Part shown: in pieces, positions 1 through 64,000 of the stretch
Layout: every line of letters begins with the position of its first letter
Position numbering within the stretch: position 1 is the first letter of the stretch
Assembly (NCBI GenBank): GCA_024636955.1
Contig: JAGXGB010000057.1
Location: forward strand, 1 to 64,000
Length of the DNA: 64,000 nt
Origin: Bacteroidales bacterium
GTDB taxonomy: Bacteria > Bacteroidota > Bacteroidia > Bacteroidales > Lentimicrobiaceae
Reading direction: 5' to 3'
Position numbers and translations under genes: made by a program
The notes under the pieces: model-generated
Told to the model about the DNA's origin: nothing
What the model saw: only the letters and a program-made list of their open reading frames with translations
The model's database searches: none

Positions 1-87
1 GGGTTTATAAGGTGGTTCATCATTGTTATTATTTTGGTTACGAGTGCCGACTTGTTTGGGGTGATTGATATCAGACAAATGTTTTAA
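1..87 (+). CDS. C-terminal end of a membrane protein (partial)
   Basis: An open frame enters from the left edge and ends at a TAA at 85-87. Its 28 visible residues begin with a strongly hydrophobic run (IRWFIIVIILVTSADLFG) and end in DIRQMF, which looks like a last membrane helix followed by a short tail. Nothing more can be said about the family. The next gene begins 29 bases downstream on the same strand. Confidence 0.4.
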   Translation, partial: GFIRWFIIVIILVTSADLFGVIDIRQMF

Positions 88-115
88 ATTCACAGATACA
101 AAATATTTATAGTTT

Positions 116-637
116 ATGAGCAAGATAATTATGTTTTTATGGGCCTTAATGTTCCTTTCAACTAACATCATTGCCCAAAACAAGTACGTTCTGGTAATTC
201 ATGGTGGTGCTGGTAATGTGGCTGGTGATGAGATGAATCCATTACAGTCAAAGGCTTACGCAGATAAATTGAATGAGGCATTAAAAGCCGGTGAGCAGAT
301 ACTTACAAGGCTGGTTATGGATTCATCATTTCATGTGATCCTCTCGGGAAATGGTGCGAATGAATTTGCCAGAATGTATGGACTGGAAATAGTCGATAAC
401 AACTATTTTGATTCTGATAAGGCTTATATAGAATATCAGCGTATTAAACAGAGGTTGGAAAAAGAAGGCAGAAAAGGAACGGTTGGTGCCGTGGCGTTGG
501 ATAAGCATGGCAACCTTGCTTCCGCTACTTCAACAGGTGGCATGACTTACAAACAGTGGGGGGGAGGTGAAAGTCACGATCGAGTCTTTTACAAAAACCC
601 TAAATCCAGTTGGGCTTCTTCTGACATCATGTCCTGA
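116..637 (+). pseudogene. Broken isoaspartyl peptidase/L-asparaginase (Ntn hydrolase) gene
   Basis: The product starts with a signal peptide and the family hallmark VIHGGAG (about residues 26-32), and later keeps GNGANEFA, the autocleavage/nucleophile segment KGTVGAVALDKHGNL and SATSTGGMT. Members of this family are normally about 300-350 residues, and this frame is 173. Two parts are missing. Between QILT and RLVMDSSFHVIL the usual GGSALDAVE and DASIMDG blocks are absent, which looks like an in-frame deletion of roughly 70-80 residues. After KQWG, next to a run of seven G at about 558-565, the beta-subunit sequence stops and the frame reads antisense into the 3' end of sufT. No active enzyme is expected. 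The homology assignment is from motifs; pseudogene status is inference. Confidence 0.8.
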
Positions 638-930
638 TCCCAGGGGGGATCAAAGGTAATTTCTACTTCTGCTCCTTTTAGTCCATGGATGGCTGCTACT
701 TTCATTTGCACTTCTTCGGGGAGTGATTCAGCAACCGGGCAATTGGGGGCTGTGAGGGTCATAAGGATATGGGCAACAGTGTTGTCATCAACGCTAATAT
801 CGTATATAAGCCCCAGGTCATAGATGTTAACAGGTACTTCAGGGTCGTAAATGCCCTTTAACCTTTCAATGATGCGGTTGCTATATTCCTGAGTTTTATG
901 GTGGTTTGTATTCATTATGTTATCCAGCAT
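589..930 (-). CDS. sufT: SufT-like DUF59/MIP18-family Fe-S assembly protein
   Basis: This 113-residue protein is a DUF59 (MIP18/PaaD-like) domain, with IYDPEVPVNIYDLGLIY near residues 27-43 and the conserved TAPNCPVAESLP segment holding Cys64. In Bacteroidota SUF operons such proteins act as accessory factors in iron-sulfur cluster maturation. It is the last gene of the leftward sufBCDSE run, 164 bases after sufE. Codon 6 (MNTNHHK, at 915) is an alternative start. Its 3' end overlaps the spurious tail of the broken asparaginase gene on the other strand. Confidence 0.88.
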   Translation of the reverse strand: MLDNIMNTNHHKTQEYSNRIIERLKGIYDPEVPVNIYDLGLIYDISVDDNTVAHILMTLTAPNCPVAESLPEEVQMKVAAIHGLKGAEVEITFDPPWDQDMMSEEAQLDLGFL

Positions 931-1064
931 GGTGATTTAAATTTCGTATTACTTCAGTCTTAGAAAGTTAAAGACACATGAGTAAATCTTAAATTAAGAA
1001 CTGTTTTTTTAAGCTGCTTGTTTATCAACAGAACGTCAGGTTGGTTCTTAATACTGTCTGATTA

Positions 1065-1083
1065 TTAACAGATTGTCTGTTAA
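1065..1083. other. Perfect 8-bp hairpin 3' of sufE
   Basis: TTAACAGA (1065-1072) pairs with TCTGTTAA (1076-1083) across a 3-base loop in the gap between sufE and sufT. On the transcribed strand no U-run follows it, so it is a poor intrinsic terminator. It may be an RNA processing or stability element, or an operator. Function is unknown. Confidence 0.35.
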
Positions 1084-1094
1084 TATAATGCTAT

Positions 1095-1526
1095 TTAGTT
1101 ATCAATAGCTTGCATAGTCTTATAAGCCAATGCATACATCTTTATCTGTTTGATCATTGACAATAGTCCGTTTGAGCGGGTTGGCGACAGGTGTTCAGTG
1201 AGGCCAATTTCTTTGATAAATTCAGTTGATGCAGCAAGTATTTCCTGAGGTGAATGCCCGGAATAAACCCTGATAAGCAAATTGGCAATGCCTTTGGTGA
1301 TTACAGCGTCACTGTCGGCGGTGAAGTATACAAGCTTTCCGTCGAATTCAGCATGTAACCATACCCGCGACTGGCAGCCCGATATAAGGTTACTTTCAAC
1401 CTTGTATCGCTCATCAATCATTGGTAGTGACTTGCCGAGTTCAATCAAATAATTATACTTATCCATCCAATCGTCAAAACTATCGAATTCATTGATTATT
1501 GTATCGGATGTTTCTTCTATCTTCAT
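1095..1526 (-). CDS. sufE: SufE cysteine desulfurase sulfur acceptor
   Basis: SufE takes the persulfide from SufS and passes it to the SufBCD scaffold in the cytoplasm. The SufE/NifU-like fold is recognisable from LGKSLPMIDERYK and the active loop NLISGCQSRVWL, where the Cys (residue 51 from the chosen start) accepts sulfur. I start at MKIEET (ATG at 1524-1526); an upstream in-frame ATG at 1550 would add eight residues and abut sufS directly. The length of about 143 residues is normal. It is the fifth gene in the leftward SUF operon. Confidence 0.93.
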   Translation of the reverse strand: MKIEETSDTIINEFDSFDDWMDKYNYLIELGKSLPMIDERYKVESNLISGCQSRVWLHAEFDGKLVYFTADSDAVITKGIANLLIRVYSGHSPQEILAASTEFIKEIGLTEHLSPTRSNGLLSMIKQIKMYALAYKTMQAIDN

Positions 1527-1550
1527 TATCAGGTAATTAGTGATTAGCAA

Positions 1551-2786
1551 TTACAAAAATAACTCTTCTACTTTAGAAATCCCATTAATCAGGCTGTCTA
1601 TTTCTGATTTAGTATTGTAAAACGCAAGTGATGCTCTTATTGTTCCTTGTATTCCAAAGCGTTGCATTAAAGGCTGGGTGCAATGGTTGCCGGTACGAAC
1701 AGCAATTCCCATCTGATCAAGTATTGTACCGGCATCGTAAGGGTGAATTTTATCGATTAGGAATGAAATTATGGCAGCTTTACCGGGTGCGGTTCCTACT
1801 ATGCGGATATTGGATTTTTCCAGCAGCCTTTGGGTAGCATAGTCAAGAAGCTCCTTTTCATAAGCTTCTATAGCATCAATTCCCAATCCTTTCAGGTAAT
1901 TAAGAGCAGAAGCAAATGCTATTGTACCTCCTGCATTTGGGGTGCCTGCTTCAAACTTGAAAGGCAATTCGTTGTATACGGTCTTCTCGAACGATACAGT
2001 GCTTATCATTTCACCGCCACCCTGGTATGGAGGCATTTCATTAAGAAGCTTCTCTTTACCGTACAAACCACCAATACCCATTGGGCCATATACTTTGTGG
2101 GCTGAAAAGGCATAGAAATCGCAATCAAGGTCAATAACATCCACCTTCAGATGTGAGAGTGCCTGTGCTCCGTCGACCAGTACAAGTGTATTGTTTGAAT
2201 GTGCTGCGCTTATTATCTCCTTTAACGGTATAACGGTTCCCAGTGAATTTGAAACATGTGTTATGGCTAATAGCTTTGTTTTTGAGTTGAGCAAGTTATG
2301 GAATGCATCAATATTCAGGCTTCCGTCATCATTAATAGGTATTACCCTTAGCCTTGCTTTCTTCTCTTCACACAGCATTTGCCATGGAACAATGTTGGAG
2401 TGGTGTTCAAGTTCAGTGATCAGAATTTCATCACCTTCTTTCACGTTCTGTCGTCCCCAGGTAGAGGCAACGAGGTTTATTGATTCAGTGCTTCCGCGGG
2501 TGAGTATGATCTCATGAGTATATGCAGCATTTATGTAACGTCTTATTGTATCACGTGATTCTTCGAAAGCGGCAGTAGCTACCTGGCTTAAATGATGTAC
2601 ACCCCGGTGCACATTGGCATTGTAATTCTGGTAGTAGTTGGTAAGGGCATCTACAACAATCTGCGGCTTCTGTGTAGTGGCTGCATTGTCGAAATATACC
2701 AGTGGTTGGTTATTTACTTTTTGAGATAAAACGGGAAAATCCTTACGGATGATCATCGGATCGAATAACTGCAACTGCTTTTCCAT
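1551..2786 (-). CDS. sufS: SufS cysteine desulfurase
   Basis: This PLP-dependent class V aminotransferase-fold enzyme converts L-cysteine to alanine and a protein-bound persulfide for Fe-S assembly. Visible landmarks are FDNAATTQKP near the N-terminus, the ELEHHSNIVPW block, the PLP lysine in SAHK (Lys231) and the persulfide cysteine in RTGNHC (Cys369). The short RTGNHC loop is the type II (SufS) form rather than the longer IscS form. The length of 411 residues fits the family. It lies 22 bases after sufD. Confidence 0.96.
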   Translation of the reverse strand: MEKQLQLFDPMIIRKDFPVLSQKVNNQPLVYFDNAATTQKPQIVVDALTNYYQNYNANVHRGVHHLSQVATAAFEESRDTIRRYINAAYTHEIILTRGSTESINLVASTWGRQNVKEGDEILITELEHHSNIVPWQMLCEEKKARLRVIPINDDGSLNIDAFHNLLNSKTKLLAITHVSNSLGTVIPLKEIISAAHSNNTLVLVDGAQALSHLKVDVIDLDCDFYAFSAHKVYGPMGIGGLYGKEKLLNEMPPYQGGGEMISTVSFEKTVYNELPFKFEAGTPNAGGTIAFASALNYLKGLGIDAIEAYEKELLDYATQRLLEKSNIRIVGTAPGKAAIISFLIDKIHPYDAGTILDQMGIAVRTGNHCTQPLMQRFGIQGTIRASLAFYNTKSEIDSLINGISKVEELFL

Positions 2787-2808
2787 TCAACCTGTGCTTT
2801 TTTATCGT

Positions 2809-4218
2809 TTATATTCGGCTCATGTCAATCTTAAAGGCCACTCGTTGTTCCTGGGCATTACAATGTAACACACATTGGTCGCAAATGGATAACTCTCCGC
2901 GTAACCTTTTTTTCACCAGATCATCAATACGGTTACGTAATTGCTCAATTGATATCTTGTTAACTATCTCAGCTGCAAAAGCATACATTAACAGCATACG
3001 TGCGTTTTCGTATGAAATACCGCGTGAGCGCAGGTAAAACATGGCCTGTTCATCAAGTTGGCCGATGGTTGCACCGTGACTGCATTTTACGTCGTCAGCA
3101 TAGATTTCAAGGAATGGTTTGGTATCAATGACTGCTTTGTCAGATATAAGTATATTCTTGTTGTTCTGGTATGCATTGGTTCTTTGGGCATCTTTACGAA
3201 CGAGGATATGTCCGTTGAAAACACCACTGGCATGATCATCAAGTATACCCTTAAACTGCTCATTACTGGTGCAATCAGGTGAAGCATGGTCAACAAATAT
3301 CTGGTTATCTATGTGCTGATTCCGATCCATGAGGTACAAACCAAGCAGATCAGCATGTGAACCACTACCTGCAAGAGTTGCGTATGATTCATTGCGTATG
3401 AATCCACCGTTAAGGCTTATGCCGTTACTTGAGAGGTTCGCACTTCGTTCAAGGTGAAACCAACTGCTGTTAATCAGCGTTGAGCGGTCGTTTTTGTTCT
3501 GAAGTTTGTAATGATCCAAATGAGCATTATCAGCCAAATAGAATTCCGATACCGTATTAATGAAGCTTCTGTGGTCATCAATAGAGTCATCGCACTGCAC
3601 CAAGGTGAGTTTACTGTTCTTGCCGAGTATTACAAGGTTGCGAAGCTGTATCATTGAATCTTCATTCATGTTGATCACGCTCACCATTTGTAGAGGTTTC
3701 TCTGCAACTACATTGTCAGGGACATATATGAACACGCCATCCATTGCCATTGCAGTATTGAGTGCACTTAGTCCATGAATTTTATGATCAGCGTACATTG
3801 CATAGTGCTTCTCAATTAATTCAGGGAAAGCTTCGAATGCGGCTCTGAGGCTACCAACCACCATTCCATTGGCTAAAGTGGTGAGCATTTTTCCACCGTT
3901 CATGTACCATCCGTTAAGAACAGTAACTGATTGGGTATCAAAGCCGGGTACTTCACACTTAAACAATTCATCCACATTAACATTCTGAGGCTGTGGTGTT
4001 GCGGAAAATGAATACGACCGTTCAAGCACCTTGCTCAGATCAGTATTCCTCCACTTTTCCTGTTTAATATCAGGAAAGCCGAGCTCACTGAATGTTGCAA
4101 TAGCTTGCTGACGAATATCCGCAATACGGGGGCTGTCAACCTTGCCGATGAATTGCATGTTATCGTGAAAGTGCTGTATTAAAGCTTCTTTTATGTTTAT
4201 AACTGAAATTTCTTCCAT
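2809..4218 (-). CDS. sufD: SufD, Fe-S scaffold complex subunit
   Basis: SufD is the SufB paralogue in the SufBC2D scaffold. It carries the family's beta-helical core and the C-terminal SufBD block: KCSHGATIGQLDEQAMFYLR around residue 375-395, followed by LRSRGISYENARMLLMYAF. The N-terminal helical region includes the typical QEKWRNTDLS. The length is 469 residues. It starts 18 bases after sufC, consistent with one transcript. Confidence 0.95.
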   Translation of the reverse strand: MEEISVINIKEALIQHFHDNMQFIGKVDSPRIADIRQQAIATFSELGFPDIKQEKWRNTDLSKVLERSYSFSATPQPQNVNVDELFKCEVPGFDTQSVTVLNGWYMNGGKMLTTLANGMVVGSLRAAFEAFPELIEKHYAMYADHKIHGLSALNTAMAMDGVFIYVPDNVVAEKPLQMVSVINMNEDSMIQLRNLVILGKNSKLTLVQCDDSIDDHRSFINTVSEFYLADNAHLDHYKLQNKNDRSTLINSSWFHLERSANLSSNGISLNGGFIRNESYATLAGSGSHADLLGLYLMDRNQHIDNQIFVDHASPDCTSNEQFKGILDDHASGVFNGHILVRKDAQRTNAYQNNKNILISDKAVIDTKPFLEIYADDVKCSHGATIGQLDEQAMFYLRSRGISYENARMLLMYAFAAEIVNKISIEQLRNRIDDLVKKRLRGELSICDQCVLHCNAQEQRVAFKIDMSRI

Positions 4219-4236
4219 AATAAGATATAACGGTTT

Positions 4237-4986
4237 TTATACCAAACCTGCTTTGATCCACTCGTAACCTTTTTCTTCCAATTCAATTGCAAGCTCTTTT
4301 CCTCCGGTACGAACAATCATTCCATCATACAAAACATGCACAATGTCAGGCACGATATAGTCAAGTAACCTCTGGTAATGCGTGATTACCAGGAAGGCAT
4401 TATCAGGGCGCCTGAGCATGTTTACTCCGTTGGCCACAATTTTCAGGGCATCAATATCCAGACCTGAATCAGTTTCATCAAGGATAGCAAGCTTAGGTTC
4501 AAGCATTGCCATCTGGAAGATTTCATTCTTCTTCTTTTCACCACCTGAAAAGCCTTCATTTACTGAGCGGTTAGCCAGCTTAGCTTGTATGTCAAGAAGC
4601 TTTTTCTTTTCTTCCATCTTAGCAAGGAATTCACCTGCAGGCATTGGGTCAAGTCCTTTATACTTACGTTGCTCGTTAACGGCTGTGCGCATGAAGTTTG
4701 TAATACTTACTCCGGGTATTTCAACTGGATACTGGAAACCAAGGAATATACCTTCAGATGCTCTTTCTTCAACTGACAGTTCGGTTAAATCCTTGCCCAT
4801 GAAATATATTTCACCTTCGGTAATATCATACACATCGCGTCCTGCAATAACCGAAGCAAGTGTACTCTTACCGGTGCCATTAGGCCCCATAATAGCATGA
4901 ACTTCACCAGGCTTAACTTCAAGGTTAACACCTTTTAGTATTTCCTTGCCATTAATGGCCACCCTTAAGTTTTTAATTACAAGCAT
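4237..4986 (-). CDS. sufC: SufC, ATPase of the SUF scaffold
   Basis: SufC is the ABC-type ATPase that drives conformational change in SufBC2D. It has Walker A GPNGTGKST (34-42), the modified signature FSGGEKKKNEI (146-156), which is a SufC hallmark, and Walker B LAILDETDSGLD (about 166-177). It lacks membrane segments and is 249 residues long, as expected. It sits 97 bases downstream of sufB; that gap holds short repeats described separately. Confidence 0.97.
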   Translation of the reverse strand: MLVIKNLRVAINGKEILKGVNLEVKPGEVHAIMGPNGTGKSTLASVIAGRDVYDITEGEIYFMGKDLTELSVEERASEGIFLGFQYPVEIPGVSITNFMRTAVNEQRKYKGLDPMPAGEFLAKMEEKKKLLDIQAKLANRSVNEGFSGGEKKKNEIFQMAMLEPKLAILDETDSGLDIDALKIVANGVNMLRRPDNAFLVITHYQRLLDYIVPDIVHVLYDGMIVRTGGKELAIELEEKGYEWIKAGLV

Positions 4987-5009
4987 TTATCTTTTTTATT
5001 TTAATAATT

Positions 5010-5075
5010 TCATAAAGCATTCAGCAATCAGCATTCAGCAATCAACAAACCCCACTTTTCCTTTAGCCTTTAGCC
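5010..5075. repeat. Short direct repeats in the sufB-sufC gap
   Basis: The gap contains two copies of GCATTCAGCAATCA at about 5017-5044 and then CCTTTAGCC/CTTTAGCC-type units at about 5058-5075. Similar TTAGCC runs occur near 50400 and 56730. They do not form a strong hairpin and lie within the operon. Confidence 0.5.
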
Positions 5076-5083
5076 TTTTAGTT

Positions 5084-6532
5084 TTACCCAACACTCCCCT
5101 CCAAACTAACGGCAAGCAGTTTTTGAGCTTCAACAGCAAACTCCATAGGAAGTTGCTTAAGCACTTCACGGGCATAGCCGTTAACAATCAGTCCAATTGC
5201 ATTTTCAGTGCTTATTCCACGCTGGTTGCAATAGTATAATTGATCGTCTGATATTTTTGAAGTTGTAGCTTCATGCTCAACTATTGATGATTTATTCTCA
5301 GTTTTAATATAAGGCCAGGTATGAGCACCGCACTTATCACCAAGCAGGAGTGAATCGCATTGCGAGAAATTACGTGAATTTTCTGCGCGCTTTGTCATCT
5401 TCACGAGTCCGCGGTAACTATTGTTACTGTAACCCGCTGATATACCCTTTGATATAATGGTGCTTTTAGTGTTCTTCCCAAGATGTATCATCTTTGATCC
5501 TGTATCAGCCTGTTGGTAGTTGTTGGTAACAGCCACCGAATAGAATTCGCCTACTGAGTTATCGCCCATAAGCACCACACTTGGGTACTTCCAGGTAATT
5601 GCTGAACCGGTTTCTACTTGTGTCCATGATATCTTTGAGTTGTTTCCTTTGCAGATACCACGTTTGGTAACGAAGTTATAAATACCCCCTTCACCTTTCT
5701 TGTTGCCCGGATACCAGTTTTGCACTGTTGAATACTTTACCTGAGCATCTTTAAGGGCAATAATTTCTACTATAGCAGCATGCAGTTGGTTTTCATCGCG
5801 CATAGGTGCAGTACAACCTTCCATGTAGCTAACATAGCTTCCTTCGTCGCCGATGATAAGTGTTCTTTCAAATTGACCGGTATTGGCGGCATTGATCCTG
5901 AAGTAGGTGGAAAGTTCAACGGGACAACGCACACCTTTAGGGATATAACAGAATGACCCATCAGTAAACACTGCTGAGTTGAGAGCCGCAAAATAGTTAT
6001 CATCCGATGGTACAACGCTACCCATATATTGCTTTACCAGATCAGGATATTTCTGTACAGCATCGCTAAATGAGCAGAATAGAATACCTTTTTTTTCGAG
6101 GGTATCAGAAAAGGTTGTTTTAACTGACACTGAATCTATAACTGCATCAACAGCAACTCCACTAAGGCGCTTCTGTTCTTCGAGCGAAATACCCAGTTTC
6201 TTAAATGTATCAAGCAATTCAGGGTCAACTTCATCTAAACTGCTCAGTTCCTTCTTCCTCTTAGGTGCAGCATAGTAGATGATATCCTGGTAATTAATTG
6301 GAGGATGATGAAGATGAGCCCATGTAGGTTCAGTCATACCAAGCCATTTGCGATAAGCATCAAGCCGGAATTCAAGTAACCATTGGGGTTCGTTCTTTTT
6401 TAGCGATATAAAGCGGATAATATCTTCGTTTAACCCTTTAGGGGCTGTATCCATTTCAATATCGGTGAAGAAGCCATACTTATACTCACTCTGGGTTACC
6501 TCGTCAATTATATTTTTAGGATCTTTTTCCAT
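5084..6532 (-). CDS. sufB: SufB, Fe-S scaffold complex subunit
   Basis: This is the first gene of the leftward SUF operon. SufB is the main site of cluster assembly in the SufBC2D complex. The 482-residue product contains [38 protein letters not shown] and the C-terminal [20 protein letters not shown], all near-invariant in SufB. The length matches the family. A TATCTTTG -7 element lies about 50 bases upstream, so this is the likely start of the operon transcript. Confidence 0.97.
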
Positions 6533-6578
6533 CTATATTATTCTAAAGCCTAATTTAGATTAAATTAAAATAGGACTG

Positions 6579-6586
6579 CAAAGATA
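6579..6586 (-). promoter_or_regulatory. Bacteroidota -7 element upstream of sufB
   Basis: Read on the minus strand the bases are TATCTTTG, a full match to TAnnTTTG, placed about 47 bases before the sufB start. No TTG at the ideal 19-base spacing is seen. It would drive the whole suf operon. Confidence 0.55.
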
Positions 6587-6650
6587 GTGGATTTTGTCCA
6601 ATTACCATGAGAAATCAGACAAAAAATAGGGGTGTTCAGACAGTAATAAC

Positions 6651-7964
6651 CTATCGTTTTTGAATAAATTTCCTGATAAAAGCGAAGTCTTCAGTCGAGT
6701 ATTTAATCAAACTAATGAATGGGGTGCCGGTAATTTTGCAATACTCGTTCACATAGATTATTGACCCTACAAAGTAGCTGATATTGGTTGAAATGGCAGC
6801 TCCCAGACCATTATAAAGAGGTATAAAATAGAAGTTGAGAGCTACATTAATCAGTAATGCAGGAACAAATGCTTTAATAGCAACCTGAGGTTTTCCTAAT
6901 CCTGATAATCGCCCGGCCAATATTCTAAAAATGATAACTATGATTATACCAGGCAGTATAGTTTGAACTATTGAAATACTACCGGAAAACTGATGTCCAA
7001 AAACAAGAGGGATGATAAAAGGAGCCAGGATAAAAATAAAGGCAGATAGCATAATGCCGGCAAGGAATGACAGCCTTAACAAACGTGCTGTACTTTCATT
7101 CATTTTTTCCTGATCTGTAGCATTTGCGCTGCGTGTCATAACCACGATACTTATTGCGAGAGGTATCTGCCAAAGTAATTCTGCAACAGCAGTTCCTAAG
7201 GAATAAAGCCCTACTTCACGGGTACTTGATAGCCACTGAAGAAGCAAAATGTCAATCCTGTAATTAAGTTGAATAATTAGAAATGACACTGCATAAACTA
7301 CACCGAGTTTAAGCATACGCTCGATGATGGGATTCTGGAATGAAAGTTTGATAGTGTACTCTTTTCTAAGCAAACTAATAGCATAAGAAGAAACAATAAG
7401 ATTGCTCAACATCAGTCCAAGCAGTGCACCATTAACCCTTAATTTCAATAACCACACAAACACCAAAGCAAACACCAGCATAAGAAGTGCCGTAAACCAA
7501 TTCATAACATTTGCTTTCTTGATCTCTTCTTTCCCCAGAAATACTCCACCGGCATAAATTGCAGTCAGTCGCAGTGGGATAGTCATAATTGCCAAAATTA
7601 TAAGCAATGGAGTGTAGCCTGTTTTAAACATAAGCAGGTAGGCTATTACGCTGAAAATAATGCCACCGGTGCTGGTGATCAGTATGGTTGACATCACTGC
7701 AGAAACAACCTGATTGTTATCATACTTCCCCGATCCTATCATAAACACGGTGGTAGGTCTTATACCCATCTGGAAGAAGCTAACCACAAGAAGGGGAATA
7801 ACCAGAATAGCTGTATATAGTCCATAAGCCTCAGGGCCAAGCACCCTTGTTAGCAGTACAACAATAAGCAGGTTGGCAACCAGTGAAAACACATTACTCG
7901 TAAAAACACTTATTATATCACCTGAAAATGATTTAGGTCGTATTAATGGTGATTTTGTTTTCAC
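6651..7964 (-). CDS. Polysaccharide flippase-like membrane protein (MOP/Wzx-type)
   Basis: This 437-residue protein is made of about 12 to 14 hydrophobic segments. It carries the N-terminal pattern of polysaccharide flippases: LVANLLIVVLLTRVLGPEAYG at residues 31-51. Such proteins move lipid-linked sugars across the inner membrane. The start is a GTG (7962-7964); no in-frame ATG precedes it. It is followed upstream, on the same strand, by the FAAL-carrier gene with a 52-base gap, so the two may be co-transcribed. The substrate cannot be read from sequence; the neighbouring sulfotransferases and glycan genes point to a surface glycan or glycolipid. Confidence 0.85.
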   Translation of the reverse strand: MKTKSPLIRPKSFSGDIISVFTSNVFSLVANLLIVVLLTRVLGPEAYGLYTAILVIPLLVVSFFQMGIRPTTVFMIGSGKYDNNQVVSAVMSTILITSTGGIIFSVIAYLLMFKTGYTPLLIILAIMTIPLRLTAIYAGGVFLGKEEIKKANVMNWFTALLMLVFALVFVWLLKLRVNGALLGLMLSNLIVSSYAISLLRKEYTIKLSFQNPIIERMLKLGVVYAVSFLIIQLNYRIDILLLQWLSSTREVGLYSLGTAVAELLWQIPLAISIVVMTRSANATDQEKMNESTARLLRLSFLAGIMLSAFIFILAPFIIPLVFGHQFSGSISIVQTILPGIIIVIIFRILAGRLSGLGKPQVAIKAFVPALLINVALNFYFIPLYNGLGAAISTNISYFVGSIIYVNEYCKITGTPFISLIKYSTEDFAFIRKFIQKR

Positions 7965-8016
7965 TGGTGAAATTATGAGTTCAAGCCTTGTAGGTAACGA
8001 GCGTAAATTTAGGAAA

Positions 8017-10095
8017 TTAATTTACTTTCTCTGTCTCCTTGTATAATGCAAATGCCTTTTCACTTAACTCTCCTAGCGTAATCTTATCAAAGAAAATGTA
8101 CGGAGGAATGTTAACCTCAAACTTTTGCAGGAAGTCCTGTTGCAATTGTACTGCTTTTAAAGAATTTAAACCATATGCTGAAATCATACGTCCGGTGTCA
8201 ATCTTTTCAAGCGCAACATTCAGTTTAAGATGTATCCATACCATAAGCCAGGCTTGAATAGCAACCAGATCAACATTGCTTTTAATATCACCCGCTGGGC
8301 TTTCGGCTAAAGATTCACCAACAACTTCAAGCGTTTTATTGAGGTATCCCTCTTTACAGGCTTTGCGTTGTATTTTTCCGCTTGAGGTTTTCGGGATACT
8401 TGCAGTGCGCAGCAATTGAATGGCGTAAACCTGTTGTTCGAATTCTTCAGCAATATTATTGCGAATGGCGTCACAAACAGCCTCTGTATCAAGAGTACGA
8501 ATATAGGAGCGTTCAACCTCAGCAACAATAACCAGCTTTTCAGTTGAATCTACTTCTATTGAAAACGCAGCACTTGCAGACTGTCTGATTGCCGGATGAC
8601 TATGCTCGGCAATGTACTCAATATCCTGAGGATAGTAATTTCTGCCATGGAGGATAATCATATCTTTCAGGCGGCCTGTTATATATATCTCTCCATCATG
8701 GATGAATCCAAGATCGCCGGTTCTGAGGTATTGCAAGCTGTCTTTACTACCATCTGATGATTGCCCACCGGCAGGTATTTTAACGCCAAAGGTTTGCTTG
8801 GTTATCTCTTCATTATTCCAATAGCCGGCAGTAACAATTGAGCCTGACACCCAGATTTCACCTACTTCATCCTTGCCACATACTTCTAATGTATCAGGAT
8901 TTACTATCTCTACCCTTGTATCTATCCATGGGTATCCAACGCCTACAAGATAACGTGAGTCAGGATTGTCCGGATCAGTTGTTACAATACGATTTCGTTC
9001 AAGGGCACTTCCCGACACACATAAGTATACAGGTCCTCTGCCAGCTTCTGGACCAGAAATAATCAGTGTTGTTTCAGCCATCCCATAGCCTGGCGACAGA
9101 GATTCTTTTCTTATACCATGATCTTTATAAACCTGTATAAAGCGTTCAAAGGTTTCTTTCCTGATAGGTTCTGCCGCACAATATAAGGTCTCAATTGTTG
9201 ACAGATCCAATGTTCTTCTTTCTTCTTCAGTAATGCTGTCAACACATAGGTTAAAAGCAAAATTAGGCGCACCTCCGTGGGTACCTTTATATTTGGCAAT
9301 AGCTTTTAGCCACCTTAAAGGCTTCTGAATGAAAGCTACAGGTTGCAATAACACACCCAAATAGCCATTGTAAACAGGACCTAATACCCCGTCAATAAGT
9401 CCCATATCGTGGAAACTCGGCAGCCAGGTTACTGATACACTTTGGGGTTTAAGATTAAAACTTTGACGTATGAACTCAAGGTTTCTAACAATGTTTTTGT
9501 GAGTGACCATAACACCCTTTGGTAATCCTGTTGAGCCTGATGTATACTGTAACAACGCAATATCAGATGGGGCAGGTTTTGCTATGTTACTATATGGAAA
9601 ATCTTCCTCGTTATTAGGGATATTGCCAGTTAATATCCAATTGAGGTTTCTTAAATCATCAAGATCAGAGAATGACCTTTCACAGCTAGCAAAGATATCT
9701 TCCATTGAGAGAACTATCTTAGCTCCAGAATCAATTACCAATGTCTTTATCCTTTCAACGGACCTGTTTTTCCTTGGTGGATAGGCTGGTACAGCAATGA
9801 TGCCGGCATAAAAGCAACCAAACAGAGCCTTTATGAAGTCGATACCCCCTGGATAAAGCATAAGCGCACGTTCACCTTTCATGTTCAAGGCTATTAATCC
9901 GGCAGCAATCTTCCTGGCAGCTCTATCAAGCTCCAGATAAGTGATACGTTCTTCATCATCCTCACCGTCCTTCAGAAATATGAATGCGGTATTGTCAGGC
10001 GTGTACTGTGCACGCGTTTGCAGGATTTCGGGCAGTGTATAGTTGAATGTATCAACTGTTGTGATACTATCGTTCAGGAAATTAGTCAGGCTCAT
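8017..10095 (-). CDS. Fatty acyl-AMP ligase fused to a C-terminal acyl carrier domain
   Basis: The first roughly 580 residues are an AMP-forming ligase of the FAAL subfamily: LLQYTSGSTGLPKGVM, HGGAPNFAFNLC, CAAEPIRKETFERF, YGMAETTL and the adenylate motif YLRTGDLGFIHDGEIYITGR. The PAYPPRKNRSVERI segment is FAAL-like rather than acyl-CoA-synthetase-like. The last 80 residues form a phosphopantetheine-binding domain with AYGLNSLKAVQL, the Ser being about 47 residues from the C-terminus. The protein should activate a fatty acid and load it on its own carrier arm. I chose ATG 10095 (MSLTNFL); a TTG four codons upstream is less likely. A TATTTTTG -7 element lies just ahead. The acceptor of the acyl chain is unknown. 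Confidence 0.9.
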   Translation of the reverse strand: MSLTNFLNDSITTVDTFNYTLPEILQTRAQYTPDNTAFIFLKDGEDDEERITYLELDRAARKIAAGLIALNMKGERALMLYPGGIDFIKALFGCFYAGIIAVPAYPPRKNRSVERIKTLVIDSGAKIVLSMEDIFASCERSFSDLDDLRNLNWILTGNIPNNEEDFPYSNIAKPAPSDIALLQYTSGSTGLPKGVMVTHKNIVRNLEFIRQSFNLKPQSVSVTWLPSFHDMGLIDGVLGPVYNGYLGVLLQPVAFIQKPLRWLKAIAKYKGTHGGAPNFAFNLCVDSITEEERRTLDLSTIETLYCAAEPIRKETFERFIQVYKDHGIRKESLSPGYGMAETTLIISGPEAGRGPVYLCVSGSALERNRIVTTDPDNPDSRYLVGVGYPWIDTRVEIVNPDTLEVCGKDEVGEIWVSGSIVTAGYWNNEEITKQTFGVKIPAGGQSSDGSKDSLQYLRTGDLGFIHDGEIYITGRLKDMIILHGRNYYPQDIEYIAEHSHPAIRQSASAAFSIEVDSTEKLVIVAEVERSYIRTLDTEAVCDAIRNNIAEEFEQQVYAIQLLRTASIPKTSSGKIQRKACKEGYLNKTLEVVGESLAESPAGDIKSNVDLVAIQAWLMVWIHLKLNVALEKIDTGRMISAYGLNSLKAVQLQQDFLQKFEVNIPPYIFFDKITLGELSEKAFALYKETEKVN

Positions 10096-10121
10096 AAAAG
10101 GGGGCAATGCAATTTAACGTG

Positions 10122-10129
10122 CAAAAATA
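10122..10129 (-). promoter_or_regulatory. -7 element upstream of the FAAL-carrier gene
   Basis: Minus-strand TATTTTTG matches TAnnTTTG and lies 27 bases before the ATG at 10095. It supports that start over the TTG at 10107. No matching -33 element was seen. Confidence 0.5.
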
Positions 10130-10328
10130 GGAAAAGAAATGAAGCATTGAAAAAATTGGTAAATTATTGTAATTCAGATTGTTTCAATGTCTTTTCTGGT
10201 ATTTGGGTTCATAATCAGAGAAATACATCTGAAACTAGTCTGTATGCATTGCTTCAATAATAGAATTTTATGCAGGCAGAATTAATGTGCCCGTTTCATC
10301 AAGTATGCATAAACTAAGCTATTACCGC

Positions 10329-11552
10329 TTAAATAGGTTTTACTTTTCTCTGGTTGAATTTCCAATATACTTTTAAGAAAATGCCGAGCCTTTTGTTGAG
10401 CCAATTCCTCATACCGTATGGCAAGTGATCACCAAGCATAATAAGGCGATACATTAAAGAAGCATATATAAGGGAAGGCATAATCCATAAGTAAAGTCCC
10501 GGACTGAATTTTGGAAACATTCTCTGGTAGCCTGCCTTTTCTGCTGTTTTACCCATCACTAGATCGGCAACTTTAATCTGCCTTGGTGTCATTTCAGTTT
10601 GCCACTTATTCATTCGCTCAGTAGAGATTGGATTAAAGAGGCTCTTATGAATATGGCTGATATCTTCAGTACCCTGATAGGCCTTCTGGACGTCTTTTTT
10701 CTTCTCATAGAATGAAAGCACTGAAGGATCAAACTCAATTCCCAGAAAGTCACAGAGCAAGAGGCAATGATGTTCAGGATCAGCTACCAGATCTTCGTAA
10801 CGTATGGAGTAGATAAGTCCGGGATTCTTCTTTTTAAGTTTCCACATCTTTCGGAGTGCATACTTCCACCGGTAAATAACAATCGGAACAATAGGCACCT
10901 CAAAGTTGACATTAACAAGCGACAGGTAATTATCTCTGTAGTCGCGGGTTATATGGATGATCTTTGATTCGGGAAAGAGCTTATGAATCCGGTCGGCGTA
11001 TAGTGAATACATAGGATTCTTGTCGCCAATCATGGTGATCTCCTTCTTTTCATACACTGAGAGGTATGAATGGTACACCTGCATTACCATTTGTTTGAAA
11101 GATGCTTCACCTTTAAACTTCAAGAGGTGTTCATAAAGCTCTTTCTTATCTATTAACCACTTATCAAAGTACCTAACCTTGAAAAGGTCTCCTACAAATT
11201 CCTCTATTACTGACTCATTCCAATGTGTGATCTTCTCATACTTCTTGTACAAGATGATGATGAAAGGACTTTCAGGGGGTAACAACAGATTAGGATGTGC
11301 TTCAAAGAGTAATCGCAGTAGGGTAGTACCCGACCTTGGACGGCCAATAATGAAGAAGAACGGTTTATCTTGCATTGAAGGAATTGTAGCTAATAGTGGT
11401 TGTGACTTTTTCTTTAATAACATTCTGAATACCAGCCAGCCAAAAGTAAAAGTGTTGCAGTCGAGCCAGAGATACCATCTGACGACTTTTGAGTGCCTGG
11501 ACGATGTAAACAGAAGATTATCAGGCTGTAAAATTAGGGAAATATCCTTCAA
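10329..11552 (-). CDS. Sulfotransferase-family protein (paralogue 1)
   Basis: The fold is that of PAPS-dependent sulfotransferases. The 5'-phosphosulfate loop is IIGRPRSGTTLL (68-79), and the 3'-phosphate-binding region includes IIHITRDYRDNYLS. It should transfer sulfate to a sugar or lipid hydroxyl. It is a clear paralogue of the gene at 14122-15183: both share THWN, GDKN, RYEDL and KSLFNPI blocks. The annotated start is a TTG. ATG codons at 11423 and 11375 (MQDKPFF) are alternatives, and the second would match the short N-terminus of the paralogue. It is divergent from the MBOAT gene. The acceptor is unknown. Confidence 0.85.
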   Translation of the reverse strand: MKDISLILQPDNLLFTSSRHSKVVRWYLWLDCNTFTFGWLVFRMLLKKKSQPLLATIPSMQDKPFFFIIGRPRSGTTLLRLLFEAHPNLLLPPESPFIIILYKKYEKITHWNESVIEEFVGDLFKVRYFDKWLIDKKELYEHLLKFKGEASFKQMVMQVYHSYLSVYEKKEITMIGDKNPMYSLYADRIHKLFPESKIIHITRDYRDNYLSLVNVNFEVPIVPIVIYRWKYALRKMWKLKKKNPGLIYSIRYEDLVADPEHHCLLLCDFLGIEFDPSVLSFYEKKKDVQKAYQGTEDISHIHKSLFNPISTERMNKWQTEMTPRQIKVADLVMGKTAEKAGYQRMFPKFSPGLYLWIMPSLIYASLMYRLIMLGDHLPYGMRNWLNKRLGIFLKVYWKFNQRKVKPI

Positions 11553-11608
11553 TACGTAGTTAATTAACGGAAAATGCTTTATTTTGCACCCGAAACAGGG
11601 GATATTTC

Positions 11609-13060
11609 ATGCTTTTCAATTCTATAGAATACCTTATATTTTTTCCTGCAGTAGTGGCGCTCTACTTCAGCATACCTGATAAATGGAAGTGGGTGCTATT
11701 GCTCATAGCCAGTTATGCTTTTTACATGAGCTGGAAAGCTGAGTATGTGTTGCTTATAATGTTTACCACCCTTGTTGATTACTTCATCGGATTGCAACTG
11801 GTAAAAGAGAAGGAAAAAAAGAAAAGAAAATTTCTTGTAGCCCTAAGCATTATCGTCAATATTGGTATGCTTGCAGGGTTCAAGTACCTGAATTTCTTCA
11901 CACAGAGTGTTAATGACGTACTTGGAGCATTCAATTCCAATGTATCGTCACCTATCTGGGATATACTGCTGCCGGTAGGAATATCTTTCTTTATTTTCCA
12001 GTCGCTTAGTTATACCATCGATGTATATCGTAATAACGCTCCTGCTGAAAGACACCTTGGTAAGTTTGCCTTATATGTATCGTTCTTCCCACAACTGGTT
12101 GCCGGACCAATTGAACGATCAACAAGTTTATTACCACAAATTAAAAAGCCTGCTAAATTTAGTGAAGAACGACTGGTAAGCGGGTTAAAACTTATGCTCT
12201 GGGGTTTCTTTAAAAAGCTTGTGATAGCTGATAGACTTGGCATGTTTGTTAACTACGTTTATGAAAATCCTTCACAACATGCCGGTATCACTATAATACT
12301 TGCAACAGTTCTTTTTGCCTTCCAACTTTATAGTGATTTCTCAGGCTACACTGATATAGCAAGAGGTTCAGCCAGAATACTCGGGTATGAATTGATGATT
12401 AACTTCAATCGTCCGATGACAGCAACGTCACTTAGGGACTTTTGGAACCGTTGGCATATATCATTAACTACATGGTTCCGTGATTATGTGCTGTATTCAC
12501 TTCCATATATCAAGGGAAATCAGGTTAAGTACCATTTGTTCTACCGTAATCTGGTTATCACTTTCCTTCTTATGGGTTTATGGCATGGCGCTTCATGGAC
12601 ATTTGTTATATTCGGGCTCATTCATGGTGTGATGCTTGTGCTTGAAACAATAACTGAAAAGGCACGAACCAGTCTTTATGATTACACGGGAATAAGCAAG
12701 TCAGCCACGTTAAAAAATACTCTTGGATTATTATTTACCTTCTCACTTGTAACAGTATCATTGTATTTCTTTAGGGCAAATAGTCTTGCAGATAGTTTGC
12801 TGCTTTTAAAGAACTCTCTGGACTTTAGCACTATGAGTGAAGCAATTGCCTATATATTGAAAAGTAATGAAGTGCTGTTTGGAATCCTAATGGTTATTGG
12901 ATTGCTAATAATAGAGCACATGCATTCAAAGCGCAATATTATAGAAGCTATTGCATCGAAGCCAATTATGGTAAGATGGTCTTTGTATTCGGGCTTCGTG
13001 TTTTTCGTATTATTGTTTGGTGTTCTTCACGAGAATAAGTTTATTTACTTTCAGTTTTAA
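11609..13060 (+). CDS. MBOAT-family O-acyltransferase (AlgI/DltB-like)
   Basis: This 483-residue, multi-membrane-segment protein belongs to the MBOAT family. Key regions are RDFWNRWHISLTTWFRDYV (around His283) and LMGLWHGASW, whose His326 is the expected catalytic histidine. AlgI/DltB relatives pass an acyl group across the membrane to a glycan, together with an SGNH-fold partner, and such a partner follows six bases downstream. The pair sits between two sulfotransferase genes, so the target is probably a sulfated or sulfatable surface glycan; that is inference. Confidence 0.93.
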   Translation: MLFNSIEYLIFFPAVVALYFSIPDKWKWVLLLIASYAFYMSWKAEYVLLIMFTTLVDYFIGLQLVKEKEKKKRKFLVALSIIVNIGMLAGFKYLNFFTQSVNDVLGAFNSNVSSPIWDILLPVGISFFIFQSLSYTIDVYRNNAPAERHLGKFALYVSFFPQLVAGPIERSTSLLPQIKKPAKFSEERLVSGLKLMLWGFFKKLVIADRLGMFVNYVYENPSQHAGITIILATVLFAFQLYSDFSGYTDIARGSARILGYELMINFNRPMTATSLRDFWNRWHISLTTWFRDYVLYSLPYIKGNQVKYHLFYRNLVITFLLMGLWHGASWTFVIFGLIHGVMLVLETITEKARTSLYDYTGISKSATLKNTLGLLFTFSLVTVSLYFFRANSLADSLLLLKNSLDFSTMSEAIAYILKSNEVLFGILMVIGLLIIEHMHSKRNIIEAIASKPIMVRWSLYSGFVFFVLLFGVLHENKFIYFQF

Positions 13061-13066
13061 CTCAGG

Positions 13067-14056
13067 ATGTCAAGGAAATTCGCCATAAGGTTTGCGTTGT
13101 TTGTGGGTTTGATCTTGCTGATCAACACAATACTTGATCAGTCGTTCAAAGCATTCTCTGTGCACAACATCCTGAATGAGAAGATGGATGAGCAGTTTAC
13201 TGAATATAATGACACACTTAAATTCCTGGCGCTTGGTAATTCACATAACTGTATAAACACTCATATTCTTGACAAGAGCTTCAATTATGGCTCACCCAGT
13301 GAAAATTACATACAGTCGTATTACAAACTAAAGCATATACTGGAAACCACAGGTAAGAAGCCGGAGTACCTGTTGTTGCAATCTGACCTTTCATCATATG
13401 GCGAAAAGATATCCAACCGCTATGAATACAATTCATACTGGATCAAATACATCGACTATATAGAACTTGCAAAAGTAAAAGACGACAAGAGCATTCTTAC
13501 AAAATGGATTGAAGGCAAGTTCTTTTCATACGCCGGTAATTATAAGGATATTCAGCTTTCCATAGTTTATCGGATAAAGATGAAGAACATTGAAATGTAT
13601 AATGGTTACAGGCCACATCGTGATTATAAGAACTTTGCTGATGAGCCTAATAAGCGTAAGACTGCCTGGAATAAGGCCCAATTGATCTTATCAGGTGACG
13701 TGTATTTTGATGAGGCTATAAAGCATTATTTCGATAAGATGATGCAATTATGTCAGGAACATAATGTGAAGGTGATTTTAATCAGATATCCACTAACAAG
13801 GGAGTTTGATGAAGAAGAGAAAAAGATAGTTCCTGCTGATAAACTTTATACTGAGGTTGAAAATATAGCTTCACGCTACAATATATATCAAGGCACTTTT
13901 GATTATCATAATCTGTATTTCGATAATCCGGAATACTTCTTTGACCCCGATCACCTGAATATTCAAGGTTCTGATCTTCTTACACAGCGTCTGAAAAAGG
14001 ATATTGAAGCCTTGGAATCAAACCTTGCAGAGAAAAACATTCTTGCATTAGATTAA
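13067..14056 (+). CDS. SGNH-hydrolase-like partner of the MBOAT protein
   Basis: The protein has one N-terminal membrane anchor (about residues 8-24), then a domain with LALGNSH (block I, Ser59) and near the end DPDHLNIQGS (DxxH, about 293-296). These are the Ser and Asp/His of SGNH-fold enzymes such as DltD, AlgJ and AlgX. The start is ATG six bases after the MBOAT stop, so the two are translationally close and probably work as a two-component acyl-transfer system with the anchored domain outside the membrane. No close named homologue is recognised. Confidence 0.75.
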   Translation: MSRKFAIRFALFVGLILLINTILDQSFKAFSVHNILNEKMDEQFTEYNDTLKFLALGNSHNCINTHILDKSFNYGSPSENYIQSYYKLKHILETTGKKPEYLLLQSDLSSYGEKISNRYEYNSYWIKYIDYIELAKVKDDKSILTKWIEGKFFSYAGNYKDIQLSIVYRIKMKNIEMYNGYRPHRDYKNFADEPNKRKTAWNKAQLILSGDVYFDEAIKHYFDKMMQLCQEHNVKVILIRYPLTREFDEEEKKIVPADKLYTEVENIASRYNIYQGTFDYHNLYFDNPEYFFDPDHLNIQGSDLLTQRLKKDIEALESNLAEKNILALD

Positions 14057-14121
14057 ATGTACTGCGAAAGAAACGTACTGCGATAGATTAGTGCATTTTA
14101 ACTAAAATAATGCTGGATGGG

Positions 14122-15183
14122 TTATGGGTTTTCCTGCTTTTTAATGGACAGGCCGCGACTTGTCCCTACAAGTTTCCCAAAAACTTTAGCAAGCCATAAG
14201 GGGCCTTTACTTAGAAGCTTCTCCCTTAACCTATATGGGAACCGATCGATAATATATGTCATAAGGTAAAGCAAACTTGCATAGGTAGTTCCCGGAGCAG
14301 CCTTCAAGGCTGATATTAGATTGTAATTTTTATACTGCCTGTCATAACCTGCCAAATCAGCATACTTCCCTGCAACCTGATCAGCAATTCTTATTTGAGA
14401 TGATGAGAGTGATTGCTTCCATAATCCCAGGCGACTGGTGTTAATAGGATTAAACAAGCTTTTATGGTGCTTTTGAAGGATATCATCGGGATATACTTCA
14501 CTCGCTTTTTCCTTCATCTTATAGAATTCAAATACCTCGGGTAAATACTCAATTCCAAGGAATTCGCATATTTTTTTGAAGTGAAGGTGAGGATCAGTTG
14601 CAAGGTCTTCATACCTGATAAAATATAATGATCCCGGATACCTTTCAGCCGCTTGTAGTGCTTTCTTGTAAAAGTACTTCCACTTGTATGTTACAAGTGA
14701 AATAACAGGCAATTCAAAATCAACTTTTGTTACTGAATGGAAGTTATCGCGGTAGTCCCTCAGGATGTAAATAAACTTGGCATTAGGATATATTTTCTTG
14801 AGTCTGTCAGTGTAAATAGTATATCCATGGTTTTTATCGCCAATAAGCTTAATCTCCCTTTTGGGATAAAAAGAGATGAAGTTAAGATATACGGTTTCGC
14901 ATATTTCTACAAAAGATGATTGACCTGCTTTAGCATGCAAATCAGCCTTCAGTTTCTCATGATTGATGTTCCAGGCGCTAAACTGCCATTGTTCAAGAAG
15001 ATCATCGTAAAAGTTGTCTATCAGAGCTTTATTCCAGTGTGTAATTTTTCCATACCGGGGATAAAGATTAAGAACAAACTGGCATTCCCAGGGTATCTGA
15101 ACATCAGGATGGGCATCAAAGAGAGAACGCAGGAGGGTGGTACCTGTTCTGGGACGCCCTATAATAAAGAAGATTGGAACCAT
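14122..15183 (-). CDS. Sulfotransferase-family protein (paralogue 2)
   Basis: This 353-residue protein begins directly with the PAPS-binding loop, FFIIGRPRTGTTLL (5-18). It retains GDKNHGYTIY, FIYILRDYRDNFHS and RYEDLATDP, and ends with a basic tail. It is paralogous to the protein at 10329-11552 along its whole length. It is convergent with the SGNH gene, 65 bases apart. The likely role is sulfation of a glycan or lipid built by this region. The acceptor and position are unknown. Confidence 0.86.
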   Translation of the reverse strand: MVPIFFIIGRPRTGTTLLRSLFDAHPDVQIPWECQFVLNLYPRYGKITHWNKALIDNFYDDLLEQWQFSAWNINHEKLKADLHAKAGQSSFVEICETVYLNFISFYPKREIKLIGDKNHGYTIYTDRLKKIYPNAKFIYILRDYRDNFHSVTKVDFELPVISLVTYKWKYFYKKALQAAERYPGSLYFIRYEDLATDPHLHFKKICEFLGIEYLPEVFEFYKMKEKASEVYPDDILQKHHKSLFNPINTSRLGLWKQSLSSSQIRIADQVAGKYADLAGYDRQYKNYNLISALKAAPGTTYASLLYLMTYIIDRFPYRLREKLLSKGPLWLAKVFGKLVGTSRGLSIKKQENP

Positions 15184-15304
15184 CAGGTTGTATTAATATT
15201 TTAACCAGTTCAACTATTTTGACCTGTTTTATTACTTTGATATGATCAGCCAATTCTGATCGAATCAATAATGCTAACTGGTTCTATTGGTTAACTTAGT
15301 TCAA

Positions 15305-15877
15305 TTATTTACCGGGTACACCACTTGTACGCGTCCATGTAAGAGTTTTACTGATAAAGCCAACACCACCATTTACCTGTATTGCGTTCTTGCTTTTATC
15401 AAGATTCACTTTACAATTGAATGTACGCCCAGTTTGTGGTTGGTAAATCTTACCACCTTCATAAGTATCAGTTTTGGGATTGTACTTCAGTCCACTGATC
15501 ATTGTTGTGCCAAGTAAAGGATTATTTCTCTTTGATTTATCAGGGTTATTCACATCTTTTAATGCCTTCCCGTCTCTTCCCTTTGCATTCTTTGACCAAA
15601 CGACTTTGCCTTCGTAAAGCTCACCGTTTTTCTTGAATTCAATAATTGAGCCTTTTTGAGCAGTAAGCCAAAAGCCTGTAAGGTCAGTACTGGCAATACT
15701 AGCAGCTGATGTTGGACGCACAGATGGCTTGGCAGGAGTAGCCGGTGTTGCTCTTTTATTTTGAGGAGTAACGGTCTTGGCTTTGTCAGAATTCACTGAT
15801 TGGGCGTTAAGACTGACAAATGAAAACACCATAAATGATACTGCCAGTAAAGAAGTGAATAGTTGAGTTCTCTTCAT
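15305..15877 (-). CDS. Secreted DUF2147 protein
   Basis: A signal peptide (residues 1-25, ending SLNAQS) is followed by a Thr/Ala/Pro-rich linker and, from about residue 67, a DUF2147 domain (DLTGFWLT, YEGKVVWSKN, NPLLGTTMISGLKY, GRTFNCKVNL). This domain is common in Bacteroidota exported proteins. Its function is not established and a lipocalin-like beta fold is likely. A TAATTTTG -7 element lies 30-40 bases upstream, so it is probably a single-gene unit. Confidence 0.82.
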   Translation of the reverse strand: MKRTQLFTSLLAVSFMVFSFVSLNAQSVNSDKAKTVTPQNKRATPATPAKPSVRPTSAASIASTDLTGFWLTAQKGSIIEFKKNGELYEGKVVWSKNAKGRDGKALKDVNNPDKSKRNNPLLGTTMISGLKYNPKTDTYEGGKIYQPQTGRTFNCKVNLDKSKNAIQVNGGVGFISKTLTWTRTSGVPGK

Positions 15878-15907
15878 GAGTTCTAATATTTAAGATTCTT
15901 AATTGAA

Positions 15908-15915
15908 CAAAATTA
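15908..15915 (-). promoter_or_regulatory. -7 element upstream of the DUF2147 gene
   Basis: Minus-strand TAATTTTG, a full TAnnTTTG match, lies 31 bases before the start codon. A TTG occurs 22 bases further up, slightly more than the usual spacing. Confidence 0.5.
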
Positions 15916-16041
15916 GTTAATTTATTATCTATGGTTGCAATAGTTATGCCAAAAATGTGCATTAATAGCGTGGGAATCTGCAAATAGAATTATTCTTAAT
16001 TTAGCCGCGAAGAAAAAAATCAAGTATAAAGCAACGGGGTA

Positions 16042-17184
16042 ATGAAGATTCCTTTTAATAAACCGCATTTTACCGGGCGAGAAGTGTATCACCTATCGCA
16101 GGCTGCATTGATAGGACGGCTTTCGGGAAATGGCAAGTATACACAGCAATGTCAGCAATTCTTTGAACAGAGATACTCTGTACAAAAGGTTTTACTTACT
16201 ACCAGTTGCTCTGATGCGCTTGAGATGACAGCATTGCTTTGTGATATACAACCGGGTGATGAGGTTATAATGCCTTCATATACTTTTGTTTCAACTGCCA
16301 ATGCCTATGCCTTGCGCGGTGCTAAGATTGTTTTTGCCGACAGCATGGATAATAGCCCTAACATCGATGCAAATAATATTGAAGAACTGATTACTGAAAA
16401 AACTAAAGCCATAGTAGTGGTACATTACGGTGGCATAGCATGTGATATGGACCGCATAATGGATATTGCCTCACGATACCACTTGAAAGTTGTTGAAGAT
16501 GCAGCGCAAGGGCTTGAAGCAAGTTATAAGGGAAGACAATTGGGTACTATTGGCTCATTCGGCACATTTTCTTTTCATGAAACAAAGAACATCACTTCAG
16601 GCGAAGGGGGAATGATAACCATCAATGACCCATATAAAGTAAAGGCAGCGGAAATAATGTGGGAGAAAGGTACAAGCAGAGCCGCTTTTGCAAGGGGAGA
16701 GGTTGAAAAATATGAATGGGTAGCACTTGGTAGCTCTTTCCTTCCTAATGAACTCACAGCCGCGTTTCTACAGGCTCAACTTGAATACATTGATCAAATA
16801 CAGGAGAAGCGTCTTCAGATATGGAACTCATACTTTGAAAAGCTAAATATACCTGAAATAACTGACCATATTGAACTACCTATTATTCCGGAATATGCCC
16901 TGCATAATGGTCACCTGTTCTACATTATAGTGAAAACACCAGAGGTAAGGAGTGAATTATTAAGATACTTACTTTCAAAAGAAATACAGGCTGTGTTCCA
17001 TTATCTCTCACTGCATAATTCGCCATATTTTAAACCATTTCATGGCGACAGGCAACTTCCAAATGCGGAGCGCTATTCTGGAACTTTACTGAGACTTCCG
17101 TTCTACTATTCTATCTCTGATGCCGAAATTGAATATGTGGCAGACTCCATAAAGCAGTTTTTTAGGTCAAAAATTGTCAGTTAA
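16042..17184 (+). CDS. rffA: dTDP-4-amino-4,6-dideoxygalactose transaminase (RffA/WecE)
   Basis: This PLP aminotransferase of the DegT/DnrJ family converts dTDP-4-keto-6-deoxyglucose to a 4-amino-4,6-dideoxy sugar nucleotide. It is RffA-like from end to end: MKIPFNKPHFTG at the start, VLLTTSCSDALEM, the block IQPGDEVIMPSYTFVSTANA and SFHETKNITSGEGG with the PLP lysine Lys182. The length of 380 residues is normal. It is transcribed alone here. Its amino sugar product is a natural substrate for the GNAT-type N-acyltransferase encoded at 20558-21235. The last 18 bases overlap the convergent PepSY-like gene. Confidence 0.92.
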   Translation: MKIPFNKPHFTGREVYHLSQAALIGRLSGNGKYTQQCQQFFEQRYSVQKVLLTTSCSDALEMTALLCDIQPGDEVIMPSYTFVSTANAYALRGAKIVFADSMDNSPNIDANNIEELITEKTKAIVVVHYGGIACDMDRIMDIASRYHLKVVEDAAQGLEASYKGRQLGTIGSFGTFSFHETKNITSGEGGMITINDPYKVKAAEIMWEKGTSRAAFARGEVEKYEWVALGSSFLPNELTAAFLQAQLEYIDQIQEKRLQIWNSYFEKLNIPEITDHIELPIIPEYALHNGHLFYIIVKTPEVRSELLRYLLSKEIQAVFHYLSLHNSPYFKPFHGDRQLPNAERYSGTLLRLPFYYSISDAEIEYVADSIKQFFRSKIVS

Positions 17185-17616
17185 TCGCTGCCCTTTTTCG
17201 TTAAATATTAAATCGAGCTCTTGCCAGTCAGCGCTATACATATAAACCTTGTATCGCTTTTTATTGCCGGGCATCTCCAACAGGAAAGTGCTCCCCTTAT
17301 GCCATACGCTGAACTCTTCGGAATCAATAATCTTTTTAACAGCAGAGGGGATTGCAACCGGCTCTATTTCAGTTTCAGTTTTCAGCCAATTACCTTCGGG
17401 GGAGTAGAATGCCTCCTTGTACGTATCACCTGATTTAAATGAAACAACAGCCATTCTTTCCAGAAAAGTCCACATAACATCTGTACTCCCGGGATACTGG
17501 CGTTTAAAGGCACTTTTTACCTTGTTTGAAGAACTGCCGGTTGAGCGATTGCTCTGTGTAAACACCGGATAAGAATTGAAAACTATTAATGTTGCTATTA
17601 GCAATGCCCGATACAT
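17167..17616 (-). CDS. Secreted PepSY-like (DUF2874-type) protein
   Basis: A 149-residue exported protein with a signal peptide (ends VFTQS). The body reads VKSAFKRQYPGSTDVMWTF, then beta strands with YKEAFYSPEGNWLKTETEI, VKKIIDSEEF and YSADWQELDLIFNEKGQ, the two-repeat pattern of PepSY-like putative beta-lactamase-inhibitor-like domains in Bacteroidota. No enzymatic role is known. It lies 11 bases downstream of uvrC and may be read through from it. Confidence 0.7.
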   Translation of the reverse strand: MYRALLIATLIVFNSYPVFTQSNRSTGSSSNKVKSAFKRQYPGSTDVMWTFLERMAVVSFKSGDTYKEAFYSPEGNWLKTETEIEPVAIPSAVKKIIDSEEFSVWHKGSTFLLEMPGNKKRYKVYMYSADWQELDLIFNEKGQRLTDNF

Positions 17617-17627
17617 AAACCGGATGA

Positions 17628-19442
17628 TTAAAGTGTGCGACTATTATTTTTCTGTTGACTGAAATGATCAAACACCACCTGAGCTTTTGATCTCCCGATT
17701 ATGTTAGCAAGATCTTCAATATTTGATTCCTTTATTCTTTTAACTGATTTCATGGCTCTCAATAATGTTTGCGCAGTAGCAGGGCCTATGCCGTTTATGT
17801 CGCTTAGCGCTGTTTTTATTGTGCCTTTTTCTCTTCTTTTTCTATGGTGTGTGATGCCAAAGCGGTGTGCCTCATCCCTCATTTGCTGAATAACTTTGAG
17901 GGTTTCTGACTTCTTGTCGAGGTGCAAAGGCATAGGATCTTCCGGAAAGTATAGTTCTTCCAGCCGTTTAGCAATGCCAATGAGTTGTATCCTGTTTTGC
18001 AGGCCAAGCTTTTCAATACTTGCCATTGCTGAACTTAATTGACCCTTACCTCCATCTACAATGACAAGCTGAGGCAGATCCTGCTCTTCTTCTAACATCC
18101 GGTGATAGCGCCTATAAATTACTTCCTCCATTGAAGCAAAGTCATTTGGGCCTTCAACAGTTTTGATATTGAAATGCCTGTAATCTTTCTTTTCAGGACG
18201 AGCATTCCTGAATACCACCAGTGCTGCTACAGGATATGTGCCTTGCGTATTAGAGTTATCAATGCATTCAATGTGAACCGGCAAGCTTTTCAGTCTAAGA
18301 TCTTTTTTAATAGTCTCTAATACTCTGTTGGTCCGCCTTTCAGGGTCTACCAATTCTTTTTGCTTAAGTTTGTCTATCTGGTAATACTTTGCATTGCGTT
18401 CAGATAATTCAAGCAGGTGTTTCTTGTCACCTCTCACAGGAATAGTAAAAGTGACATCTGGAATTTCAAAATCAGGCTTAACAGGAACAATAATCTCAGT
18501 TGCGCCAGTAGAGAAACTTGTATAAAGTTCGGCTATTGCAATTGATAATAGTTCTTCTTTTGATTCGTCAAGTTTCTTCTTGATTTCAATGGTATGCGAT
18601 TGAACTATTGCGCCATTCACTACCTTTAAGAAGTTAACATAAGCTGATTGCTCATCTTCAGCAAGTGAGAAGACATCAACATTATTGATTGAAGGATTTA
18701 CCACAGTTGACTTGCTCTGGTATCGTTCAAGCATATCAATCTTATCCTTTACTAATTGAGCTTTCTCAAAGTCAAATGCCGCAGCAAGCTCCTTCATGCT
18801 ATTAACAAGCTGATTTCTAACAGAGCCAATATTGCCTTTTATGATCTCCCGAATATTCTTAATACTCTGGTTGTATTCTTCCTGCGTCTGTTTTCCCACA
18901 CATGGTGCAGCGCAGTTTCCAATATGATATTCGAGGCATACCTTGAATTTGCCACTTTTTATATTTTTCTCTGTAAGGTTGAGGCTGCAAGTACGTCGAG
19001 GGTATAATTGCCTGATCAGGTCAAGCAGTGTATGCATCATCTTTCCTGAAGCATAAGGCCCAAAATACTCGCTACCATCCTTTACAACATTGCGGGTAGA
19101 AAATACTCTGGGGAAAGGCTCATTTTTAATGACAATCCATGGATAGGTCTTGTCATCTTTGAGCATAACGTTATAACGGGGCTTATATTCCTTGATCATG
19201 TTGTTTTCAAGAAGCAATGCGTCAAACTCACTCTTGACAACTATCCACTTGATATCAACTATTTTCGACACCATCAGCCTTATTTTGCCGCTCAATGATG
19301 TGTCCTTGTTAAAGTAAGAACAAACCCTCTTTCTAAGGTTTTTAGCCTTACCCACGTAAATTAAATTCTCTTTGTCATAATACTGGTATACTCCCGGTAA
19401 TTCAGGCAGTGTTCTTAGTATCAGATCAAAGTTATTGTTCAT
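17628..19442 (-). CDS. uvrC: UvrC excinuclease subunit
   Basis: UvrC makes the two incisions in nucleotide excision repair. The 604-residue product has the N-terminal GIY-YIG nuclease (LPGVYQYYD, then LIYVGKAKNLRKRV), a Cys-containing middle (EYHIGNCAAPCVG), a UVR motif around residues 205-240, the RNase H-like C-terminal nuclease (HIECIDNSNTQG, VIVDGGKGQL) and terminal helix-hairpin-helix repeats. The length is normal. It follows thiL by 12 bases, forming a probable thiL-uvrC-PepSY unit. Confidence 0.97.
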   Translation of the reverse strand: MNNNFDLILRTLPELPGVYQYYDKENLIYVGKAKNLRKRVCSYFNKDTSLSGKIRLMVSKIVDIKWIVVKSEFDALLLENNMIKEYKPRYNVMLKDDKTYPWIVIKNEPFPRVFSTRNVVKDGSEYFGPYASGKMMHTLLDLIRQLYPRRTCSLNLTEKNIKSGKFKVCLEYHIGNCAAPCVGKQTQEEYNQSIKNIREIIKGNIGSVRNQLVNSMKELAAAFDFEKAQLVKDKIDMLERYQSKSTVVNPSINNVDVFSLAEDEQSAYVNFLKVVNGAIVQSHTIEIKKKLDESKEELLSIAIAELYTSFSTGATEIIVPVKPDFEIPDVTFTIPVRGDKKHLLELSERNAKYYQIDKLKQKELVDPERRTNRVLETIKKDLRLKSLPVHIECIDNSNTQGTYPVAALVVFRNARPEKKDYRHFNIKTVEGPNDFASMEEVIYRRYHRMLEEEQDLPQLVIVDGGKGQLSSAMASIEKLGLQNRIQLIGIAKRLEELYFPEDPMPLHLDKKSETLKVIQQMRDEAHRFGITHHRKRREKGTIKTALSDINGIGPATAQTLLRAMKSVKRIKESNIEDLANIIGRSKAQVVFDHFSQQKNNSRTL

Positions 19443-19454
19443 TCCTATGCGAAT

Positions 19455-20501
19455 TTAATCCTTTAGATGTTCGAAGCCCTGCGCCTGAATGGGGTACATA
19501 CTGCCGCCCTTGCTTACGAGGTATTCGCCCTCATCCTTTGAGGTCATGTGGCCTATTACAGATATTCCTTTTATTGCTTTTACTTTATCAAGGTCATCAA
19601 GGTCAATAGTAAACAGAAGTTCATAGTCTTCCCCACCATTCATTGCAGCAGTAGTAGGGTCCATCTTAAATTCAGAAGCAACATCAGCAGTAACTACATC
19701 AATGGGAATCTTCTCTTCAAATAATCTGCAGCCCAGGTTAGAATCTTTTGAAAGGTGTAACACTTCACTGGCAAGGCCATCACTTATATCTATCATTGAA
19801 GTAGGTAAAATACCAGCCTTGCCAAGCAACTCAACAACATCAGTTCGGGGCTCAGGCTTGAGCTGACGCTCAAGAACATAGTCGTATCCTTCAAGTTCAG
19901 GCTGCATTGCAGGATTTGCTTTGTAAACCTCTTTTTCTCTTTGGAGCACAAGTAACCCGAGGTATGAAGCGCCCAGATCCCCACTAACACAAATAAGGTC
20001 GTTCTCTTTAGCAGTGCTGCGATAAGTAACCTTGCCGGGATCTGCAACTCCAATTGCAGTTACAGAAATAAATAACCCGGCAGCTGATGCTGTAGTATCT
20101 CCACCAACGAGATCTACTTTGTATTTATCACAGGCCAGACGAATACCTGTATATAATTCATCAAGAGCTTCAACTGAAAATCGATTTGATACTGAAATTC
20201 CAACCAAAAGTTGGGTTGGCTTTCCATTCATGGCAGCAATGTCTGAAATATTGACTGCCGCTGCTTTATAACCAAGATGCTTAAGTGGAGTATACGACAA
20301 GTCAAAATGTATACCTTCTACCAATAGATCCTTTGACACAAGCGTCAGTTTACCGGCATGGTCAATAACTGCAGCATCATCTCCTACAGCTTTAACACTG
20401 CTTGAGTTTACTAATTTTATATTGCGTGTTAGCCTTTCAATCAATCCAAATTCTCCCAGTTCTGAGAGTTCAGTCCTTGAAGGCCTTTCATCATTCAGCA
20501 T
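19455..20501 (-). CDS. thiL: Thiamine-monophosphate kinase
   Basis: ThiL phosphorylates thiamine monophosphate to the pyrophosphate cofactor. The AIR-synthase-like fold is evident from GDDAAVID, LLVEGIHFDLSYTPLKHLGYKA, SDIAAMNGKP, VGGDTTAS and the C-terminal SDGLASEVLHL and MNGGEDYELLF. The length of 348 residues is usual. No thiamine riboswitch was recognised upstream, in keeping with a housekeeping gene. It precedes uvrC. Confidence 0.95.
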   Translation of the reverse strand: MLNDERPSRTELSELGEFGLIERLTRNIKLVNSSSVKAVGDDAAVIDHAGKLTLVSKDLLVEGIHFDLSYTPLKHLGYKAAAVNISDIAAMNGKPTQLLVGISVSNRFSVEALDELYTGIRLACDKYKVDLVGGDTTASAAGLFISVTAIGVADPGKVTYRSTAKENDLICVSGDLGASYLGLLVLQREKEVYKANPAMQPELEGYDYVLERQLKPEPRTDVVELLGKAGILPTSMIDISDGLASEVLHLSKDSNLGCRLFEEKIPIDVVTADVASEFKMDPTTAAMNGGEDYELLFTIDLDDLDKVKAIKGISVIGHMTSKDEGEYLVSKGGSMYPIQAQGFEHLKD

Positions 20502-20557
20502 ACAATGTTATTTATGTGAAGTTTAAGGTGCAAAGATACGAATTAGCGCCTAGTTGA

Positions 20558-21235
20558 TTAGCTTGTTTCAACAAACCACTTTCCTTCATCAGTTTCTGAT
20601 ATCCTGATCTCAGGTCGGTCTAAAAGTAGTGGTTCTATTAAAGCTGCTAGTCCCGACTTGTAATCCTCAGGCTCAAGTAGAAGTTTAGGAAGGATATCAT
20701 CTGCTGCAATTGCTTTGACTGCTTTACTAATTTTGGCTGATTTGGCTTCATAGCTTTCACGTGTCATTTCGTAAAGCTGATTCTCAACGTTCTCTTGTCC
20801 GGGAATCAACTGATAACCTAGTGCGGTATTATATTTTATTGCATTAGTATTTGAGCGGAGAATATGTGCAAACTGCTTTTCCCAATTCATAAAGTGGAAA
20901 TTTACTTCTATACCTGCAACTGAAATAAGGAATGGAACAAAAGTGCTGTAGAATTCAGTGCGACCAAGAAATAAGCCCGATTCAGAAGTGCGCTTTTCCC
21001 AGTCGATGTTTTTGTCATTAAGCAATCCTATCTTCTCACCTTTATACCATATCATCAGGTAGTTATGGCTAAGGTTATCAATTGACCTGAACCACTTCAG
21101 TTGCTGTTCTTCAGTAATTATATCACGGTATTCCATATTAAGCCTCACTGCATCGGAATTACGCCATTCGCGCACAAGTTCAATATCGTGTTCTTTTAAG
21201 CGCTCAAAGACGATACCATACTTGTAAACCTTCAT
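20558..21235 (-). CDS. GNAT-type N-acyltransferase with C-terminal extension
   Basis: The first 150 residues follow a GNAT pattern seen in sugar N-acyltransferases (RLKEHDIELVREWRNSDAVR, YLMIWYKGEKIGLLN, the late block RSNTNAIKYNTALGYQLI). The last 75 residues are an extra helical region with no recognised family. The start ATG overlaps the stop of the GT2 gene (ATGA), so the two are translationally coupled. In known N-acyl amino-sugar pathways a GNAT protein transfers an acyl group from a thioester to a 4-amino sugar. The RffA gene nearby and the KAS III/SDR genes in the same operon make this a reasonable role, by inference. Confidence 0.68.
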   Translation of the reverse strand: MKVYKYGIVFERLKEHDIELVREWRNSDAVRLNMEYRDIITEEQQLKWFRSIDNLSHNYLMIWYKGEKIGLLNDKNIDWEKRTSESGLFLGRTEFYSTFVPFLISVAGIEVNFHFMNWEKQFAHILRSNTNAIKYNTALGYQLIPGQENVENQLYEMTRESYEAKSAKISKAVKAIAADDILPKLLLEPEDYKSGLAALIEPLLLDRPEIRISETDEGKWFVETS

Positions 21236-22152
21236 GAACGGAGTATGCTTCTTATGGAGAAAGGTGGTTTACGGTTTTGCACATTGTAAATACGACTAAG
21301 GTATTCGCCCAATACCCCTAAAGAGAGTAGGATTATACTTGTAGAAAAAAGTATGGTAACAATCATTGCTGTAAATCCTAGTGGTACATCATTTGCCAGC
21401 TTTTTATAAATAAAAATAATACCGGCAACAAAGCTGAGTAGGGAAGAGATGAATCCTCCATATACCATTAGTTGCAGAGGTACTGCCGTATAGTATATCA
21501 CCAGATTGGAGAGCATCTTAATTAGTGATCCTGACGAATAATTTGATTTTTGGTAAGGCCTCTTATGGTGATCAACTGTAGCAAATTCAATACTATTAGT
21601 GTACCAGTTAAACAATTCATCAATATAGATGAAATTGATCTGGTGGTTCAGCAGGTTTCTAGCAAGAGCTGACTTCATAAGCCTGAATGACGAGCCATTA
21701 CCCTTAGTCTGGAATACTCTGCGTGAAGAGCTTTTCAGTGCAGCACTACCCAGATTCCTGACAACTGAATGTTGTTTATTGCTATATATACCGTAAACCA
21801 GATCAGCATCCGTGGCTTTCATCTTATCGATCAACTTTATGATTTCAGAAGGTGGATTCTGAAGATCGTCATCAATGGTTACAATGTATTCACTAGTCGC
21901 TGATGCAATGCCGCACAAGGTAGCATTATGCTGGCCAAAGTTCTTTGCTAATCTGATAGCAATAATCTTATCGGAGAACTTCAGCTGCAATTCAGTTAGT
22001 ATTTCCCAACTATGATCAGTACTGGCATCATCAACAAATATTACTTCGTATGATTTCCCAACGTTACTAAGTGCTTCGGAGATTTTCAAGTATAACTCCT
22101 TTAACGACTCGTAACTGTTATAAACAGGAACAATAATTGAATAATCGGGCAT
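21232..22152 (-). CDS. Polyprenyl-phosphate-type family 2 glycosyltransferase
   Basis: The N-terminal GT-A domain shows SIIVPVYNSYESL, FVDDASTDHSWE and the nucleotide-binding TIDDDLQNPP (about 92-101). It is followed by two membrane helices near residues 230-252 and 265-290. This is the layout of ArnC/GtrB/DPM1-like enzymes that place a sugar on undecaprenyl phosphate at the inner membrane. It would supply a lipid-linked sugar to a GT-C enzyme such as the TMTC-like protein at 29572-31590. It is the third gene of the KAS III-SDR-GT2-GNAT run. Confidence 0.88.
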   Translation of the reverse strand: MPDYSIIVPVYNSYESLKELYLKISEALSNVGKSYEVIFVDDASTDHSWEILTELQLKFSDKIIAIRLAKNFGQHNATLCGIASATSEYIVTIDDDLQNPPSEIIKLIDKMKATDADLVYGIYSNKQHSVVRNLGSAALKSSSRRVFQTKGNGSSFRLMKSALARNLLNHQINFIYIDELFNWYTNSIEFATVDHHKRPYQKSNYSSGSLIKMLSNLVIYYTAVPLQLMVYGGFISSLLSFVAGIIFIYKKLANDVPLGFTAMIVTILFSTSIILLSLGVLGEYLSRIYNVQNRKPPFSIRSILRS

Positions 22153-22261
22153 TTGCGTTTATGTTAAGTTCGTGTAATCTTAAACTTTAGATTTTACATA
22201 ACGAGTTTAAATGTTAAATAGAGATTTTACTTGTGTCGAGTTTCGATGTATATAATCTTGT

Positions 22262-22996
22262 TTATCCTCCACCTAAAATAAGGCTTGTGGCAGATACCCA
22301 TTTTGAAGCACTCGATAGGTAAAAAACTATAGTATTTGCAACATCTTCTGGCTCACCAAGTCCTAATATCTGGCGTGCTTCAATCATATCAACCGCCTGT
22401 TGTGAATAGTTGGTGGCTGTTTGATCAAGCATAGGTGATCGTACAAAAGCAGGTGCTACGCAATTAACCCTGATGCCTTTGGGTGCAAGTTCCAGTGCCA
22501 ATACACGAGCATAGGCTTCAATTGCAGCCTTGGCACTAATGTACATGGCTCCACCTACAAATGGATAACGTGTTGAAATAGAAGATATAAAAACCAGTGA
22601 ACAGTCTTTCTTTACAAGTCGTTTCTTAGCCAGTAAACCGGCTGTTAGCAATACTGATGCGGTGTAGCTTATGCTGAAAGTTTTCTCAATAGTAGCGGCA
22701 GTGATAAAGCGTGCAGGTGAAAGATCAGATATGCCGGTACTAAAAACAACACCATTAAGTTCAGGAAGTGATAATACTAGCGTATCAATGTCATTTTGAA
22801 CAGTAAGGTCGGCAATGAACTGTTTGTGTCCGTCTCCTTCCAAAAGATCAAAGGTTTCCTGTAGTCTGGCTTTATCTCTGCCGGTTATCATGAGTTTTGC
22901 ACCCATTTGTGATGAAGTAATAGCTGTTTGCCTGCCAAGTCCGGAAGATGCTCCTGTTACCAATATTGTTTTTCCGTCTAAACTGAAAGGGTTCAT
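22262..22996 (-). CDS. SDR-family oxidoreductase (FabG-like)
   Basis: A classical short-chain dehydrogenase of 244 residues, with TGASSGLG (14-21) for NAD(P) binding, FISSIS with the catalytic Ser and YISAKAA with Tyr152 and Lys156. It resembles 3-oxoacyl-ACP reductases. Placed 15 bases after the KAS III gene, it is well suited to reduce the 3-oxoacyl chain made by that enzyme to a 3-hydroxyacyl chain. A sugar-nucleotide reductase role cannot be excluded. A 109-base gap separates it from the GT2 gene. Confidence 0.87.
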   Translation of the reverse strand: MNPFSLDGKTILVTGASSGLGRQTAITSSQMGAKLMITGRDKARLQETFDLLEGDGHKQFIADLTVQNDIDTLVLSLPELNGVVFSTGISDLSPARFITAATIEKTFSISYTASVLLTAGLLAKKRLVKKDCSLVFISSISTRYPFVGGAMYISAKAAIEAYARVLALELAPKGIRVNCVAPAFVRSPMLDQTATNYSQQAVDMIEARQILGLGEPEDVANTIVFYLSSASKWVSATSLILGGG

Positions 22997-23011
22997 AGTT
23001 TAATCTACTGT

Positions 23012-24130
23012 TTATTGTTTCACTACTGACTCAGTACTTCTGACTTGCTTCATTTTCATAGACTCACTACTTATCTTTAATTCCGTCATTTCCGGAACAA
23101 TAATCTTATCAGTTTCAAGAAGAACAGTTCCCCATGAAAGGCCAATACCAAACGCTGAAAGCAAAAGCTTTTGTGGTTGATCTTGCAGTTCATTCCTTAG
23201 TTGTGTAACTAATGTTAACGGAATAGATGCACAACTTGTATTGCCATAATCCTTTAATGAATAAGGCACTTTTGAAGGATCAACCTTAAGCATTTTACGC
23301 AGAGTTTCATTGATCAGTTTGTTTGCCTGATGGAATATAAGATAATTGAATTCTTCAAGTGTGTGGTTAAAGTGCTTCAATGAAATCTTAATATTAGGCA
23401 CCACCTCACGAAGTGAGAAATTAAATACCTCTATTCCATTTAGCTCAATCTGCAATCGGTTGCGGTAAATTCCTTCACTGTGTTTTTTAATGGCAAACGA
23501 ATTCTTGCTTGCCAGGTTTCGTACACCACCGTCACGAATAATAATCGCCTCATGTCCGCTACCATCACTCTGCAGGTTAAACTTCATTGCAGGAGCGCCC
23601 GGTTTGTATTCCAATGCTGTCGCAGTACCTGCATCGCCAAACAGAGGGTAGGTACTCTTATCGCGATATGAGGATGTTACATTTGATAAATCACCTACCA
23701 ATAAGAGGCTTTTTGCAACGCCTGTGGCTTTTATCATGCTATTAATTACCGAAAGTCCGTATACATAACCTGAACAACCCAGATTTATATCTATGGCCAT
23801 GCAGGTCTTTGGTAGCTTTAATCTGTCCTGTAATATGGTGGAGGTTGATGGTATGATGTAATCGCGCGACTGTGAAACAAAAACAAGTAAGTTTATTTCA
23901 GAGGGATCCCAATTAAGTTCACCAAGAAGCTGTGTAGCGGCCTGAAAGCATAAATCGGAAGTTGTTTGGCCACTTACTGCAACATGCCGTTGTTCAACAC
24001 CAATAGTTTTTATAAGCAGGTCACGATCACTGTTTTTAATCCAGTTGTAGTCACGGTTATAAAGAACCTTCTCAGGCACACATGCCGAGATGCCGGCTAT
24101 ACGTACATCAGCAATTTCAAAGAGAGCCAT
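23012..24130 (-). CDS. 3-oxoacyl-ACP synthase III-family protein
   Basis: The thiolase-fold protein (372 residues) has the FabH triad: Cys119 in INLGCSGYVYGL, His267 in LIFHQANK and Asn297 in KDYGNTSCASIP. FabH-type enzymes condense an acyl-CoA with malonyl-ACP. The C-terminus is about 35 residues longer than typical FabH and ends in a Met/Lys-rich tail. The genomic context (dedicated SDR, ACP, glycosyltransferase) suggests a specialised acyl group rather than housekeeping fatty acid synthesis. A TACTTTTG -7 element lies upstream, making it the first gene of the leftward operon. Confidence 0.92.
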   Translation of the reverse strand: MALFEIADVRIAGISACVPEKVLYNRDYNWIKNSDRDLLIKTIGVEQRHVAVSGQTTSDLCFQAATQLLGELNWDPSEINLLVFVSQSRDYIIPSTSTILQDRLKLPKTCMAIDINLGCSGYVYGLSVINSMIKATGVAKSLLLVGDLSNVTSSYRDKSTYPLFGDAGTATALEYKPGAPAMKFNLQSDGSGHEAIIIRDGGVRNLASKNSFAIKKHSEGIYRNRLQIELNGIEVFNFSLREVVPNIKISLKHFNHTLEEFNYLIFHQANKLINETLRKMLKVDPSKVPYSLKDYGNTSCASIPLTLVTQLRNELQDQPQKLLLSAFGIGLSWGTVLLETDKIIVPEMTELKISSESMKMKQVRSTESVVKQ

Positions 24131-24171
24131 AATGTTGTGAATGAGTGTGTATTCCTCCTCGTGGAATATAC

Positions 24172-24179
24172 AAAAGTAA
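24172..24179 (-). promoter_or_regulatory. -7 element upstream of the KAS III operon
   Basis: Minus-strand TACTTTTG is a full TAnnTTTG match 42 bases before the KAS III start. A TTCG stands 15 bases further up in place of a good -33. Confidence 0.5.
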
Positions 24180-24220
24180 TAAAAATGCGGTTAACGAATT
24201 TATTTACCTGAATACAACCT

Positions 24221-24292
24221 AATTTCAGCGTACTAACCTAAACAATTACCTTAACCCAGCTAAATTTCAGCATACGAACATGAAGGGTTCGT
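24221..24292 (+). repeat. Direct repeat and small palindrome ahead of radical SAM gene 1
   Basis: AATTTCAGCGTAC (24221-24233) recurs as AATTTCAGCATAC (24263-24275) with a 42-base period. The second copy runs into ACGAAC/GTTCGT (24274-24279 and 24287-24292), a six-base inverted repeat. The block lies in the divergent region between the KAS III operon and the radical SAM gene and may hold regulator sites. Confidence 0.4.
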
Positions 24293-24395
24293 CATTTATA
24301 AATCAATAATGATTATAATTGCACTTTTTGACGAAAATAATGGAATAATAGGCGTATCAAGAAATTATGAAATAGTAGGGGAGTACAAAGAGAAA

Positions 24396-25862
24396 ATGGA
24401 AAAGAAGGGGAATACAAAGAAACTACTTTTAATCAATCCATCGCGCCAAGGGCTGGGTGGGCTTACTCAGGATGAGAGTATCAGAATGATGCCTTTAGCT
24501 CTTGGCATTGTGGCAGCTTTGACGCCATCTGACTGGGATATTGAACTGATAGACGAAAACTACGAACCCTTTTCCTTTATTAAAGCTGACCTTGTTGGGT
24601 TTACTGCTTTTACTGCTAATGCACCCCGTGCCTATGAAATAGCTTTGGAATACCGGAAAGCAGGTATTCATACTGTAATGGGGGGTGTTCATGCAAGCAT
24701 GTGTACTGAAGAAGCACTGCAATTCATGGATACAATTATCAGTGGTGAGGCTGAAACATCATGGCCAGCCTTCATAAAAGATCTGGAATCAGGGAATCCT
24801 AACACATTATATATTGGACAATTGGCTGAGGTTGATGAAATACCTTATGTAAGAAGGGATATTTACGATAAGTATCCATATGTATATGATCTGGTTCAAA
24901 CATCACGTGGTTGCCCTATGGGTTGCGACTTCTGTTCTGTTACCCAAATGTGCGGCAAAACATACCGGGAGCGTAAAATAGAAGATGTTCTTATTGAGCT
25001 TGAGCAGACCAATCGGTCATTGCTTTTCTTTGTGGATGATAATCTTATCAACCAAAAAAAAGGTGCTCCTGAACGCGCTATTGAACTCTTTAAAGGAATG
25101 GTGGAACGGAAGATGAATAAATTATGGCTATCTCAGGCAGCTTTAAACTTTGCTGATAATGAGAATGTGCTAAAATGGGCGCGTAAGAGCGGGTGCATCA
25201 TGATCTTGCTTGGTGTTGAAGCAGAGAAAGTTGATGCACTTAAGGATATGAAGAAGAACCTGAACCTTAAAAAGGGGGTTGACTCCTACGAGCATATTTT
25301 CCGTAAAGTACATAAACATGGTATTGGGGTTCTCGCTTCTATGATCTTTGCTCTTGAAAGCGATACATTGCAAGACTTATATAACAGGCGCGATTTTATT
25401 AAGAATAGCAGCGTTGATAGTTATCAGATTACCATACTTACACCCTTGCCTGGTACCGCCTTGTATGAGAGAATGAAGCAACAGAATAGGTTTGTACATG
25501 ATAATTATCCTGACGACTGGAGATTATACGATGGCACAAAGTCTGTATTGGAAATGCCTCATCTCACGACTTCTCAAATAGCCAATGCTATGGAAGAAAT
25601 CTGGTATAGCCTCTATAGCAAGGAACCCGTTCGCAGGCGCTTGTTCCGAACCCTTTGGCAAACGAAGAGCTTTAAAACTTCATACTGGTCGTATGGCATA
25701 AATCATGCTTATAGCAGAATGTGCCTGGAAGGCACTTACAGTATTGATCAAGAACCAAAGGACAAATCCCGCTCACGCTACCTTAAATTTACTGATAAAC
25801 TTGTATGGGTTTTATACCAAATTGCATGGAGAGGAATTACAAAAAGCTTCGCAGGTAAGTAG
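24396..25862 (+). CDS. B12-binding-type radical SAM protein (paralogue 1)
   Basis: The protein has an N-terminal Rossmann-like cobalamin-binding-type domain (KKLLLINPSRQGLGG, then DWDIELIDEN, FTAFTANA and TVMGGVHASM). A radical SAM barrel follows, with the [4Fe-4S] motif TSRGCPMGCDFC (Cys173, 177 and 180 from this start), then a C-terminal DUF4070-like region (LTPLPGTALYERM). This is the BchE/HpnJ broad class, whose members do methylations, ring formations or lipid rearrangements. I start at MEKKGNTKK because it aligns with the paralogue; an ATG at 24309 would add 29 unlike residues. The substrate is unknown. It is convergent with the ACP gene, 3 bases apart. Confidence 0.88.
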   Translation: MEKKGNTKKLLLINPSRQGLGGLTQDESIRMMPLALGIVAALTPSDWDIELIDENYEPFSFIKADLVGFTAFTANAPRAYEIALEYRKAGIHTVMGGVHASMCTEEALQFMDTIISGEAETSWPAFIKDLESGNPNTLYIGQLAEVDEIPYVRRDIYDKYPYVYDLVQTSRGCPMGCDFCSVTQMCGKTYRERKIEDVLIELEQTNRSLLFFVDDNLINQKKGAPERAIELFKGMVERKMNKLWLSQAALNFADNENVLKWARKSGCIMILLGVEAEKVDALKDMKKNLNLKKGVDSYEHIFRKVHKHGIGVLASMIFALESDTLQDLYNRRDFIKNSSVDSYQITILTPLPGTALYERMKQQNRFVHDNYPDDWRLYDGTKSVLEMPHLTTSQIANAMEEIWYSLYSKEPVRRRLFRTLWQTKSFKTSYWSYGINHAYSRMCLEGTYSIDQEPKDKSRSRYLKFTDKLVWVLYQIAWRGITKSFAGK

Positions 25863-25865
25863 TCT

Positions 25866-26096
25866 CTATACTCTGGAACTAACTACCCGGTAAATATCTT
25901 CAACTGTTTTAGAGTTAGCAATATCCTCAGCATTGACTGTTACATCATACTCAGTCTTTACCATGGCAATGAGTATCAAAGCATTGATGGAATTCCATTC
26001 AAAAACTTCCCTGAATACACTTTCCGGTTTTAGCGAGCCGGGTTGTATATCATCAAATTCGTCTTCAATGCGTGCTATAAAATCTTGAATAGTCAT
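25866..26096 (-). CDS. Stand-alone acyl carrier protein
   Basis: A 76-residue acidic helical protein with the carrier motif EWNSINALILI, where Ser36 should carry phosphopantetheine. The Asp-Ser of fatty acid ACP is replaced by Asn-Ser, typical of specialised carriers. It is not an acpP housekeeping copy by context: no fabF or fabD lies nearby. It sits between two radical SAM genes on the opposite strand and has its own TACCTTTG promoter element. Likely partners are the KAS III, the SDR and the carrier-less FAAL of this region. Confidence 0.88.
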   Translation of the reverse strand: MTIQDFIARIEDEFDDIQPGSLKPESVFREVFEWNSINALILIAMVKTEYDVTVNAEDIANSKTVEDIYRVVSSRV

Positions 26097-26116
26097 TTTT
26101 AGTGTTTTCTTTGCCG

Positions 26117-26124
26117 CAAAGGTA
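26117..26124 (-). promoter_or_regulatory. -7 element upstream of the ACP gene
   Basis: Minus-strand TACCTTTG, a full TAnnTTTG match, lies 21 bases ahead of the ACP start codon. No clear -33 was seen. Confidence 0.5.
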
Positions 26125-26214
26125 AAAATTATTTTGCTACTTAAACCATTGATATTTAATCGTGAAAGCCAAACTTGTTGAAATAATTAACTATTATTGC
26201 AGCCCAAAATTATA

Positions 26215-26287
26215 CAATTGCAACCCTAACTCTTCAAATTGAATACAATCTCATGCAATTGCAACACAAACTCAAACAATTGGCAAC
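26215..26287 (+). repeat. CAATTGCAAC repeats ahead of radical SAM gene 2
   Basis: CAATTGCAAC occurs at 26215-26224 and 26256-26265, and as CAATTGGCAAC at 26277-26287, separated by similar AACTC/CAAA stretches. CAATTG is itself palindromic. The block ends 25 bases before the radical SAM start, suitable for regulator sites or part of the leader. Confidence 0.45.
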
Positions 26288-26311
26288 TTTAACTTAACAC
26301 GGCTACATAGA

Positions 26312-27850
26312 TTGATGGAGACTCTAAGAAAGAAAAAACTACTGCTGGTTAATCCTGCCAATAAATCAAGAAAAGGATTTATCAATGACATAAGTACTCG
26401 TTTCATGCCAATAGGACTTGGCATTGTTGCTCAACTGACACCTTCTGATTGGGAAGTAGAGCTTATTGATGAAAGTTTTGATGAATTCAAATTTAAAGAG
26501 GCTGATTTAGTTGGACTTACTGCTTTTACCGCAAATGCCTTCAGGGCATACGAAATAGCTGCTATTTACCGTGAGAAAGGAATAAAAACAGTAATGGGAG
26601 GTATTCATGCAACCATGTTTTCAGAAGAAGCCACAGAGCATTTCGATGCTATCCTTACCCACGATGCCGAGGGTGCATGGTTACAACTCATCAGGGACTT
26701 TGAGGCAGGCGAGCTTAAGAAAATTTATTATGGGGGAATTGTTAGCGTTGAAGCTATTTCACATGTAAGAAGAGACATTTTTAGCAAATATCCTTACGCT
26801 TATGATCTGGTGCAAACATCGCGCGGCTGTCCTATGGGCTGTGATTTCTGTTCTGTAACATTCATGTGCGGTCAGCAGTATCGGGAGCGTGATATAGATG
26901 ACGTGCTCAAGGAACTCGGTGAAACAACCCGCAAACTGCTGTTCTTTGTGGATGATAACCTTATTAATAATAAAAAAGGCGCATCTGAAAGAGCTATCAG
27001 ATTATTTAAAGGAATGGTTGAGCGTGGTTTTAAGAAGCACTGGATTGCTCAGGTTGCAGTGAATTTTGCTGATAATGATGAAGTTCTTTATTGGGCTAAT
27101 AAAGCTGGTTGCAAGTTGGTATTAATGGGAGTGGAAGCCGAAACGTCACGCGCCCTGAAAGATGTGCGAAAGAATCTTAATCTGAAGCGGGGACCCGATA
27201 ACTATGAAAGCGTATTCAGGAAGATTCATAAGCATGGGATAGGCATACTGGGAACAATGATTTTTGGCATGGACAGCGACCTCCGGGAAGACTTATTCGC
27301 GCGGCGCGATTTCATTACCAACAGTAGCATAGATTGTTATCAATGCACTATCCTTACTCCTCTTCCGGGAACAGAATTATTCCACAGAATGAAGCAAAGG
27401 GATAATATAATCAATGATGATTATCCCCGCGACTGGCAGCAATATCATTGTATGAAGGCAGTCATAAATACGCCTAATATTAAACAGGCAGAACTTGATG
27501 AAATCATGCGTGAAATCTGGCTTAGCCTATACAATAAAGAAGCCATTCGCCGCAAGATGTTCAGAACCTGGTGGAATACTAAAAGTTTGGAAACTGTTTA
27601 TTGGACATATGCTTCCAATCATAACTACGGACGCATGACACTGGAGGAGATCATTGAGAAAGACCCAGAAGGTGTAACAGGTAGTATGGAATGGAAAACA
27701 CGTAAGCGATCTCTTTATCTGAGAATTACTGATAAGGTACTGTTACTTATCTACTTATTTAAATGGAGCAGACTTACAAAGTCTTATTCAAGCTCCTTTG
27801 CAGGGAAAGTGCCTGTTACTACTGAATTAGAGAACTCACCGGCGAGGTAG
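26312..27850 (+). CDS. B12-binding-type radical SAM protein (paralogue 2)
   Basis: This 512-residue protein is a close paralogue of the one at 24396-25862, with the same order of domains and the same cluster motif position (TSRGCPMGCDFC, Cys173/177/180). Long shared blocks include FFVDDNLIN, ERAI.LFKGMVER, NFADN and LTPLPGT. The pair therefore arose by duplication and may act on successive or alternative positions of one substrate. Its C-terminus is longer. The last 67 bases overlap, antisense, the 3' end of the second FAAL gene. Confidence 0.88.
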   Translation: MMETLRKKKLLLVNPANKSRKGFINDISTRFMPIGLGIVAQLTPSDWEVELIDESFDEFKFKEADLVGLTAFTANAFRAYEIAAIYREKGIKTVMGGIHATMFSEEATEHFDAILTHDAEGAWLQLIRDFEAGELKKIYYGGIVSVEAISHVRRDIFSKYPYAYDLVQTSRGCPMGCDFCSVTFMCGQQYRERDIDDVLKELGETTRKLLFFVDDNLINNKKGASERAIRLFKGMVERGFKKHWIAQVAVNFADNDEVLYWANKAGCKLVLMGVEAETSRALKDVRKNLNLKRGPDNYESVFRKIHKHGIGILGTMIFGMDSDLREDLFARRDFITNSSIDCYQCTILTPLPGTELFHRMKQRDNIINDDYPRDWQQYHCMKAVINTPNIKQAELDEIMREIWLSLYNKEAIRRKMFRTWWNTKSLETVYWTYASNHNYGRMTLEEIIEKDPEGVTGSMEWKTRKRSLYLRITDKVLLLIYLFKWSRLTKSYSSSFAGKVPVTTELENSPAR

Positions 27851-29490
27851 CGTTGTATCAACTTGTAACGTTGCAACTTGCCACTTGAAGTTTTTGGAAT
27901 TTCATTTGAACGCACCATGATAAGTTCATCAAGTGTTATGCCTAGTGTACTGCGCAAAAGATTACGCAATTCCCTGTACATCTCCTGAGCTTTCTCACCT
28001 GCTGAACCTGCAACGAATGCAATAACTGTTTCAGCTCCGGTTTTGTGATCAGTAATTCCTGCAAAACAAACTTTACCATAAGTTATACCTTCAATATTAA
28101 AGGCAAGCTCCTCAAGATCATTGGCAAAGTAATGACGGCCATTCTTGAAAATAATATCCTTTTCACGGCCACTGATGTAATAATTGCCTTTATAAAGAAA
28201 TCCTATATCGCCTGTATTAAACCAACCATCAATGAAAGAAACAGCTGATTCTTCTGGTCTATTATAATAACCTGCAGTAATGGAACCGCCTTTAAGGCAT
28301 ATTATACCGGCAGTGCCTTCAGCAACTTCATTATTGTTATGGTCTACTATCCTGATTTGTATGTCATTCAATACAACCCCTACACCAGCTATTAGCCGGG
28401 CATTTGAATCTTCTGTATCCACTTCAACAGCACTGTAATCCCTGTCAAGACTCACTGCATTAAATGATGTTACCACATATGGTGTCATAAGAGGCGTGAA
28501 TGTTGCTGCCAGGCTTGCCTCAGCCAGACCATATACCGGCATCATTGCATTAGAATTAAAGTTATATGGTTTCAGTTCCTTAACAAAGTCATTCATAATC
28601 TGAACTGAAATTGGCTCTGCCCCATTCAATAAACCTTCTAATGCTGAAAAATCCCAGTGTGGCCTCGACTTTAGTCGTTTAATAAAACGCAGTGTAAGTG
28701 CCAACCCGAAATTAGGGCACCCGGTGATCTTCACATTCTTTTGTGTCAGTAAATCAAGCCATAATCCGGGGTTCTTGATGAAATCTATTGTTTCAATATG
28801 CCATTGATGGATAGAACAATAAAGTGGAGTCAGATGATAACCAATCAATCCCATATCGTGAAACAAGGGCATCCAGTTTCCTGTAACTTCATTTGGATGA
28901 AAATCAAGACCAATACGAATAGCATCAAGGTTAACCATGATATTATAATGTGTGAGCATGATCCCTTTGGGGTCACCCGTACTACCGGAGGAGAATTGTA
29001 TAAAGGCCAGATCATTGGCGGCAATTGACACTTCAGGTAATGTACCATGAGTATTTAAGTAACCTGCGGTGATAAATCTCATTTCTGGCACATCTGCACC
29101 AGCTGGAATGATTGACATAAACACCAATGGTTGTTCAAGCTGTTCGTATACCTTAAGCATTTTAACTACCGGTGGATTGTACCCTGAAAAGGTAGGTGGC
29201 GGCTGTAAAACAGTTGGAATAGCACCGCAAAGGAAACAACCCCATAGGATAACGAGTGTTTCCCTGTTGTTATCAGTTGCAATAATCACCTTGTCACCTT
29301 TTTTTATCCCCTCATTCACAAGGCCTACTGCAATTATTGTAGCTTCTTTAAGTAGCTGAGAGTATGTAATGGTGTCTTCACCTGAATCATTGAGTAATCC
29401 TATTACTGTGTTTTCTGAAGCCGAAGCAGCCCTGCGCAGAATATCAGGTAAGGTGAGTGATTGGTTATAGTATTCGCTTAGTTGCGGCAT
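27784..29490 (-). CDS. Fatty acyl-AMP ligase-like enzyme without carrier domain
   Basis: An AMP-forming ligase of the FAAL type, with FIQFSSGSTGDPKGIMLTH, ITGCPNFGLAL, LNGAEPIS, PVYGLAEASL, WFNTGDIGFLYKGNYYISGR and the late catalytic Lys region PKTSSGKLQR. There is no phosphopantetheine domain, so it should load a separate carrier; the ACP at 25866-26096 is the nearest. I start at MPQLSEYYNQ (29490), which aligns with the other FAAL; ATG 29562 would add 24 residues with no similarity. It lies downstream of the TMTC-like gene on the same strand, probably the same transcript. Confidence 0.86.
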   Translation of the reverse strand: MPQLSEYYNQSLTLPDILRRAASASENTVIGLLNDSGEDTITYSQLLKEATIIAVGLVNEGIKKGDKVIIATDNNRETLVILWGCFLCGAIPTVLQPPPTFSGYNPPVVKMLKVYEQLEQPLVFMSIIPAGADVPEMRFITAGYLNTHGTLPEVSIAANDLAFIQFSSGSTGDPKGIMLTHYNIMVNLDAIRIGLDFHPNEVTGNWMPLFHDMGLIGYHLTPLYCSIHQWHIETIDFIKNPGLWLDLLTQKNVKITGCPNFGLALTLRFIKRLKSRPHWDFSALEGLLNGAEPISVQIMNDFVKELKPYNFNSNAMMPVYGLAEASLAATFTPLMTPYVVTSFNAVSLDRDYSAVEVDTEDSNARLIAGVGVVLNDIQIRIVDHNNNEVAEGTAGIICLKGGSITAGYYNRPEESAVSFIDGWFNTGDIGFLYKGNYYISGREKDIIFKNGRHYFANDLEELAFNIEGITYGKVCFAGITDHKTGAETVIAFVAGSAGEKAQEMYRELRNLLRSTLGITLDELIMVRSNEIPKTSSGKLQRYKLIQRYLAGEFSNSVVTGTFPAKELE

Positions 29491-29571
29491 GTTATTATGT
29501 ACAGTTTGTAATTTGTATTTGGTAGTTCCGACTCTGGGTTCTGAATGTTGCGTAGCATTCAATATTCATGA

Positions 29572-31590
29572 TCACCGTTGAGCCTTTCGTGCAATATCAA
29601 GATAGTATTCAGCTTTTAAACTGTCGCCGGCCTTTTTATAATAGTCATTAAGCCTCATACTCAGGTTGAAGTTATTAGGATTCACTTCAAGAGCTTTTTC
29701 AAAGTACCCTAGCGCGGTGAGATTATCACCTTGTTTTATGGCGAATGATGCAAGGTTTAAATATGGTGCTTCCATGGTAGGTTCTATCTTGATGATATCT
29801 TCATTAAGCTTGATAGCTTTCTCGAGTTCACCCGTTTTCCCGTATACAACTGAAAGATTCGACATTGTCCTTACTTCCCATGGCTCAAGTTCCAGGGCCT
29901 TCTCATAGTTTTCAACAGATTTTTCAAACTGACCTGTAACCTGGTATGTATATCCAAGATTATAGAATGCAGCATGAAGCTCAGGGTTAACCTCAACGGC
30001 CTTCTCAAAATATTTTATTGAAGAATCAGCTTCATTCAGTAAAAGAAGGAACGACTCACCAAGGTTGTTCCATGCATCAGGATATTGAGGATACACTGCC
30101 ACTGCGCGCTTAAAATGAAGGATAGATGTATTCGCTTCAGGAATAATATCCTGGCGTGGTACTCCACTTTTTAATCGCTCAACAATTGAACTTCGTAAAT
30201 TAGTGGCATAGATGAAATTTGCTTTAGCCGACTTTTCCAGATAAGGCATATCAGCTTCGTAAAGTGACATCTCACTCTTCCAATCTTTATTCCTGTCAAT
30301 GGTTTTAGCTGCTGCAGGTATTGAAATAACTAATGCAATGCCGGCCATCCAGGCAATAACTTTGGCAGGAATTACTTTTTCAGAAGTCTCAAGCCTGAAA
30401 AGCTTGAATATTCCATAAGCCAGAGCCAGACAAAAACCAAGCGATGCAATATACAGGAATCGCTCAGCTACAATACCTGTAGGAGGCGCCAGTAAGTTTG
30501 AAAATATACCTATATTTATGAGATAAAAAAGTATGGCAAAAGAAAGAATTGATTTACGGCGTATAGTAAAAAGTGCATATCCAAACAAACCTGCATGAAT
30601 TGCAAAACTCAGCCATACCATTGGATTTCCTAAAGTTGTTACAGGAATCATGTTAAAGCCGTAATAAAATAAAAGGGGATGCGGGAATACCAGCATCTTC
30701 AAATAAAACAACAGCACCATCATTGAAGTGCCAAGGCGTTCTGGTAAAGTAGGGTCAAACTGTAACGGATTCTCAATGAATTGCATTGGCCGTACCGCTG
30801 TTCCCAGTAACACCCGCGGTATTAAAACCATCAATGCAATAACTCCTATTACCATCAATGATGTAATAAGCAGCTTTTGTGGTTTAGTATCTGTGAAATA
30901 CCAGAATATAAGTGGAATAATAAAAATGAATGTCATAATATTCACCTTCGAAAGGTAACCGAGAGCAAATGAAAACAACGCCCAAAAAACGAATCTCTTT
31001 TTTGTTGTTTCATGCCACTTCATGAAGAAATTTATACTCCCCAGTGCTCCCAGAAAACTAAGCAACTCCTCACGGTTCTTTAAACTTGCCACCACTTCAG
31101 TATGCAGCGGATGTACCATAAAGAATACTACCGTTAGGAATGGGAGCATGATGTGATGTTTCTTCAGCAATTTCGTCAGTATACTGAACAGCAATAATCC
31201 TGTTAGCGCATACAACAGCAAATTAATAAAGTGGCTCATTTGCGGATTCTCTCCAAACAACGAACGCTCAATAGCAAAGGTTGCTTTTGCCACCGGACGA
31301 TAGCCATAACTATGCTGTCCGCCTTCTTCTGCATTCATTGTAATGTAATTGGAAGTGAAGATGAGAGGAATGGCTTTTATACCTTGTTCAACAACAGGGT
31401 TATTAGAGGTAACATAAGAATCGTCGAGGGAATAATTATTAGAAATCGTATTGCCATAAAGTACAAAAGCCAACGCAGCGATGATGAGATAATAGACCCT
31501 GACATTGAGTGCCTTTGCCGGTTGTTTTTGAGGCATTGGTTGGGCTGACTTATTTACTGATGTAGTGCCGGGTTGTATCTTTGATTTCAT
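29572..31590 (-). CDS. TMTC-like GT-C glycosyltransferase with C-terminal TPRs
   Basis: The first 430 residues contain about ten membrane segments with features of the TMTC/PMT-like GT-C class: an early acidic loop NYSLDDSYVTSNN, YGYRPVAKATF, and HPLHTEVVASLKNREELLSFL. The remaining 240 residues are tetratricopeptide repeats (AWNNLGESFLLL, AFYNLGYTYQVTGQFEKSVENY, APYLNLASFAIKQGDN). Such enzymes transfer sugars from polyprenyl phosphate on the outer face of the membrane, with the TPRs binding the acceptor. The GT2 enzyme at 21232-22152 could make its donor. Three tandem repeats lie upstream of the start. Confidence 0.82.
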   Translation of the reverse strand: MKSKIQPGTTSVNKSAQPMPQKQPAKALNVRVYYLIIAALAFVLYGNTISNNYSLDDSYVTSNNPVVEQGIKAIPLIFTSNYITMNAEEGGQHSYGYRPVAKATFAIERSLFGENPQMSHFINLLLYALTGLLLFSILTKLLKKHHIMLPFLTVVFFMVHPLHTEVVASLKNREELLSFLGALGSINFFMKWHETTKKRFVFWALFSFALGYLSKVNIMTFIFIIPLIFWYFTDTKPQKLLITSLMVIGVIALMVLIPRVLLGTAVRPMQFIENPLQFDPTLPERLGTSMMVLLFYLKMLVFPHPLLFYYGFNMIPVTTLGNPMVWLSFAIHAGLFGYALFTIRRKSILSFAILFYLINIGIFSNLLAPPTGIVAERFLYIASLGFCLALAYGIFKLFRLETSEKVIPAKVIAWMAGIALVISIPAAAKTIDRNKDWKSEMSLYEADMPYLEKSAKANFIYATNLRSSIVERLKSGVPRQDIIPEANTSILHFKRAVAVYPQYPDAWNNLGESFLLLLNEADSSIKYFEKAVEVNPELHAAFYNLGYTYQVTGQFEKSVENYEKALELEPWEVRTMSNLSVVYGKTGELEKAIKLNEDIIKIEPTMEAPYLNLASFAIKQGDNLTALGYFEKALEVNPNNFNLSMRLNDYYKKAGDSLKAEYYLDIARKAQR

Positions 31591-31605
31591 TTAATTGAAG
31601 TAGGG

Positions 31606-31693
31606 CTTAGTATGCTTATTGATTTCATTTATGGTGTAATAGAGCTTAGTATGCTTTATTTTTATTTATGGCGTAGTAGATCTTAGTATGCTT
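31606..31693 (-). repeat. Three tandem copies of CTTAGTATGCTT
   Basis: CTTAGTATGCTT (read on the plus strand) is found at 31606-31617, 31645-31656 and 31682-31693, with periods of 39 and 37 and related sequence (TTTCATTTATGG, GTAATAGAG) between. The array starts 15 bases upstream of the TMTC-like gene. It could hold regulator sites or be a local duplication of the leader. Confidence 0.55.
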
Positions 31694-31809
31694 ATTTTCA
31701 ATGCAAAGAAAAGAAAAAAGGCTGAATAATGTGAAGCGTTTTCAAGGATAGATAAAACGAGGTCCATTGGTCTAAGATGCCTTAGGCTGCGGCTTTTTGA
31801 ATGGAATTC

Positions 31810-32616
31810 CTATTTCTCGATACTGTTTGTAATATACACAAAGTCAGCAACACTTAGTCTTTCAGCTCTTTTGTCGAGCAACTCATTCATTTTATCACTT
31901 AAAGTTATGTTGAGGCTTTTTAATGCGTTGCGTAATGTCTTGCGGCGTTGGTTGAATGCTGTTTTTACCACTGTTTTAAACAGCACCGGGTCACAGCCTA
32001 ATTCTGTTGTTGTGTTCCGTGATAATCTTATTACTGCCGATCTAACTTTTGGTGGGGGAATAAACAAATGGGGTTCCACTGTGAAGAGGTATTCAATATT
32101 ATACCATGCTTGCAGCAATACACTAAGAATGCCGTACGTCTTGCTTCCCGGAGGTGCGGCAATGCGCTCTGCAACTTCTTTCTGCAGCATGCAAACTACT
32201 TCAGGTATCTGGTTAACATGATCAAGTACCTTAAAGAATATCTGGCTTGAGATATTGTAGGGAAAATTTCCGATAACTGAAAAGCAACCTTTGAAAAACT
32301 CCTCTGGTTTAAACCTCAGAAAGTCTGCTTCACGGAATATCTCTGCATGTTCAGGATAAGTCTCTTTAAGGTATGCTATACTGTCTCTGTCAACATCTAA
32401 TGTAAGGAACTGCCTAATGATCCCCGAATTCTTGTATTGCAATGCTGGAGAAGTTTCAATCATTTGCAGCAGATACTTGGTAAGCACCCCTGTTCCTGGA
32501 CCAACCTCTAATACCGCATCACACGGCAGGTTAAGACTCTCAGTTATCTTTTTGGCAATGTTCTCATCATTGAGAAAGTGCTGGCCAAGGTGTTTTTTTG
32601 CTCTTACAGGGTACAA
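31810..32616 (-). CDS. rsmA: 16S rRNA dimethyladenosine transferase
   Basis: RsmA (KsgA) dimethylates two adjacent adenines near the 3' end of 16S rRNA. The protein shows HLGQHFLNDENIAKKI, the SAM loop LEVGPGTGVLT, IGNFPYNISSQIFFK (catalytic NxPY) and LFIPPPKVRSAVIRL. The length of 268 residues is normal. The only start that keeps the conserved N-terminus is a TTG at 32614-32616; an in-frame stop lies four codons upstream and the next Met is deep in the fold. Confidence 0.95.
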   Translation of the reverse strand: MYPVRAKKHLGQHFLNDENIAKKITESLNLPCDAVLEVGPGTGVLTKYLLQMIETSPALQYKNSGIIRQFLTLDVDRDSIAYLKETYPEHAEIFREADFLRFKPEEFFKGCFSVIGNFPYNISSQIFFKVLDHVNQIPEVVCMLQKEVAERIAAPPGSKTYGILSVLLQAWYNIEYLFTVEPHLFIPPPKVRSAVIRLSRNTTTELGCDPVLFKTVVKTAFNQRRKTLRNALKSLNITLSDKMNELLDKRAERLSVADFVYITNSIEK

Positions 32617-32756
32617 ATTGGTAGTTTATTAAATATTAGAGTTATAATGTTGTCTTCATAAAAAATTACTGACTTTCATTAAACTAAGCTGTCAATAATA
32701 GAAATAATAGCACTGCTGTTGTTAATAATCTGTAGATTTTAAAGGCTCAATATTAA

Positions 32757-34604
32757 CTATTGCCCCTGTTGCTGAAAATCTCCCCTTAAAGTCCTGAATT
32801 GCTTTCGGGCTTCTACTACATAAATACTACCCGGATATTGGGTCATGAGTTTCTGGTATGTCTCACTCGCTTTTGTCAGGTCTTTTAAATGCACTTCGTA
32901 AAGGGTGGCAAGGTTAAACATTGCGTCATCAGCTAATATATCATCAGGATACTGTGCAATCACTTCGCTGTACATTGATTCCACCGCTGTGAAATCACCA
33001 CTTTTCAACTTTATCTCAGCTTTCTTCATCAGCACATCATCAATAATTGAGTGCCCGGGGAATGCCAATATAATTGAATCTAGCAGCGCATCTGCCATAC
33101 CTATGTTGTTCCTGAAGAGTAATAGACCTGCTCTGGCAAATGAACCAAGCGCAATTGTTGAACTGTCGGCTTCAATGTTATCAGTGATAAGCAATGACAT
33201 CTGCATTGCATCATTGGCAATAAGTTTTGAAGTAGCGGCTTTAAGCACATCCAATTGTGCCCTTGCCCAATCAAATTCGCCTATAAAGAATGAGAGGCGT
33301 GCATTTCTGAACCTTGCCTCATGCCCGAGAGGATCATTTTTAAAAGCCTTATCCACTTGTGAATATAGCAATGTAGCTTCCCAAGGTTCACCACTGAAGA
33401 GGAGTATATCTGCAAGGTCTAATTTGCATTGTGCCTGCAAAACTTTGTCGTTTCCGGTTCTTTGTATCAGGTCCTCAAGAAGCACTATTGCTTTATCAAT
33501 ATTTTTAAGGTAGAAAGCCTCAATATGAGCAAGGTTCTGAACCAAAGGATAAACCAACTGATTGCTGGCATTACGGTCAATTGCTTTTCTGTACCTGTCG
33601 GCAACTTCCTTAATTCTCTTATCATCAACAGGAAAGGTATTAGTAACAAGCTCAAACTCTGAACGAAGCAACTCTACTTCAGCAATAGTGCGTAAAGCAG
33701 GGTCATCTGATCGCTCCATTACATAGTTGAAGGCATCAGCAGCTACTGCATAATTGCTATTGGTTACGCTCAACTGACCAAGAGCAAACACTCTTGTGCC
33801 ATTTTCTCCTAACCTGCGGTCAAGTGCCTTTGCCTGGAGAAGTGCCGATTCAAAATCTTTAAGCTGAATTGATAACCATACAAGCATTTCAGTGAGGATA
33901 ATATCGTCAGGTGACCGCTGTACTTTCATTACAAGTGCCTTCCGCAAAGCATCTGTTTTTCTGTTCTCCGGATCGTTGAGCAGCGAATTTTGCAATCTCA
34001 CCTTTACCTGGTCAGCAAAAGGGGGAGTTTGACCTATAAGGGTCAGATACTCATCAACCATTTTATCATACTGGCCTTGTAATTCATACATCTGCGCAAG
34101 CTCAAAACCAAAAGTATGTTCGGGTGATAGTAACTGCCGCCCTTTGAGGTATGTACGGATAGCATAATCCTGCTCACGCCTCATTGTAAATGCATTTGCC
34201 AGTTCCATTACACTGCGCTGATCAGGATTGAGCTCTTTAATCAGGTCATCAAACAACTTAGTTGCTTTCTGCGCCTGATTGCCTCTGATCATGATATAAC
34301 CCTGATCTACCTGATACCTGGCTTCATTCGGAAAGCGTTTAACCTGCTGTTTTACAACTTTGCCGGCTTGCTCAATGTCACCAAGCTCCAACAATGTCTG
34401 GAGGTAATAAGTGTATGTAAAATGGTCCTGCTTTTGCTTGTACAACCGTTCAAAAACTTCAGCAGCCTTGTGGAAATCACGATCATTGTAAAACTGTAAA
34501 CCCAATTGCTGTTCTGTTTCAACCTGTGCTATCAAATGTATTGAGGGCAATAGCATTAAAACGCTTAGAAATAATAACAGTCTGTAACGGATTTCACTTC
34601 GCAT
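32757..34604 (-). CDS. Exported TPR-repeat protein
   Basis: A 615-residue protein with a signal peptide (residues 1-26) followed by tetratricopeptide-type helical repeats along its length (FYNDRDFHKAAEVFERLYK, YAVAADAFNYVMER, DDILADDAMFNLATLYE, ASETYQKLMTQYPGS). The C-terminal repeats resemble those of BamD/YbgF-like outer-membrane assembly factors, but no enzymatic domain is present. It is probably a periplasmic scaffold. It lies 19 bases downstream of serS and may be co-transcribed. Confidence 0.8.
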   Translation of the reverse strand: MRSEIRYRLLLFLSVLMLLPSIHLIAQVETEQQLGLQFYNDRDFHKAAEVFERLYKQKQDHFTYTYYLQTLLELGDIEQAGKVVKQQVKRFPNEARYQVDQGYIMIRGNQAQKATKLFDDLIKELNPDQRSVMELANAFTMRREQDYAIRTYLKGRQLLSPEHTFGFELAQMYELQGQYDKMVDEYLTLIGQTPPFADQVKVRLQNSLLNDPENRKTDALRKALVMKVQRSPDDIILTEMLVWLSIQLKDFESALLQAKALDRRLGENGTRVFALGQLSVTNSNYAVAADAFNYVMERSDDPALRTIAEVELLRSEFELVTNTFPVDDKRIKEVADRYRKAIDRNASNQLVYPLVQNLAHIEAFYLKNIDKAIVLLEDLIQRTGNDKVLQAQCKLDLADILLFSGEPWEATLLYSQVDKAFKNDPLGHEARFRNARLSFFIGEFDWARAQLDVLKAATSKLIANDAMQMSLLITDNIEADSSTIALGSFARAGLLLFRNNIGMADALLDSIILAFPGHSIIDDVLMKKAEIKLKSGDFTAVESMYSEVIAQYPDDILADDAMFNLATLYEVHLKDLTKASETYQKLMTQYPGSIYVVEARKQFRTLRGDFQQQGQ

Positions 34605-34623
34605 AATTAATTTTGGCCAGGCC

Positions 34624-35895
34624 TTATGTTAACAAATCAAACCCTGTATAAGTTGCCAGGGCTGCTGGTATCCTAATTCCATCACTGGTTTGATTGTTCT
34701 CCAGCAATGAAGCTACTATACGAGGTAACGCGAGGGCACTTCCATTTAGTGTATGACAAAGGCGGGTCTTGCCAAACTCATCCTTATAACGCAGCTTCAT
34801 ACGGTTTGCCTGAAAGCTTTCGAAGTTTGAAACTGAGCTTACTTCAAGCCACTTTTGTTGTGCAGCAGAGTATACTTCAAAATCGTAAGTAAGTGAAGAG
34901 GTAAAACTCATATCACCACCGCAAAGCTTAAGCACCCGGAAAGGAAGTTCGAGCTTACGCAGTAATGTTGAAACATACTCCCGCATCTCTTCGAGTGTTT
35001 CATACGAATGGTCAGGATGCTGTATCTGAACTATTTCAACCTTATCAAACTGGTGCAGCCGATTAAGTCCGCGAACATCCTTGCCATACGAGCCTGCTTC
35101 ACGACGGAAACAGTTTGAATATGCCACATTCTTTATCGGGAAAGCTGTTGCCTTAACAATCTCATCACGATATATATTGGTAATAGGAACTTCTGCTGTT
35201 GGTATAAGGTACAGCTTATCGACCTGGCAGAAGTACATCTGACCATCTTTATCAGGTAGCTGTCCTGTGCCGTATCCTGAAGCCTCATTTACTAACAATG
35301 GAGGTTGGATCTCTAAATATCCTGCTGCAATTGCGTTATCGAGAAAGAAGTTTATCAGAGCTCGCTGAAGTCTTGCACCTTTACCTTTATAAAAAGGGAA
35401 GCCGGCACCGGTAACCTTATTGCCAAGTTCAAAATCTATAATATCATACTTAGTTGCCAATTCCCAGTGAGGAACAGCATCAGGCTGTAGTACCGGCATT
35501 TCGCCTTCGCTGTGAACAATCTGATTATCTTCAGGTGTCTTACCTTTTGGGACTGAAATATGAGGAACATTAGGCAGAGTTACCAGTAAGTTATTCTGCT
35601 CATTAACCAGTCTGTCGAGGTTTTCAGAAAGCTCTTTTGCTTGTAGTTTCAATTCTGCAACACGATTCTTTAATTCGCTTGCATCTGATGCCTTGCCAGC
35701 TTTCATCAGGTTGCCAACTTCCCGTGATATGATGTTAGCCTCAGCCAGTGAATTGTCGAGCTCAGTTTGGGCCTCACGTCTGCGGGTATCCAGACCAATG
35801 ATCTGTTGCAGCATTTCTGTTGCATCAATGTTCTTAATCGCCAATCGTTGAGCGACTTCAAAAGTATTTTCTCTTATGTATGATAATTCGAGCAT
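34624..35895 (-). CDS. serS: Seryl-tRNA synthetase
   Basis: SerS charges tRNA-Ser. The protein has the N-terminal coiled-coil arm (about residues 25-105), then the class II core with TAEVPITNIYRDEI, the motif 2 region FRREAGSYGKDVRGLNRLHQF, and the C-terminal motif 3 region HTLNGSALALPRIVASLLENNQ. The length of 423 residues is standard. A TACTTTTG -7 element sits about 32 bases upstream. Confidence 0.97.
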   Translation of the reverse strand: MLELSYIRENTFEVAQRLAIKNIDATEMLQQIIGLDTRRREAQTELDNSLAEANIISREVGNLMKAGKASDASELKNRVAELKLQAKELSENLDRLVNEQNNLLVTLPNVPHISVPKGKTPEDNQIVHSEGEMPVLQPDAVPHWELATKYDIIDFELGNKVTGAGFPFYKGKGARLQRALINFFLDNAIAAGYLEIQPPLLVNEASGYGTGQLPDKDGQMYFCQVDKLYLIPTAEVPITNIYRDEIVKATAFPIKNVAYSNCFRREAGSYGKDVRGLNRLHQFDKVEIVQIQHPDHSYETLEEMREYVSTLLRKLELPFRVLKLCGGDMSFTSSLTYDFEVYSAAQQKWLEVSSVSNFESFQANRMKLRYKDEFGKTRLCHTLNGSALALPRIVASLLENNQTSDGIRIPAALATYTGFDLLT

Positions 35896-35926
35896 TGCTT
35901 ACTAAATTTGTATTTATTACGAGGCT

Positions 35927-35934
35927 CAAAAGTA
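35927..35934 (-). promoter_or_regulatory. -7 element upstream of serS
   Basis: Minus-strand TACTTTTG is a full TAnnTTTG match 32 bases before the serS start. No TTG at the ideal distance was seen. Confidence 0.5.
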
Positions 35935-35965
35935 CGATTTTTTAACCAATCCAGTAAATGACAAG

Positions 35966-36211
35966 ATGAGAACCCACGATGATGACCCCGTTCAAGTATT
36001 TGCCGGGAGTATGCTGCAGGCAGGCTTTGTAAAAAGTCTACTTGAAGATGCTGACATTGATGCCTATTTCAGGGATGGCATTATTGGAACTCTTGCGCCC
36101 TGGTGGTCTGATCCAGGGGGTGCAGGTGCCGTGAAAGTTTATGTATCAGCATCTGATCAGGAGAAAGCAAAGGCTATAGTTGAAGGGTATATTAAAACCC
36201 TCAATGAGTAA
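35966..36211 (+). CDS. DUF2007 small protein
   Basis: This 81-residue protein matches the DUF2007 (putative signal-transducing) family: VQVFAGSMLQAGFVKSLLEDADIDAYF at the start and VKVYVSASDQEKAKAIVEGY at the end form the usual beta-alpha-beta pattern. The biological role is unknown. It is divergent from serS and is followed by a strong terminator. Confidence 0.8.
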   Translation: MRTHDDDPVQVFAGSMLQAGFVKSLLEDADIDAYFRDGIIGTLAPWWSDPGGAGAVKVYVSASDQEKAKAIVEGYIKTLNE

Positions 36212-36214
36212 TAA

Positions 36215-36248
36215 GTAAAAAAAGCACCTTTAAGGGTGCTTTTTTTTG
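36215..36248. terminator. Bidirectional intrinsic terminator
   Basis: AAAGCACC and GGTGCTTT pair around a short TTTAAG loop (about 36221-36242), flanked by A-runs on the left and T-runs on the right. It lies between the convergent DUF2007 and subtilase genes and should stop both. Confidence 0.9.
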
Positions 36249-36263
36249 CATCATGCGCTAAAT

Positions 36264-38939
36264 TTATCTTTCAGTAAGAACAACCTTAGCTGATAATATT
36301 TGTGTGCCGTTTTTCATAACCCTTACAAGGTAAAGGCCGGGTACCAGGTTATGAGTGGCAATTTCATGAAGGGTAGTACCTTCCTGAAGCATTGCACGGT
36401 AAACAACTTTTCCACGAGTGTTTACTATTTCAGCTACAGAGTTTTGTGTTATACCATCAAGCTTTATGTTGATCATGTCAGTAGCCGGATTAGGGAATAC
36501 TGATATACCTTCGTTGCTTTTAGGTGCATTTACTGATACACTGTTAACGATCTCAATGTTATCAACAAACACATTATCACCTTCTCCCTGCACCTTGTCA
36601 GAAAACCTGTTGCAGGCCTGCAAGGTAACATCGAAGATCAGCCCTGCAAATGGAGTAAGATCAAATTCAACTCTTTGCCATGGGTCAGCACCTGCAGTTA
36701 GCGGGTTAAAATTTGTTCTGCCCTCAAAATCTGACACAGGAACACCGTTTACCAGCACCCTGAACCATGAATACTTATCGCCCAAACTGTATGTTTGACG
36801 GAGATCAAAAGCCAGCTTAACATTTGTAAATGTTCTTGCATCAACCCCACATAAGTAAGCTTCGCTCATAAAGGTTGGGTTTTCAGTCCACACTTGTTCA
36901 GGTGTGCCTGTTGTTGGATGACCTTTCCATCCTGTAGGTATCGGGTCGCCATGGAAGTGTAAACCTTTCATACTGTTATTAGCAGCTCGGAAATCAACCG
37001 CTGTTTGGGATTTTGTACTATCCCATAAGATGAAGTATCCTGAAGTGCCATCTTCAAGGTCAAGTGTATAAGGGGGTGCTATACCGCTAACATTAATTGC
37101 ATTAGTATATACCCTGGTTCCTGTCCCATTCTGATTGGTTGCTGATAAAGTAACATGGTAATGACCCTGCATCAGGAATGAGACTTCAGGACTCTGAGAT
37201 GTTGCATTAGTGCCGTTAACATATTCAAAAGTTGAAGGCTCTATTATCCACGCCCATGAATTTGGCTCATAAAGTGAACTGTCGCTCAGTATTACAGTTT
37301 GGGCAATACAGGGAACACTGTCAGATATTGTTATGAATACATAAGGTATAGGAGATGTAGTTACCTGAATGTAATCGGTGAGAGTTAATGTACTTATGCC
37401 AAACTGATTGGTAACAGAAAGCGTTACATCATAATTACCGGGTTCATGATAAAATATATTTTCAGGATTAACCTCACTTGAGGTTGATGGAGTTGCACCT
37501 TCAAAGTTCCATAACCAAGTTGATGGAACACCTGTTGCAAGACTTTCAAAATCAATAGCTGTTCCCGGTACAATAATGTTTACCGGGGTAGTGAATGCTG
37601 CTGTTGGTTCAAATGGCGTTGATGTAACTGCAGCAAAAGCATTAACTCTTCCTGCACCAAGCATCCCGTTGTATGTAGGATTTTGAACTGAGATATCATC
37701 GCTAGTAGTTTTAAGAATATTTTCAACTTCAGTAGGTGTTAAATCGGGGTTCATTGAAAGCACCAGGGCTGCAACTCCTGCAACAACAGGGCTGGCCATT
37801 GAAGTACCTATATAAGAATCGAAATTTCCCATCGTGCCTGAGCTGTATGTAGTACTTAATACACCTGAAGGACCAGGAGACGCAACTCCACCGGGACTTG
37901 AAATATCTATTGTAGTGCTGTAATTTGAGAAATTGCTTTTGGCATCATTATAATCAATTGAGGCAACAGATATAACATTCTGAAAAGCAGATGGGTAATG
38001 AGGTGCTGAAACATTGTCGTTTCCAGCTGCTGCAATCAATACTACACCCATAGCGCTGATAGTATTAATAATATTCTGGTTGGTTTGCGAATAGTTTGAA
38101 CCTCCCCACGACATGTTAATTACGTCTGCACCATTGTTAGCTGCCCACTGTATACCCTGATAACCGCCACTTATTGAGCGTGGGGTTGAATTGTTGGCGG
38201 CTTTTACCGCAATCAGGTTTACATTGAAACCAATGGAAGCAACCCCAATATTGTTATCGCTGGCTCCACCAACCAAACCTGCAACATGCGTACCATGTGA
38301 CCATTCACCAGGGTCACCTGTTCCCGGAGGATTAGAACTGTTGATACCATAAATAACATCGCGTTGAGCCACTATTTTTCCGGCCAGATCAGGATGATCA
38401 GCCCATACGGCATTATCAACTATACCAACCAAAACATCAGGATTGCCTGTTGTAATGTCCCATGCAAGTTCTGCCTGTATAAGTTCCAAATGCCAGTTCC
38501 AGTTCTGCGGCCCATTGTAAAGTCGGTACAAAGAATCATTTGGCAAGTAGCTAACTTTGTCGAGAGGTACTTTTTCTGCATATTCAAGTGCAGGGTCTTT
38601 TTTCAGTTTTTCTATAATCTGCTCTATGAGTTGGTAATCTGCTATCTCAAGCATAAGAGTCCTAAGTAGCTTGGCGTCGTTGTTGATATAAAAGGGCCTG
38701 CTGAGGCCTGTGATGTTGTATTCTGAAGCAAGCCTGCTGATTACCGGAACTGAGCTGATAGCTACATTGTTATCCTCATCAACTGTGTAAGTAATGCTTT
38801 CAGTATCTTTGAACTTCAGATAGATCTTTCCATCCTGGAAGTCATCGCTGAAAGTTTGTGCTGTTGCTGATGCCATCATTATTAAGGAAAAGCATAGCAC
38901 AGCTATTGCAGGAGCGATCCTGTAGTAGTAATATTTCAT
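36264..38939 (-). CDS. Secreted subtilisin-like protease with PKD domains and T9SS tail
   Basis: An 891-residue exported serine peptidase of family S8. Order: signal peptide (1-28), propeptide-like region, catalytic domain with Asp175 (VGIVDNAV), His215 (WSHGTHVAGL) and Ser380 (YIGTSMASPVVAG). Two PKD-like domains follow (about 445-530 and 535-620, with WLWNFEGATPSTSS and VSFLMQGHYHVTLSATN), then a jelly-roll-like region. The C-terminus is a T9SS sorting domain (SVFPNPATDMINI, then GLYLVRVMKNG). It should be carried across the outer membrane by the type IX system and attached or released. A TATATTTG -7 element lies upstream. Confidence 0.95.
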   Translation of the reverse strand: MKYYYYRIAPAIAVLCFSLIMMASATAQTFSDDFQDGKIYLKFKDTESITYTVDEDNNVAISSVPVISRLASEYNITGLSRPFYINNDAKLLRTLMLEIADYQLIEQIIEKLKKDPALEYAEKVPLDKVSYLPNDSLYRLYNGPQNWNWHLELIQAELAWDITTGNPDVLVGIVDNAVWADHPDLAGKIVAQRDVIYGINSSNPPGTGDPGEWSHGTHVAGLVGGASDNNIGVASIGFNVNLIAVKAANNSTPRSISGGYQGIQWAANNGADVINMSWGGSNYSQTNQNIINTISAMGVVLIAAAGNDNVSAPHYPSAFQNVISVASIDYNDAKSNFSNYSTTIDISSPGGVASPGPSGVLSTTYSSGTMGNFDSYIGTSMASPVVAGVAALVLSMNPDLTPTEVENILKTTSDDISVQNPTYNGMLGAGRVNAFAAVTSTPFEPTAAFTTPVNIIVPGTAIDFESLATGVPSTWLWNFEGATPSTSSEVNPENIFYHEPGNYDVTLSVTNQFGISTLTLTDYIQVTTSPIPYVFITISDSVPCIAQTVILSDSSLYEPNSWAWIIEPSTFEYVNGTNATSQSPEVSFLMQGHYHVTLSATNQNGTGTRVYTNAINVSGIAPPYTLDLEDGTSGYFILWDSTKSQTAVDFRAANNSMKGLHFHGDPIPTGWKGHPTTGTPEQVWTENPTFMSEAYLCGVDARTFTNVKLAFDLRQTYSLGDKYSWFRVLVNGVPVSDFEGRTNFNPLTAGADPWQRVEFDLTPFAGLIFDVTLQACNRFSDKVQGEGDNVFVDNIEIVNSVSVNAPKSNEGISVFPNPATDMINIKLDGITQNSVAEIVNTRGKVVYRAMLQEGTTLHEIATHNLVPGLYLVRVMKNGTQILSAKVVLTER

Positions 38940-38969
38940 ATTTTAATGTTTGAGATTGTGCTTATGGCA

Positions 38970-38977
38970 CAAATATA
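38970..38977 (-). promoter_or_regulatory. -7 element upstream of the subtilase gene
   Basis: Minus-strand TATATTTG, a full TAnnTTTG match, lies 31 bases before the start. A clear -33 is not seen. Confidence 0.5.
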
Positions 38978-39075
38978 GACAATACACGGTTCGGTTGTGT
39001 ATTTAAAAAGTTAAAAATGTGTTAATTACATCTTAATAAACACATCAGGATGAGATATGTTGACTCAATGAAAGG

Positions 39076-39133
39076 GAATTTTTTTAAGAAGACGAAACTT
39101 CATCCAATTTTTTTAAGAAGATGAAACTTCATC
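39076..39133. repeat. Tandem 29-bp duplication at the 3' end of a small gene
   Basis: Two nearly identical 29-base units lie head to tail (about 39076-39104 and 39105-39133), each with a T-run, AAGAAG and GAAACTTCATCC, differing at one base. The right copy encodes the last residues (WDEVSSS) and stop of the gene at 39113-39403; the left copy lies just beyond the stop. Confidence 0.65.
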
Positions 39134-39403
39134 CCATTGGATAATCTCTTTCAGAAGATGATATCGTTGTGTGCAGGTAAGGTTTTTAATCTTTTGGAGA
39201 AGCTCTGATGGCACTGCATTACATGCAGAGATACCACCAAACTGTTTCTCGAATTCTTCAAGCTCGTTTTGTAAACCGTGGGGTGTATAAACTCTAACTC
39301 CTCCAGCGGGTTCAAGGCACTTTTTAATTGCTGTGAGTTCAGCATCAGTAAAGCCGCCCAGCCTCATTACCTCTGTTGGGGCATAATCAGATTGTGCTAT
39401 CAT
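39113..39403 (-). CDS. Hypothetical small protein
   Basis: A 96-residue protein that I do not recognise. It has no signal peptide or membrane segment and looks like a compact helical cytoplasmic protein (GGFTDAELTAIKKCLEP, LQNELEEFEKQFGG, LLQKIKNLTCTQRYHLLKEI) with three Cys. The reading frame is coherent and codon use looks normal. Its 3' end overlaps a tandem repeat. It stands alone between the subtilase and the SDR gene. Confidence 0.5.
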   Translation of the reverse strand: MIAQSDYAPTEVMRLGGFTDAELTAIKKCLEPAGGVRVYTPHGLQNELEEFEKQFGGISACNAVPSELLQKIKNLTCTQRYHLLKEIIQWDEVSSS

Positions 39404-39468
39404 AACATATGGTAGTTTGATCGCATAAAGTTAAGCAGTATTCCAATATCCGTAACAATAAAAAACTA

Positions 39469-40473
39469 TTATTCTTTATACTGGTTTTTCTCTTCTTTGA
39501 TCCTTTCTCTCACTCCATCACTCACACCTGTTCCGGCTTCCATTGGCCTATGCAGTGCTCCTGACGTATCTTCTGCAGGTGGTGCGGTTGCATACTGGTA
39601 GTTGTAATTCATGTTGGCAGACCACTCACGCGTAAAGCGGGGGAAAAAACGGTGCGACAGACTAGATAAGGAGGATTTCCAACCAACCGACACTTCTCCG
39701 CGACCTCTATGGGCTGCGGAAATAATTGCTTTTACAACCTTGTCAGGTTGATCAATTGCTGCCTTACGGGGAGTACCGCCACTGTAGTTAGCTGCATGAC
39801 GCCACCACGGAGTGTCAACTCCCCAAGGTTCAACAGTTACAATTCGTATTTCCGAATACCCTGAAAGACGTAACTCCTGATTGATTGACTGACCAATACT
39901 CCTTACAGCCGCTTTAGTTGCGGAATAAGCCGCCTGGAATGCCATGGGTACTTCACTATCGCTCGAACCTACATTAATAACTGCTCCATAACCTTGTTCA
40001 ACAAAAATATTCAAGGCAGTATACGTTCCGAATAGAATTCCTTTAAAATTTACATCAACAAGGCGCTCCTGATCTTCAAGAGGTGTTTCCCAGAAACGGC
40101 CTATCATGCCCACACCTGTATCATTTATCCATACATCTATAGAACCGTACTCATCGCGTGTCGCTGCTGCCAGATTTCGAATGTCATCATAATTGCTGAT
40201 ATCAGTAGTAACTATCAGTGCCTGTCCCCCGGCATGCCTGATTTCAGCTGCAACTTCGCGCAGTAACTCAGTCCTTCGAGCTGCAAGCACAACGTTAGCC
40301 TTGTATTTACCAAGCTTAATTGCAACTCCCCTGCCAATTCCACTTGAGGCACCTATCACAACAAAGGTCTTGCCTTCCAGAAGCTTGTTTTCTTCTTCTT
40401 GTATTCTTGAGCGAACAAAATTAGCGGTAATAATACCTGCTCCAATTGTTAATGCGAGTCTGAATAGGTTCAT
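39469..40473 (-). CDS. SDR-family oxidoreductase with N-terminal anchor
   Basis: A short-chain dehydrogenase with TFVVIGASSGIGRGVA (about 36-51), INDTGVGM, VINVGSSDSEV (catalytic Ser) and YSATKAA (Tyr and Lys). A hydrophobic stretch at residues 3-18 before the Rossmann fold may tether it to the membrane. The C-terminal 60 residues (KSSLSSLSHRFFPRFTREW) are the extension often seen in this SDR subgroup. The substrate is unknown. Confidence 0.85.
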   Translation of the reverse strand: MNLFRLALTIGAGIITANFVRSRIQEEENKLLEGKTFVVIGASSGIGRGVAIKLGKYKANVVLAARRTELLREVAAEIRHAGGQALIVTTDISNYDDIRNLAAATRDEYGSIDVWINDTGVGMIGRFWETPLEDQERLVDVNFKGILFGTYTALNIFVEQGYGAVINVGSSDSEVPMAFQAAYSATKAAVRSIGQSINQELRLSGYSEIRIVTVEPWGVDTPWWRHAANYSGGTPRKAAIDQPDKVVKAIISAAHRGRGEVSVGWKSSLSSLSHRFFPRFTREWSANMNYNYQYATAPPAEDTSGALHRPMEAGTGVSDGVRERIKEEKNQYKE

Positions 40474-40530
40474 AATAAATGTTTTACAGAAAAACCCCGC
40501 GCTTTGGCTATTTGTTCACCAGGAAGATAC

Positions 40531-40561
40531 TTTGAACAGATATAAAAACATTATAAATTTG
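40531..40561 (+). promoter_or_regulatory. Bacteroidota promoter: TTTG-N19-TAAATTTG
   Basis: TTTG at 40531-40534 and TAAATTTG at 40554-40561 are separated by exactly 19 bases, the canonical -33/-7 arrangement of this phylum. The start codon at 40611 lies about 50 bases downstream. Confidence 0.75.
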
Positions 40562-40610
40562 GTGCTTCGAAATGTTATGCCATCTGTAACTACTTACTCA
40601 GCAATAAAAT

Positions 40611-41048
40611 ATGAAGCACACAAAATGTTCATGGTGCAATAAACTCTTACCCGGGGAGGAGTTACAGCAATCTATCCTGCAAAGTTCTCAAAATAAGATC
40701 GCTTACAGAATGTGTAGTGATAAATGCCTGAAGCAAACAGAGCAATTTGTTAGATACATAGATTCCTACGGTAAACGATTTCTGATAATGATAGGTGTGG
40801 TGGTGTTTGCCTATATAATACTTACTGTACTTTCTATATTATTGAAGAGTGACATAATGTTTGCTGTTGCACTTGCAGTCCCAACATTTTTGCTGGGTGT
40901 TACAATGTACAAATACCCTTTCGCAACGCCTGAAACAGTTGAATATTGGGGTTTTAGAAAAAGTATACGGGTTGTTAGAATGCTTGGGATAATTATTATG
41001 ATTGCCGGATTCACAGCGCTTATAATTGCCGGGTTTATGCTGTTATGA
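40611..41048 (+). CDS. Membrane protein with a zinc-ribbon-like N-terminus
   Basis: A 145-residue protein. The first 40 residues carry a CxxC pair (Cys6, Cys9) and a CxxxC pair (Cys35, Cys39), a likely metal site on the cytoplasmic side. Three hydrophobic segments follow (about 54-77, 82-101 and 126-145). I do not recognise a family with known function. A canonical promoter directly precedes it. Confidence 0.7.
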   Translation: MKHTKCSWCNKLLPGEELQQSILQSSQNKIAYRMCSDKCLKQTEQFVRYIDSYGKRFLIMIGVVVFAYIILTVLSILLKSDIMFAVALAVPTFLLGVTMYKYPFATPETVEYWGFRKSIRVVRMLGIIIMIAGFTALIIAGFMLL

Positions 41049-41109
41049 TGAGAGCATCCGTATACAAACACTAATAAACCACATTGACTAACCATAAAAA
41101 CATTTTAAA

Positions 41110-41668
41110 ATGTTGTATATCAAACAAATGATTTTATTGATGGTAATCACCATTCCTATGGTTGCCTATAATCAGAATCAGGCGAAAAGTGATTATAGGA
41201 AGCGTTCTGATTTTCCTGTTGATAATCCGAGGCCCTATTTTGGTTTTTTATTAGCATTTAAGGGTGATATACTTCCTATGGATTATGACAATTACAAATC
41301 AGTGCTGGGTAGTTATAATACTGATTCGCTCAGTTCAATTGATGGAACAGGAAGGTTAGAGATTGGTCTCCTTGCTAAGAAACACTATTTTGGATCTTGA
41401 TCTAAGATTTATACAGCCAATAGGTTACTTAGGAATTGATATTTCCTATAAATTTTATGGCACGAAACTTCACCAATACACAACTTTTGGATTATATGCA
41501 GGACATGTTTTTAAGATAGTTCCTAATCCAGACTTATATTCACGGCAAACCCGGCTAAATCAATCCCGGCCGATTGATATAAGTAGTTTCAGCGGTGGTA
41601 TTTATGTGGCAACTAATTTTGACATATACTCAAGGATTACATTGAAAGACCCAAAGAGTAGTTGGTAA
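41110..41668 (+). pseudogene. Frameshifted secreted/outer-membrane protein gene
   Basis: The first part (41110-41400) starts with a signal-peptide-like sequence (ILLMVITIPMVAYNQN) and ends GLLAKKHYFGS at a TGA. The next frame continues at once with LDLRFIQPIGYLGIDISYKFYGT and reaches a stop at 41668. The two halves together read like one beta-strand-rich exported protein of about 185 residues, with aromatic-rich strands as in small outer-membrane proteins. A one-base insertion or two-base loss near 41390-41400 would join them. This could be a true pseudogene or a sequencing error. No family is recognised. Confidence 0.6.
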
Positions 41669-41675
41669 GTTATCA

Positions 41676-42806
41676 TCAGAGTATCGTCTCTGGTGTGTGT
41701 TCTTTTTTGTCAAGGTCTTTTTGCTTTTCTTCAATTATTGGCTGCAGGTAATCGGGCGAAATAAAGCCTTTTGACATTGCATGTTTAGCTGCAGCCTCTG
41801 TGTCCTTTACAAGAATCATTTCAACCTTGAACTCACTATTTATGTGTTCAGAAATAGTTTTTATACTCGCAATGTTCGCTTCAATACCAATATCCCTTAT
41901 ATAGATGGACAGAACTCTGCCGGGAAACAACTTTACTATTTCCGAATAGATTTCAGGGTCATGCTGACCGCTGTCGCCAATTAAGATAAATTGCATCTGT
42001 GGAAATGTGGTGAACAAATGGTGAAGCACCTCCAACTTGTGGTTTTTATTTACGGTCCTGATTTTTGATAAACGCATCAGGTTTATCTTCATTTCACGCA
42101 GAAACAAAGGCCCTTTGGGTATACGGTTGAATTGTATGAACTCATACAGCAGGTCAAACAGATTCCATTCACTATTTGACACATAAAACAATGGGTTGAA
42201 TCCATTAATGGTTGTTCCTCTTTGGAGTGCATGATAAAATGCCGATACACCTTCAAAGGGCATACGGGTGTGGGCATTATTAAAAAGCATCAGCCTGAGC
42301 TTCATGATTTTTTGTGTGGCATACGACACAAGTATTGTATCATCAATGTCGGATATAATCCCATATTGCGGGTTGCCATTCACAATCATTACTTCTGCTT
42401 CAACTGCATCGGGAACGTTGGGATATTCATCTGACCGTATACAACTTATCGTTGCTTTACGCCATATCTCGCCAGCAATCCCTTCTCCAGCATACTCCGA
42501 CTCATCATACTGAAAATGACAACGAAATATGCCATGTTCATCGGTCACAGCTTCCTGTTTCATTCCCATATAGGTTACAGTCACTTTCACCCCTTTTAAA
42601 TCGCTGCCAATATATCGTTTGCCCATTGCCCTGATATTTTTTAATCGCGATTGTCCGGCTTCAGGCTTTGATATACCATAGTCTTCCGTAACCTCCCCAG
42701 AAATATAGGCATTGTGCTGATCGCCATACCCAATATATGGCACAATCCGGGGCAAACCTAACCACCCAAGCTTACGTTTAATAAAGTGGCTAACTGATGT
42801 TATCAT
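41676..42806 (-). CDS. App1-like phosphatidate phosphatase (DUF2183)
   Basis: The 376-residue protein has an N-terminal beta domain (about 30-140) and a C-terminal App1 catalytic domain of the HAD-like fold: DIDDTIL (Asp153/Asp155), PLFYVSNSEWNLFDLL, KGPLFLRE, LIGDSGQHDPEIY and IYIRDIG. Yeast App1 hydrolyses phosphatidic acid to diacylglycerol. The motif set is complete, so activity is likely, though the bacterial substrate is not proven. It is divergent from a lipid-kinase-like gene starting 75 bases away. Confidence 0.88.
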   Translation of the reverse strand: MITSVSHFIKRKLGWLGLPRIVPYIGYGDQHNAYISGEVTEDYGISKPEAGQSRLKNIRAMGKRYIGSDLKGVKVTVTYMGMKQEAVTDEHGIFRCHFQYDESEYAGEGIAGEIWRKATISCIRSDEYPNVPDAVEAEVMIVNGNPQYGIISDIDDTILVSYATQKIMKLRLMLFNNAHTRMPFEGVSAFYHALQRGTTINGFNPLFYVSNSEWNLFDLLYEFIQFNRIPKGPLFLREMKINLMRLSKIRTVNKNHKLEVLHHLFTTFPQMQFILIGDSGQHDPEIYSEIVKLFPGRVLSIYIRDIGIEANIASIKTISEHINSEFKVEMILVKDTEAAAKHAMSKGFISPDYLQPIIEEKQKDLDKKEHTPETIL

Positions 42807-42881
42807 ACAATGTTTGTAAACGCAATGTGATGTTGATTGTTTGCCTGAGTCACATTTGTGACGCTTTATAATTGGCAGTTT

Positions 42882-43778
42882 ATGGAAGAACGGAAGATAC
42901 TTTATGTTATAAATCAGAAATCAGGGTCATCGGACAATCACGGTGTTGAGAGCATAGTCAATAAGTCAATGAATGATAAGGCTATAGCATATGAATATTA
43001 TCATTTAACAGGTAATCATGATGAAGTTGCAATCAAAGTAAAAGTTAAAAGTTTCAAACCTCACGTGGTAGTTGCTGCAGGTGGTGATGGCACTATCAAT
43101 CTTGTAGCTTCTATAATTACCGGAACCAATATCAAATTGGGGATTATACCACTGGGATCAGCTAACGGACTGGCTGCAGAGTTAAACATCCCATCAAAAA
43201 TTGAAGAAGCAGTTAACTTAATAACCAATGGGGATGCCATGCCAATGGATATTGTTAGGATTAATGAGCAACATATTAGCCTTCACCTTAGCGATGTAGG
43301 GATAAATGCGAGAATAATAAGGGAATTTGAGAAGGAAGGTAAACGAGGTTTATGGTCATATTTCAGGCATTTCATAAAGGAGATCATTAAGCCGCAACCA
43401 AGTTTCAGATGCACTATTAATACCGGAAAAGATGTAATTAGTCATAAAGTTTACATGACCCTTATTGCCAATGGAAACAAATACAGAACAGGAGCTAATA
43501 TAAATCCCGGTGGATTAAAAGATGATGGAATATTTGAAGTGATCATGATAAGGCCATATCATAGATGGGTGGGTAGGAGTATATTGGGAGTTTTCACTGG
43601 TACATTTCATAAACAACCCAATGTGGAGGTATTCAAATGTAATTCAGCAATAATTAAAATAAGCCCTGCTCAGGAATTACAGGTAGATGGAGAGATACTT
43701 GGTAAGCAAACACAAATAAGAGCCGTCATTCATAATAACGCCATAAAAATAATTACCAACACGATTAATGTAATTTAG
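42882..43778 (+). CDS. Diacylglycerol/lipid kinase family protein
   Basis: A DAGK-catalytic-domain protein (YegS/DgkB-like), with VINQKSGSSD near the start, AAGGDGTINLVA (nucleotide loop), GIIPLGSANGLAAEL and the C-terminal QVDGEIL. It phosphorylates a lipid hydroxyl using ATP. I start at ATG 42882 (MEERKIL), which puts the conserved strand at the N-terminus; a GTG at 42858 would add eight residues. The reaction would oppose that of the divergent App1-like phosphatase. Confidence 0.88.
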   Translation: MEERKILYVINQKSGSSDNHGVESIVNKSMNDKAIAYEYYHLTGNHDEVAIKVKVKSFKPHVVVAAGGDGTINLVASIITGTNIKLGIIPLGSANGLAAELNIPSKIEEAVNLITNGDAMPMDIVRINEQHISLHLSDVGINARIIREFEKEGKRGLWSYFRHFIKEIIKPQPSFRCTINTGKDVISHKVYMTLIANGNKYRTGANINPGGLKDDGIFEVIMIRPYHRWVGRSILGVFTGTFHKQPNVEVFKCNSAIIKISPAQELQVDGEILGKQTQIRAVIHNNAIKIITNTINVI

Positions 43779-43801
43779 TGCAGTTTCAAATCAGCAGAAA
43801 C

Positions 43802-43833
43802 AAAAAAAGCCCGCTGATTAGCGGGCTTTTTTT
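43802..43833. terminator. Bidirectional intrinsic terminator
   Basis: AGCCCGCT pairs with AGCGGGCT around a four-base loop, with seven A on the left and eight T on the right. It separates the convergent lipid kinase and cytochrome c genes. Confidence 0.93.
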
Positions 43834-43846
43834 TATACTTTAAGAA

Positions 43847-44239
43847 TTATTTAGCTTTACTCAATTGCTTGATATAAGCTAATACTGAGGCTTTGTCACC
43901 TTCATCAGCAATTTTCTTTTCATAATTTGGCATTTCACCACTACCTACGAAAGAAATGTAATACAGTTCACCATCATTGTATTTCTTGAAATAATCAGCA
44001 GTGAAATTTCCAGGGAAAGTTTTCATTGCAGCAGCTTTTGGCCCATCACCTAAACCTTTAGCACCGTGGCATGACTTGCAATTTTTGTTGAAAAGTTCTT
44101 TACCAACTGCCAGGTCACCCTTTTCGGTAACTTTCATAGTTTTGTACTTTTCAGGAGCTTTCCATCCTGGTTGTTTTTGCTGAGCTGATACGCTGATGGT
44201 AAAAGCTAATCCGATAACGATAAATAATAAATTTTTCAT
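43847..44239 (-). CDS. Periplasmic c-type cytochrome
   Basis: A 130-residue exported protein (signal peptide 1-20) with one haem-binding CKSCH (Cys54, Cys57, His58) and a likely axial Met103 in GEMPNY, a class I monohaem cytochrome c. It probably shuttles electrons in the periplasm. No oxidase genes are adjacent. Confidence 0.9.
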   Translation of the reverse strand: MKNLLFIVIGLAFTISVSAQQKQPGWKAPEKYKTMKVTEKGDLAVGKELFNKNCKSCHGAKGLGDGPKAAAMKTFPGNFTADYFKKYNDGELYYISFVGSGEMPNYEKKIADEGDKASVLAYIKQLSKAK

Positions 44240-44524
44240 GGTTTTAATTGTTTTTCAATTAACAATACAATCTCTATGCCAGATTGCTTAAAATTATTGT
44301 GAGGATTTAAATTTAATTTTCTAGATGTATTAGTGTTCAACCCTGATTTTCAAAGAGCAAATGTAATAATAAAAAATGCACATAGCTGCATATCAGAAAG
44401 AGTTTATAACGATTCTAAATTACATGCTTATAAATTGTTAGTTGTGTTAACAAGTTACCTTTAGATCATAATTTTTAGTTCAAAATGACAATTATTTGTT
44501 AAGCTATTAATAAATATACATTAG

Positions 44525-44887
44525 GTGAAGAAGCCAATAAACGTTGAGGAATATATATCTTCATTCCCTTCTGAGAAGCAGGAAATAATGCAGAAGATTC
44601 GAAAGATCATTGCACAAACTGCGCCCCATGCAATTGAAACAATAAGTTATGGAATGCCGGCATACAAATCCTCAGGCCGTCCGCTAGTTTATTTTGCTGC
44701 AAATACCAAACATTTAGGATTTTACCCTGCAAGTACATCCACAGTTGACATGTTTAAACAAGCAGGTTTCAAAACAACAAAAGGGTCAGTTCATTTGCCC
44801 TACAACCAACCACTTCCTGAAGAAATGATAATTGAAGCAGTAAAGTTCAGGTTGTTAGAAAACGAAGTAAAGAATCGCCCGAAATGA
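44525..44887 (+). CDS. DUF1801 family protein
   Basis: A 120-residue cytoplasmic protein of the DUF1801/YdhG-like family: VEEYISSFPSEKQEIMQKIRKII, ISYGMPAYKSSGRPLVYFAA, HLGFYPAST and the late VHLPYNQPLPEEMI. The fold is related to the YjbR/frataxin-like group and the function is not settled. The start is a GTG at 44525 (MKKPINVEE). Confidence 0.82.
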   Translation: MKKPINVEEYISSFPSEKQEIMQKIRKIIAQTAPHAIETISYGMPAYKSSGRPLVYFAANTKHLGFYPASTSTVDMFKQAGFKTTKGSVHLPYNQPLPEEMIIEAVKFRLLENEVKNRPK

Positions 44888-44943
44888 TTTTTGGCATGAT
44901 TATGGTTATGGGGTCTTTTAAGTAAACTAAAAACCAAACTGCC

Positions 44944-45666
44944 ATGAAACCACAACACTATCTTACAGGCCTTTTGATCATACTGGCTCTGACACTTACT
45001 ATTCCTTCTGACGCTAAAGCCCAATACGGGCCGCATCATCAACCCGAGTGGGTTGCCGTTCACAGTTGCGATGTTGATACACGATATGTATACTTCCCTG
45101 ATCATAATATCTACTATGATATGCACAGGGCATCGTATATTTATCTTTCAGGTCCAAACTGGGTTTTCAGTACTGTTCTACCTCAAAGGTTTATTCACAT
45201 CGACTTTGGTTTAGCCCCAATTGTTGAGCTTGATATTCTCGTCGACCGTCCGTATATCTACAACCATCATCACATTAACTGGTATCGCACCTATCATGAT
45301 GACTATCATTATGCAAGGTACTATAGGGGTCATGGACATGGAAAACATTATGACAAGCATTTCCGTGGTGATTATGCCGGTTATAATCATGGTAAACATT
45401 ATAAAAAGGGCCATGGAAACCATGATAGTTACAGGGACTATGAAAATCGTGGAAACCATAGAGAATATGGAAACAACAATGGACGTGGAAACCATAAAGG
45501 TAATAATGGAAATCATAAAGGCCATTACAAACAAAATGATAACCGAAGTAAAGGCAACTATGTTAACAGGGGTAACGACCGCCAGTATAAAAACGATAAA
45601 GGTTCATATGCAAAACGTGAATCGAACCAAAGAAGCACAAGAACCGGCAACGGACGTGGAAGATAA
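44944..45666 (+). CDS. Exported protein with His/Gly/Asn/Tyr-rich tail
   Basis: A signal peptide (1-26, ending AKAQ) precedes a compact region of about 90 residues with many aromatic residues (VHSCDVDTRYVYFPDHNIYYD, SGPNWVFSTVLP). The C-terminal 130 residues are low-complexity, with repeated GNH, HGKHY and NRGN units, strongly basic and metal-binding-like. No known family is recognised beyond similar Bacteroidota exported proteins. The tail may bind metals or polyanions; that is inference. Confidence 0.7.
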   Translation: MKPQHYLTGLLIILALTLTIPSDAKAQYGPHHQPEWVAVHSCDVDTRYVYFPDHNIYYDMHRASYIYLSGPNWVFSTVLPQRFIHIDFGLAPIVELDILVDRPYIYNHHHINWYRTYHDDYHYARYYRGHGHGKHYDKHFRGDYAGYNHGKHYKKGHGNHDSYRDYENRGNHREYGNNNGRGNHKGNNGNHKGHYKQNDNRSKGNYVNRGNDRQYKNDKGSYAKRESNQRSTRTGNGRGR

Positions 45667-45691
45667 AAGAATTCGCTTGTGAAACTAAACT

Positions 45692-45724
45692 AAGGAGACA
45701 TGATTAATTCACGTCTCCTTTTTC
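45692..45724 (+). terminator. Intrinsic terminator
   Basis: AAGGAGAC pairs with GTCTCCTT, with inner TGA/TCA pairing too, followed by a T-run (45721-45723 and beyond). It closes the gene at 44944-45666. Confidence 0.8.
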
Positions 45725-45786
45725 ATTTTATCCATCCCGCATTTTTTAATTAATGTTCACAACATGGCCTTACTATTTATAATTAG

Positions 45787-45794
45787 TATATTTG
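45787..45794 (+). promoter_or_regulatory. -7 element upstream of the amidase gene
   Basis: TATATTTG matches TAnnTTTG and lies 22 bases before the ATG at 45816. No TTG at the right distance is seen. It would drive the four-gene run to 49590. Confidence 0.5.
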
Positions 45795-45815
45795 TTATAA
45801 AGATTCAACCCACTA

Positions 45816-47417
45816 ATGACCTTGTATATGAGTAAACTCTACAGAATGTTGTGCACAGCATTTATTATTGCTGTGATGTTTTCATGCCAGAACAGCGAGA
45901 CAAAGACCGCTGAGAAAGATGTGAACAATTTTAAATTCCTCGAGTATGATATAGCTCAGATCTCTCAGGGTTATAAGGATGGTGATTTCACCGTTAAGGA
46001 TGTTGTGCAGGCTTACCTCGACAGGATTGAAGAGATTGATCATAACGGTCCCGGACTACATTCAGTTATCTTCGTGAACCCTGATGCTATTGCTATTGCT
46101 GAGCAGCTTGATAAGGAAATGAAGGACGGCAAACTACGCGGACCTATGCATGGCATACCGGTGTTGCTCAAAGATAATATTGATACACAAGATAAAATGC
46201 CCTGTACTGCAGGTTCAAGGGTACTGGCAAACTCATTCCCGCTTAAGGACAGCTTTATAGCACAGAAATTGCGTGAAGCAGGTGCTGTGATCATTGGCAA
46301 GGCAAACCTGAGCGAATGGGCTAACTTCAGGGGTGAACTCTCTACCAGTGGATGGAGCGGAGTAGGCGGACAAACCAAAAATCCTTATGACCTCAGCCGC
46401 AATCCATGTGGTTCAAGCTCAGGTTCTGCTGCTGCCGTTTCAGCAAACCTCACAATGATTGCCATCGGCACTGAAACAAACGGTTCTATCGTATGTCCTT
46501 CGCATAGCAATGGAATTGCCGGTATAAAACCTACAGTTGGATTATTAAGCCGCTCAGGCATTATCCCTATTTCCTTTACTCAGGATACACCGGGCCCAAT
46601 GGGAAGAACACTCAGGGATGCAGCAATTTGCCTGGGGGCTATGGTTGGTGTTGATCCTGCTGATTCTCTTACACTTGCTTCTGAAGGCAAATACCAAACT
46701 GACTATACACAGTTCCTAAAAGAAGACGGTTTAAAGGGTAAGCGGATTGGCTTATTTAAAGAACCATTTGGCATTAATTTTAAGGTTGATTCTTTGATGA
46801 TGCGTACGGTAGAATACATCAAAAGCCAGGGTGCGGAAGTGATTGAAGTTGACAAGATAGCCGGAGATAAAGTGGGCGACTGGTCATTCCAGGTTATGCT
46901 CTATGAGTATAAGGATGGATTGAATAAGTACTTTGCATCGCTGGGAGCAGGAGCTCCACTGAAAAGCGTTGAGGAACTTATAGCCTTTAACCTGCGAGAT
47001 TCAATTGAACTTGATCATTTTGATCAAAAGTATCTTGAAATGGCTCAGGAAAAAGGCGACCTGAACTCACCCGAATACCTTGAAGCGCTCAAAGGTATGC
47101 AAAAGGGAATGCGAGCTGATGGAATTGACAGGGTTATGAATCAGCATAAGCTTGATGCCATCATTGCACCTACAGGAGCACCGGCATGGAAAACCGACCT
47201 AACCAATGGCGATGCCTTCCATGTAGGCAGTTCATCACCCGCAGCTATATCAGGGTATCCGAACATAACTGTCCCAATGGGATTTATTGATGGCTTACCG
47301 GTTGGTATATCATTCTTTGGCAGGGCCTGGAGTGAACCACTGTTGTTGGAAATTGCCTATGGGTTTGAAAGTGGAACTAAAAAACGACGGGCCCCTCAAT
47401 TTCTCAATGCGCAATGA
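45816..47417 (+). CDS. Amidase-signature lipoprotein
   Basis: A 533-residue amidase of the GatA-like amidase-signature family. The Ser-cisSer-Lys triad is visible: Lys119 in PVLLKDNID, the Ser-rich NPCGSSSGSAAA (about 197-207) and Ser224 in TETNGSIVCPS. The N-terminus is a lipoprotein signal with a lipobox-like FSC (Cys24), so it is probably periplasmic and not the tRNA amidotransferase. An ATG at codon 5 (45828) is an alternative start. The stop overlaps the start of the next gene (ATGA). Confidence 0.9.
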   Translation: MTLYMSKLYRMLCTAFIIAVMFSCQNSETKTAEKDVNNFKFLEYDIAQISQGYKDGDFTVKDVVQAYLDRIEEIDHNGPGLHSVIFVNPDAIAIAEQLDKEMKDGKLRGPMHGIPVLLKDNIDTQDKMPCTAGSRVLANSFPLKDSFIAQKLREAGAVIIGKANLSEWANFRGELSTSGWSGVGGQTKNPYDLSRNPCGSSSGSAAAVSANLTMIAIGTETNGSIVCPSHSNGIAGIKPTVGLLSRSGIIPISFTQDTPGPMGRTLRDAAICLGAMVGVDPADSLTLASEGKYQTDYTQFLKEDGLKGKRIGLFKEPFGINFKVDSLMMRTVEYIKSQGAEVIEVDKIAGDKVGDWSFQVMLYEYKDGLNKYFASLGAGAPLKSVEELIAFNLRDSIELDHFDQKYLEMAQEKGDLNSPEYLEALKGMQKGMRADGIDRVMNQHKLDAIIAPTGAPAWKTDLTNGDAFHVGSSSPAAISGYPNITVPMGFIDGLPVGISFFGRAWSEPLLLEIAYGFESGTKKRRAPQFLNAQ

Positions 47418-48298
47418 ATCACTTTGAAACAAGCTGGCAATCAGCTGATGGGTTGAAGATATATGCCCAGGGCTGGGAACCCGATATTGGTAGTAATAAT
47501 GACCAGTCCCCTGTAAAAGGAGTAGTTTGTTTGATACACGGCATTGGAGAACATACTTCCCGTTTTGCGCATGTTGCTGAATACCTTGTCAGGGAAGGAT
47601 ATGTATTGTTTGGATCCGACTGGCGTGGTCATGGAAAATCAGAGGGTCAGCGTGGACACATTCCATCCATTGAAGCAGTGTTGAAGGATATTGATGTGGT
47701 GATAGCGGAAGCAAAGCAACGCTATCCGCGGAAACCATTGTTTTTATATGGTCAGAGTCTCGGTGCTATTATGGTGCTGTATTATGGCTTACAACGCAAA
47801 CCTGATATTAAAGGCATTATCGCTTCAAGTCCTGCCCTTCACACATCCCTTGATGAACAGCCACTGAAAATTATGGCAGCCAAAGTGCTTGGTTCAATAG
47901 TGCCACGCATGTCGTTACATAGCGGTGTAAGTCCTTTTCTGATGTCGCGTGACAATGATGTAGTGAGGCACTACATTCATGACCCCATGGTGCATTACCG
48001 TATTACGCTTGGATTTGGGAAGATAATGATAGGTGTGAGAAAATGGGTTCTTGAAAACGCCGCTGCTTTTCCGCTGCCATTGTTATTGATGCATGGTAAG
48101 GATGATCTCCTTGCATACCCTTCGGGAAGTACTCAATTCGCAGCCTCCATAAATGAAAAATGTAAACTCGTATTATGGGAAAATGCATTTCATGAATTAC
48201 ACAATGAGCCTGAAAAATCAGAAGTTTTAAATACAATTACAAACTTCCTCAACAAGTTGGTAGAACATGTTGTTGAATCACCTGACCTAACAGGGTAA
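47414..48298 (+). CDS. Alpha/beta hydrolase (monoacylglycerol lipase-like)
   Basis: A serine hydrolase of the Hydrolase_4 family: CLIHGIGEHTSRF (HG oxyanion region), SDWRGHGKSEGQRGH, nucleophile Ser115 in YGQSLGAIM, LMHGKDDLLAY (Asp) and ENAFHELHNEPEK (His). These blocks are those of monoacylglycerol lipases and lysophospholipases. The length of 294 residues is usual. It is coupled to the amidase by a four-base overlap. Confidence 0.9.
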   Translation: MNHFETSWQSADGLKIYAQGWEPDIGSNNDQSPVKGVVCLIHGIGEHTSRFAHVAEYLVREGYVLFGSDWRGHGKSEGQRGHIPSIEAVLKDIDVVIAEAKQRYPRKPLFLYGQSLGAIMVLYYGLQRKPDIKGIIASSPALHTSLDEQPLKIMAAKVLGSIVPRMSLHSGVSPFLMSRDNDVVRHYIHDPMVHYRITLGFGKIMIGVRKWVLENAAAFPLPLLLMHGKDDLLAYPSGSTQFAASINEKCKLVLWENAFHELHNEPEKSEVLNTITNFLNKLVEHVVESPDLTG

Positions 48299-48339
48299 TC
48301 AAACTATCCATATCTTTATAGTCCTTAACTGAAACTATT

Positions 48340-48768
48340 ATGGGCACCATTGAATTCAAAAGAATATCCATTATTTTCCTGATGATCATTGCATTCGCTT
48401 TGTCAGGATGTAATAAGCAACCGCCGGTTCCTGAAGATAAAGAAGAATTTATAGGAGTTTGGCAGTCTCCATCAGGCTTCCAAATAGAGATTATGCCTGA
48501 GGGATATGCAAATATTTACCAACCAATGGATAGCCTTCACCCTGAATTTGATGTTTTAGGAATAAAAAAGGCGAATGCTGTTTACAACTTCGGCTTCGAA
48601 CTGGAGTTTAGCGGCGACAGCATTATCAGCATCAAAAAGCTATACCATAGTGGAAGGCAATACAAGATTGACGTTAATCCATACTTCGATGCTGATACCA
48701 TGAAGATGGTGATGAACGGTGTTGTGTTGAGGAAATATAATGAAGATCATTTTATGGCTGAGATGTAA
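48340..48768 (+). CDS. Small lipoprotein of unknown function
   Basis: A 142-residue exported protein with a hydrophobic leader and a lipobox LSGC at residues 21-24. The mature part has FIGVWQSPSGFQIEIMPEGYA, SIISIKKLYHSGRQYKI and MNGVVLRKY, a small beta-barrel-like (lipocalin-type) pattern. No named family is recognised. It lies 41 bases after the hydrolase gene and 12 bases before the ZIP transporter gene. Confidence 0.65.
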   Translation: MGTIEFKRISIIFLMIIAFALSGCNKQPPVPEDKEEFIGVWQSPSGFQIEIMPEGYANIYQPMDSLHPEFDVLGIKKANAVYNFGFELEFSGDSIISIKKLYHSGRQYKIDVNPYFDADTMKMVMNGVVLRKYNEDHFMAEM

Positions 48769-48780
48769 TGCAAGTGTAAT

Positions 48781-49590
48781 ATGGAACGATTACTCGACTA
48801 CAATCCTGTATTACTCGCTCTGGGTGCAACACTGTTTACCTGGTTCCTTACGGCCATGGGTGCTGCCATGGTTTTCTTCTTTAAAACCATCAATAAAAAA
48901 GTTCTTAACTCTATGCTTGGTTTTGCAGCCGGTGTTATGATAGCTGCCAGTTTCTGGTCGCTGTTAAAACCTGCTATTGAGATGGCTGAAGAGAATGGCG
49001 ATATACCCTGGGTGCCTGCCGTTGTTGGATTCCTGCTTGGCGGAGCTTTTCTGTTGTTAATCGACAAAATATTACCTCACTTGCACATGGGCCTCGCAAG
49101 GGAAAAGGCCGAAGGTATTAAAACACAATGGCAGAGAAGTGTATTGCTCGTTTTGGCTATTACCCTGCACAATATTCCTGAAGGGCTTGCCATAGGAGTT
49201 ACTTTTGGTGCACTTGCCCACAATTCTGATGTAGGTATGCTTGCCGGTGCTATTGCGCTGGCTATAGGTATAGGTTTGCAGAATTTCCCTGAAGGAGCCG
49301 CAGTTTCAATTCCCTTAAGACGCGAAGGATTCAGCCGGCTCAGGGCTTTTAACTACGGGCAAATGTCGGGCATAGTTGAACCCATTGCCGGTGTTGCCGG
49401 TGCTTACCTCGTGTTATCAGTTACACCCATACTTCCATATGCCTTAGCATTCGCTGCAGGGGCAATGATATTTGTAGTTGTTGAAGAGCTTATACCTGAA
49501 TCACAAACCGGCAATGAAACTGATCTTTCCACTATAGGGGCAATGCTGGGCTTTGCCACTATGATGCTGCTGGATGTGGCGCTGGGATAG
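48781..49590 (+). CDS. ZIP-family metal transporter
   Basis: A 269-residue protein with eight membrane segments and the ZIP metal-site motifs [17 protein letters not shown] (TM4) and [14 protein letters not shown] (TM5), plus VEELIPE in TM7. It imports zinc or another divalent metal. The short histidine loop HLHMG around residue 100 may bind metal. It is the last gene of the run and ends before the rpmA terminator. Confidence 0.92.
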
Positions 49591-49650
49591 TTGTTTCAAA
49601 TAATAACCATACATGGCAATCTGAACGGAATTCCTGCTGTTACAAGCATA

Positions 49651-49676
49651 AAAAAGGGCAGATGATCTCTGCCCTT
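49651..49676 (-). terminator. Intrinsic terminator of rplU-rpmA
   Basis: AAGGGCAGA (49654-49662) pairs with TCTGCCCTT (49668-49676) around a five-base loop. On the minus strand a T-run follows the hairpin, so it terminates the ribosomal-protein operon. Confidence 0.88.
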
Positions 49677-49697
49677 AACAATTTCATGATATTTGTT

Positions 49698-49964
49698 TTA
49701 TTCAGCCGTTTCGAATGGGAGAACTGATACAAATGATTTGTCGTTTTTTCTTACGCGGAATTGAACAACACCATCAACCAGAGCAAACAGGGTATGATCT
49801 TTACCCATGCCTACGTTGAGGCCTGGATTGTGAACCGTGCCACGCTGACGAATGATTATATTACCTGCTGTTGCAGCTTGTCCGCCGTAAATTTTAACGC
49901 CAAGTCGTTTGGAATGCGATTCTCTACCGTTACTCGAACTACCGGCACCTTTTTTATGAGCCAT
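49698..49964 (-). CDS. rpmA: 50S ribosomal protein L27
   Basis: An 88-residue basic protein beginning [16 protein letters not shown] and containing [17 protein letters not shown] and [18 protein letters not shown], diagnostic of L27. It follows rplU by 26 bases, the standard order. Confidence 0.97.
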
Positions 49965-49990
49965 ATCTTTTCGTTTTTATCGGTTAATAA

Positions 49991-50302
49991 TTAGGCGTTA
50001 ATGGCATTGATCTGTACCCTGGTGAGGTACTGCCTGTGGCCATTTGATTTCTGGTATCCTTTTCTCCTCTTCTTCTTGAAGACGATAACCTTATCGCCAC
50101 GTAAATGCGACAGGATTTTAGCCGTAACGACAGCGCCGGTAACATTCGGCTGTCCGATGGTAACTGCTCCGTCATTGTCCAACAACAATACGTTGTCAAA
50201 CTTCAATTCCGAACCTTCTTCACCCTCGAGACGATGCACGAATATCACCTGGTCTTGCATAACTTTATGTTGCTGGCCGGCGATTTCAACGATTGCGTAC
50301 AT
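49991..50302 (-). CDS. rplU: 50S ribosomal protein L21
   Basis: A 103-residue protein with YAIVEIAGQQHKVMQDQVI at the start, VLLLDNDGAVTIGQP, AKILSHLRGDKVIVFKKKRR and GHRQYLTRVQI, diagnostic of L21. A canonical Bacteroidota promoter lies about 50 bases upstream. Confidence 0.97.
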   Translation of the reverse strand: MYAIVEIAGQQHKVMQDQVIFVHRLEGEEGSELKFDNVLLLDNDGAVTIGQPNVTGAVVTAKILSHLRGDKVIVFKKKRRKGYQKSNGHRQYLTRVQINAINA

Positions 50303-50347
50303 TTCTTTATTGTTTGTTTATTAGTTGTTTCCCTTTTATAGGGGGTG

Positions 50348-50377
50348 CAAAATTAAATAATTTTCAGTAACTTCCAA
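50348..50377 (-). promoter_or_regulatory. Promoter of rplU-rpmA: TTG-N19-TAATTTTG
   Basis: On the minus strand TTG (50375-50377) is followed after 19 bases by TAATTTTG (50348-50355), exactly the phylum's -33/-7 pattern, 46 bases before the rplU start. Confidence 0.78.
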
Positions 50378-50441
50378 CAAGTTTTTAAAAAAAGATTTGT
50401 TTAGCGTTTAGGGTTTAGAGTTTAGTCTCCATAGTAGCGAC

Positions 50442-50477
50442 CGGTCCCCGAGCCCCTCGATAAAAACTCGGGGACCG
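50442..50477. repeat. 11-bp perfect inverted repeat CGGTCCCCGAG
   Basis: CGGTCCCCGAG (50442-50452) and CTCGGGGACCG (50467-50477) flank a 14-base loop. The right 25 bases (50453-50477) recur, inverted and identical, at 56742-56766. It shares its core with the ends of the larger repeat units that follow. Confidence 0.8.
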
Positions 50478-50512
50478 CCACGATAATTCTAGGTGGAGTC
50501 TCCCTAGTTGCG

Positions 50513-50606
50513 ACCGGTCCCCGAGTAAAGGTCGAGTGAAGGCTCATGCTGAGGTACGAAGAATGAGCCGGAATCGAGAACTGCATCGAGGGGTGGTTGG
50601 ATTAAG
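50513..50606 (-). repeat. Structured repeat, copy C (inverted orientation)
   Basis: Starting with ACCGGTCCCCGAGTAA and ending ATCGAGGGGTGGTTGGATTAAG (outer parts only), this 94-base stretch matches the reverse complement of copies A and B at both ends. Its own central hairpin is GGCTCAT/ATGAGCC (about 50541-50569) instead of the AGTATTGCCT stem, so the stem has changed while pairing is kept. Confidence 0.7.
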
Positions 50607-50670
50607 GGGAGAATTCCAGCTAAGAGGATTTTTCGATTTTGAGTATTCTTCGCAAATATGGTCTATTTCC

Positions 50671-50794
50671 CTTCACTGCTTAATCCAACCGCCCCTCGAT
50701 GCGCATCTCGATTTCAGTATTGCCTGGTGGGAATTCATCCATTTAGATGTTGTTCAAGGCAATACTTCCACTCGATGCTTACTCGGGGACCGGT
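50671..50794 (+). repeat. Structured repeat, copy A (124 bp)
   Basis: This copy aligns without gaps to copy B (51223-51346), most differences lying in the central loop. It contains an internal stem AGTATTGCCT (50716-50725) with AGGCAATACT (50757-50766), and ends ACTCGGGGACCGGT. Confidence 0.8.
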
Positions 50795-50845
50795 TCTCAT
50801 CTTTTTTAGGAATCGGGCGCCTCGTTGTGGTTATTCAAGTTGATG

Positions 50846-50863
50846 AGTATTCTCTCGGCGCAG
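50846..50863 (+). repeat. Left 18-bp inverted repeat of the GIY-YIG unit
   Basis: AGTATTCTCTCGGCGCAG at 50846-50863 is the exact reverse complement of 51199-51216. The pair encloses only the GIY-YIG gene. A partial copy, GAGTATTCT, also precedes repeat A at 50641-50649. Confidence 0.85.
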
Positions 50864-50873
50864 AGGTAAGAAT

Positions 50874-51158
50874 CTACAACTTTTGTTTTCGGGCCAAATA
50901 TTTCAAATCGGCAGTGTTGCCGGCTATAAGTGCTTCTTTTTTCTTCTTACTCCAGTTCTGCACCTGTTTTTCTCTTAAAAAGGCTTCCGCAATGGAACGA
51001 AATTCTTCATAATACACCAGTTTTACCGGAAGATGCTTTGAGGTAAAATTAGCACCCATTCCTGATTCGTGTTCTAACAGTCGTAATTCTAAATATTTAG
51101 TACTACCGGTATAATACTGCCCGTTGCTGCAGAGCAATAAATACATGTATGCTTTCAT
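50874..51158 (-). CDS. Single-domain GIY-YIG nuclease
   Basis: A 94-residue GIY-YIG endonuclease domain of the YhbQ-like small type: YMYLLLCSNGQYYTGSTKYLELRLLEHESG, with the Tyr pair and Arg, then HLPVKLVYYEEFRSIAEAFLREKQVQNWSKKKKEALI carrying the conserved Glu and the basic helix. (These two stretches are at about residues 4-33 and 42-78.) I start at MKAYMYLLL (51158); an ATG at 51179 adds seven residues. It is tightly enclosed by perfect 18-bp inverted repeats and flanked by copies of a structured repeat, suggesting a small mobile or repeat-linked unit. Confidence 0.88.
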   Translation of the reverse strand: MKAYMYLLLCSNGQYYTGSTKYLELRLLEHESGMGANFTSKHLPVKLVYYEEFRSIAEAFLREKQVQNWSKKKKEALIAGNTADLKYLARKQKL

Positions 51159-51198
51159 AAAGCTAGTTTTAAGAATCAAAGTTATGGAAAAACCATGA

Positions 51199-51216
51199 CT
51201 GCGCCGAGAGAATACT
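51199..51216 (-). repeat. Right 18-bp inverted repeat of the GIY-YIG unit
   Basis: CTGCGCCGAGAGAATACT is the exact reverse complement of 50846-50863. Only six bases separate it from repeat copy B. Confidence 0.85.
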
Positions 51217-51222
51217 ATTTTA

Positions 51223-51346
51223 CTTCACAGCTTAATCCCACTGCCCCTCGATGCGCATCTCGATTCCAGTATTGCCTGGTGTGAAACTTCTAATTTGGTG
51301 ATTGTTCAAGGCAATACTTGCACTCGATGCTTACTCGGGGACCGGT
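51223..51346 (+). repeat. Structured repeat, copy B (124 bp)
   Basis: Ungapped match to copy A, in the same orientation, with the internal AGTATTGCCT/AGGCAATACT stem preserved. The loop between the stem arms differs from copy A, as expected if structure rather than loop sequence is under selection. Confidence 0.8.
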
Positions 51347-51437
51347 CGCTACCATTTTTAAGATTCCAAAATGGCACTCTAAAATTTGGTAATATGAAAA
51401 AAAGTAATCAAATTTGCCTTTAGATTAATTACCATTG

Positions 51438-51533
51438 TAGTCGCACTTCGTTCGCATACCGTTCGTATATCGTTCGCATTTAAGCGTTAAAAATGCGAAC
51501 ACAATGCGAGTAAGATGCGACTAAAATGCGAAC
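51438..51533. repeat. Heptamer-rich nested palindrome
   Basis: TAGTCGCA (51438-51445) pairs with TGCGACTA (51516-51523), and inside it GTTCGCATTT (51472-51481) pairs with AAATGCGAAC (51491-51500). The region is made of many variants of TTCGCAT on the left and ATGCGAA/ATGCGAC on the right. It lies about 100 bases before the DUF6266 gene. The rest of 51347-51632 is A-rich with no other feature seen. Confidence 0.7.
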
Positions 51534-51632
51534 GGTGGAAAAATGAACACTCAACAGCAAATAAATAAATCAGCTGATAAAATAAGCATCTGAAAAAATA
51601 AACAACCAACAATTAAAAAACGTAAAACACAC

Positions 51633-52268
51633 ATGGCCAGACTCAGAAAAGGAATATTGACCGGCATTATAGGTCCACTTGCATATTCAAATTATAAAGG
51701 GAAGCAGGTTGTTAAAATGCGACCTAATCAGGATAAGGAGAAAAAGGAGCCAACAACTGCACAATTTGTGCAACGCAATAAAATGAGGGCTGTAAACGCT
51801 TTCGTAAAACCACTCAAACCAGTTATTGCTATTGGATTTCAGGATTCCGACAAACTATCGGCATACAATGAATGCGTATCAGAGCTACTGAGCATTGTTA
51901 CAATGAAGGATGAAGTAGTGCCGGTTATTGATTACGCTCAGGTTAAATTCTCTCGTGGCACACTACCTGCTCCTGAAATCGTTGCAATGGATGTTAACCC
52001 CGGTTCAATAATTATCACATGGAATAAGAGTACATCCAACCATGCCACCCGCAAAAACGATGAAGCTGTTGTAGTGCTACGTTCTGAAGCAGGTGCTTCA
52101 AAGATATTTGATTGCATAGGATTTCGCGCTGATGGTTCAGGATCTGTTGAAATTCCTGCGAATATTGAAGCACCATACCATGCCTGGATATTCTTTAGTA
52201 ATCCCAAAATGTACCCCTACGCGAGTAAAAAGAAAGTTTCAGATACGGTTTATTTGGGGGGTTTTTGA
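51633..52268 (+). CDS. DUF6266 family protein
   Basis: A 211-residue protein of a family restricted largely to Bacteroidota. It begins MARLRKGILTGIIGPLAYSNYKG with VKMRPNQ and TTAQFVQRNKM, the DUF6266 signature, and its C-terminal half is beta-rich (VVVLRSEAGASKIFDCIGFRA near 165-185). There is no signal peptide. Function is unknown. A heptamer-rich palindrome precedes it. Confidence 0.82.
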   Translation: MARLRKGILTGIIGPLAYSNYKGKQVVKMRPNQDKEKKEPTTAQFVQRNKMRAVNAFVKPLKPVIAIGFQDSDKLSAYNECVSELLSIVTMKDEVVPVIDYAQVKFSRGTLPAPEIVAMDVNPGSIIITWNKSTSNHATRKNDEAVVVLRSEAGASKIFDCIGFRADGSGSVEIPANIEAPYHAWIFFSNPKMYPYASKKKVSDTVYLGGF

Positions 52269-52332
52269 GGGGGGAGACATCCCATCCAAACATGAATTCT
52301 TTACAATTACGGAATTGGATTCCGAAATTGCA

Positions 52333-52340
52333 TAACTTTG
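52333..52340 (+). promoter_or_regulatory. -7 element almost on the ATPase start codon
   Basis: TAACTTTG at 52333-52340 is a full TAnnTTTG match and the ATG is at 52345. Transcription should begin at or next to the start codon, giving a leaderless message. Confidence 0.6.
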
Positions 52341-52344
52341 TAGT

Positions 52345-53490
52345 ATGATACCACGGACAGCAGAAATTGAATTGAAAAATCTGGCCGGTCAATTCAAAGC
52401 AGTTGCATTGAATGGTCCTCGTCAGTCGGGCAAAACTACACTTGTTAGGAAAGCATTCCCTAATAAAGCTTATGTCAGTCTGGAAAATCCTGATATAAGG
52501 AGTTATGCCCTCAATGATCCAAGGGGATTTCTTGCCAATTATCCCCAGGGCGCCATTTTTGATGAAGTGCAGCGTGCACCTGAATTGTTCTCCTACCTGC
52601 AGCAGGTACTGGATGAATCGCCTGAAAAAGGTGTTTTTATCCTGACAGGTTCCAATAATTTTCTATTACAGGAGAGTATTTCACAAAGTTTAGCCGGCAG
52701 AATTGCCTACCTTACACTACTTCCATTGTCACTTGCAGAAATTGGCGGATTGGAATCGGATATAAATCAAATGATTTTTAAAGGAGGATATCCTGTATTA
52801 TATGCCGAAAAGTCGGATCCGTCGAAATGGTTTCTGAATTACATCAGTACTTATGTGGAGAGGGATGTCAGGCAACTGAAAAATATTGTTGATTTAAGCA
52901 CTTTTGAGCGCTTTATACGCCTATGTGCCGGAAGAACAGGGCAATTGCTCAACATGAGCAGTCTGGCACTTGAAACTGGTGTGGATCAGAAGACCGTAGC
53001 TGCATGGTTGAGCGTACTGGAAACCAGTTTCATTCTGTTCAGGCTGCAACCGTACTATAAAAATTATAATAAACGTATGGTAAAAATGCCGAAGCTGTAT
53101 TTTTATGATACCGGATTAGCCTCTGCACTGCTTGGAATTGACAATGCTGCAATGCTTGAAATGCACCCTTTCAGGGGTAGTCTCTTTGAAAATTTTGTTG
53201 TGAACGAATTTTTGAAACAACGTCTTAACAGTGGTCTTTCCAATAATCTATTCTTTTGGAGAGACAGCACGGGTAATGAAATTGACCTGCTGATTGACCA
53301 GAAGCCTGATCTTTTACCAATTGAAATTAAATCAGGCAAAACAGTTACATCGGATTATTTTAAAGGGTTGAATTTCTGGAACAAGCTCACAGGAAACAAG
53401 GGCGGTAAGGTTGTATATGGCGGTGATATGCAACAAACTAGAAGCGACGGTATTTCAGTTGTGCCGTTGAAGGACCTAATTAGAGATTGA
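52345..53490 (+). CDS. AAA_14/DUF4143 ATPase
   Basis: This 381-residue protein has a P-loop (LNGPRQSGKTTL, 22-33), Walker B IFDEVQRAPEL, sensor LTGSNNFLL and the arm LAGRIAYLTLLPLSLAEI. The C-terminal DUF4143 domain contains FRGSLFENFVVNEFLKQR and a nuclease-like end, FWRDSTGNEIDLLI and PIEIKSGKTV, which follows the E-D-ExK pattern of PD-(D/E)XK folds. Such proteins occur in many copies in anaerobic Bacteroidota; their role is not established. It is flanked downstream by a RAYT relic. Confidence 0.9.
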   Translation: MIPRTAEIELKNLAGQFKAVALNGPRQSGKTTLVRKAFPNKAYVSLENPDIRSYALNDPRGFLANYPQGAIFDEVQRAPELFSYLQQVLDESPEKGVFILTGSNNFLLQESISQSLAGRIAYLTLLPLSLAEIGGLESDINQMIFKGGYPVLYAEKSDPSKWFLNYISTYVERDVRQLKNIVDLSTFERFIRLCAGRTGQLLNMSSLALETGVDQKTVAAWLSVLETSFILFRLQPYYKNYNKRMVKMPKLYFYDTGLASALLGIDNAAMLEMHPFRGSLFENFVVNEFLKQRLNSGLSNNLFFWRDSTGNEIDLLIDQKPDLLPIEIKSGKTVTSDYFKGLNFWNKLTGNKGGKVVYGGDMQQTRSDGISVVPLKDLIRD

Positions 53491-53500
53491 GAGACCATTG

Positions 53501-53567
53501 ATCGTAATGCCCAACCATTTTCATTGTATTGTTAAAAACGTTGGTAACGGGCCCGGTTGTCTGCCAC
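53501..53567 (+). pseudogene. Relic fragment of a RAYT transposase
   Basis: Bases 53501-53549 repeat, with a few changes, the stretch 53811-53859 inside the intact RAYT, encoding VMPNHFHCIV and KNVGN. It is followed by a decayed GGGCCCGG/GTCTGCC stretch like the REP hairpin. Only this piece remains, directly after the ATPase stop codon. Confidence 0.75.
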
Positions 53568-53582
53568 AATAATAATTAAAAT

Positions 53583-54320
53583 ATGAACAAATACGATCCC
53601 CAAAAACATCACCGCAGATCCATTCGCCTGAAAGGATTTGATTATTCGCAGGCCGGATTATATTTCATTACCATTTGCACACAGGATAGAGAATATTTTT
53701 TTGGCAAAATTGCGAATGGTGAAATGATATTGAATGATGCAGGGCATATGATTGAAAAATGGTATTACGAATTGGAAAACAAATATCCGGATATAAAATG
53801 CCATGAAATGATCGTGATGCCCAACCATTTTCATTGTATTGTTGAAAATGTCGGTAACGCCCCCGTTGAGGCCGACCCCACGGGTGCGGTAGGGGCAGAC
53901 CTACGTGTCTGCCCCATTAACAATATTGATAATCGCATTAACAATTTTAATAATGGTATTGAAAATTTTGATGCGGATATAACACCATTGCCATTGATGG
54001 GGGTAACACCGTTGTTGGAACAACCAACATTATTAATTGAACAACCGGAACAACCCACATTATTATCGCAATCACAACCAGTAGAGGGCGAACACGGAGG
54101 TTCGCCCCTACATCGGGTGGTTCAATGGTTTAAAACCATGTCGACCAACGAATATATACGGGGCGTTAAACAACTGGGTTGGGCAAAATTTAACGGTAAA
54201 TTATGGCAACGCAATTATTGGGAACACGTAATTCGTAATGAACCTGAATTTCATCGAATTTCAGATTACATCATCAATAATCCGAAAAAATGGAAAGGTG
54301 ATAAATTTTACAACAAATAA
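53583..54320 (+). CDS. REP-associated tyrosine transposase (RAYT, Y1_Tnp)
   Basis: The 245-residue protein opens with HRRSIRLKGFDYSQAGLYFITICTQ (residues 10-34), has the HUH-type metal motif MPNHFHCI (His82, His84) and the C-terminal WQRNYWEHVIRN with the likely catalytic Tyr212, followed by SDYIINNPKKW. This is the RAYT branch of IS200/IS605-type transposases, thought to spread REP hairpins. Residues of about 93-170 form an insertion relative to usual RAYTs (Pro/Thr/Gln/Leu-rich), encoded by DNA that itself contains two REP-like hairpins. The frame stays open, so it may be functional. Confidence 0.88.
   Translation: MNKYDPQKHHRRSIRLKGFDYSQAGLYFITICTQDREYFFGKIANGEMILNDAGHMIEKWYYELENKYPDIKCHEMIVMPNHFHCIVENVGNAPVEADPTGAVGADLRVCPINNIDNRINNFNNGIENFDADITPLPLMGVTPLLEQPTLLIEQPEQPTLLSQSQPVEGEHGGSPLHRVVQWFKTMSTNEYIRGVKQLGWAKFNGKLWQRNYWEHVIRNEPEFHRISDYIINNPKKWKGDKFYNK
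53892..53915. repeat. REP-like hairpin inside the RAYT frame (1)
   Basis: GGGGCAGAC and GTCTGCCCC form a nine-base stem with a six-base loop CTACGT. It is typical of REP palindromes linked to RAYT genes and lies within the coding insertion. Confidence 0.82.
54081..54111. repeat. REP-like hairpin inside the RAYT frame (2)
   Basis: GGGCGAAC (54086-54093) pairs with GTTCGCCC (54100-54107), and GTAG/CTAC extends the stem past a one-base bulge. The sequence differs from the first hairpin, as if two REP subtypes were captured. Confidence 0.82.
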
Positions 54321-54401
54321 ATATCCCTAAAAGGAATGCTGTTAAATTTCACAATAATCCCCCTGATTAGAATGGCGATAATTTTAATCCTATAAAAGGC
54401 A

Positions 54402-55310
54402 TTATTTACGAAAAATTGCTCGCTTCCTCAGTCTTAGAGATGTTGTATTAACTAACAGTACACCCACAATTACCAGAGCAACAAAAATTACGAATCCCGG
54501 TTTAAAATGCTCGCCGTCTGCTATTCCCCAAAGCAAAGCAATTATGGGAATAAAATAGGTTACTGATGAGGCAAACACCGCACTGGTCATTTGGATGACA
54601 CGATTAAAAAGCATCAGGGCAACTCCCGTTCCGACTATGGCGAGTATGGATATATATGCTAATCCTTCAAGTGCTTTTGGATGATCACCCATGGTGTGTA
54701 CGAAGGGCGTTAATGTAAGCAGGTAAATTGCGGTTAAAGGTCCAATGGTAAAGAAAGCCATTGCTGTTATGGTTACCGGGTGTATTTTACTCAGGTATGC
54801 TTTTATGAGGTTTACATTAACAGCATAACATGCAGCTGCGATAACTATAAGCATGGCATAGCCCAGATTAAATGAAAAATTGCCAGAACCGCTTACACTT
54901 ACCAATCCTGCGGCACCAACTAAACCTAAAAGAACACCTGCTATGTTAAACCATTTTGGGCGCAATTTAAAAAAGATCATGCCGGCAATTAGCGTAAATA
55001 GGGGTGTTAATGAATTTAGTATTCCGGCAAGTGAACTGTCAATACCTTTCTGAGCTGCGGCAAAAAGAAACGCAGGTGCCAGACTGCCAACAATCCCTAC
55101 TACGGCAAATAAGATCCAGTAGTGCATTGTAAAACCTTTGAGGCGTTTCAAAGCAAATGGCAAAAGAAAGAGCCAGGTTATAACCACGCGCAGAGCACCA
55201 ACTTCATTACTGGTAAATACCTCAAGGCCCCTCTTTATAAGTATGAACGAACTACCCCAGGTGAGGGCCAGGAAAAATAAAACTAAATAGGGGAACCAGG
55301 GTTTGTTCAT
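54402..55310 (-). CDS. EamA-family (DMT) transporter
   Basis: A ten-helix permease with two EamA repeats. The first begins FLALTWGSSFILIKRGLEVF, and the second covers AYLSKIHPVTITAMAFFTIGPL onward, ending FVALVIVGVLLVNTTSLRL. It exports or imports small metabolites; the substrate is unknown. I start at MNKPWFPYLVL (55310), which puts the first helix at the N-terminus; an upstream ATG at 55355 would add 15 residues. Confidence 0.9.
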   Translation of the reverse strand: MNKPWFPYLVLFFLALTWGSSFILIKRGLEVFTSNEVGALRVVITWLFLLPFALKRLKGFTMHYWILFAVVGIVGSLAPAFLFAAAQKGIDSSLAGILNSLTPLFTLIAGMIFFKLRPKWFNIAGVLLGLVGAAGLVSVSGSGNFSFNLGYAMLIVIAAACYAVNVNLIKAYLSKIHPVTITAMAFFTIGPLTAIYLLTLTPFVHTMGDHPKALEGLAYISILAIVGTGVALMLFNRVIQMTSAVFASSVTYFIPIIALLWGIADGEHFKPGFVIFVALVIVGVLLVNTTSLRLRKRAIFRK

Positions 55311-55549
55311 AAAAAGTTGATAGGTCAGCAGGTCATCTGTTAACGATAATGGCAAATTAATTAGGTCCGATAGATTGTTGGTTAATTAAGGCATTTAAAC
55401 TTCTACAAAAATAGATAAACAAACGTTCATAATTAAAGATTTATATTTGTGCTATATATGCTGAATATTTTACAGGGAATCCTTTAGGTAAATTTGCTGA
55501 AATGTTCCTGATGGCAATGATTGCATTGAAAAAGTTAGTTGGTTGCAAT

Positions 55550-55600
55550 GAAATAGTGAGTTGAAATAGTGAGTTGTTTGCATTGAAATGGTAAGTTGAT
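55550..55600 (+). repeat. Short GAAATAGTGAGTTG repeats
   Basis: GAAATAGTGAGTT is present twice in tandem (about 55550-55575) and a third time as GAAATGGTAAGTTG (about 55585-55598), ending 15 bases before the AlkZ-like gene. The rest of the 55356-55614 gap holds nothing else recognisable. Confidence 0.5.
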
Positions 55601-55614
55601 ATAAATTAAAGTGG

Positions 55615-56703
55615 ATGAGTACAATTGGATTAAGAAGACTTTTAAGTCAGCACGTTTCAGTAAACCGTCTGAGCACTGTAACTGAGGTAGTTTCATGGAT
55701 GGGAGCAATACAGGCTCAGGATCTTAACAGTGCAAAATGGGCAATCGGTGTGAGGTTGCCCGGTGCGACAGTACAAATGGTGGAAGATGCAATTAGCGAG
55801 GGCGAGATTATTCGCACACATCTTATGCGCCCTACCTGGCATATAGTTTCGGCCGATGACTATCTGGCTATACTGAAACTGACAGCTCCAAATATATTGT
55901 CTTCATTAACATCACGAAGGAAACAATTAGAGCTTGATGAAACATTCTTTAAAAAGAGTAATCCTGCGCTTGAGTGGATTTTGCGCGATGGAAACCATCT
56001 TACCCGCGAAGAACTAATGAAAGAATTGTCGATGACAATCCCACATATCGACAGTTCGCGAATGAACCATATTCTTTTACAGGCTGAACTTAACGGACTT
56101 ATATGTAGTGGAAAGATCAAGGACAACCAGCATTCCTTTGCACTTCTCGAGGAAAGATTTCAGGCAAGGAAGATTAAACGTGAATTCAACAAGAGCGAAG
56201 CTTTAATGCTGCTTGCCTATAAATACTTCAACAGTCATGGCCCTGCAACATTAAATGATTTTAACTGGTGGTCAGGGTTAACTATGGGTGATTGCCGGGT
56301 AGCGCTTGAACTTGTGAAAGATAAGTTACTTTCTGAAAAAATCGACTCTGCAACATACTGGTTCACTGAACCAACAGAAGAAATGGTACTTAGAGAGAAC
56401 CAGCTTTTTCTCTTGCCTGCATTCGATGAGTTTATCATCAGCTACAAGGACAGATCAGCGGTGCTAAAATATGAGGATAGCACAAAAACAGTATCCAGCA
56501 ACGGGGTATTCCGTCCGGTGATAGTTTATGAAGGGCAGGTAATAGGTTTATGGAATAAAACATTGAAAAAGGGAAAAATTGAAATTTCCACTGATTATTT
56601 CATAAAACCGGATAAGAACATAAAGGAACAAGTTTCAGAGGCTGGTCTGGATTATGCATTATTTACCGGCACCTCCTCGCCAAAAACCAACAAAGCACAT
56701 TAA
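55615..56703 (+). CDS. AlkZ-like winged-helix DNA-binding protein (HTH_42)
   Basis: A 362-residue HTH_42 protein. The N-terminal tandem winged-helix region carries GAIQAQDLNSAKW (Gln33, Gln35), matching the QxQ motif of AlkZ glycosylases that open interstrand crosslinks. EIIRTHLMRPTWHIVSADDY and the late PAFDEFIISYKDRSAV complete the signature. It may remove bulky alkyl adducts; activity is not proven for this subgroup. Confidence 0.85.
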   Translation: MSTIGLRRLLSQHVSVNRLSTVTEVVSWMGAIQAQDLNSAKWAIGVRLPGATVQMVEDAISEGEIIRTHLMRPTWHIVSADDYLAILKLTAPNILSSLTSRRKQLELDETFFKKSNPALEWILRDGNHLTREELMKELSMTIPHIDSSRMNHILLQAELNGLICSGKIKDNQHSFALLEERFQARKIKREFNKSEALMLLAYKYFNSHGPATLNDFNWWSGLTMGDCRVALELVKDKLLSEKIDSATYWFTEPTEEMVLRENQLFLLPAFDEFIISYKDRSAVLKYEDSTKTVSSNGVFRPVIVYEGQVIGLWNKTLKKGKIEISTDYFIKPDKNIKEQVSEAGLDYALFTGTSSPKTNKAH

Positions 56704-56741
56704 TAGAGAAACTCTTTACTTTTTACTTTAGCCCTTAGCCT

Positions 56742-56766
56742 CGGTCCCCGAGTTTTTATCGAGGGG
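56742..56766 (-). repeat. Dispersed copy of the CGGTCCCCGAG repeat
   Basis: These 25 bases are the exact reverse complement of 50453-50477. They lie in a stretch of TTAGCC-type units (about 56728-56800) between two genes, showing that the repeat also travels away from the GIY-YIG unit. Confidence 0.8.
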
Positions 56767-56859
56767 TTAGCCTTTAGCCCTTTAGCCCTTAGCCTTTAAT
56801 CTTAAAGTAATCTGGTGGTTTAGATTGTTAATTTCTCTTAACCCTTTAAACCCGAAGCA

Positions 56860-57552
56860 ATGAAAATAGGAATCTTAGGAACCGGAACAGTGGGCCAGAC
56901 ACTGGCCTCAAGGCTGGCAGAATTAGGCCATGAAGTTGTAATTGGCACCCGCAATGTAGAAGAAAAACTTGCAAGTGAAAGTAAGGACATGTATGGGAAT
57001 CCTCCCTTTAAGGAATGGCAAAAAGAGCACGGAAATATACGGCTGGTTAAATTCAGTGAAGCCGCAGAATTTGGTGAAGTAATCATTAATGCTACTAAGG
57101 GTGGCTCTTCTATAGATGTATTAAAGCAGGCAGGGGAGAATACATTAAATAACAAGGTGCTGGTTGATATTGGCAATCCCCTTGATGCGTCAAAAGGTAT
57201 GCCTCCATCATTATTACCTGAACTCTCAAATACCAGTTCGCTGGGTGAGCAAATACAATCGAGCTTCCCACAGGCCAAGGTGGTAAAGACACTTAATACT
57301 ATGTGGGCTGGCATAATGGTAAATCCGCAAATGGTGAACAACGGTGACCACACAAATTTTATTTGTGGAAATGACGAGGAAGCAAAGCAAACAGTAAGAA
57401 AGTTACTCACCGGAATGGGCTGGAAGGATGAAAACATACTCGACCTGGGAGATATTTCATCATCAAGGGGTGTTGAGTCATTTTTACCGACATGGCTCAG
57501 GATCATGAATTCTAAACAATCAGCAGCTTTTAATTTAAGAATTGTTGAGTAA
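56860..57552 (+). CDS. NADPH-dependent F420 reductase-like protein
   Basis: A 230-residue Rossmann protein: KIGILGTGTVGQTLASRLAE (2-21, GxGxxG) and VVIGTRN bind NADP(H), and later blocks VVKTLNTMWAGIMVNP and FICGNDEEAKQTV match the F420-oxidoreductase-like family. F420 use is unlikely in this phylum, so another electron acceptor is probable. The C-terminus retains DLGDISSSRGVES as in the family. Confidence 0.85.
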   Translation: MKIGILGTGTVGQTLASRLAELGHEVVIGTRNVEEKLASESKDMYGNPPFKEWQKEHGNIRLVKFSEAAEFGEVIINATKGGSSIDVLKQAGENTLNNKVLVDIGNPLDASKGMPPSLLPELSNTSSLGEQIQSSFPQAKVVKTLNTMWAGIMVNPQMVNNGDHTNFICGNDEEAKQTVRKLLTGMGWKDENILDLGDISSSRGVESFLPTWLRIMNSKQSAAFNLRIVE

Positions 57553-57628
57553 TTTTGTTTACAATTCTTGATTCAGTATTTCCTTATAATTTGGTAATTC
57601 TTGCGGGGTTATAACTATTATCAGGTTT

Positions 57629-57711
57629 AACCTGTTTTGAGGAATTACTTTTTGCCGAGGTATAACGGTTTTAATAACCTGTTTTGAGGAATTACTTTTT
57701 ACGGAGGTATA
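57629..57711 (+). repeat. Tandem 36-bp repeats ahead of the aldehyde dehydrogenase gene
   Basis: Two units (57629-57664 and 57676-57711), starting AACCTGTTTTGAGG and ending GAGGTATA, differ at about two bases and are 47 bases apart start to start. A degenerate third half (AACTTGTTTAAG) follows near 57728. The array ends about 60 bases before the ATG. Confidence 0.7.
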
Positions 57712-57773
57712 CTATTATCAGGTTTTAACTTGTTTAAGTAATTACAATTTTCTGGGTTTAAAGATTAAGTTTG

Positions 57774-59192
57774 ATGGAAAGCACAAAAATTTTCCTGGCG
57801 GGCAAGTTTATAGAAACCAGCCGAACTCTAAAGGTATATTATCCTTATAACGGGGAAATATTTGCAACAACCTTCAAGGCAGGGAAGGAGGAGCTGGAAA
57901 CTGCAATTGTTGCAGCGGGGAAGGTTAAATCGGAGCTTAAGTCAATGCCTTCATACCGGCGTAGTGAGATACTGCTGCATACCCGAAACAGGCTTCTGGA
58001 GATGAAAGAGACTTTTGCCAGAACTATTTCAGCTGAATCAGGCAAACCTATTAAGAATGCAAGGGCAGAAGTCGATAGAAGTATAGGCATATTCACTGTT
58101 GCAGCTGAGGAGGCAAAACGACTTCCAGCTGAGTACATGAGTATCGACTGGACTCCTTCGGGCGCGGGGCGTGAAGCCATAGTTAAATACTTCTCTGTAG
58201 GAATTGTTGCCGGTATATCGCCATTTAATTTTCCGTTGAACCTTGCAGTTCATAAAATAGCGCCCGCCATAGCAGCCGGGTGCCCTATGATATTGAAACC
58301 ATCTTCAACTACACCGCTTTCCACTTTGCTGTTAGCATCGATTATTGCAGAAACTGATCTTCCGGCGGGAGCTCTCTCAATATTACCCATGGACCGTGAA
58401 ACCGGAAACCTGTTGGTTACTGATGAAAGGATTGCAATGCTATCATTCACCGGTTCACCTGAAGTAGGATGGAAAATGAAGGAGCAGTCGGGTAAGAAAA
58501 AAGTAGTGCTTGAGCTTGGTGGTAATGCCGGAATCATTGTGTCAGATGAGTGTGATATGGTAGATGCTTTGCCGAAATGTGTCAACAGTTCGTTCACCTA
58601 TGCCGGGCAAACATGCATACATGCACAGCGGATATTTGTTCAGGAAAAACGGTTTGATGAATTCATTAAACGTTTTAAGGAGGCAGCAGATAATTTGTTA
58701 GTGGGTGATCCTCAGGGAGATAATACCGACATGTCAGTTATGATTGATGAGAAAAATGCTCTCAGGGTTGAAGAATGGGTTAAAGAAGCTGCTGATGGCG
58801 GAGCCAGGATTTTGGCAGGAGGTAAAAGGATTAAGAACCTGTTTCAGCCTACAATACTCACAGGCACTAAGAATGGAATGAAAGTATGCAGCGAGGAAGT
58901 GTTTGGACCGGTTGTTTCTATTGAGCCTTACAATACTTTTGATGATGCAATCAGTATGATTAATGATAGCCGGTTTGGATTGCAGGCTGGCGTATTCACC
59001 AACAGAATAGATGAAATGAACAAAGCGTTTAATGAAATAGAGGTTGGTGGTGTGATATTAAACGATGGTCCTACATTCAGGGCTGACCATATGCCTTACG
59101 GTGGTGTAAAAGATTCAGGATTTGGAAGGGAAGGCGTTAAATACGCAATTTACGATATGATGGAGCCCCGGGTACTTGTTAAGCCGGTTTAG
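57774..59192 (+). CDS. Aldehyde dehydrogenase family protein
   Basis: A 472-residue ALDH-superfamily enzyme with SPFNFPLNLAVHKIAPA, KPSSTTPLS, LSFTGSPEVGW (NAD binding), ELGGNAG (Glu247) and the catalytic Cys281 in AGQTCIHAQR. The N-terminus is of the class with short leader (KIFLAGKF). The substrate is not deducible. The start is ATG 57774; a TTG one codon earlier is not needed. Confidence 0.92.
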   Translation: MESTKIFLAGKFIETSRTLKVYYPYNGEIFATTFKAGKEELETAIVAAGKVKSELKSMPSYRRSEILLHTRNRLLEMKETFARTISAESGKPIKNARAEVDRSIGIFTVAAEEAKRLPAEYMSIDWTPSGAGREAIVKYFSVGIVAGISPFNFPLNLAVHKIAPAIAAGCPMILKPSSTTPLSTLLLASIIAETDLPAGALSILPMDRETGNLLVTDERIAMLSFTGSPEVGWKMKEQSGKKKVVLELGGNAGIIVSDECDMVDALPKCVNSSFTYAGQTCIHAQRIFVQEKRFDEFIKRFKEAADNLLVGDPQGDNTDMSVMIDEKNALRVEEWVKEAADGGARILAGGKRIKNLFQPTILTGTKNGMKVCSEEVFGPVVSIEPYNTFDDAISMINDSRFGLQAGVFTNRIDEMNKAFNEIEVGGVILNDGPTFRADHMPYGGVKDSGFGREGVKYAIYDMMEPRVLVKPV

Positions 59193-59294
59193 TTAAAATA
59201 ATTTACTATAGGATTTTGTGGTTAAGTGCCTGAACCATAGGATACTAATTCGACAAGATTGGGTTTATTGATATTACCGGCGAAAAATAATCAG

Positions 59295-59324
59295 TTGGAA
59301 TTGGAATATTTTTAGTTATTTTTG
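59295..59324 (+). promoter_or_regulatory. Promoter of the ECF sigma gene: TTG-N19-TATTTTTG
   Basis: TTG (59295-59297) and TATTTTTG (59317-59324) are 19 bases apart, the canonical pattern, and lie 27 bases before the start codon at 59351. Confidence 0.75.
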
Positions 59325-59350
59325 TTATTGAAAATTCCAACCAATCATTA

Positions 59351-59935
59351 ATGACTGAGGCCGATAAGCTGGTAGTAATTGCCTTCCAACAAGGAGACTA
59401 TAAAGTCTTCGAACTTGTATTTAAGGAGAATTACTCATCAATGGTGAGGACCGCAAGGCGTATACTTATTGATGTTGAACCATCGGAAGAAGTAATCCAG
59501 GATCTTTTTGTAAAATTATGGGAGAAACGTGACTCATTAGTTATAACTACCTCCCTGCCTGCATATCTGCATAAAGCAGTTACCAATCATGCTATAAACT
59601 ACTGGAAGTTCCAGAAAAAGACTGTCAGGTATCAGGATTACATTGGTTTTGAAATTGATGACTATCCTACTGAGGCCGCTGATGAGCCGTTACTTCACAA
59701 TGATCTCCAGAAAAAAATAAATGCCCTCATGAAGTCAATGCCTGAGAAGCGAAGAATTATATTTGAGATGAGTCGTTTTGAAGGACTTAAATACTGGCAG
59801 ATTGCACAACAATTAGGGATAAGCTTAAAAACAGTTGAATACCACATGATTGTTGCGCTTGATTTTATGCGGAAAAAACTCACTGACTATCTGCCTGTTT
59901 TACTGGGTTTTATGCTCTTGTGTAAAAATTTATAA
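59351..59935 (+). CDS. ECF-type RNA polymerase sigma factor
   Basis: A 194-residue Bacteroidota-type ECF sigma factor. Region 2 includes YKVFELVFKENYSSMVRTARRIL and SEEVIQDLFVKLWEKR; region 4 has MPEKRRIIFEMSRFEGLKYWQIAQQLGISLKTVEYHM (about 133-169). It probably controls the downstream FecR/STN genes and other targets in response to an outer signal. It lies 75 bases before the FecR gene. Confidence 0.94.
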   Translation: MTEADKLVVIAFQQGDYKVFELVFKENYSSMVRTARRILIDVEPSEEVIQDLFVKLWEKRDSLVITTSLPAYLHKAVTNHAINYWKFQKKTVRYQDYIGFEIDDYPTEAADEPLLHNDLQKKINALMKSMPEKRRIIFEMSRFEGLKYWQIAQQLGISLKTVEYHMIVALDFMRKKLTDYLPVLLGFMLLCKNL

Positions 59936-60010
59936 AAAAATGTGAGAATTACACTAGGGTAAAACCTGTGTTTTATTGTCTATTAGTCAAAGGAAAGAAT
60001 TTTAAACAGC

Positions 60011-61036
60011 ATGATCTTTAGCGTAAATACATATAAGCACCTGATAATCAAATATCTTCAAGGGGATGCCACTACGGCAGAACAGAAAAAGGTGGAGGAT
60101 TATATTGCTAAATCCGCAAGGAACAAGCAACTGTTTGAATCATACAGGGGGCTTTTATTCCTAACGCAGAAAAAGAAAATAGAATTCAATGCCGACCTGG
60201 CATGGGAAAAAGTTATAAATCGGATAACAGCCAATCAAAACTCTCCTGCAGGTAATGTTTCCAATGTTTTAGTAAAAACTTCAGGCAAACGATCCATATA
60301 CAATTATGCAGCTGCTGGCGTTGCTGCTGTTCTTGTGGTTGTGCTGGGGCTGGTATCTGTAATGAACAACGACACTGTGGAAATGAACAAGTTCACCACA
60401 GGCTTAAGCGTTTCTTCGCCGGAGTATCTGCCTGACGGTAGTAATGTTGTTTTAAATGCTAACACTATATTAAACTTTCCTAAGAAATTTGAAAAAGATG
60501 TCAGAGAAGTCTCTATTTTTGGAGAGGCATTTTTTGAAGTAAAGCCTGACCCGGCAAAACCTTTCATCATAAATGCATCAGGCCTTGAAATCAGGGTGCT
60601 TGGTACATCTTTCAATGTTGAAGCCTATCCGGGTAGTGATTTTGTTAAAGTTACTGTTAATACCGGCAAAGTTTTGGTGTATCCGGCAGGTACTAATTCC
60701 GGAATGGAAGAAAAGGCAGGCAGGGTGCTCACCGCTGGTGAAATTGCAACTTATAGCAAGAAATCAGGCATTTTACTCAAAAGTGTCAACGATGATCTTA
60801 ATGTGCTTAGCTGGAAAACAGGCGTGCTTACTTTTAAAGAAACCAGGCTTAGTGACGTTTTCAAAGCGTTTGAACAAAAATATCAGAAACAATTCATTAT
60901 TGTTGATTCTGCTATTCTTAACCAGCGCCTGACAGCCCGTTTTGAGAATCAATCATTAGAAGATGCCCTTGAGACACTTTCCTTGATCTTCAACCTGAAT
61001 ATTGAGAATAAAGAAAGCCATATCATGGTGCATTGA
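60011..61036 (+). CDS. FecR-family anti-sigma factor
   Basis: A 341-residue protein: a cytoplasmic N-terminal part (YLQGDATTAEQKKVEDYIAKS), one membrane helix near residues 97-117 (YAAAGVAAVLVVVLGLVSVM), a FecR beta domain (PDGSNVVLNANTILNFP, EAFFEVKPDPAKPFII, VLGTSFNVEAY) and a C-terminal DUF4974-type region (LSDVFKAFEQKY). It holds the adjacent sigma factor inactive and receives a signal in the periplasm. Confidence 0.93.
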   Translation: MIFSVNTYKHLIIKYLQGDATTAEQKKVEDYIAKSARNKQLFESYRGLLFLTQKKKIEFNADLAWEKVINRITANQNSPAGNVSNVLVKTSGKRSIYNYAAAGVAAVLVVVLGLVSVMNNDTVEMNKFTTGLSVSSPEYLPDGSNVVLNANTILNFPKKFEKDVREVSIFGEAFFEVKPDPAKPFIINASGLEIRVLGTSFNVEAYPGSDFVKVTVNTGKVLVYPAGTNSGMEEKAGRVLTAGEIATYSKKSGILLKSVNDDLNVLSWKTGVLTFKETRLSDVFKAFEQKYQKQFIIVDSAILNQRLTARFENQSLEDALETLSLIFNLNIENKESHIMVH

Positions 61037-61081
61037 ATGTAGTCAAGTAACCCTTTGTGGTAACCCAGACCCTATGCAACT

Positions 61082-62422
61082 ATGAAGTTTTCACATTCTG
61101 TCCTATTTCTGATTGTTTTCTTTATCTGCTGCCCCTATAACCAGGCAGTTGCTCAAACCGTTAAATTAAACGATAAGGTTTCTTTTTCTATCAATAATGT
61201 ATCCGTTGCTGAAGCTCTCGATGCCCTTACACGTATAACCGGTACAGCCTTTTCATACAACCCCGACCAACTGAATTCAAGTAAGCACGTTAAAGTGGAT
61301 ATGCGCGATCAAAAACTCATTGATGTGCTTGAAGCTATATTAGGGCCTGCCAAATTCGGATACAGACAAATGGGTAACCAGATCATTATTTATAGTAATA
61401 AAGTTGATAAAGAAGGTGAGAATAGGCAGGGCGGAGATGTGGAAAGAGCAGATGCAGGAGCAGGTATATCAGCTGCATCAAACATGCAGCTCAAGGAAAA
61501 TAATTCTGTTCGAAAACCTGGCAATGATCCACTTGCCGGGATGGAACAAAGAAAAGATACTGTGTTTGTAATTAAAGAAGTGCACGATACATTGCGCCTT
61601 ACTGACCTGATTGTTAAAATAGACACAATATATCAAAAGATACAAACACCCATTCCATCTGAGGATATCTTTCATGTGATTCTGGCAAATGAGCTTACTC
61701 CGGTATACAAATTTGATATTGGAATTTCGGGAGTTCTATTCTTACCCCGTGCAATTTATTCTGCACCGGCAATTTACAACGATAAATTAAAAGAATATAA
61801 GGAGTCATTTTCCAATAACACTTTTTCAGGTTCAGTTGGTGTTGACTTAAGAGTATCATATGCCAGGTTCACAGGAGGTATTGGCGCGGCACTAACTATG
61901 CATTCGCAAAAGCTCGACTACAGTTACCTGATTCAAAACGGAGGATATTTCAGGAAGGATACATTAGATCCCTATTACACCTTAAGCGGTATTGATACCA
62001 CGTGGTACTACATTGTTGATTCAGCCTACGTTCCTATTGATAATGAACTTTTTAACTATAAGATTAATAACCACATTAAGTATTTTGAATTTCCCCTAAC
62101 TCTACAATACAATGTAGGTTTCCGTTCAATGTTACTTTTCTTAAAAGGTGGTATAATACCCGGATTCTTCATGACATCAGATGGTCAGCAGATTATGCTC
62201 GACAGTAATGGAATACAATCAATAAATGAATTAAAGGCAAAAAGCGTAGTGCTCTCATACACCGCCGGGGCCGGTATAGCTATACCTGTGGGAAGAAAAA
62301 CAACTTTTAGTACTTCATTGTCATACAGGAACCACTTCAGCAGCATCTATAAGGACTTCCCTATTGACACCCGCTTTTCATCAATAGGCATTAGTGCAGG
62401 CATAATTTATAAGCTATACTGA
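61082..62422 (+). CDS. STN-domain outer-membrane protein with C-terminal beta-barrel
   Basis: After a signal peptide (1-25) comes an STN (secretin/TonB short N-terminal) domain (about 30-115: SFSINNVSVAEALDALTRITGTAFSY, VLEAILGPAKF). Such domains contact FecR-like proteins. A charged linker with coiled-coil-like character follows (120-190), then a region of about 240 residues of aromatic-ended beta strands (FDIGISGVLFLP, FTGGIGAALTM, TFSTSLSYRNHFSSIY), like a small outer-membrane barrel. There is no plug domain of TonB receptors. It is third in the sigma-FecR-STN unit. Confidence 0.75.
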   Translation: MKFSHSVLFLIVFFICCPYNQAVAQTVKLNDKVSFSINNVSVAEALDALTRITGTAFSYNPDQLNSSKHVKVDMRDQKLIDVLEAILGPAKFGYRQMGNQIIIYSNKVDKEGENRQGGDVERADAGAGISAASNMQLKENNSVRKPGNDPLAGMEQRKDTVFVIKEVHDTLRLTDLIVKIDTIYQKIQTPIPSEDIFHVILANELTPVYKFDIGISGVLFLPRAIYSAPAIYNDKLKEYKESFSNNTFSGSVGVDLRVSYARFTGGIGAALTMHSQKLDYSYLIQNGGYFRKDTLDPYYTLSGIDTTWYYIVDSAYVPIDNELFNYKINNHIKYFEFPLTLQYNVGFRSMLLFLKGGIIPGFFMTSDGQQIMLDSNGIQSINELKAKSVVLSYTAGAGIAIPVGRKTTFSTSLSYRNHFSSIYKDFPIDTRFSSIGISAGIIYKLY

Positions 62423-62489
62423 GAAAAAACGCACCATGTGTGTTTATTTGCTTTATTTTTACCATCTCAAACGGATGTAGAAAATATAA

Positions 62490-64000
62490 ATGATTCGCTC
62501 GCTCAGCAAACTGATACTATTGGTTGTGCTCCTTATTTTATTCGGAGCTAATCTGCACGCTCAGCAAATACTAACTGGCACCTTATCAGCAGACAGGACA
62601 CTCAGTCCTGATGAGTTTGAATATTACATTGTAAATGACCACTACATTGTACCTGAAGGAATAACCCTAACTATACTGCCCGGCACCAGGCTTAAGGTGA
62701 TGGTTGATAAATCAATAAGGATTGCAGGGGGTACTTTAATTGCTTCAGGTACTCCGGAATTGCCGGTAGTTTTTGAAGCCCGTGATCCTGAAAAAAAATG
62801 GTGGGGTATCAGCATCGAAAATTCTACATCAGTATTCGACGAAGATTTCCAGTATATTGCAGGTTCAATAATTAATAACGCTGTTATTACTGATATTGTG
62901 ATACAGCCCGCTCTTTCTATTGCTGATACCTCATTACTTTTAATTAAAAATGTTGAGATAAAGCATAGCGATTTTATAGCCATATCAGTTAATGATTCTT
63001 CTGTTTTGGTAGCGGAAGGTATTGATATCAGCAATTGTAGTCAAGGCATTGTAACAAGCACAAACTCCACCATCAATATATCAGCCTCAACAATTAATTA
63101 CTGTTCAGTTAATGCAGTTTCGTTAGCTGAGTATTCAGTAATGACAGCTGAAAACATTAATATTAATAACTGTGCTTACGGAATTGTGCTGAATTCAGGT
63201 TCGGTCCTTAACTTATCTCAATCAGTCATTAATTCATGCGACTATGGGATTTATATTATTGTATCAGACAACAATGTTATTGCAAATTGCACTATTACAA
63301 ACTGCGCATTTGCCATAAACTTTGCATCATCCTGTATAAGCAGGTATAATCGCATTGAGAACAACCAGATCAATAATGGCCTGGTAGGATTGTTTGTACC
63401 AAGTAATGCTAATTTCAAGCATAATAAAATAATAGCTAATACACTTACTTACAATAATACCGCCGGTTTGCATATAGGTAACAGTGGTGCTGCCGATACC
63501 GGATATAATGTGATTTCTCACAACGTGGTAAGGTATAATACAATTGGAATCACCCAGTCAATGGCGTGTGACACGCTGATTCACAATGTTGTTGAAAACA
63601 ACTACACAGGTGTATCAATGCTTAAGGCATCGGGAAATATAATAAAGAACAATGTTATCAGCCAGAACTATTTGACTGGCATAAGGCTTTTGGAAGGATC
63701 GGCCGGTAACATTTTTGAACAGAACAATGTGTATGACAATTCGGTTGGGGTGCAAATTGACACAAGTCAATGCATAAACAACTCATTCAGGTATAATAAC
63801 ATTACCGGTAACATTCAGGAATCCTTCCTTATAGAATCAGGTCCACAACTAACAATTGAGTACAATACTATTACATCCTTGCGCGATACAGCATCCTTCA
63901 TAAACAGGCATCCTGCTGATGTAATGGCCATGAATAATAGTTGGGGAACCATTGATACCATTATGATTGACGCCATTATTTCTGATAAAAATGACTACAC
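62490..64000 (+). CDS. Secreted right-handed beta-helix protein (partial)
   Basis: From ATG 62490 the frame is open to the window end (503 codons seen). A signal peptide (LILLVVLLILFGANLHAQ) is followed by the typical PEGITLTILPGTRLKV edge strand. Then come many parallel beta-helix coils with repeated NN, NNV and AsnxIle turns (NNVISHNVVRYNTIG-like spacing), as in right-handed beta-helix/NosD-like proteins. It may bind or cleave polysaccharide. A T9SS tail may lie beyond the window. Confidence 0.88.
   Translation, partial: MIRSLSKLILLVVLLILFGANLHAQQILTGTLSADRTLSPDEFEYYIVNDHYIVPEGITLTILPGTRLKVMVDKSIRIAGGTLIASGTPELPVVFEARDPEKKWWGISIENSTSVFDEDFQYIAGSIINNAVITDIVIQPALSIADTSLLLIKNVEIKHSDFIAISVNDSSVLVAEGIDISNCSQGIVTSTNSTINISASTINYCSVNAVSLAEYSVMTAENININNCAYGIVLNSGSVLNLSQSVINSCDYGIYIIVSDNNVIANCTITNCAFAINFASSCISRYNRIENNQINNGLVGLFVPSNANFKHNKIIANTLTYNNTAGLHIGNSGAADTGYNVISHNVVRYNTIGITQSMACDTLIHNVVENNYTGVSMLKASGNIIKNNVISQNYLTGIRLLEGSAGNIFEQNNVYDNSVGVQIDTSQCINNSFRYNNITGNIQESFLIESGPQLTIEYNTITSLRDTASFINRHPADVMAMNNSWGTIDTIMIDAIISDKNDY

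Follow-up and report, generated by a model that had tools for sequence, protein, structure and literature searches.

A small GIY-YIG nuclease gene and the hairpin repeats around it as a probable REP-RAYT-like system

Free-standing GIY-YIG homing endonucleases of the SegA/MobE kind are self-contained nuclease genes, inserted at otherwise empty intergenic sites and directed at a unique allelic target. In REP-RAYT systems (REPtrons: TnpA-REP, GTAG-tagged REPs, and REPINs), the small nuclease gene encodes an HUH/Y1 enzyme and is bracketed by hairpin repeats with a GT[AG]G tetranucleotide at the foot. These hairpins are dispersed as inverted pairs, match their enzyme specifically, and outlive it; reportedly, a REPtron does not transpose as a whole unit (PMC6006769). 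The CGTC-tagged REPs, including dRS3 of Neisseria and RPE-4/6 of Rickettsia, "apparently lack a dedicated transposase" according to the survey of Di Nocera 2013 (PMC3733652).

The locus described here lies in a 64-kb stretch of DNA, the window, and shares the layout of a REPtron, with a gene flanked by dispersed hairpins that often form inverted pairs. In contrast to REPtrons, the bracketed gene encodes a GIY-YIG nuclease, the hairpin foot is GGT/GTCA-like with GAG...CGA or CGTC-type features instead of GTAG, the RAYT genes of nuclease-bearing genomes have no such hairpins, and the nuclease unit inserts as a block. In comparison to the SegA/MobE kind, the apparent target is a short repeated hairpin, and only here are there multicopy brackets and a protein tail that follows the hairpin loop. 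We consider, with a probability of about 0.7, that the nuclease and the surrounding repeats form one REP-RAYT-like system in which a GIY-YIG enzyme replaces the HUH transposase, a reading built on bracketing, dispersal, tail-loop match, and insertion as a unit, as they emerge from sequence comparison. The original prediction had drawn the RAYT-REP analogy from the window, and it came through most of the tests named with it: homologous genes are mostly flanked and empty sites occur in relatives. In addition, RAYT genes of these genomes are free of the hairpins, and loop type agrees with the tail. The features of the locus are listed in Table 1.

Table 1. Features of the nuclease locus and its surroundings in the window
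Feature	Position	Strand	Remarks
Short double REP	50440..50477	.	CGGTCCCCGAG overlapping inverted CCCC-TCG-ATAAAAA-CTC-GGGG-ACCG (GAG-TTTTTAT-CGA hairpin)
Long hairpin element C	50511..50612	+	Inverted relative to A and B; inner stem GGCTCAT/ATGAGCC, same GAG/CGA architecture
Long hairpin element A	50674..50796	-	Tail GGTTGGATTAAG
18-bp perfect inverted repeat, arm 1	50846..50863	+	Gene-downstream side
GIY-YIG nuclease gene, UPF0213-like	50874..51158	-	94 aa; tail LARKQKL (tail class IV)
18-bp perfect inverted repeat, arm 2	51199..51216	-	Gene-upstream side
Long hairpin element B	51226..51348	-	Direct repeat of A on the opposite side of the gene
Variable island, ~4 kb	50397..54401	.	Nuclease/REP unit and three other genes, between rplU (50302) and eamA-type transporter (54402)
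RAYT-like Y1 transposase	53583..54320		245 aa; 2.4 kb from the nuclease locus
Solo short REP CCCCGAGTTTTTATCGAGGGG	56746..56766	+	Further copies on contigs C30 and C71

The predicted 94-residue nuclease was confirmed by a profile match to PF01541 (E=2.8e-15, 56.8 bits versus a cut-off of 22.6) and belongs, by this match and its conserved catalytic residues, to the UPF0213/URI-like GIY-YIG superfamily. Residues Y17, G19, R27, H31, and E64 were invariant in the 39 sequences compared. The profile also matched PDB 1zg2 (E=3.8e-21), and the AF2 model reached a pLDDT of 87, with the tail modeled at lower confidence as a C-terminal helix (residues 82-93). UPF0213 proteins (PDB 1zg2 and 1ywl, B. subtilis YazA, and E. 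coli YhbQ) have the domain in common with it; those of Bacillus and Listeria, unlike the window nuclease, lie in housekeeping clusters, lack the tail motifs, and have no repeats beside the gene. No NCBIfam model matched any of five nucleases tested, leaving the subgroup without an NCBIfam name, and databank names are generic ("GIY-YIG nuclease family protein", "hypothetical protein", and "excinuclease ABC subunit C"). Since the family nevertheless occurred in 133 of 295 Bacteroidia genomes of an even draw, the system is both common and overlooked. Carriage by phages or plasmids was rejected because all matches in both collections stayed below 60% identity; small nucleases on plasmid records H66, H67, and H69 are misleadingly labeled 'excinuclease ABC subunit C'. 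A second small GIY-YIG gene of the same genome (L017, C1:13392 region) lies near a direct repeat, TGCTGGTGGGGCAGCYTACTCGATT, at about 1328-1352 and 3086-3112, without GA hairpins.

The exact 18-bp inverted repeats reported to enclose the gene are present; no close inverted repeat in the window is longer, and the maximum in 100 shuffled windows was 17 bp. The genome-wide search proposed for this repeat yielded no further copy at the sensitivity used, and it has no established counterpart elsewhere. Elements A and B, described as matching without gaps, did so at 88% over 50663-50794 and 51215-51346 (both on the minus strand). Element A reads GGTCCCC-GAG-TAAG-CAT-CGAG-TGGA-(AGTATTGCC...GGCAATACT)-GAAAT-CGAG-ATG-CGCAT-CGA-GGGG, followed by the tail. 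Element C keeps the ends GGTCCCCGAG...CGAGGGG...GGTTGGATTAAG on the plus strand, and in its inner stem GGCTCAT/ATGAGCC replaces AGTATTGCC/GGCAATACT of A and B; as had been claimed, the two stems differ, yet both pair. Read on the proper strand, all three elements follow the plan GGTCCCC-GAG...CGA-GGGG with a second GAG...CGA step nested inside. The dispersed short unit reads CCCC-GAG-TTTTTAT-CGA-GGGG. The 5'-GAG/CGA-3' step places tandem G.A mismatches between two stems and is a stable motif. The three long elements and the short palindrome are thus built alike, as stem-GAG-...-CGA-stem, and the long elements contain this plan nested two or three times.

In DNA folding, A (z = -3.5) and B (z = -2.3) scored better than their shuffles, and C alone did not (z = -1.1), probably because folding parameters give no reward for tandem G.A mismatches; energy folding was therefore unhelpful as proof of structure for C. 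The long (124-bp) element, for which a genome-wide search had also been proposed, occurred in this genome only at the window locus. The short palindrome CGGTCCCCGAG proved to be dispersed, with 10 genomic sites at no more than one mismatch, 6 of them away from the locus, compared to 1 for the reversed control. No window element matched Rfam at the gathering score, and a known RNA family was rejected, sub-threshold plant miRNA matches around C and A being long-hairpin artefacts. A tRNA-linked insertion was likewise rejected, as the 64-kb window holds no tRNA gene. A periodic palindromic repeat of 11 bp (TCGTTCGCATA-like units, GTTCGCATTTAAGCG...) adjoins the locus at 51440-51535 and recurs on contig C71 (L012, 5370-5450).

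The arrangement in the window is one case of a widespread pattern found in hundreds of other bacteria. Hairpins of the form S(4 bp)-GAG-loop-CGA-S', with the tandem G.A mismatch, were scored at 80 homologous loci from GTDB genomes, comprising 69 from Bacteroidota and neighbors (mostly Bacteroidota) and 11 from other phyla (mostly Firmicutes). At the 69 loci, their density fell with distance from the gene, from 5.4/kb in the first 250 bp to 0.82/kb between 250 and 500 bp and 0.05-0.06/kb between 2 and 4 kb; six control cores gave 0-0.06/kb in the same comparison. The 11 loci from other phyla had almost no such hairpins. The nearest upstream hairpin was mostly on the plus strand (96 versus 28) and the nearest downstream one mostly on the minus strand (106 versus 34). 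Stems covary: among six-nucleotide-loop cores near the genes, 222 of 285 had perfect stems of at least 4 bp, in 31 different sequences. Direct repeats (median 87 bp, 89% identity) flanked 108 of 189 nuclease genes and none of 15 UvrC-type GIY-YIG control genes; GA hairpins are likewise absent from UvrC-type GIY-YIG genes.

Homologous nuclease genes were flanked in most cases. Among close homologs, hairpins stood at 26 of the 29 best loci from the even Bacteroidia draw; of 40 loci from more distant Bacteroidia relatives, about half lacked short GA hairpins, several of these carrying the long form. Nuclease tandems 0.8-1.1 kb apart (G731:C1 2382415/2383257, G471:C18 37979/38887, and G339:C7 77371/78494) suggest duplication through the flanking repeats. 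The reading frame often continues through the hairpins 3' of the gene (L053, L041, L079, and others), which gives the protein a tail of repeated peptides, e.g., FDSAQ and VEPVE.

The same hairpins are scattered through the genomes, often as inverted pairs. By raw counts that ignore kinship, the median was 17 hairpins per genome with the nuclease and 2 without it, and at least 10 hairpins were found in 88 of 133 nuclease-bearing genomes versus 26 of 162 others, again with kinship ignored. This is the opposite of what would be expected if the nuclease were a host enzyme for genome hygiene, with an SbcCD-like role in cutting or removing hairpin DNA, and the flanking hairpins were its off-switch or leftovers. 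Such a role would agree with the housekeeping clusters without repeats in which the UPF0213 relatives of Bacillus and Listeria lie, and the ancestral role may indeed have been structure-specific repair. Travel as a unit with the repeats and the matching of one loop class per gene copy are not expected of a hygiene enzyme, and this explanation is very unlikely.

Three genomes (G084, G107, and G114) were rich in hairpins and lacked the small nuclease, their GIY-YIG genes being long and UvrC-like or similar; in a fourth (G125), a nuclease gene containing a stop still lay between hairpins. In G084 and G125, the two genomes with listed sites, the hairpins mostly formed inverted pairs about 45-70 bp apart. 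The state of G084, G107, and G114 fits persistence of the repeats after loss of the enzyme, as seen for REPINs where E. coli strains have no RAYT (PMC8049555), but it limits the claim. Repeats with no link to the nuclease had been named in advance as evidence against the analogy, and these few genomes partly bear that out.

The RAYT-like gene in the window put to the test the explanation that another enzyme, a RAYT or an IS200-type transposase, moves the repeats and that the nuclease gene is hitch-hiking cargo landed among them. Its proximity to the nuclease locus and the presence of Y1 transposases in 41 of 49 nuclease-bearing genomes would suit that explanation. However, none of 50 Y1 transposase genes from nuclease-bearing genomes had GA hairpins within 600 bp, and the RAYT as mover of these hairpins was rejected. 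The nuclease-hairpin pair also occurred in 8 of the 49 genomes with no Y1 transposase found, and a match of tail and loop is not expected of cargo. Hitch-hiking is largely refuted and very unlikely. In Bacteroidetes, RAYT subclass 2.6 was described by a 2018 HUH survey as having "atypical secondary structures" (PMC6006769); the RAYTs examined here had no GA hairpins. Within the RAYT-like coding region of the window, near 53886, there is an apparent GTAG-type palindrome, GGTAGGGGCAGACCTACGTGTCTGCCCC, as described for subclass 2.4.

Empty sites, expected in relatives if the unit is mobile, were found. In Azospirillum lipoferum 4B, a hairpin pair, the nuclease gene, and a second hairpin pair lie between sufB and sufC, where A. 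oryzae, A. ramasamyi, and A. sp. B510 (94-95% identity) have a short spacer and no insert. The insertion edges are strongly diverged in this comparison and show no readable target-site duplication of the kind that marks an insertion sequence or transposon. As judged from these alignments, the nuclease and its brackets were inserted as a unit at a site empty in relatives. Around the window locus, rplU adjoins eamA without the island in 11 of 15 relatives from the window's own genus. A differing region in Shinella was set aside as a further empty site, its repeats and gene order having diverged too far for the junction to be read.

The nucleases have a conserved catalytic core and a C-terminus that is one of a few tails, and the loop type follows the tail. 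Class I tails, CxNxS/T (CxN.[ST]), pair with GAG-CGNAGY-CGA (six-nucleotide loop), class II (YRD) with GAG-GNNCT-CGA, class III, SKN (S[KR][NS]), with GAG-CYTGY-CGA, and class IV, KKxF ([AS]KKxF), with long hairpins TG-[stem]-YGTAT; the window protein, with LARKQKL and long hairpins, falls into class IV. Agreement in the discovery set was 88 of 92 (10,000 label permutations: mean 36.6, maximum 52). The rule derived from this set was written down beforehand and then applied to new loci, where it held in 33 of 35 (permuted mean 13.3, maximum 23), i.e., 18/18 in class I, 7/7 in class II, and 8/10 in class III. Class IV was less clean, with 13 of 19 new loci as predicted, and three KRKFPN tails of this class occur with the class II loop.

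Shared DNA does not explain the match, since upstream hairpins alone, separated from the tail by the nuclease core, agreed in 90 of 98 cases (permuted maximum 57) and the tail motif overlapped a hairpin in 0 of 114. The catalytic-domain tree, with 45 changes of tail and 40 of loop, has low resolution (78 columns), so the number of independent switches is uncertain. In Kordia, two loci (L085 and L086) share the catalytic domain but differ in tail and loop. Joint switching is as expected if the tail recognizes the loop. In a few proteobacterial loci, the tails also seem to follow the loop: SHYLHGL with CTCGT (L384, L392), ..LW/ELGVW with CTTGA (L389, L395-L397), and DLW/DLF..I with GNAG (L393, L394, L398, L399).

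Recognition of the hairpin as RNA would yield the same code. The strongest rival explanation is autoregulation: the protein (or its tail) would bind the hairpin as RNA within the nuclease transcript and thereby regulate expression of its own gene, and the scattered copies would be a by-product of ordinary recombination. The hairpins do lie within tens of bases of the start and stop codons. Yet they are also found, mostly in inverted pairs, at numerous sites distant from the gene, they stand on both sides of the gene in both orientations, the unit inserts elsewhere with its brackets, and no Rfam family was matched. Autoregulation is unlikely on balance, and the REP-RAYT-like reading is preferred.

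Plasmid records led to relatives in Proteobacteria, including Alphaproteobacteria, and in cyanobacteria. Of 14 proteobacterial loci with a sister nuclease, 12 were bracketed on both sides. The bracketing hairpins are CGTC, TGTC, or CCTC tagged, have AT-first stems and mostly CCA tails, and were found in Azospirillum, Shinella, Rhizobium, Neorhizobium, Sinorhizobium, Aeromonas, and Neisseria; similar CGTC inverted repeats accompany the sister nuclease in Sphingobium and Novosphingobium, and tagged hairpins stand on one side in Rhizobium K1/93 and Photobacterium. Neisseria alone is weak evidence, as dRS3 is very dense there (PMC3898611). The published description of CGTC-tagged REPs (PMC3733652) fits the repeats at the sister nuclease in Azospirillum, Shinella, Rhizobium, Neorhizobium, Aeromonas, Photobacterium, and Neisseria. 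Loci such as L389, L393, and L395-L399 show the CGTC/TGTC/CCTC tag, an 8-9 bp stem starting with AT, a 4-5 nt loop, and the CCA tail. The repeats of Bacteroidota and the window resemble CGTC REPs in architecture and a partial GTC foot and differ in the GAG/CGA mismatch and the variable stem. A Sphingomonas gene of the first type has a GGCTGAGCGAAGTCGAAGCC pair upstream, and copies of TGTC-ATTCT-GAG-TGAAA-CGA-AGAAT stand on either side of a Planktothrix gene; relatives in B. subtilis (yazA), Listeria, and Legionella had no such flanking hairpins. Whereas the survey saw no transposase gene associated with CGTC REPs (PMC3733652), a GIY-YIG partner is proposed here. It is fairly probable that a second REP superfamily, which spans phyla and includes the CGTC REPs, has its dedicated enzymes in these nucleases, with the choice of hairpin made through a short, exchangeable, loop-reading C-terminal tail.

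Hairpin cutting and mobility driven by the nuclease are inferred as follows. The nuclease would bind the hairpin in single-stranded or cruciform DNA, the tail would read the loop with the tandem G.A step as the common mark, and a nick would be placed at or near the hairpin foot. A further copy of the repeat may then serve as template for repair of the break, or recombination may occur between the flanking direct repeats, and REP doublets would be copied to new intergenic sites, occasionally with the nuclease gene and its brackets. The working mode may be like that of REP-RAYT or that of a free-standing homing nuclease targeting a hairpin repeat, the HUH tyrosine transposase being replaced by a hydrolytic GIY-YIG enzyme. 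Because enzyme superfamily and repeats differ and the enzyme is not of the HUH/Y1 type, the system was assigned to a kind separate from the REPtron; the conservative alternative is a variant within the REPtron kind, the layout being that of a REPtron. Searches of an open-access library, which lacks preprints and most subscription papers, gave no paper joining GIY-YIG with REPs, so priority is not certain.

The nuclease is a candidate for the missing enzyme of a large class of bacterial repeats whose mover has been unknown so far. Through its link to the repeats, the question of the mover can be addressed experimentally with short oligonucleotides and a protein of 94 residues. Rarely do so few amino acids, about five in the tail-loop code, appear to determine which DNA hairpin is accepted, and many natural tail swaps already exist.
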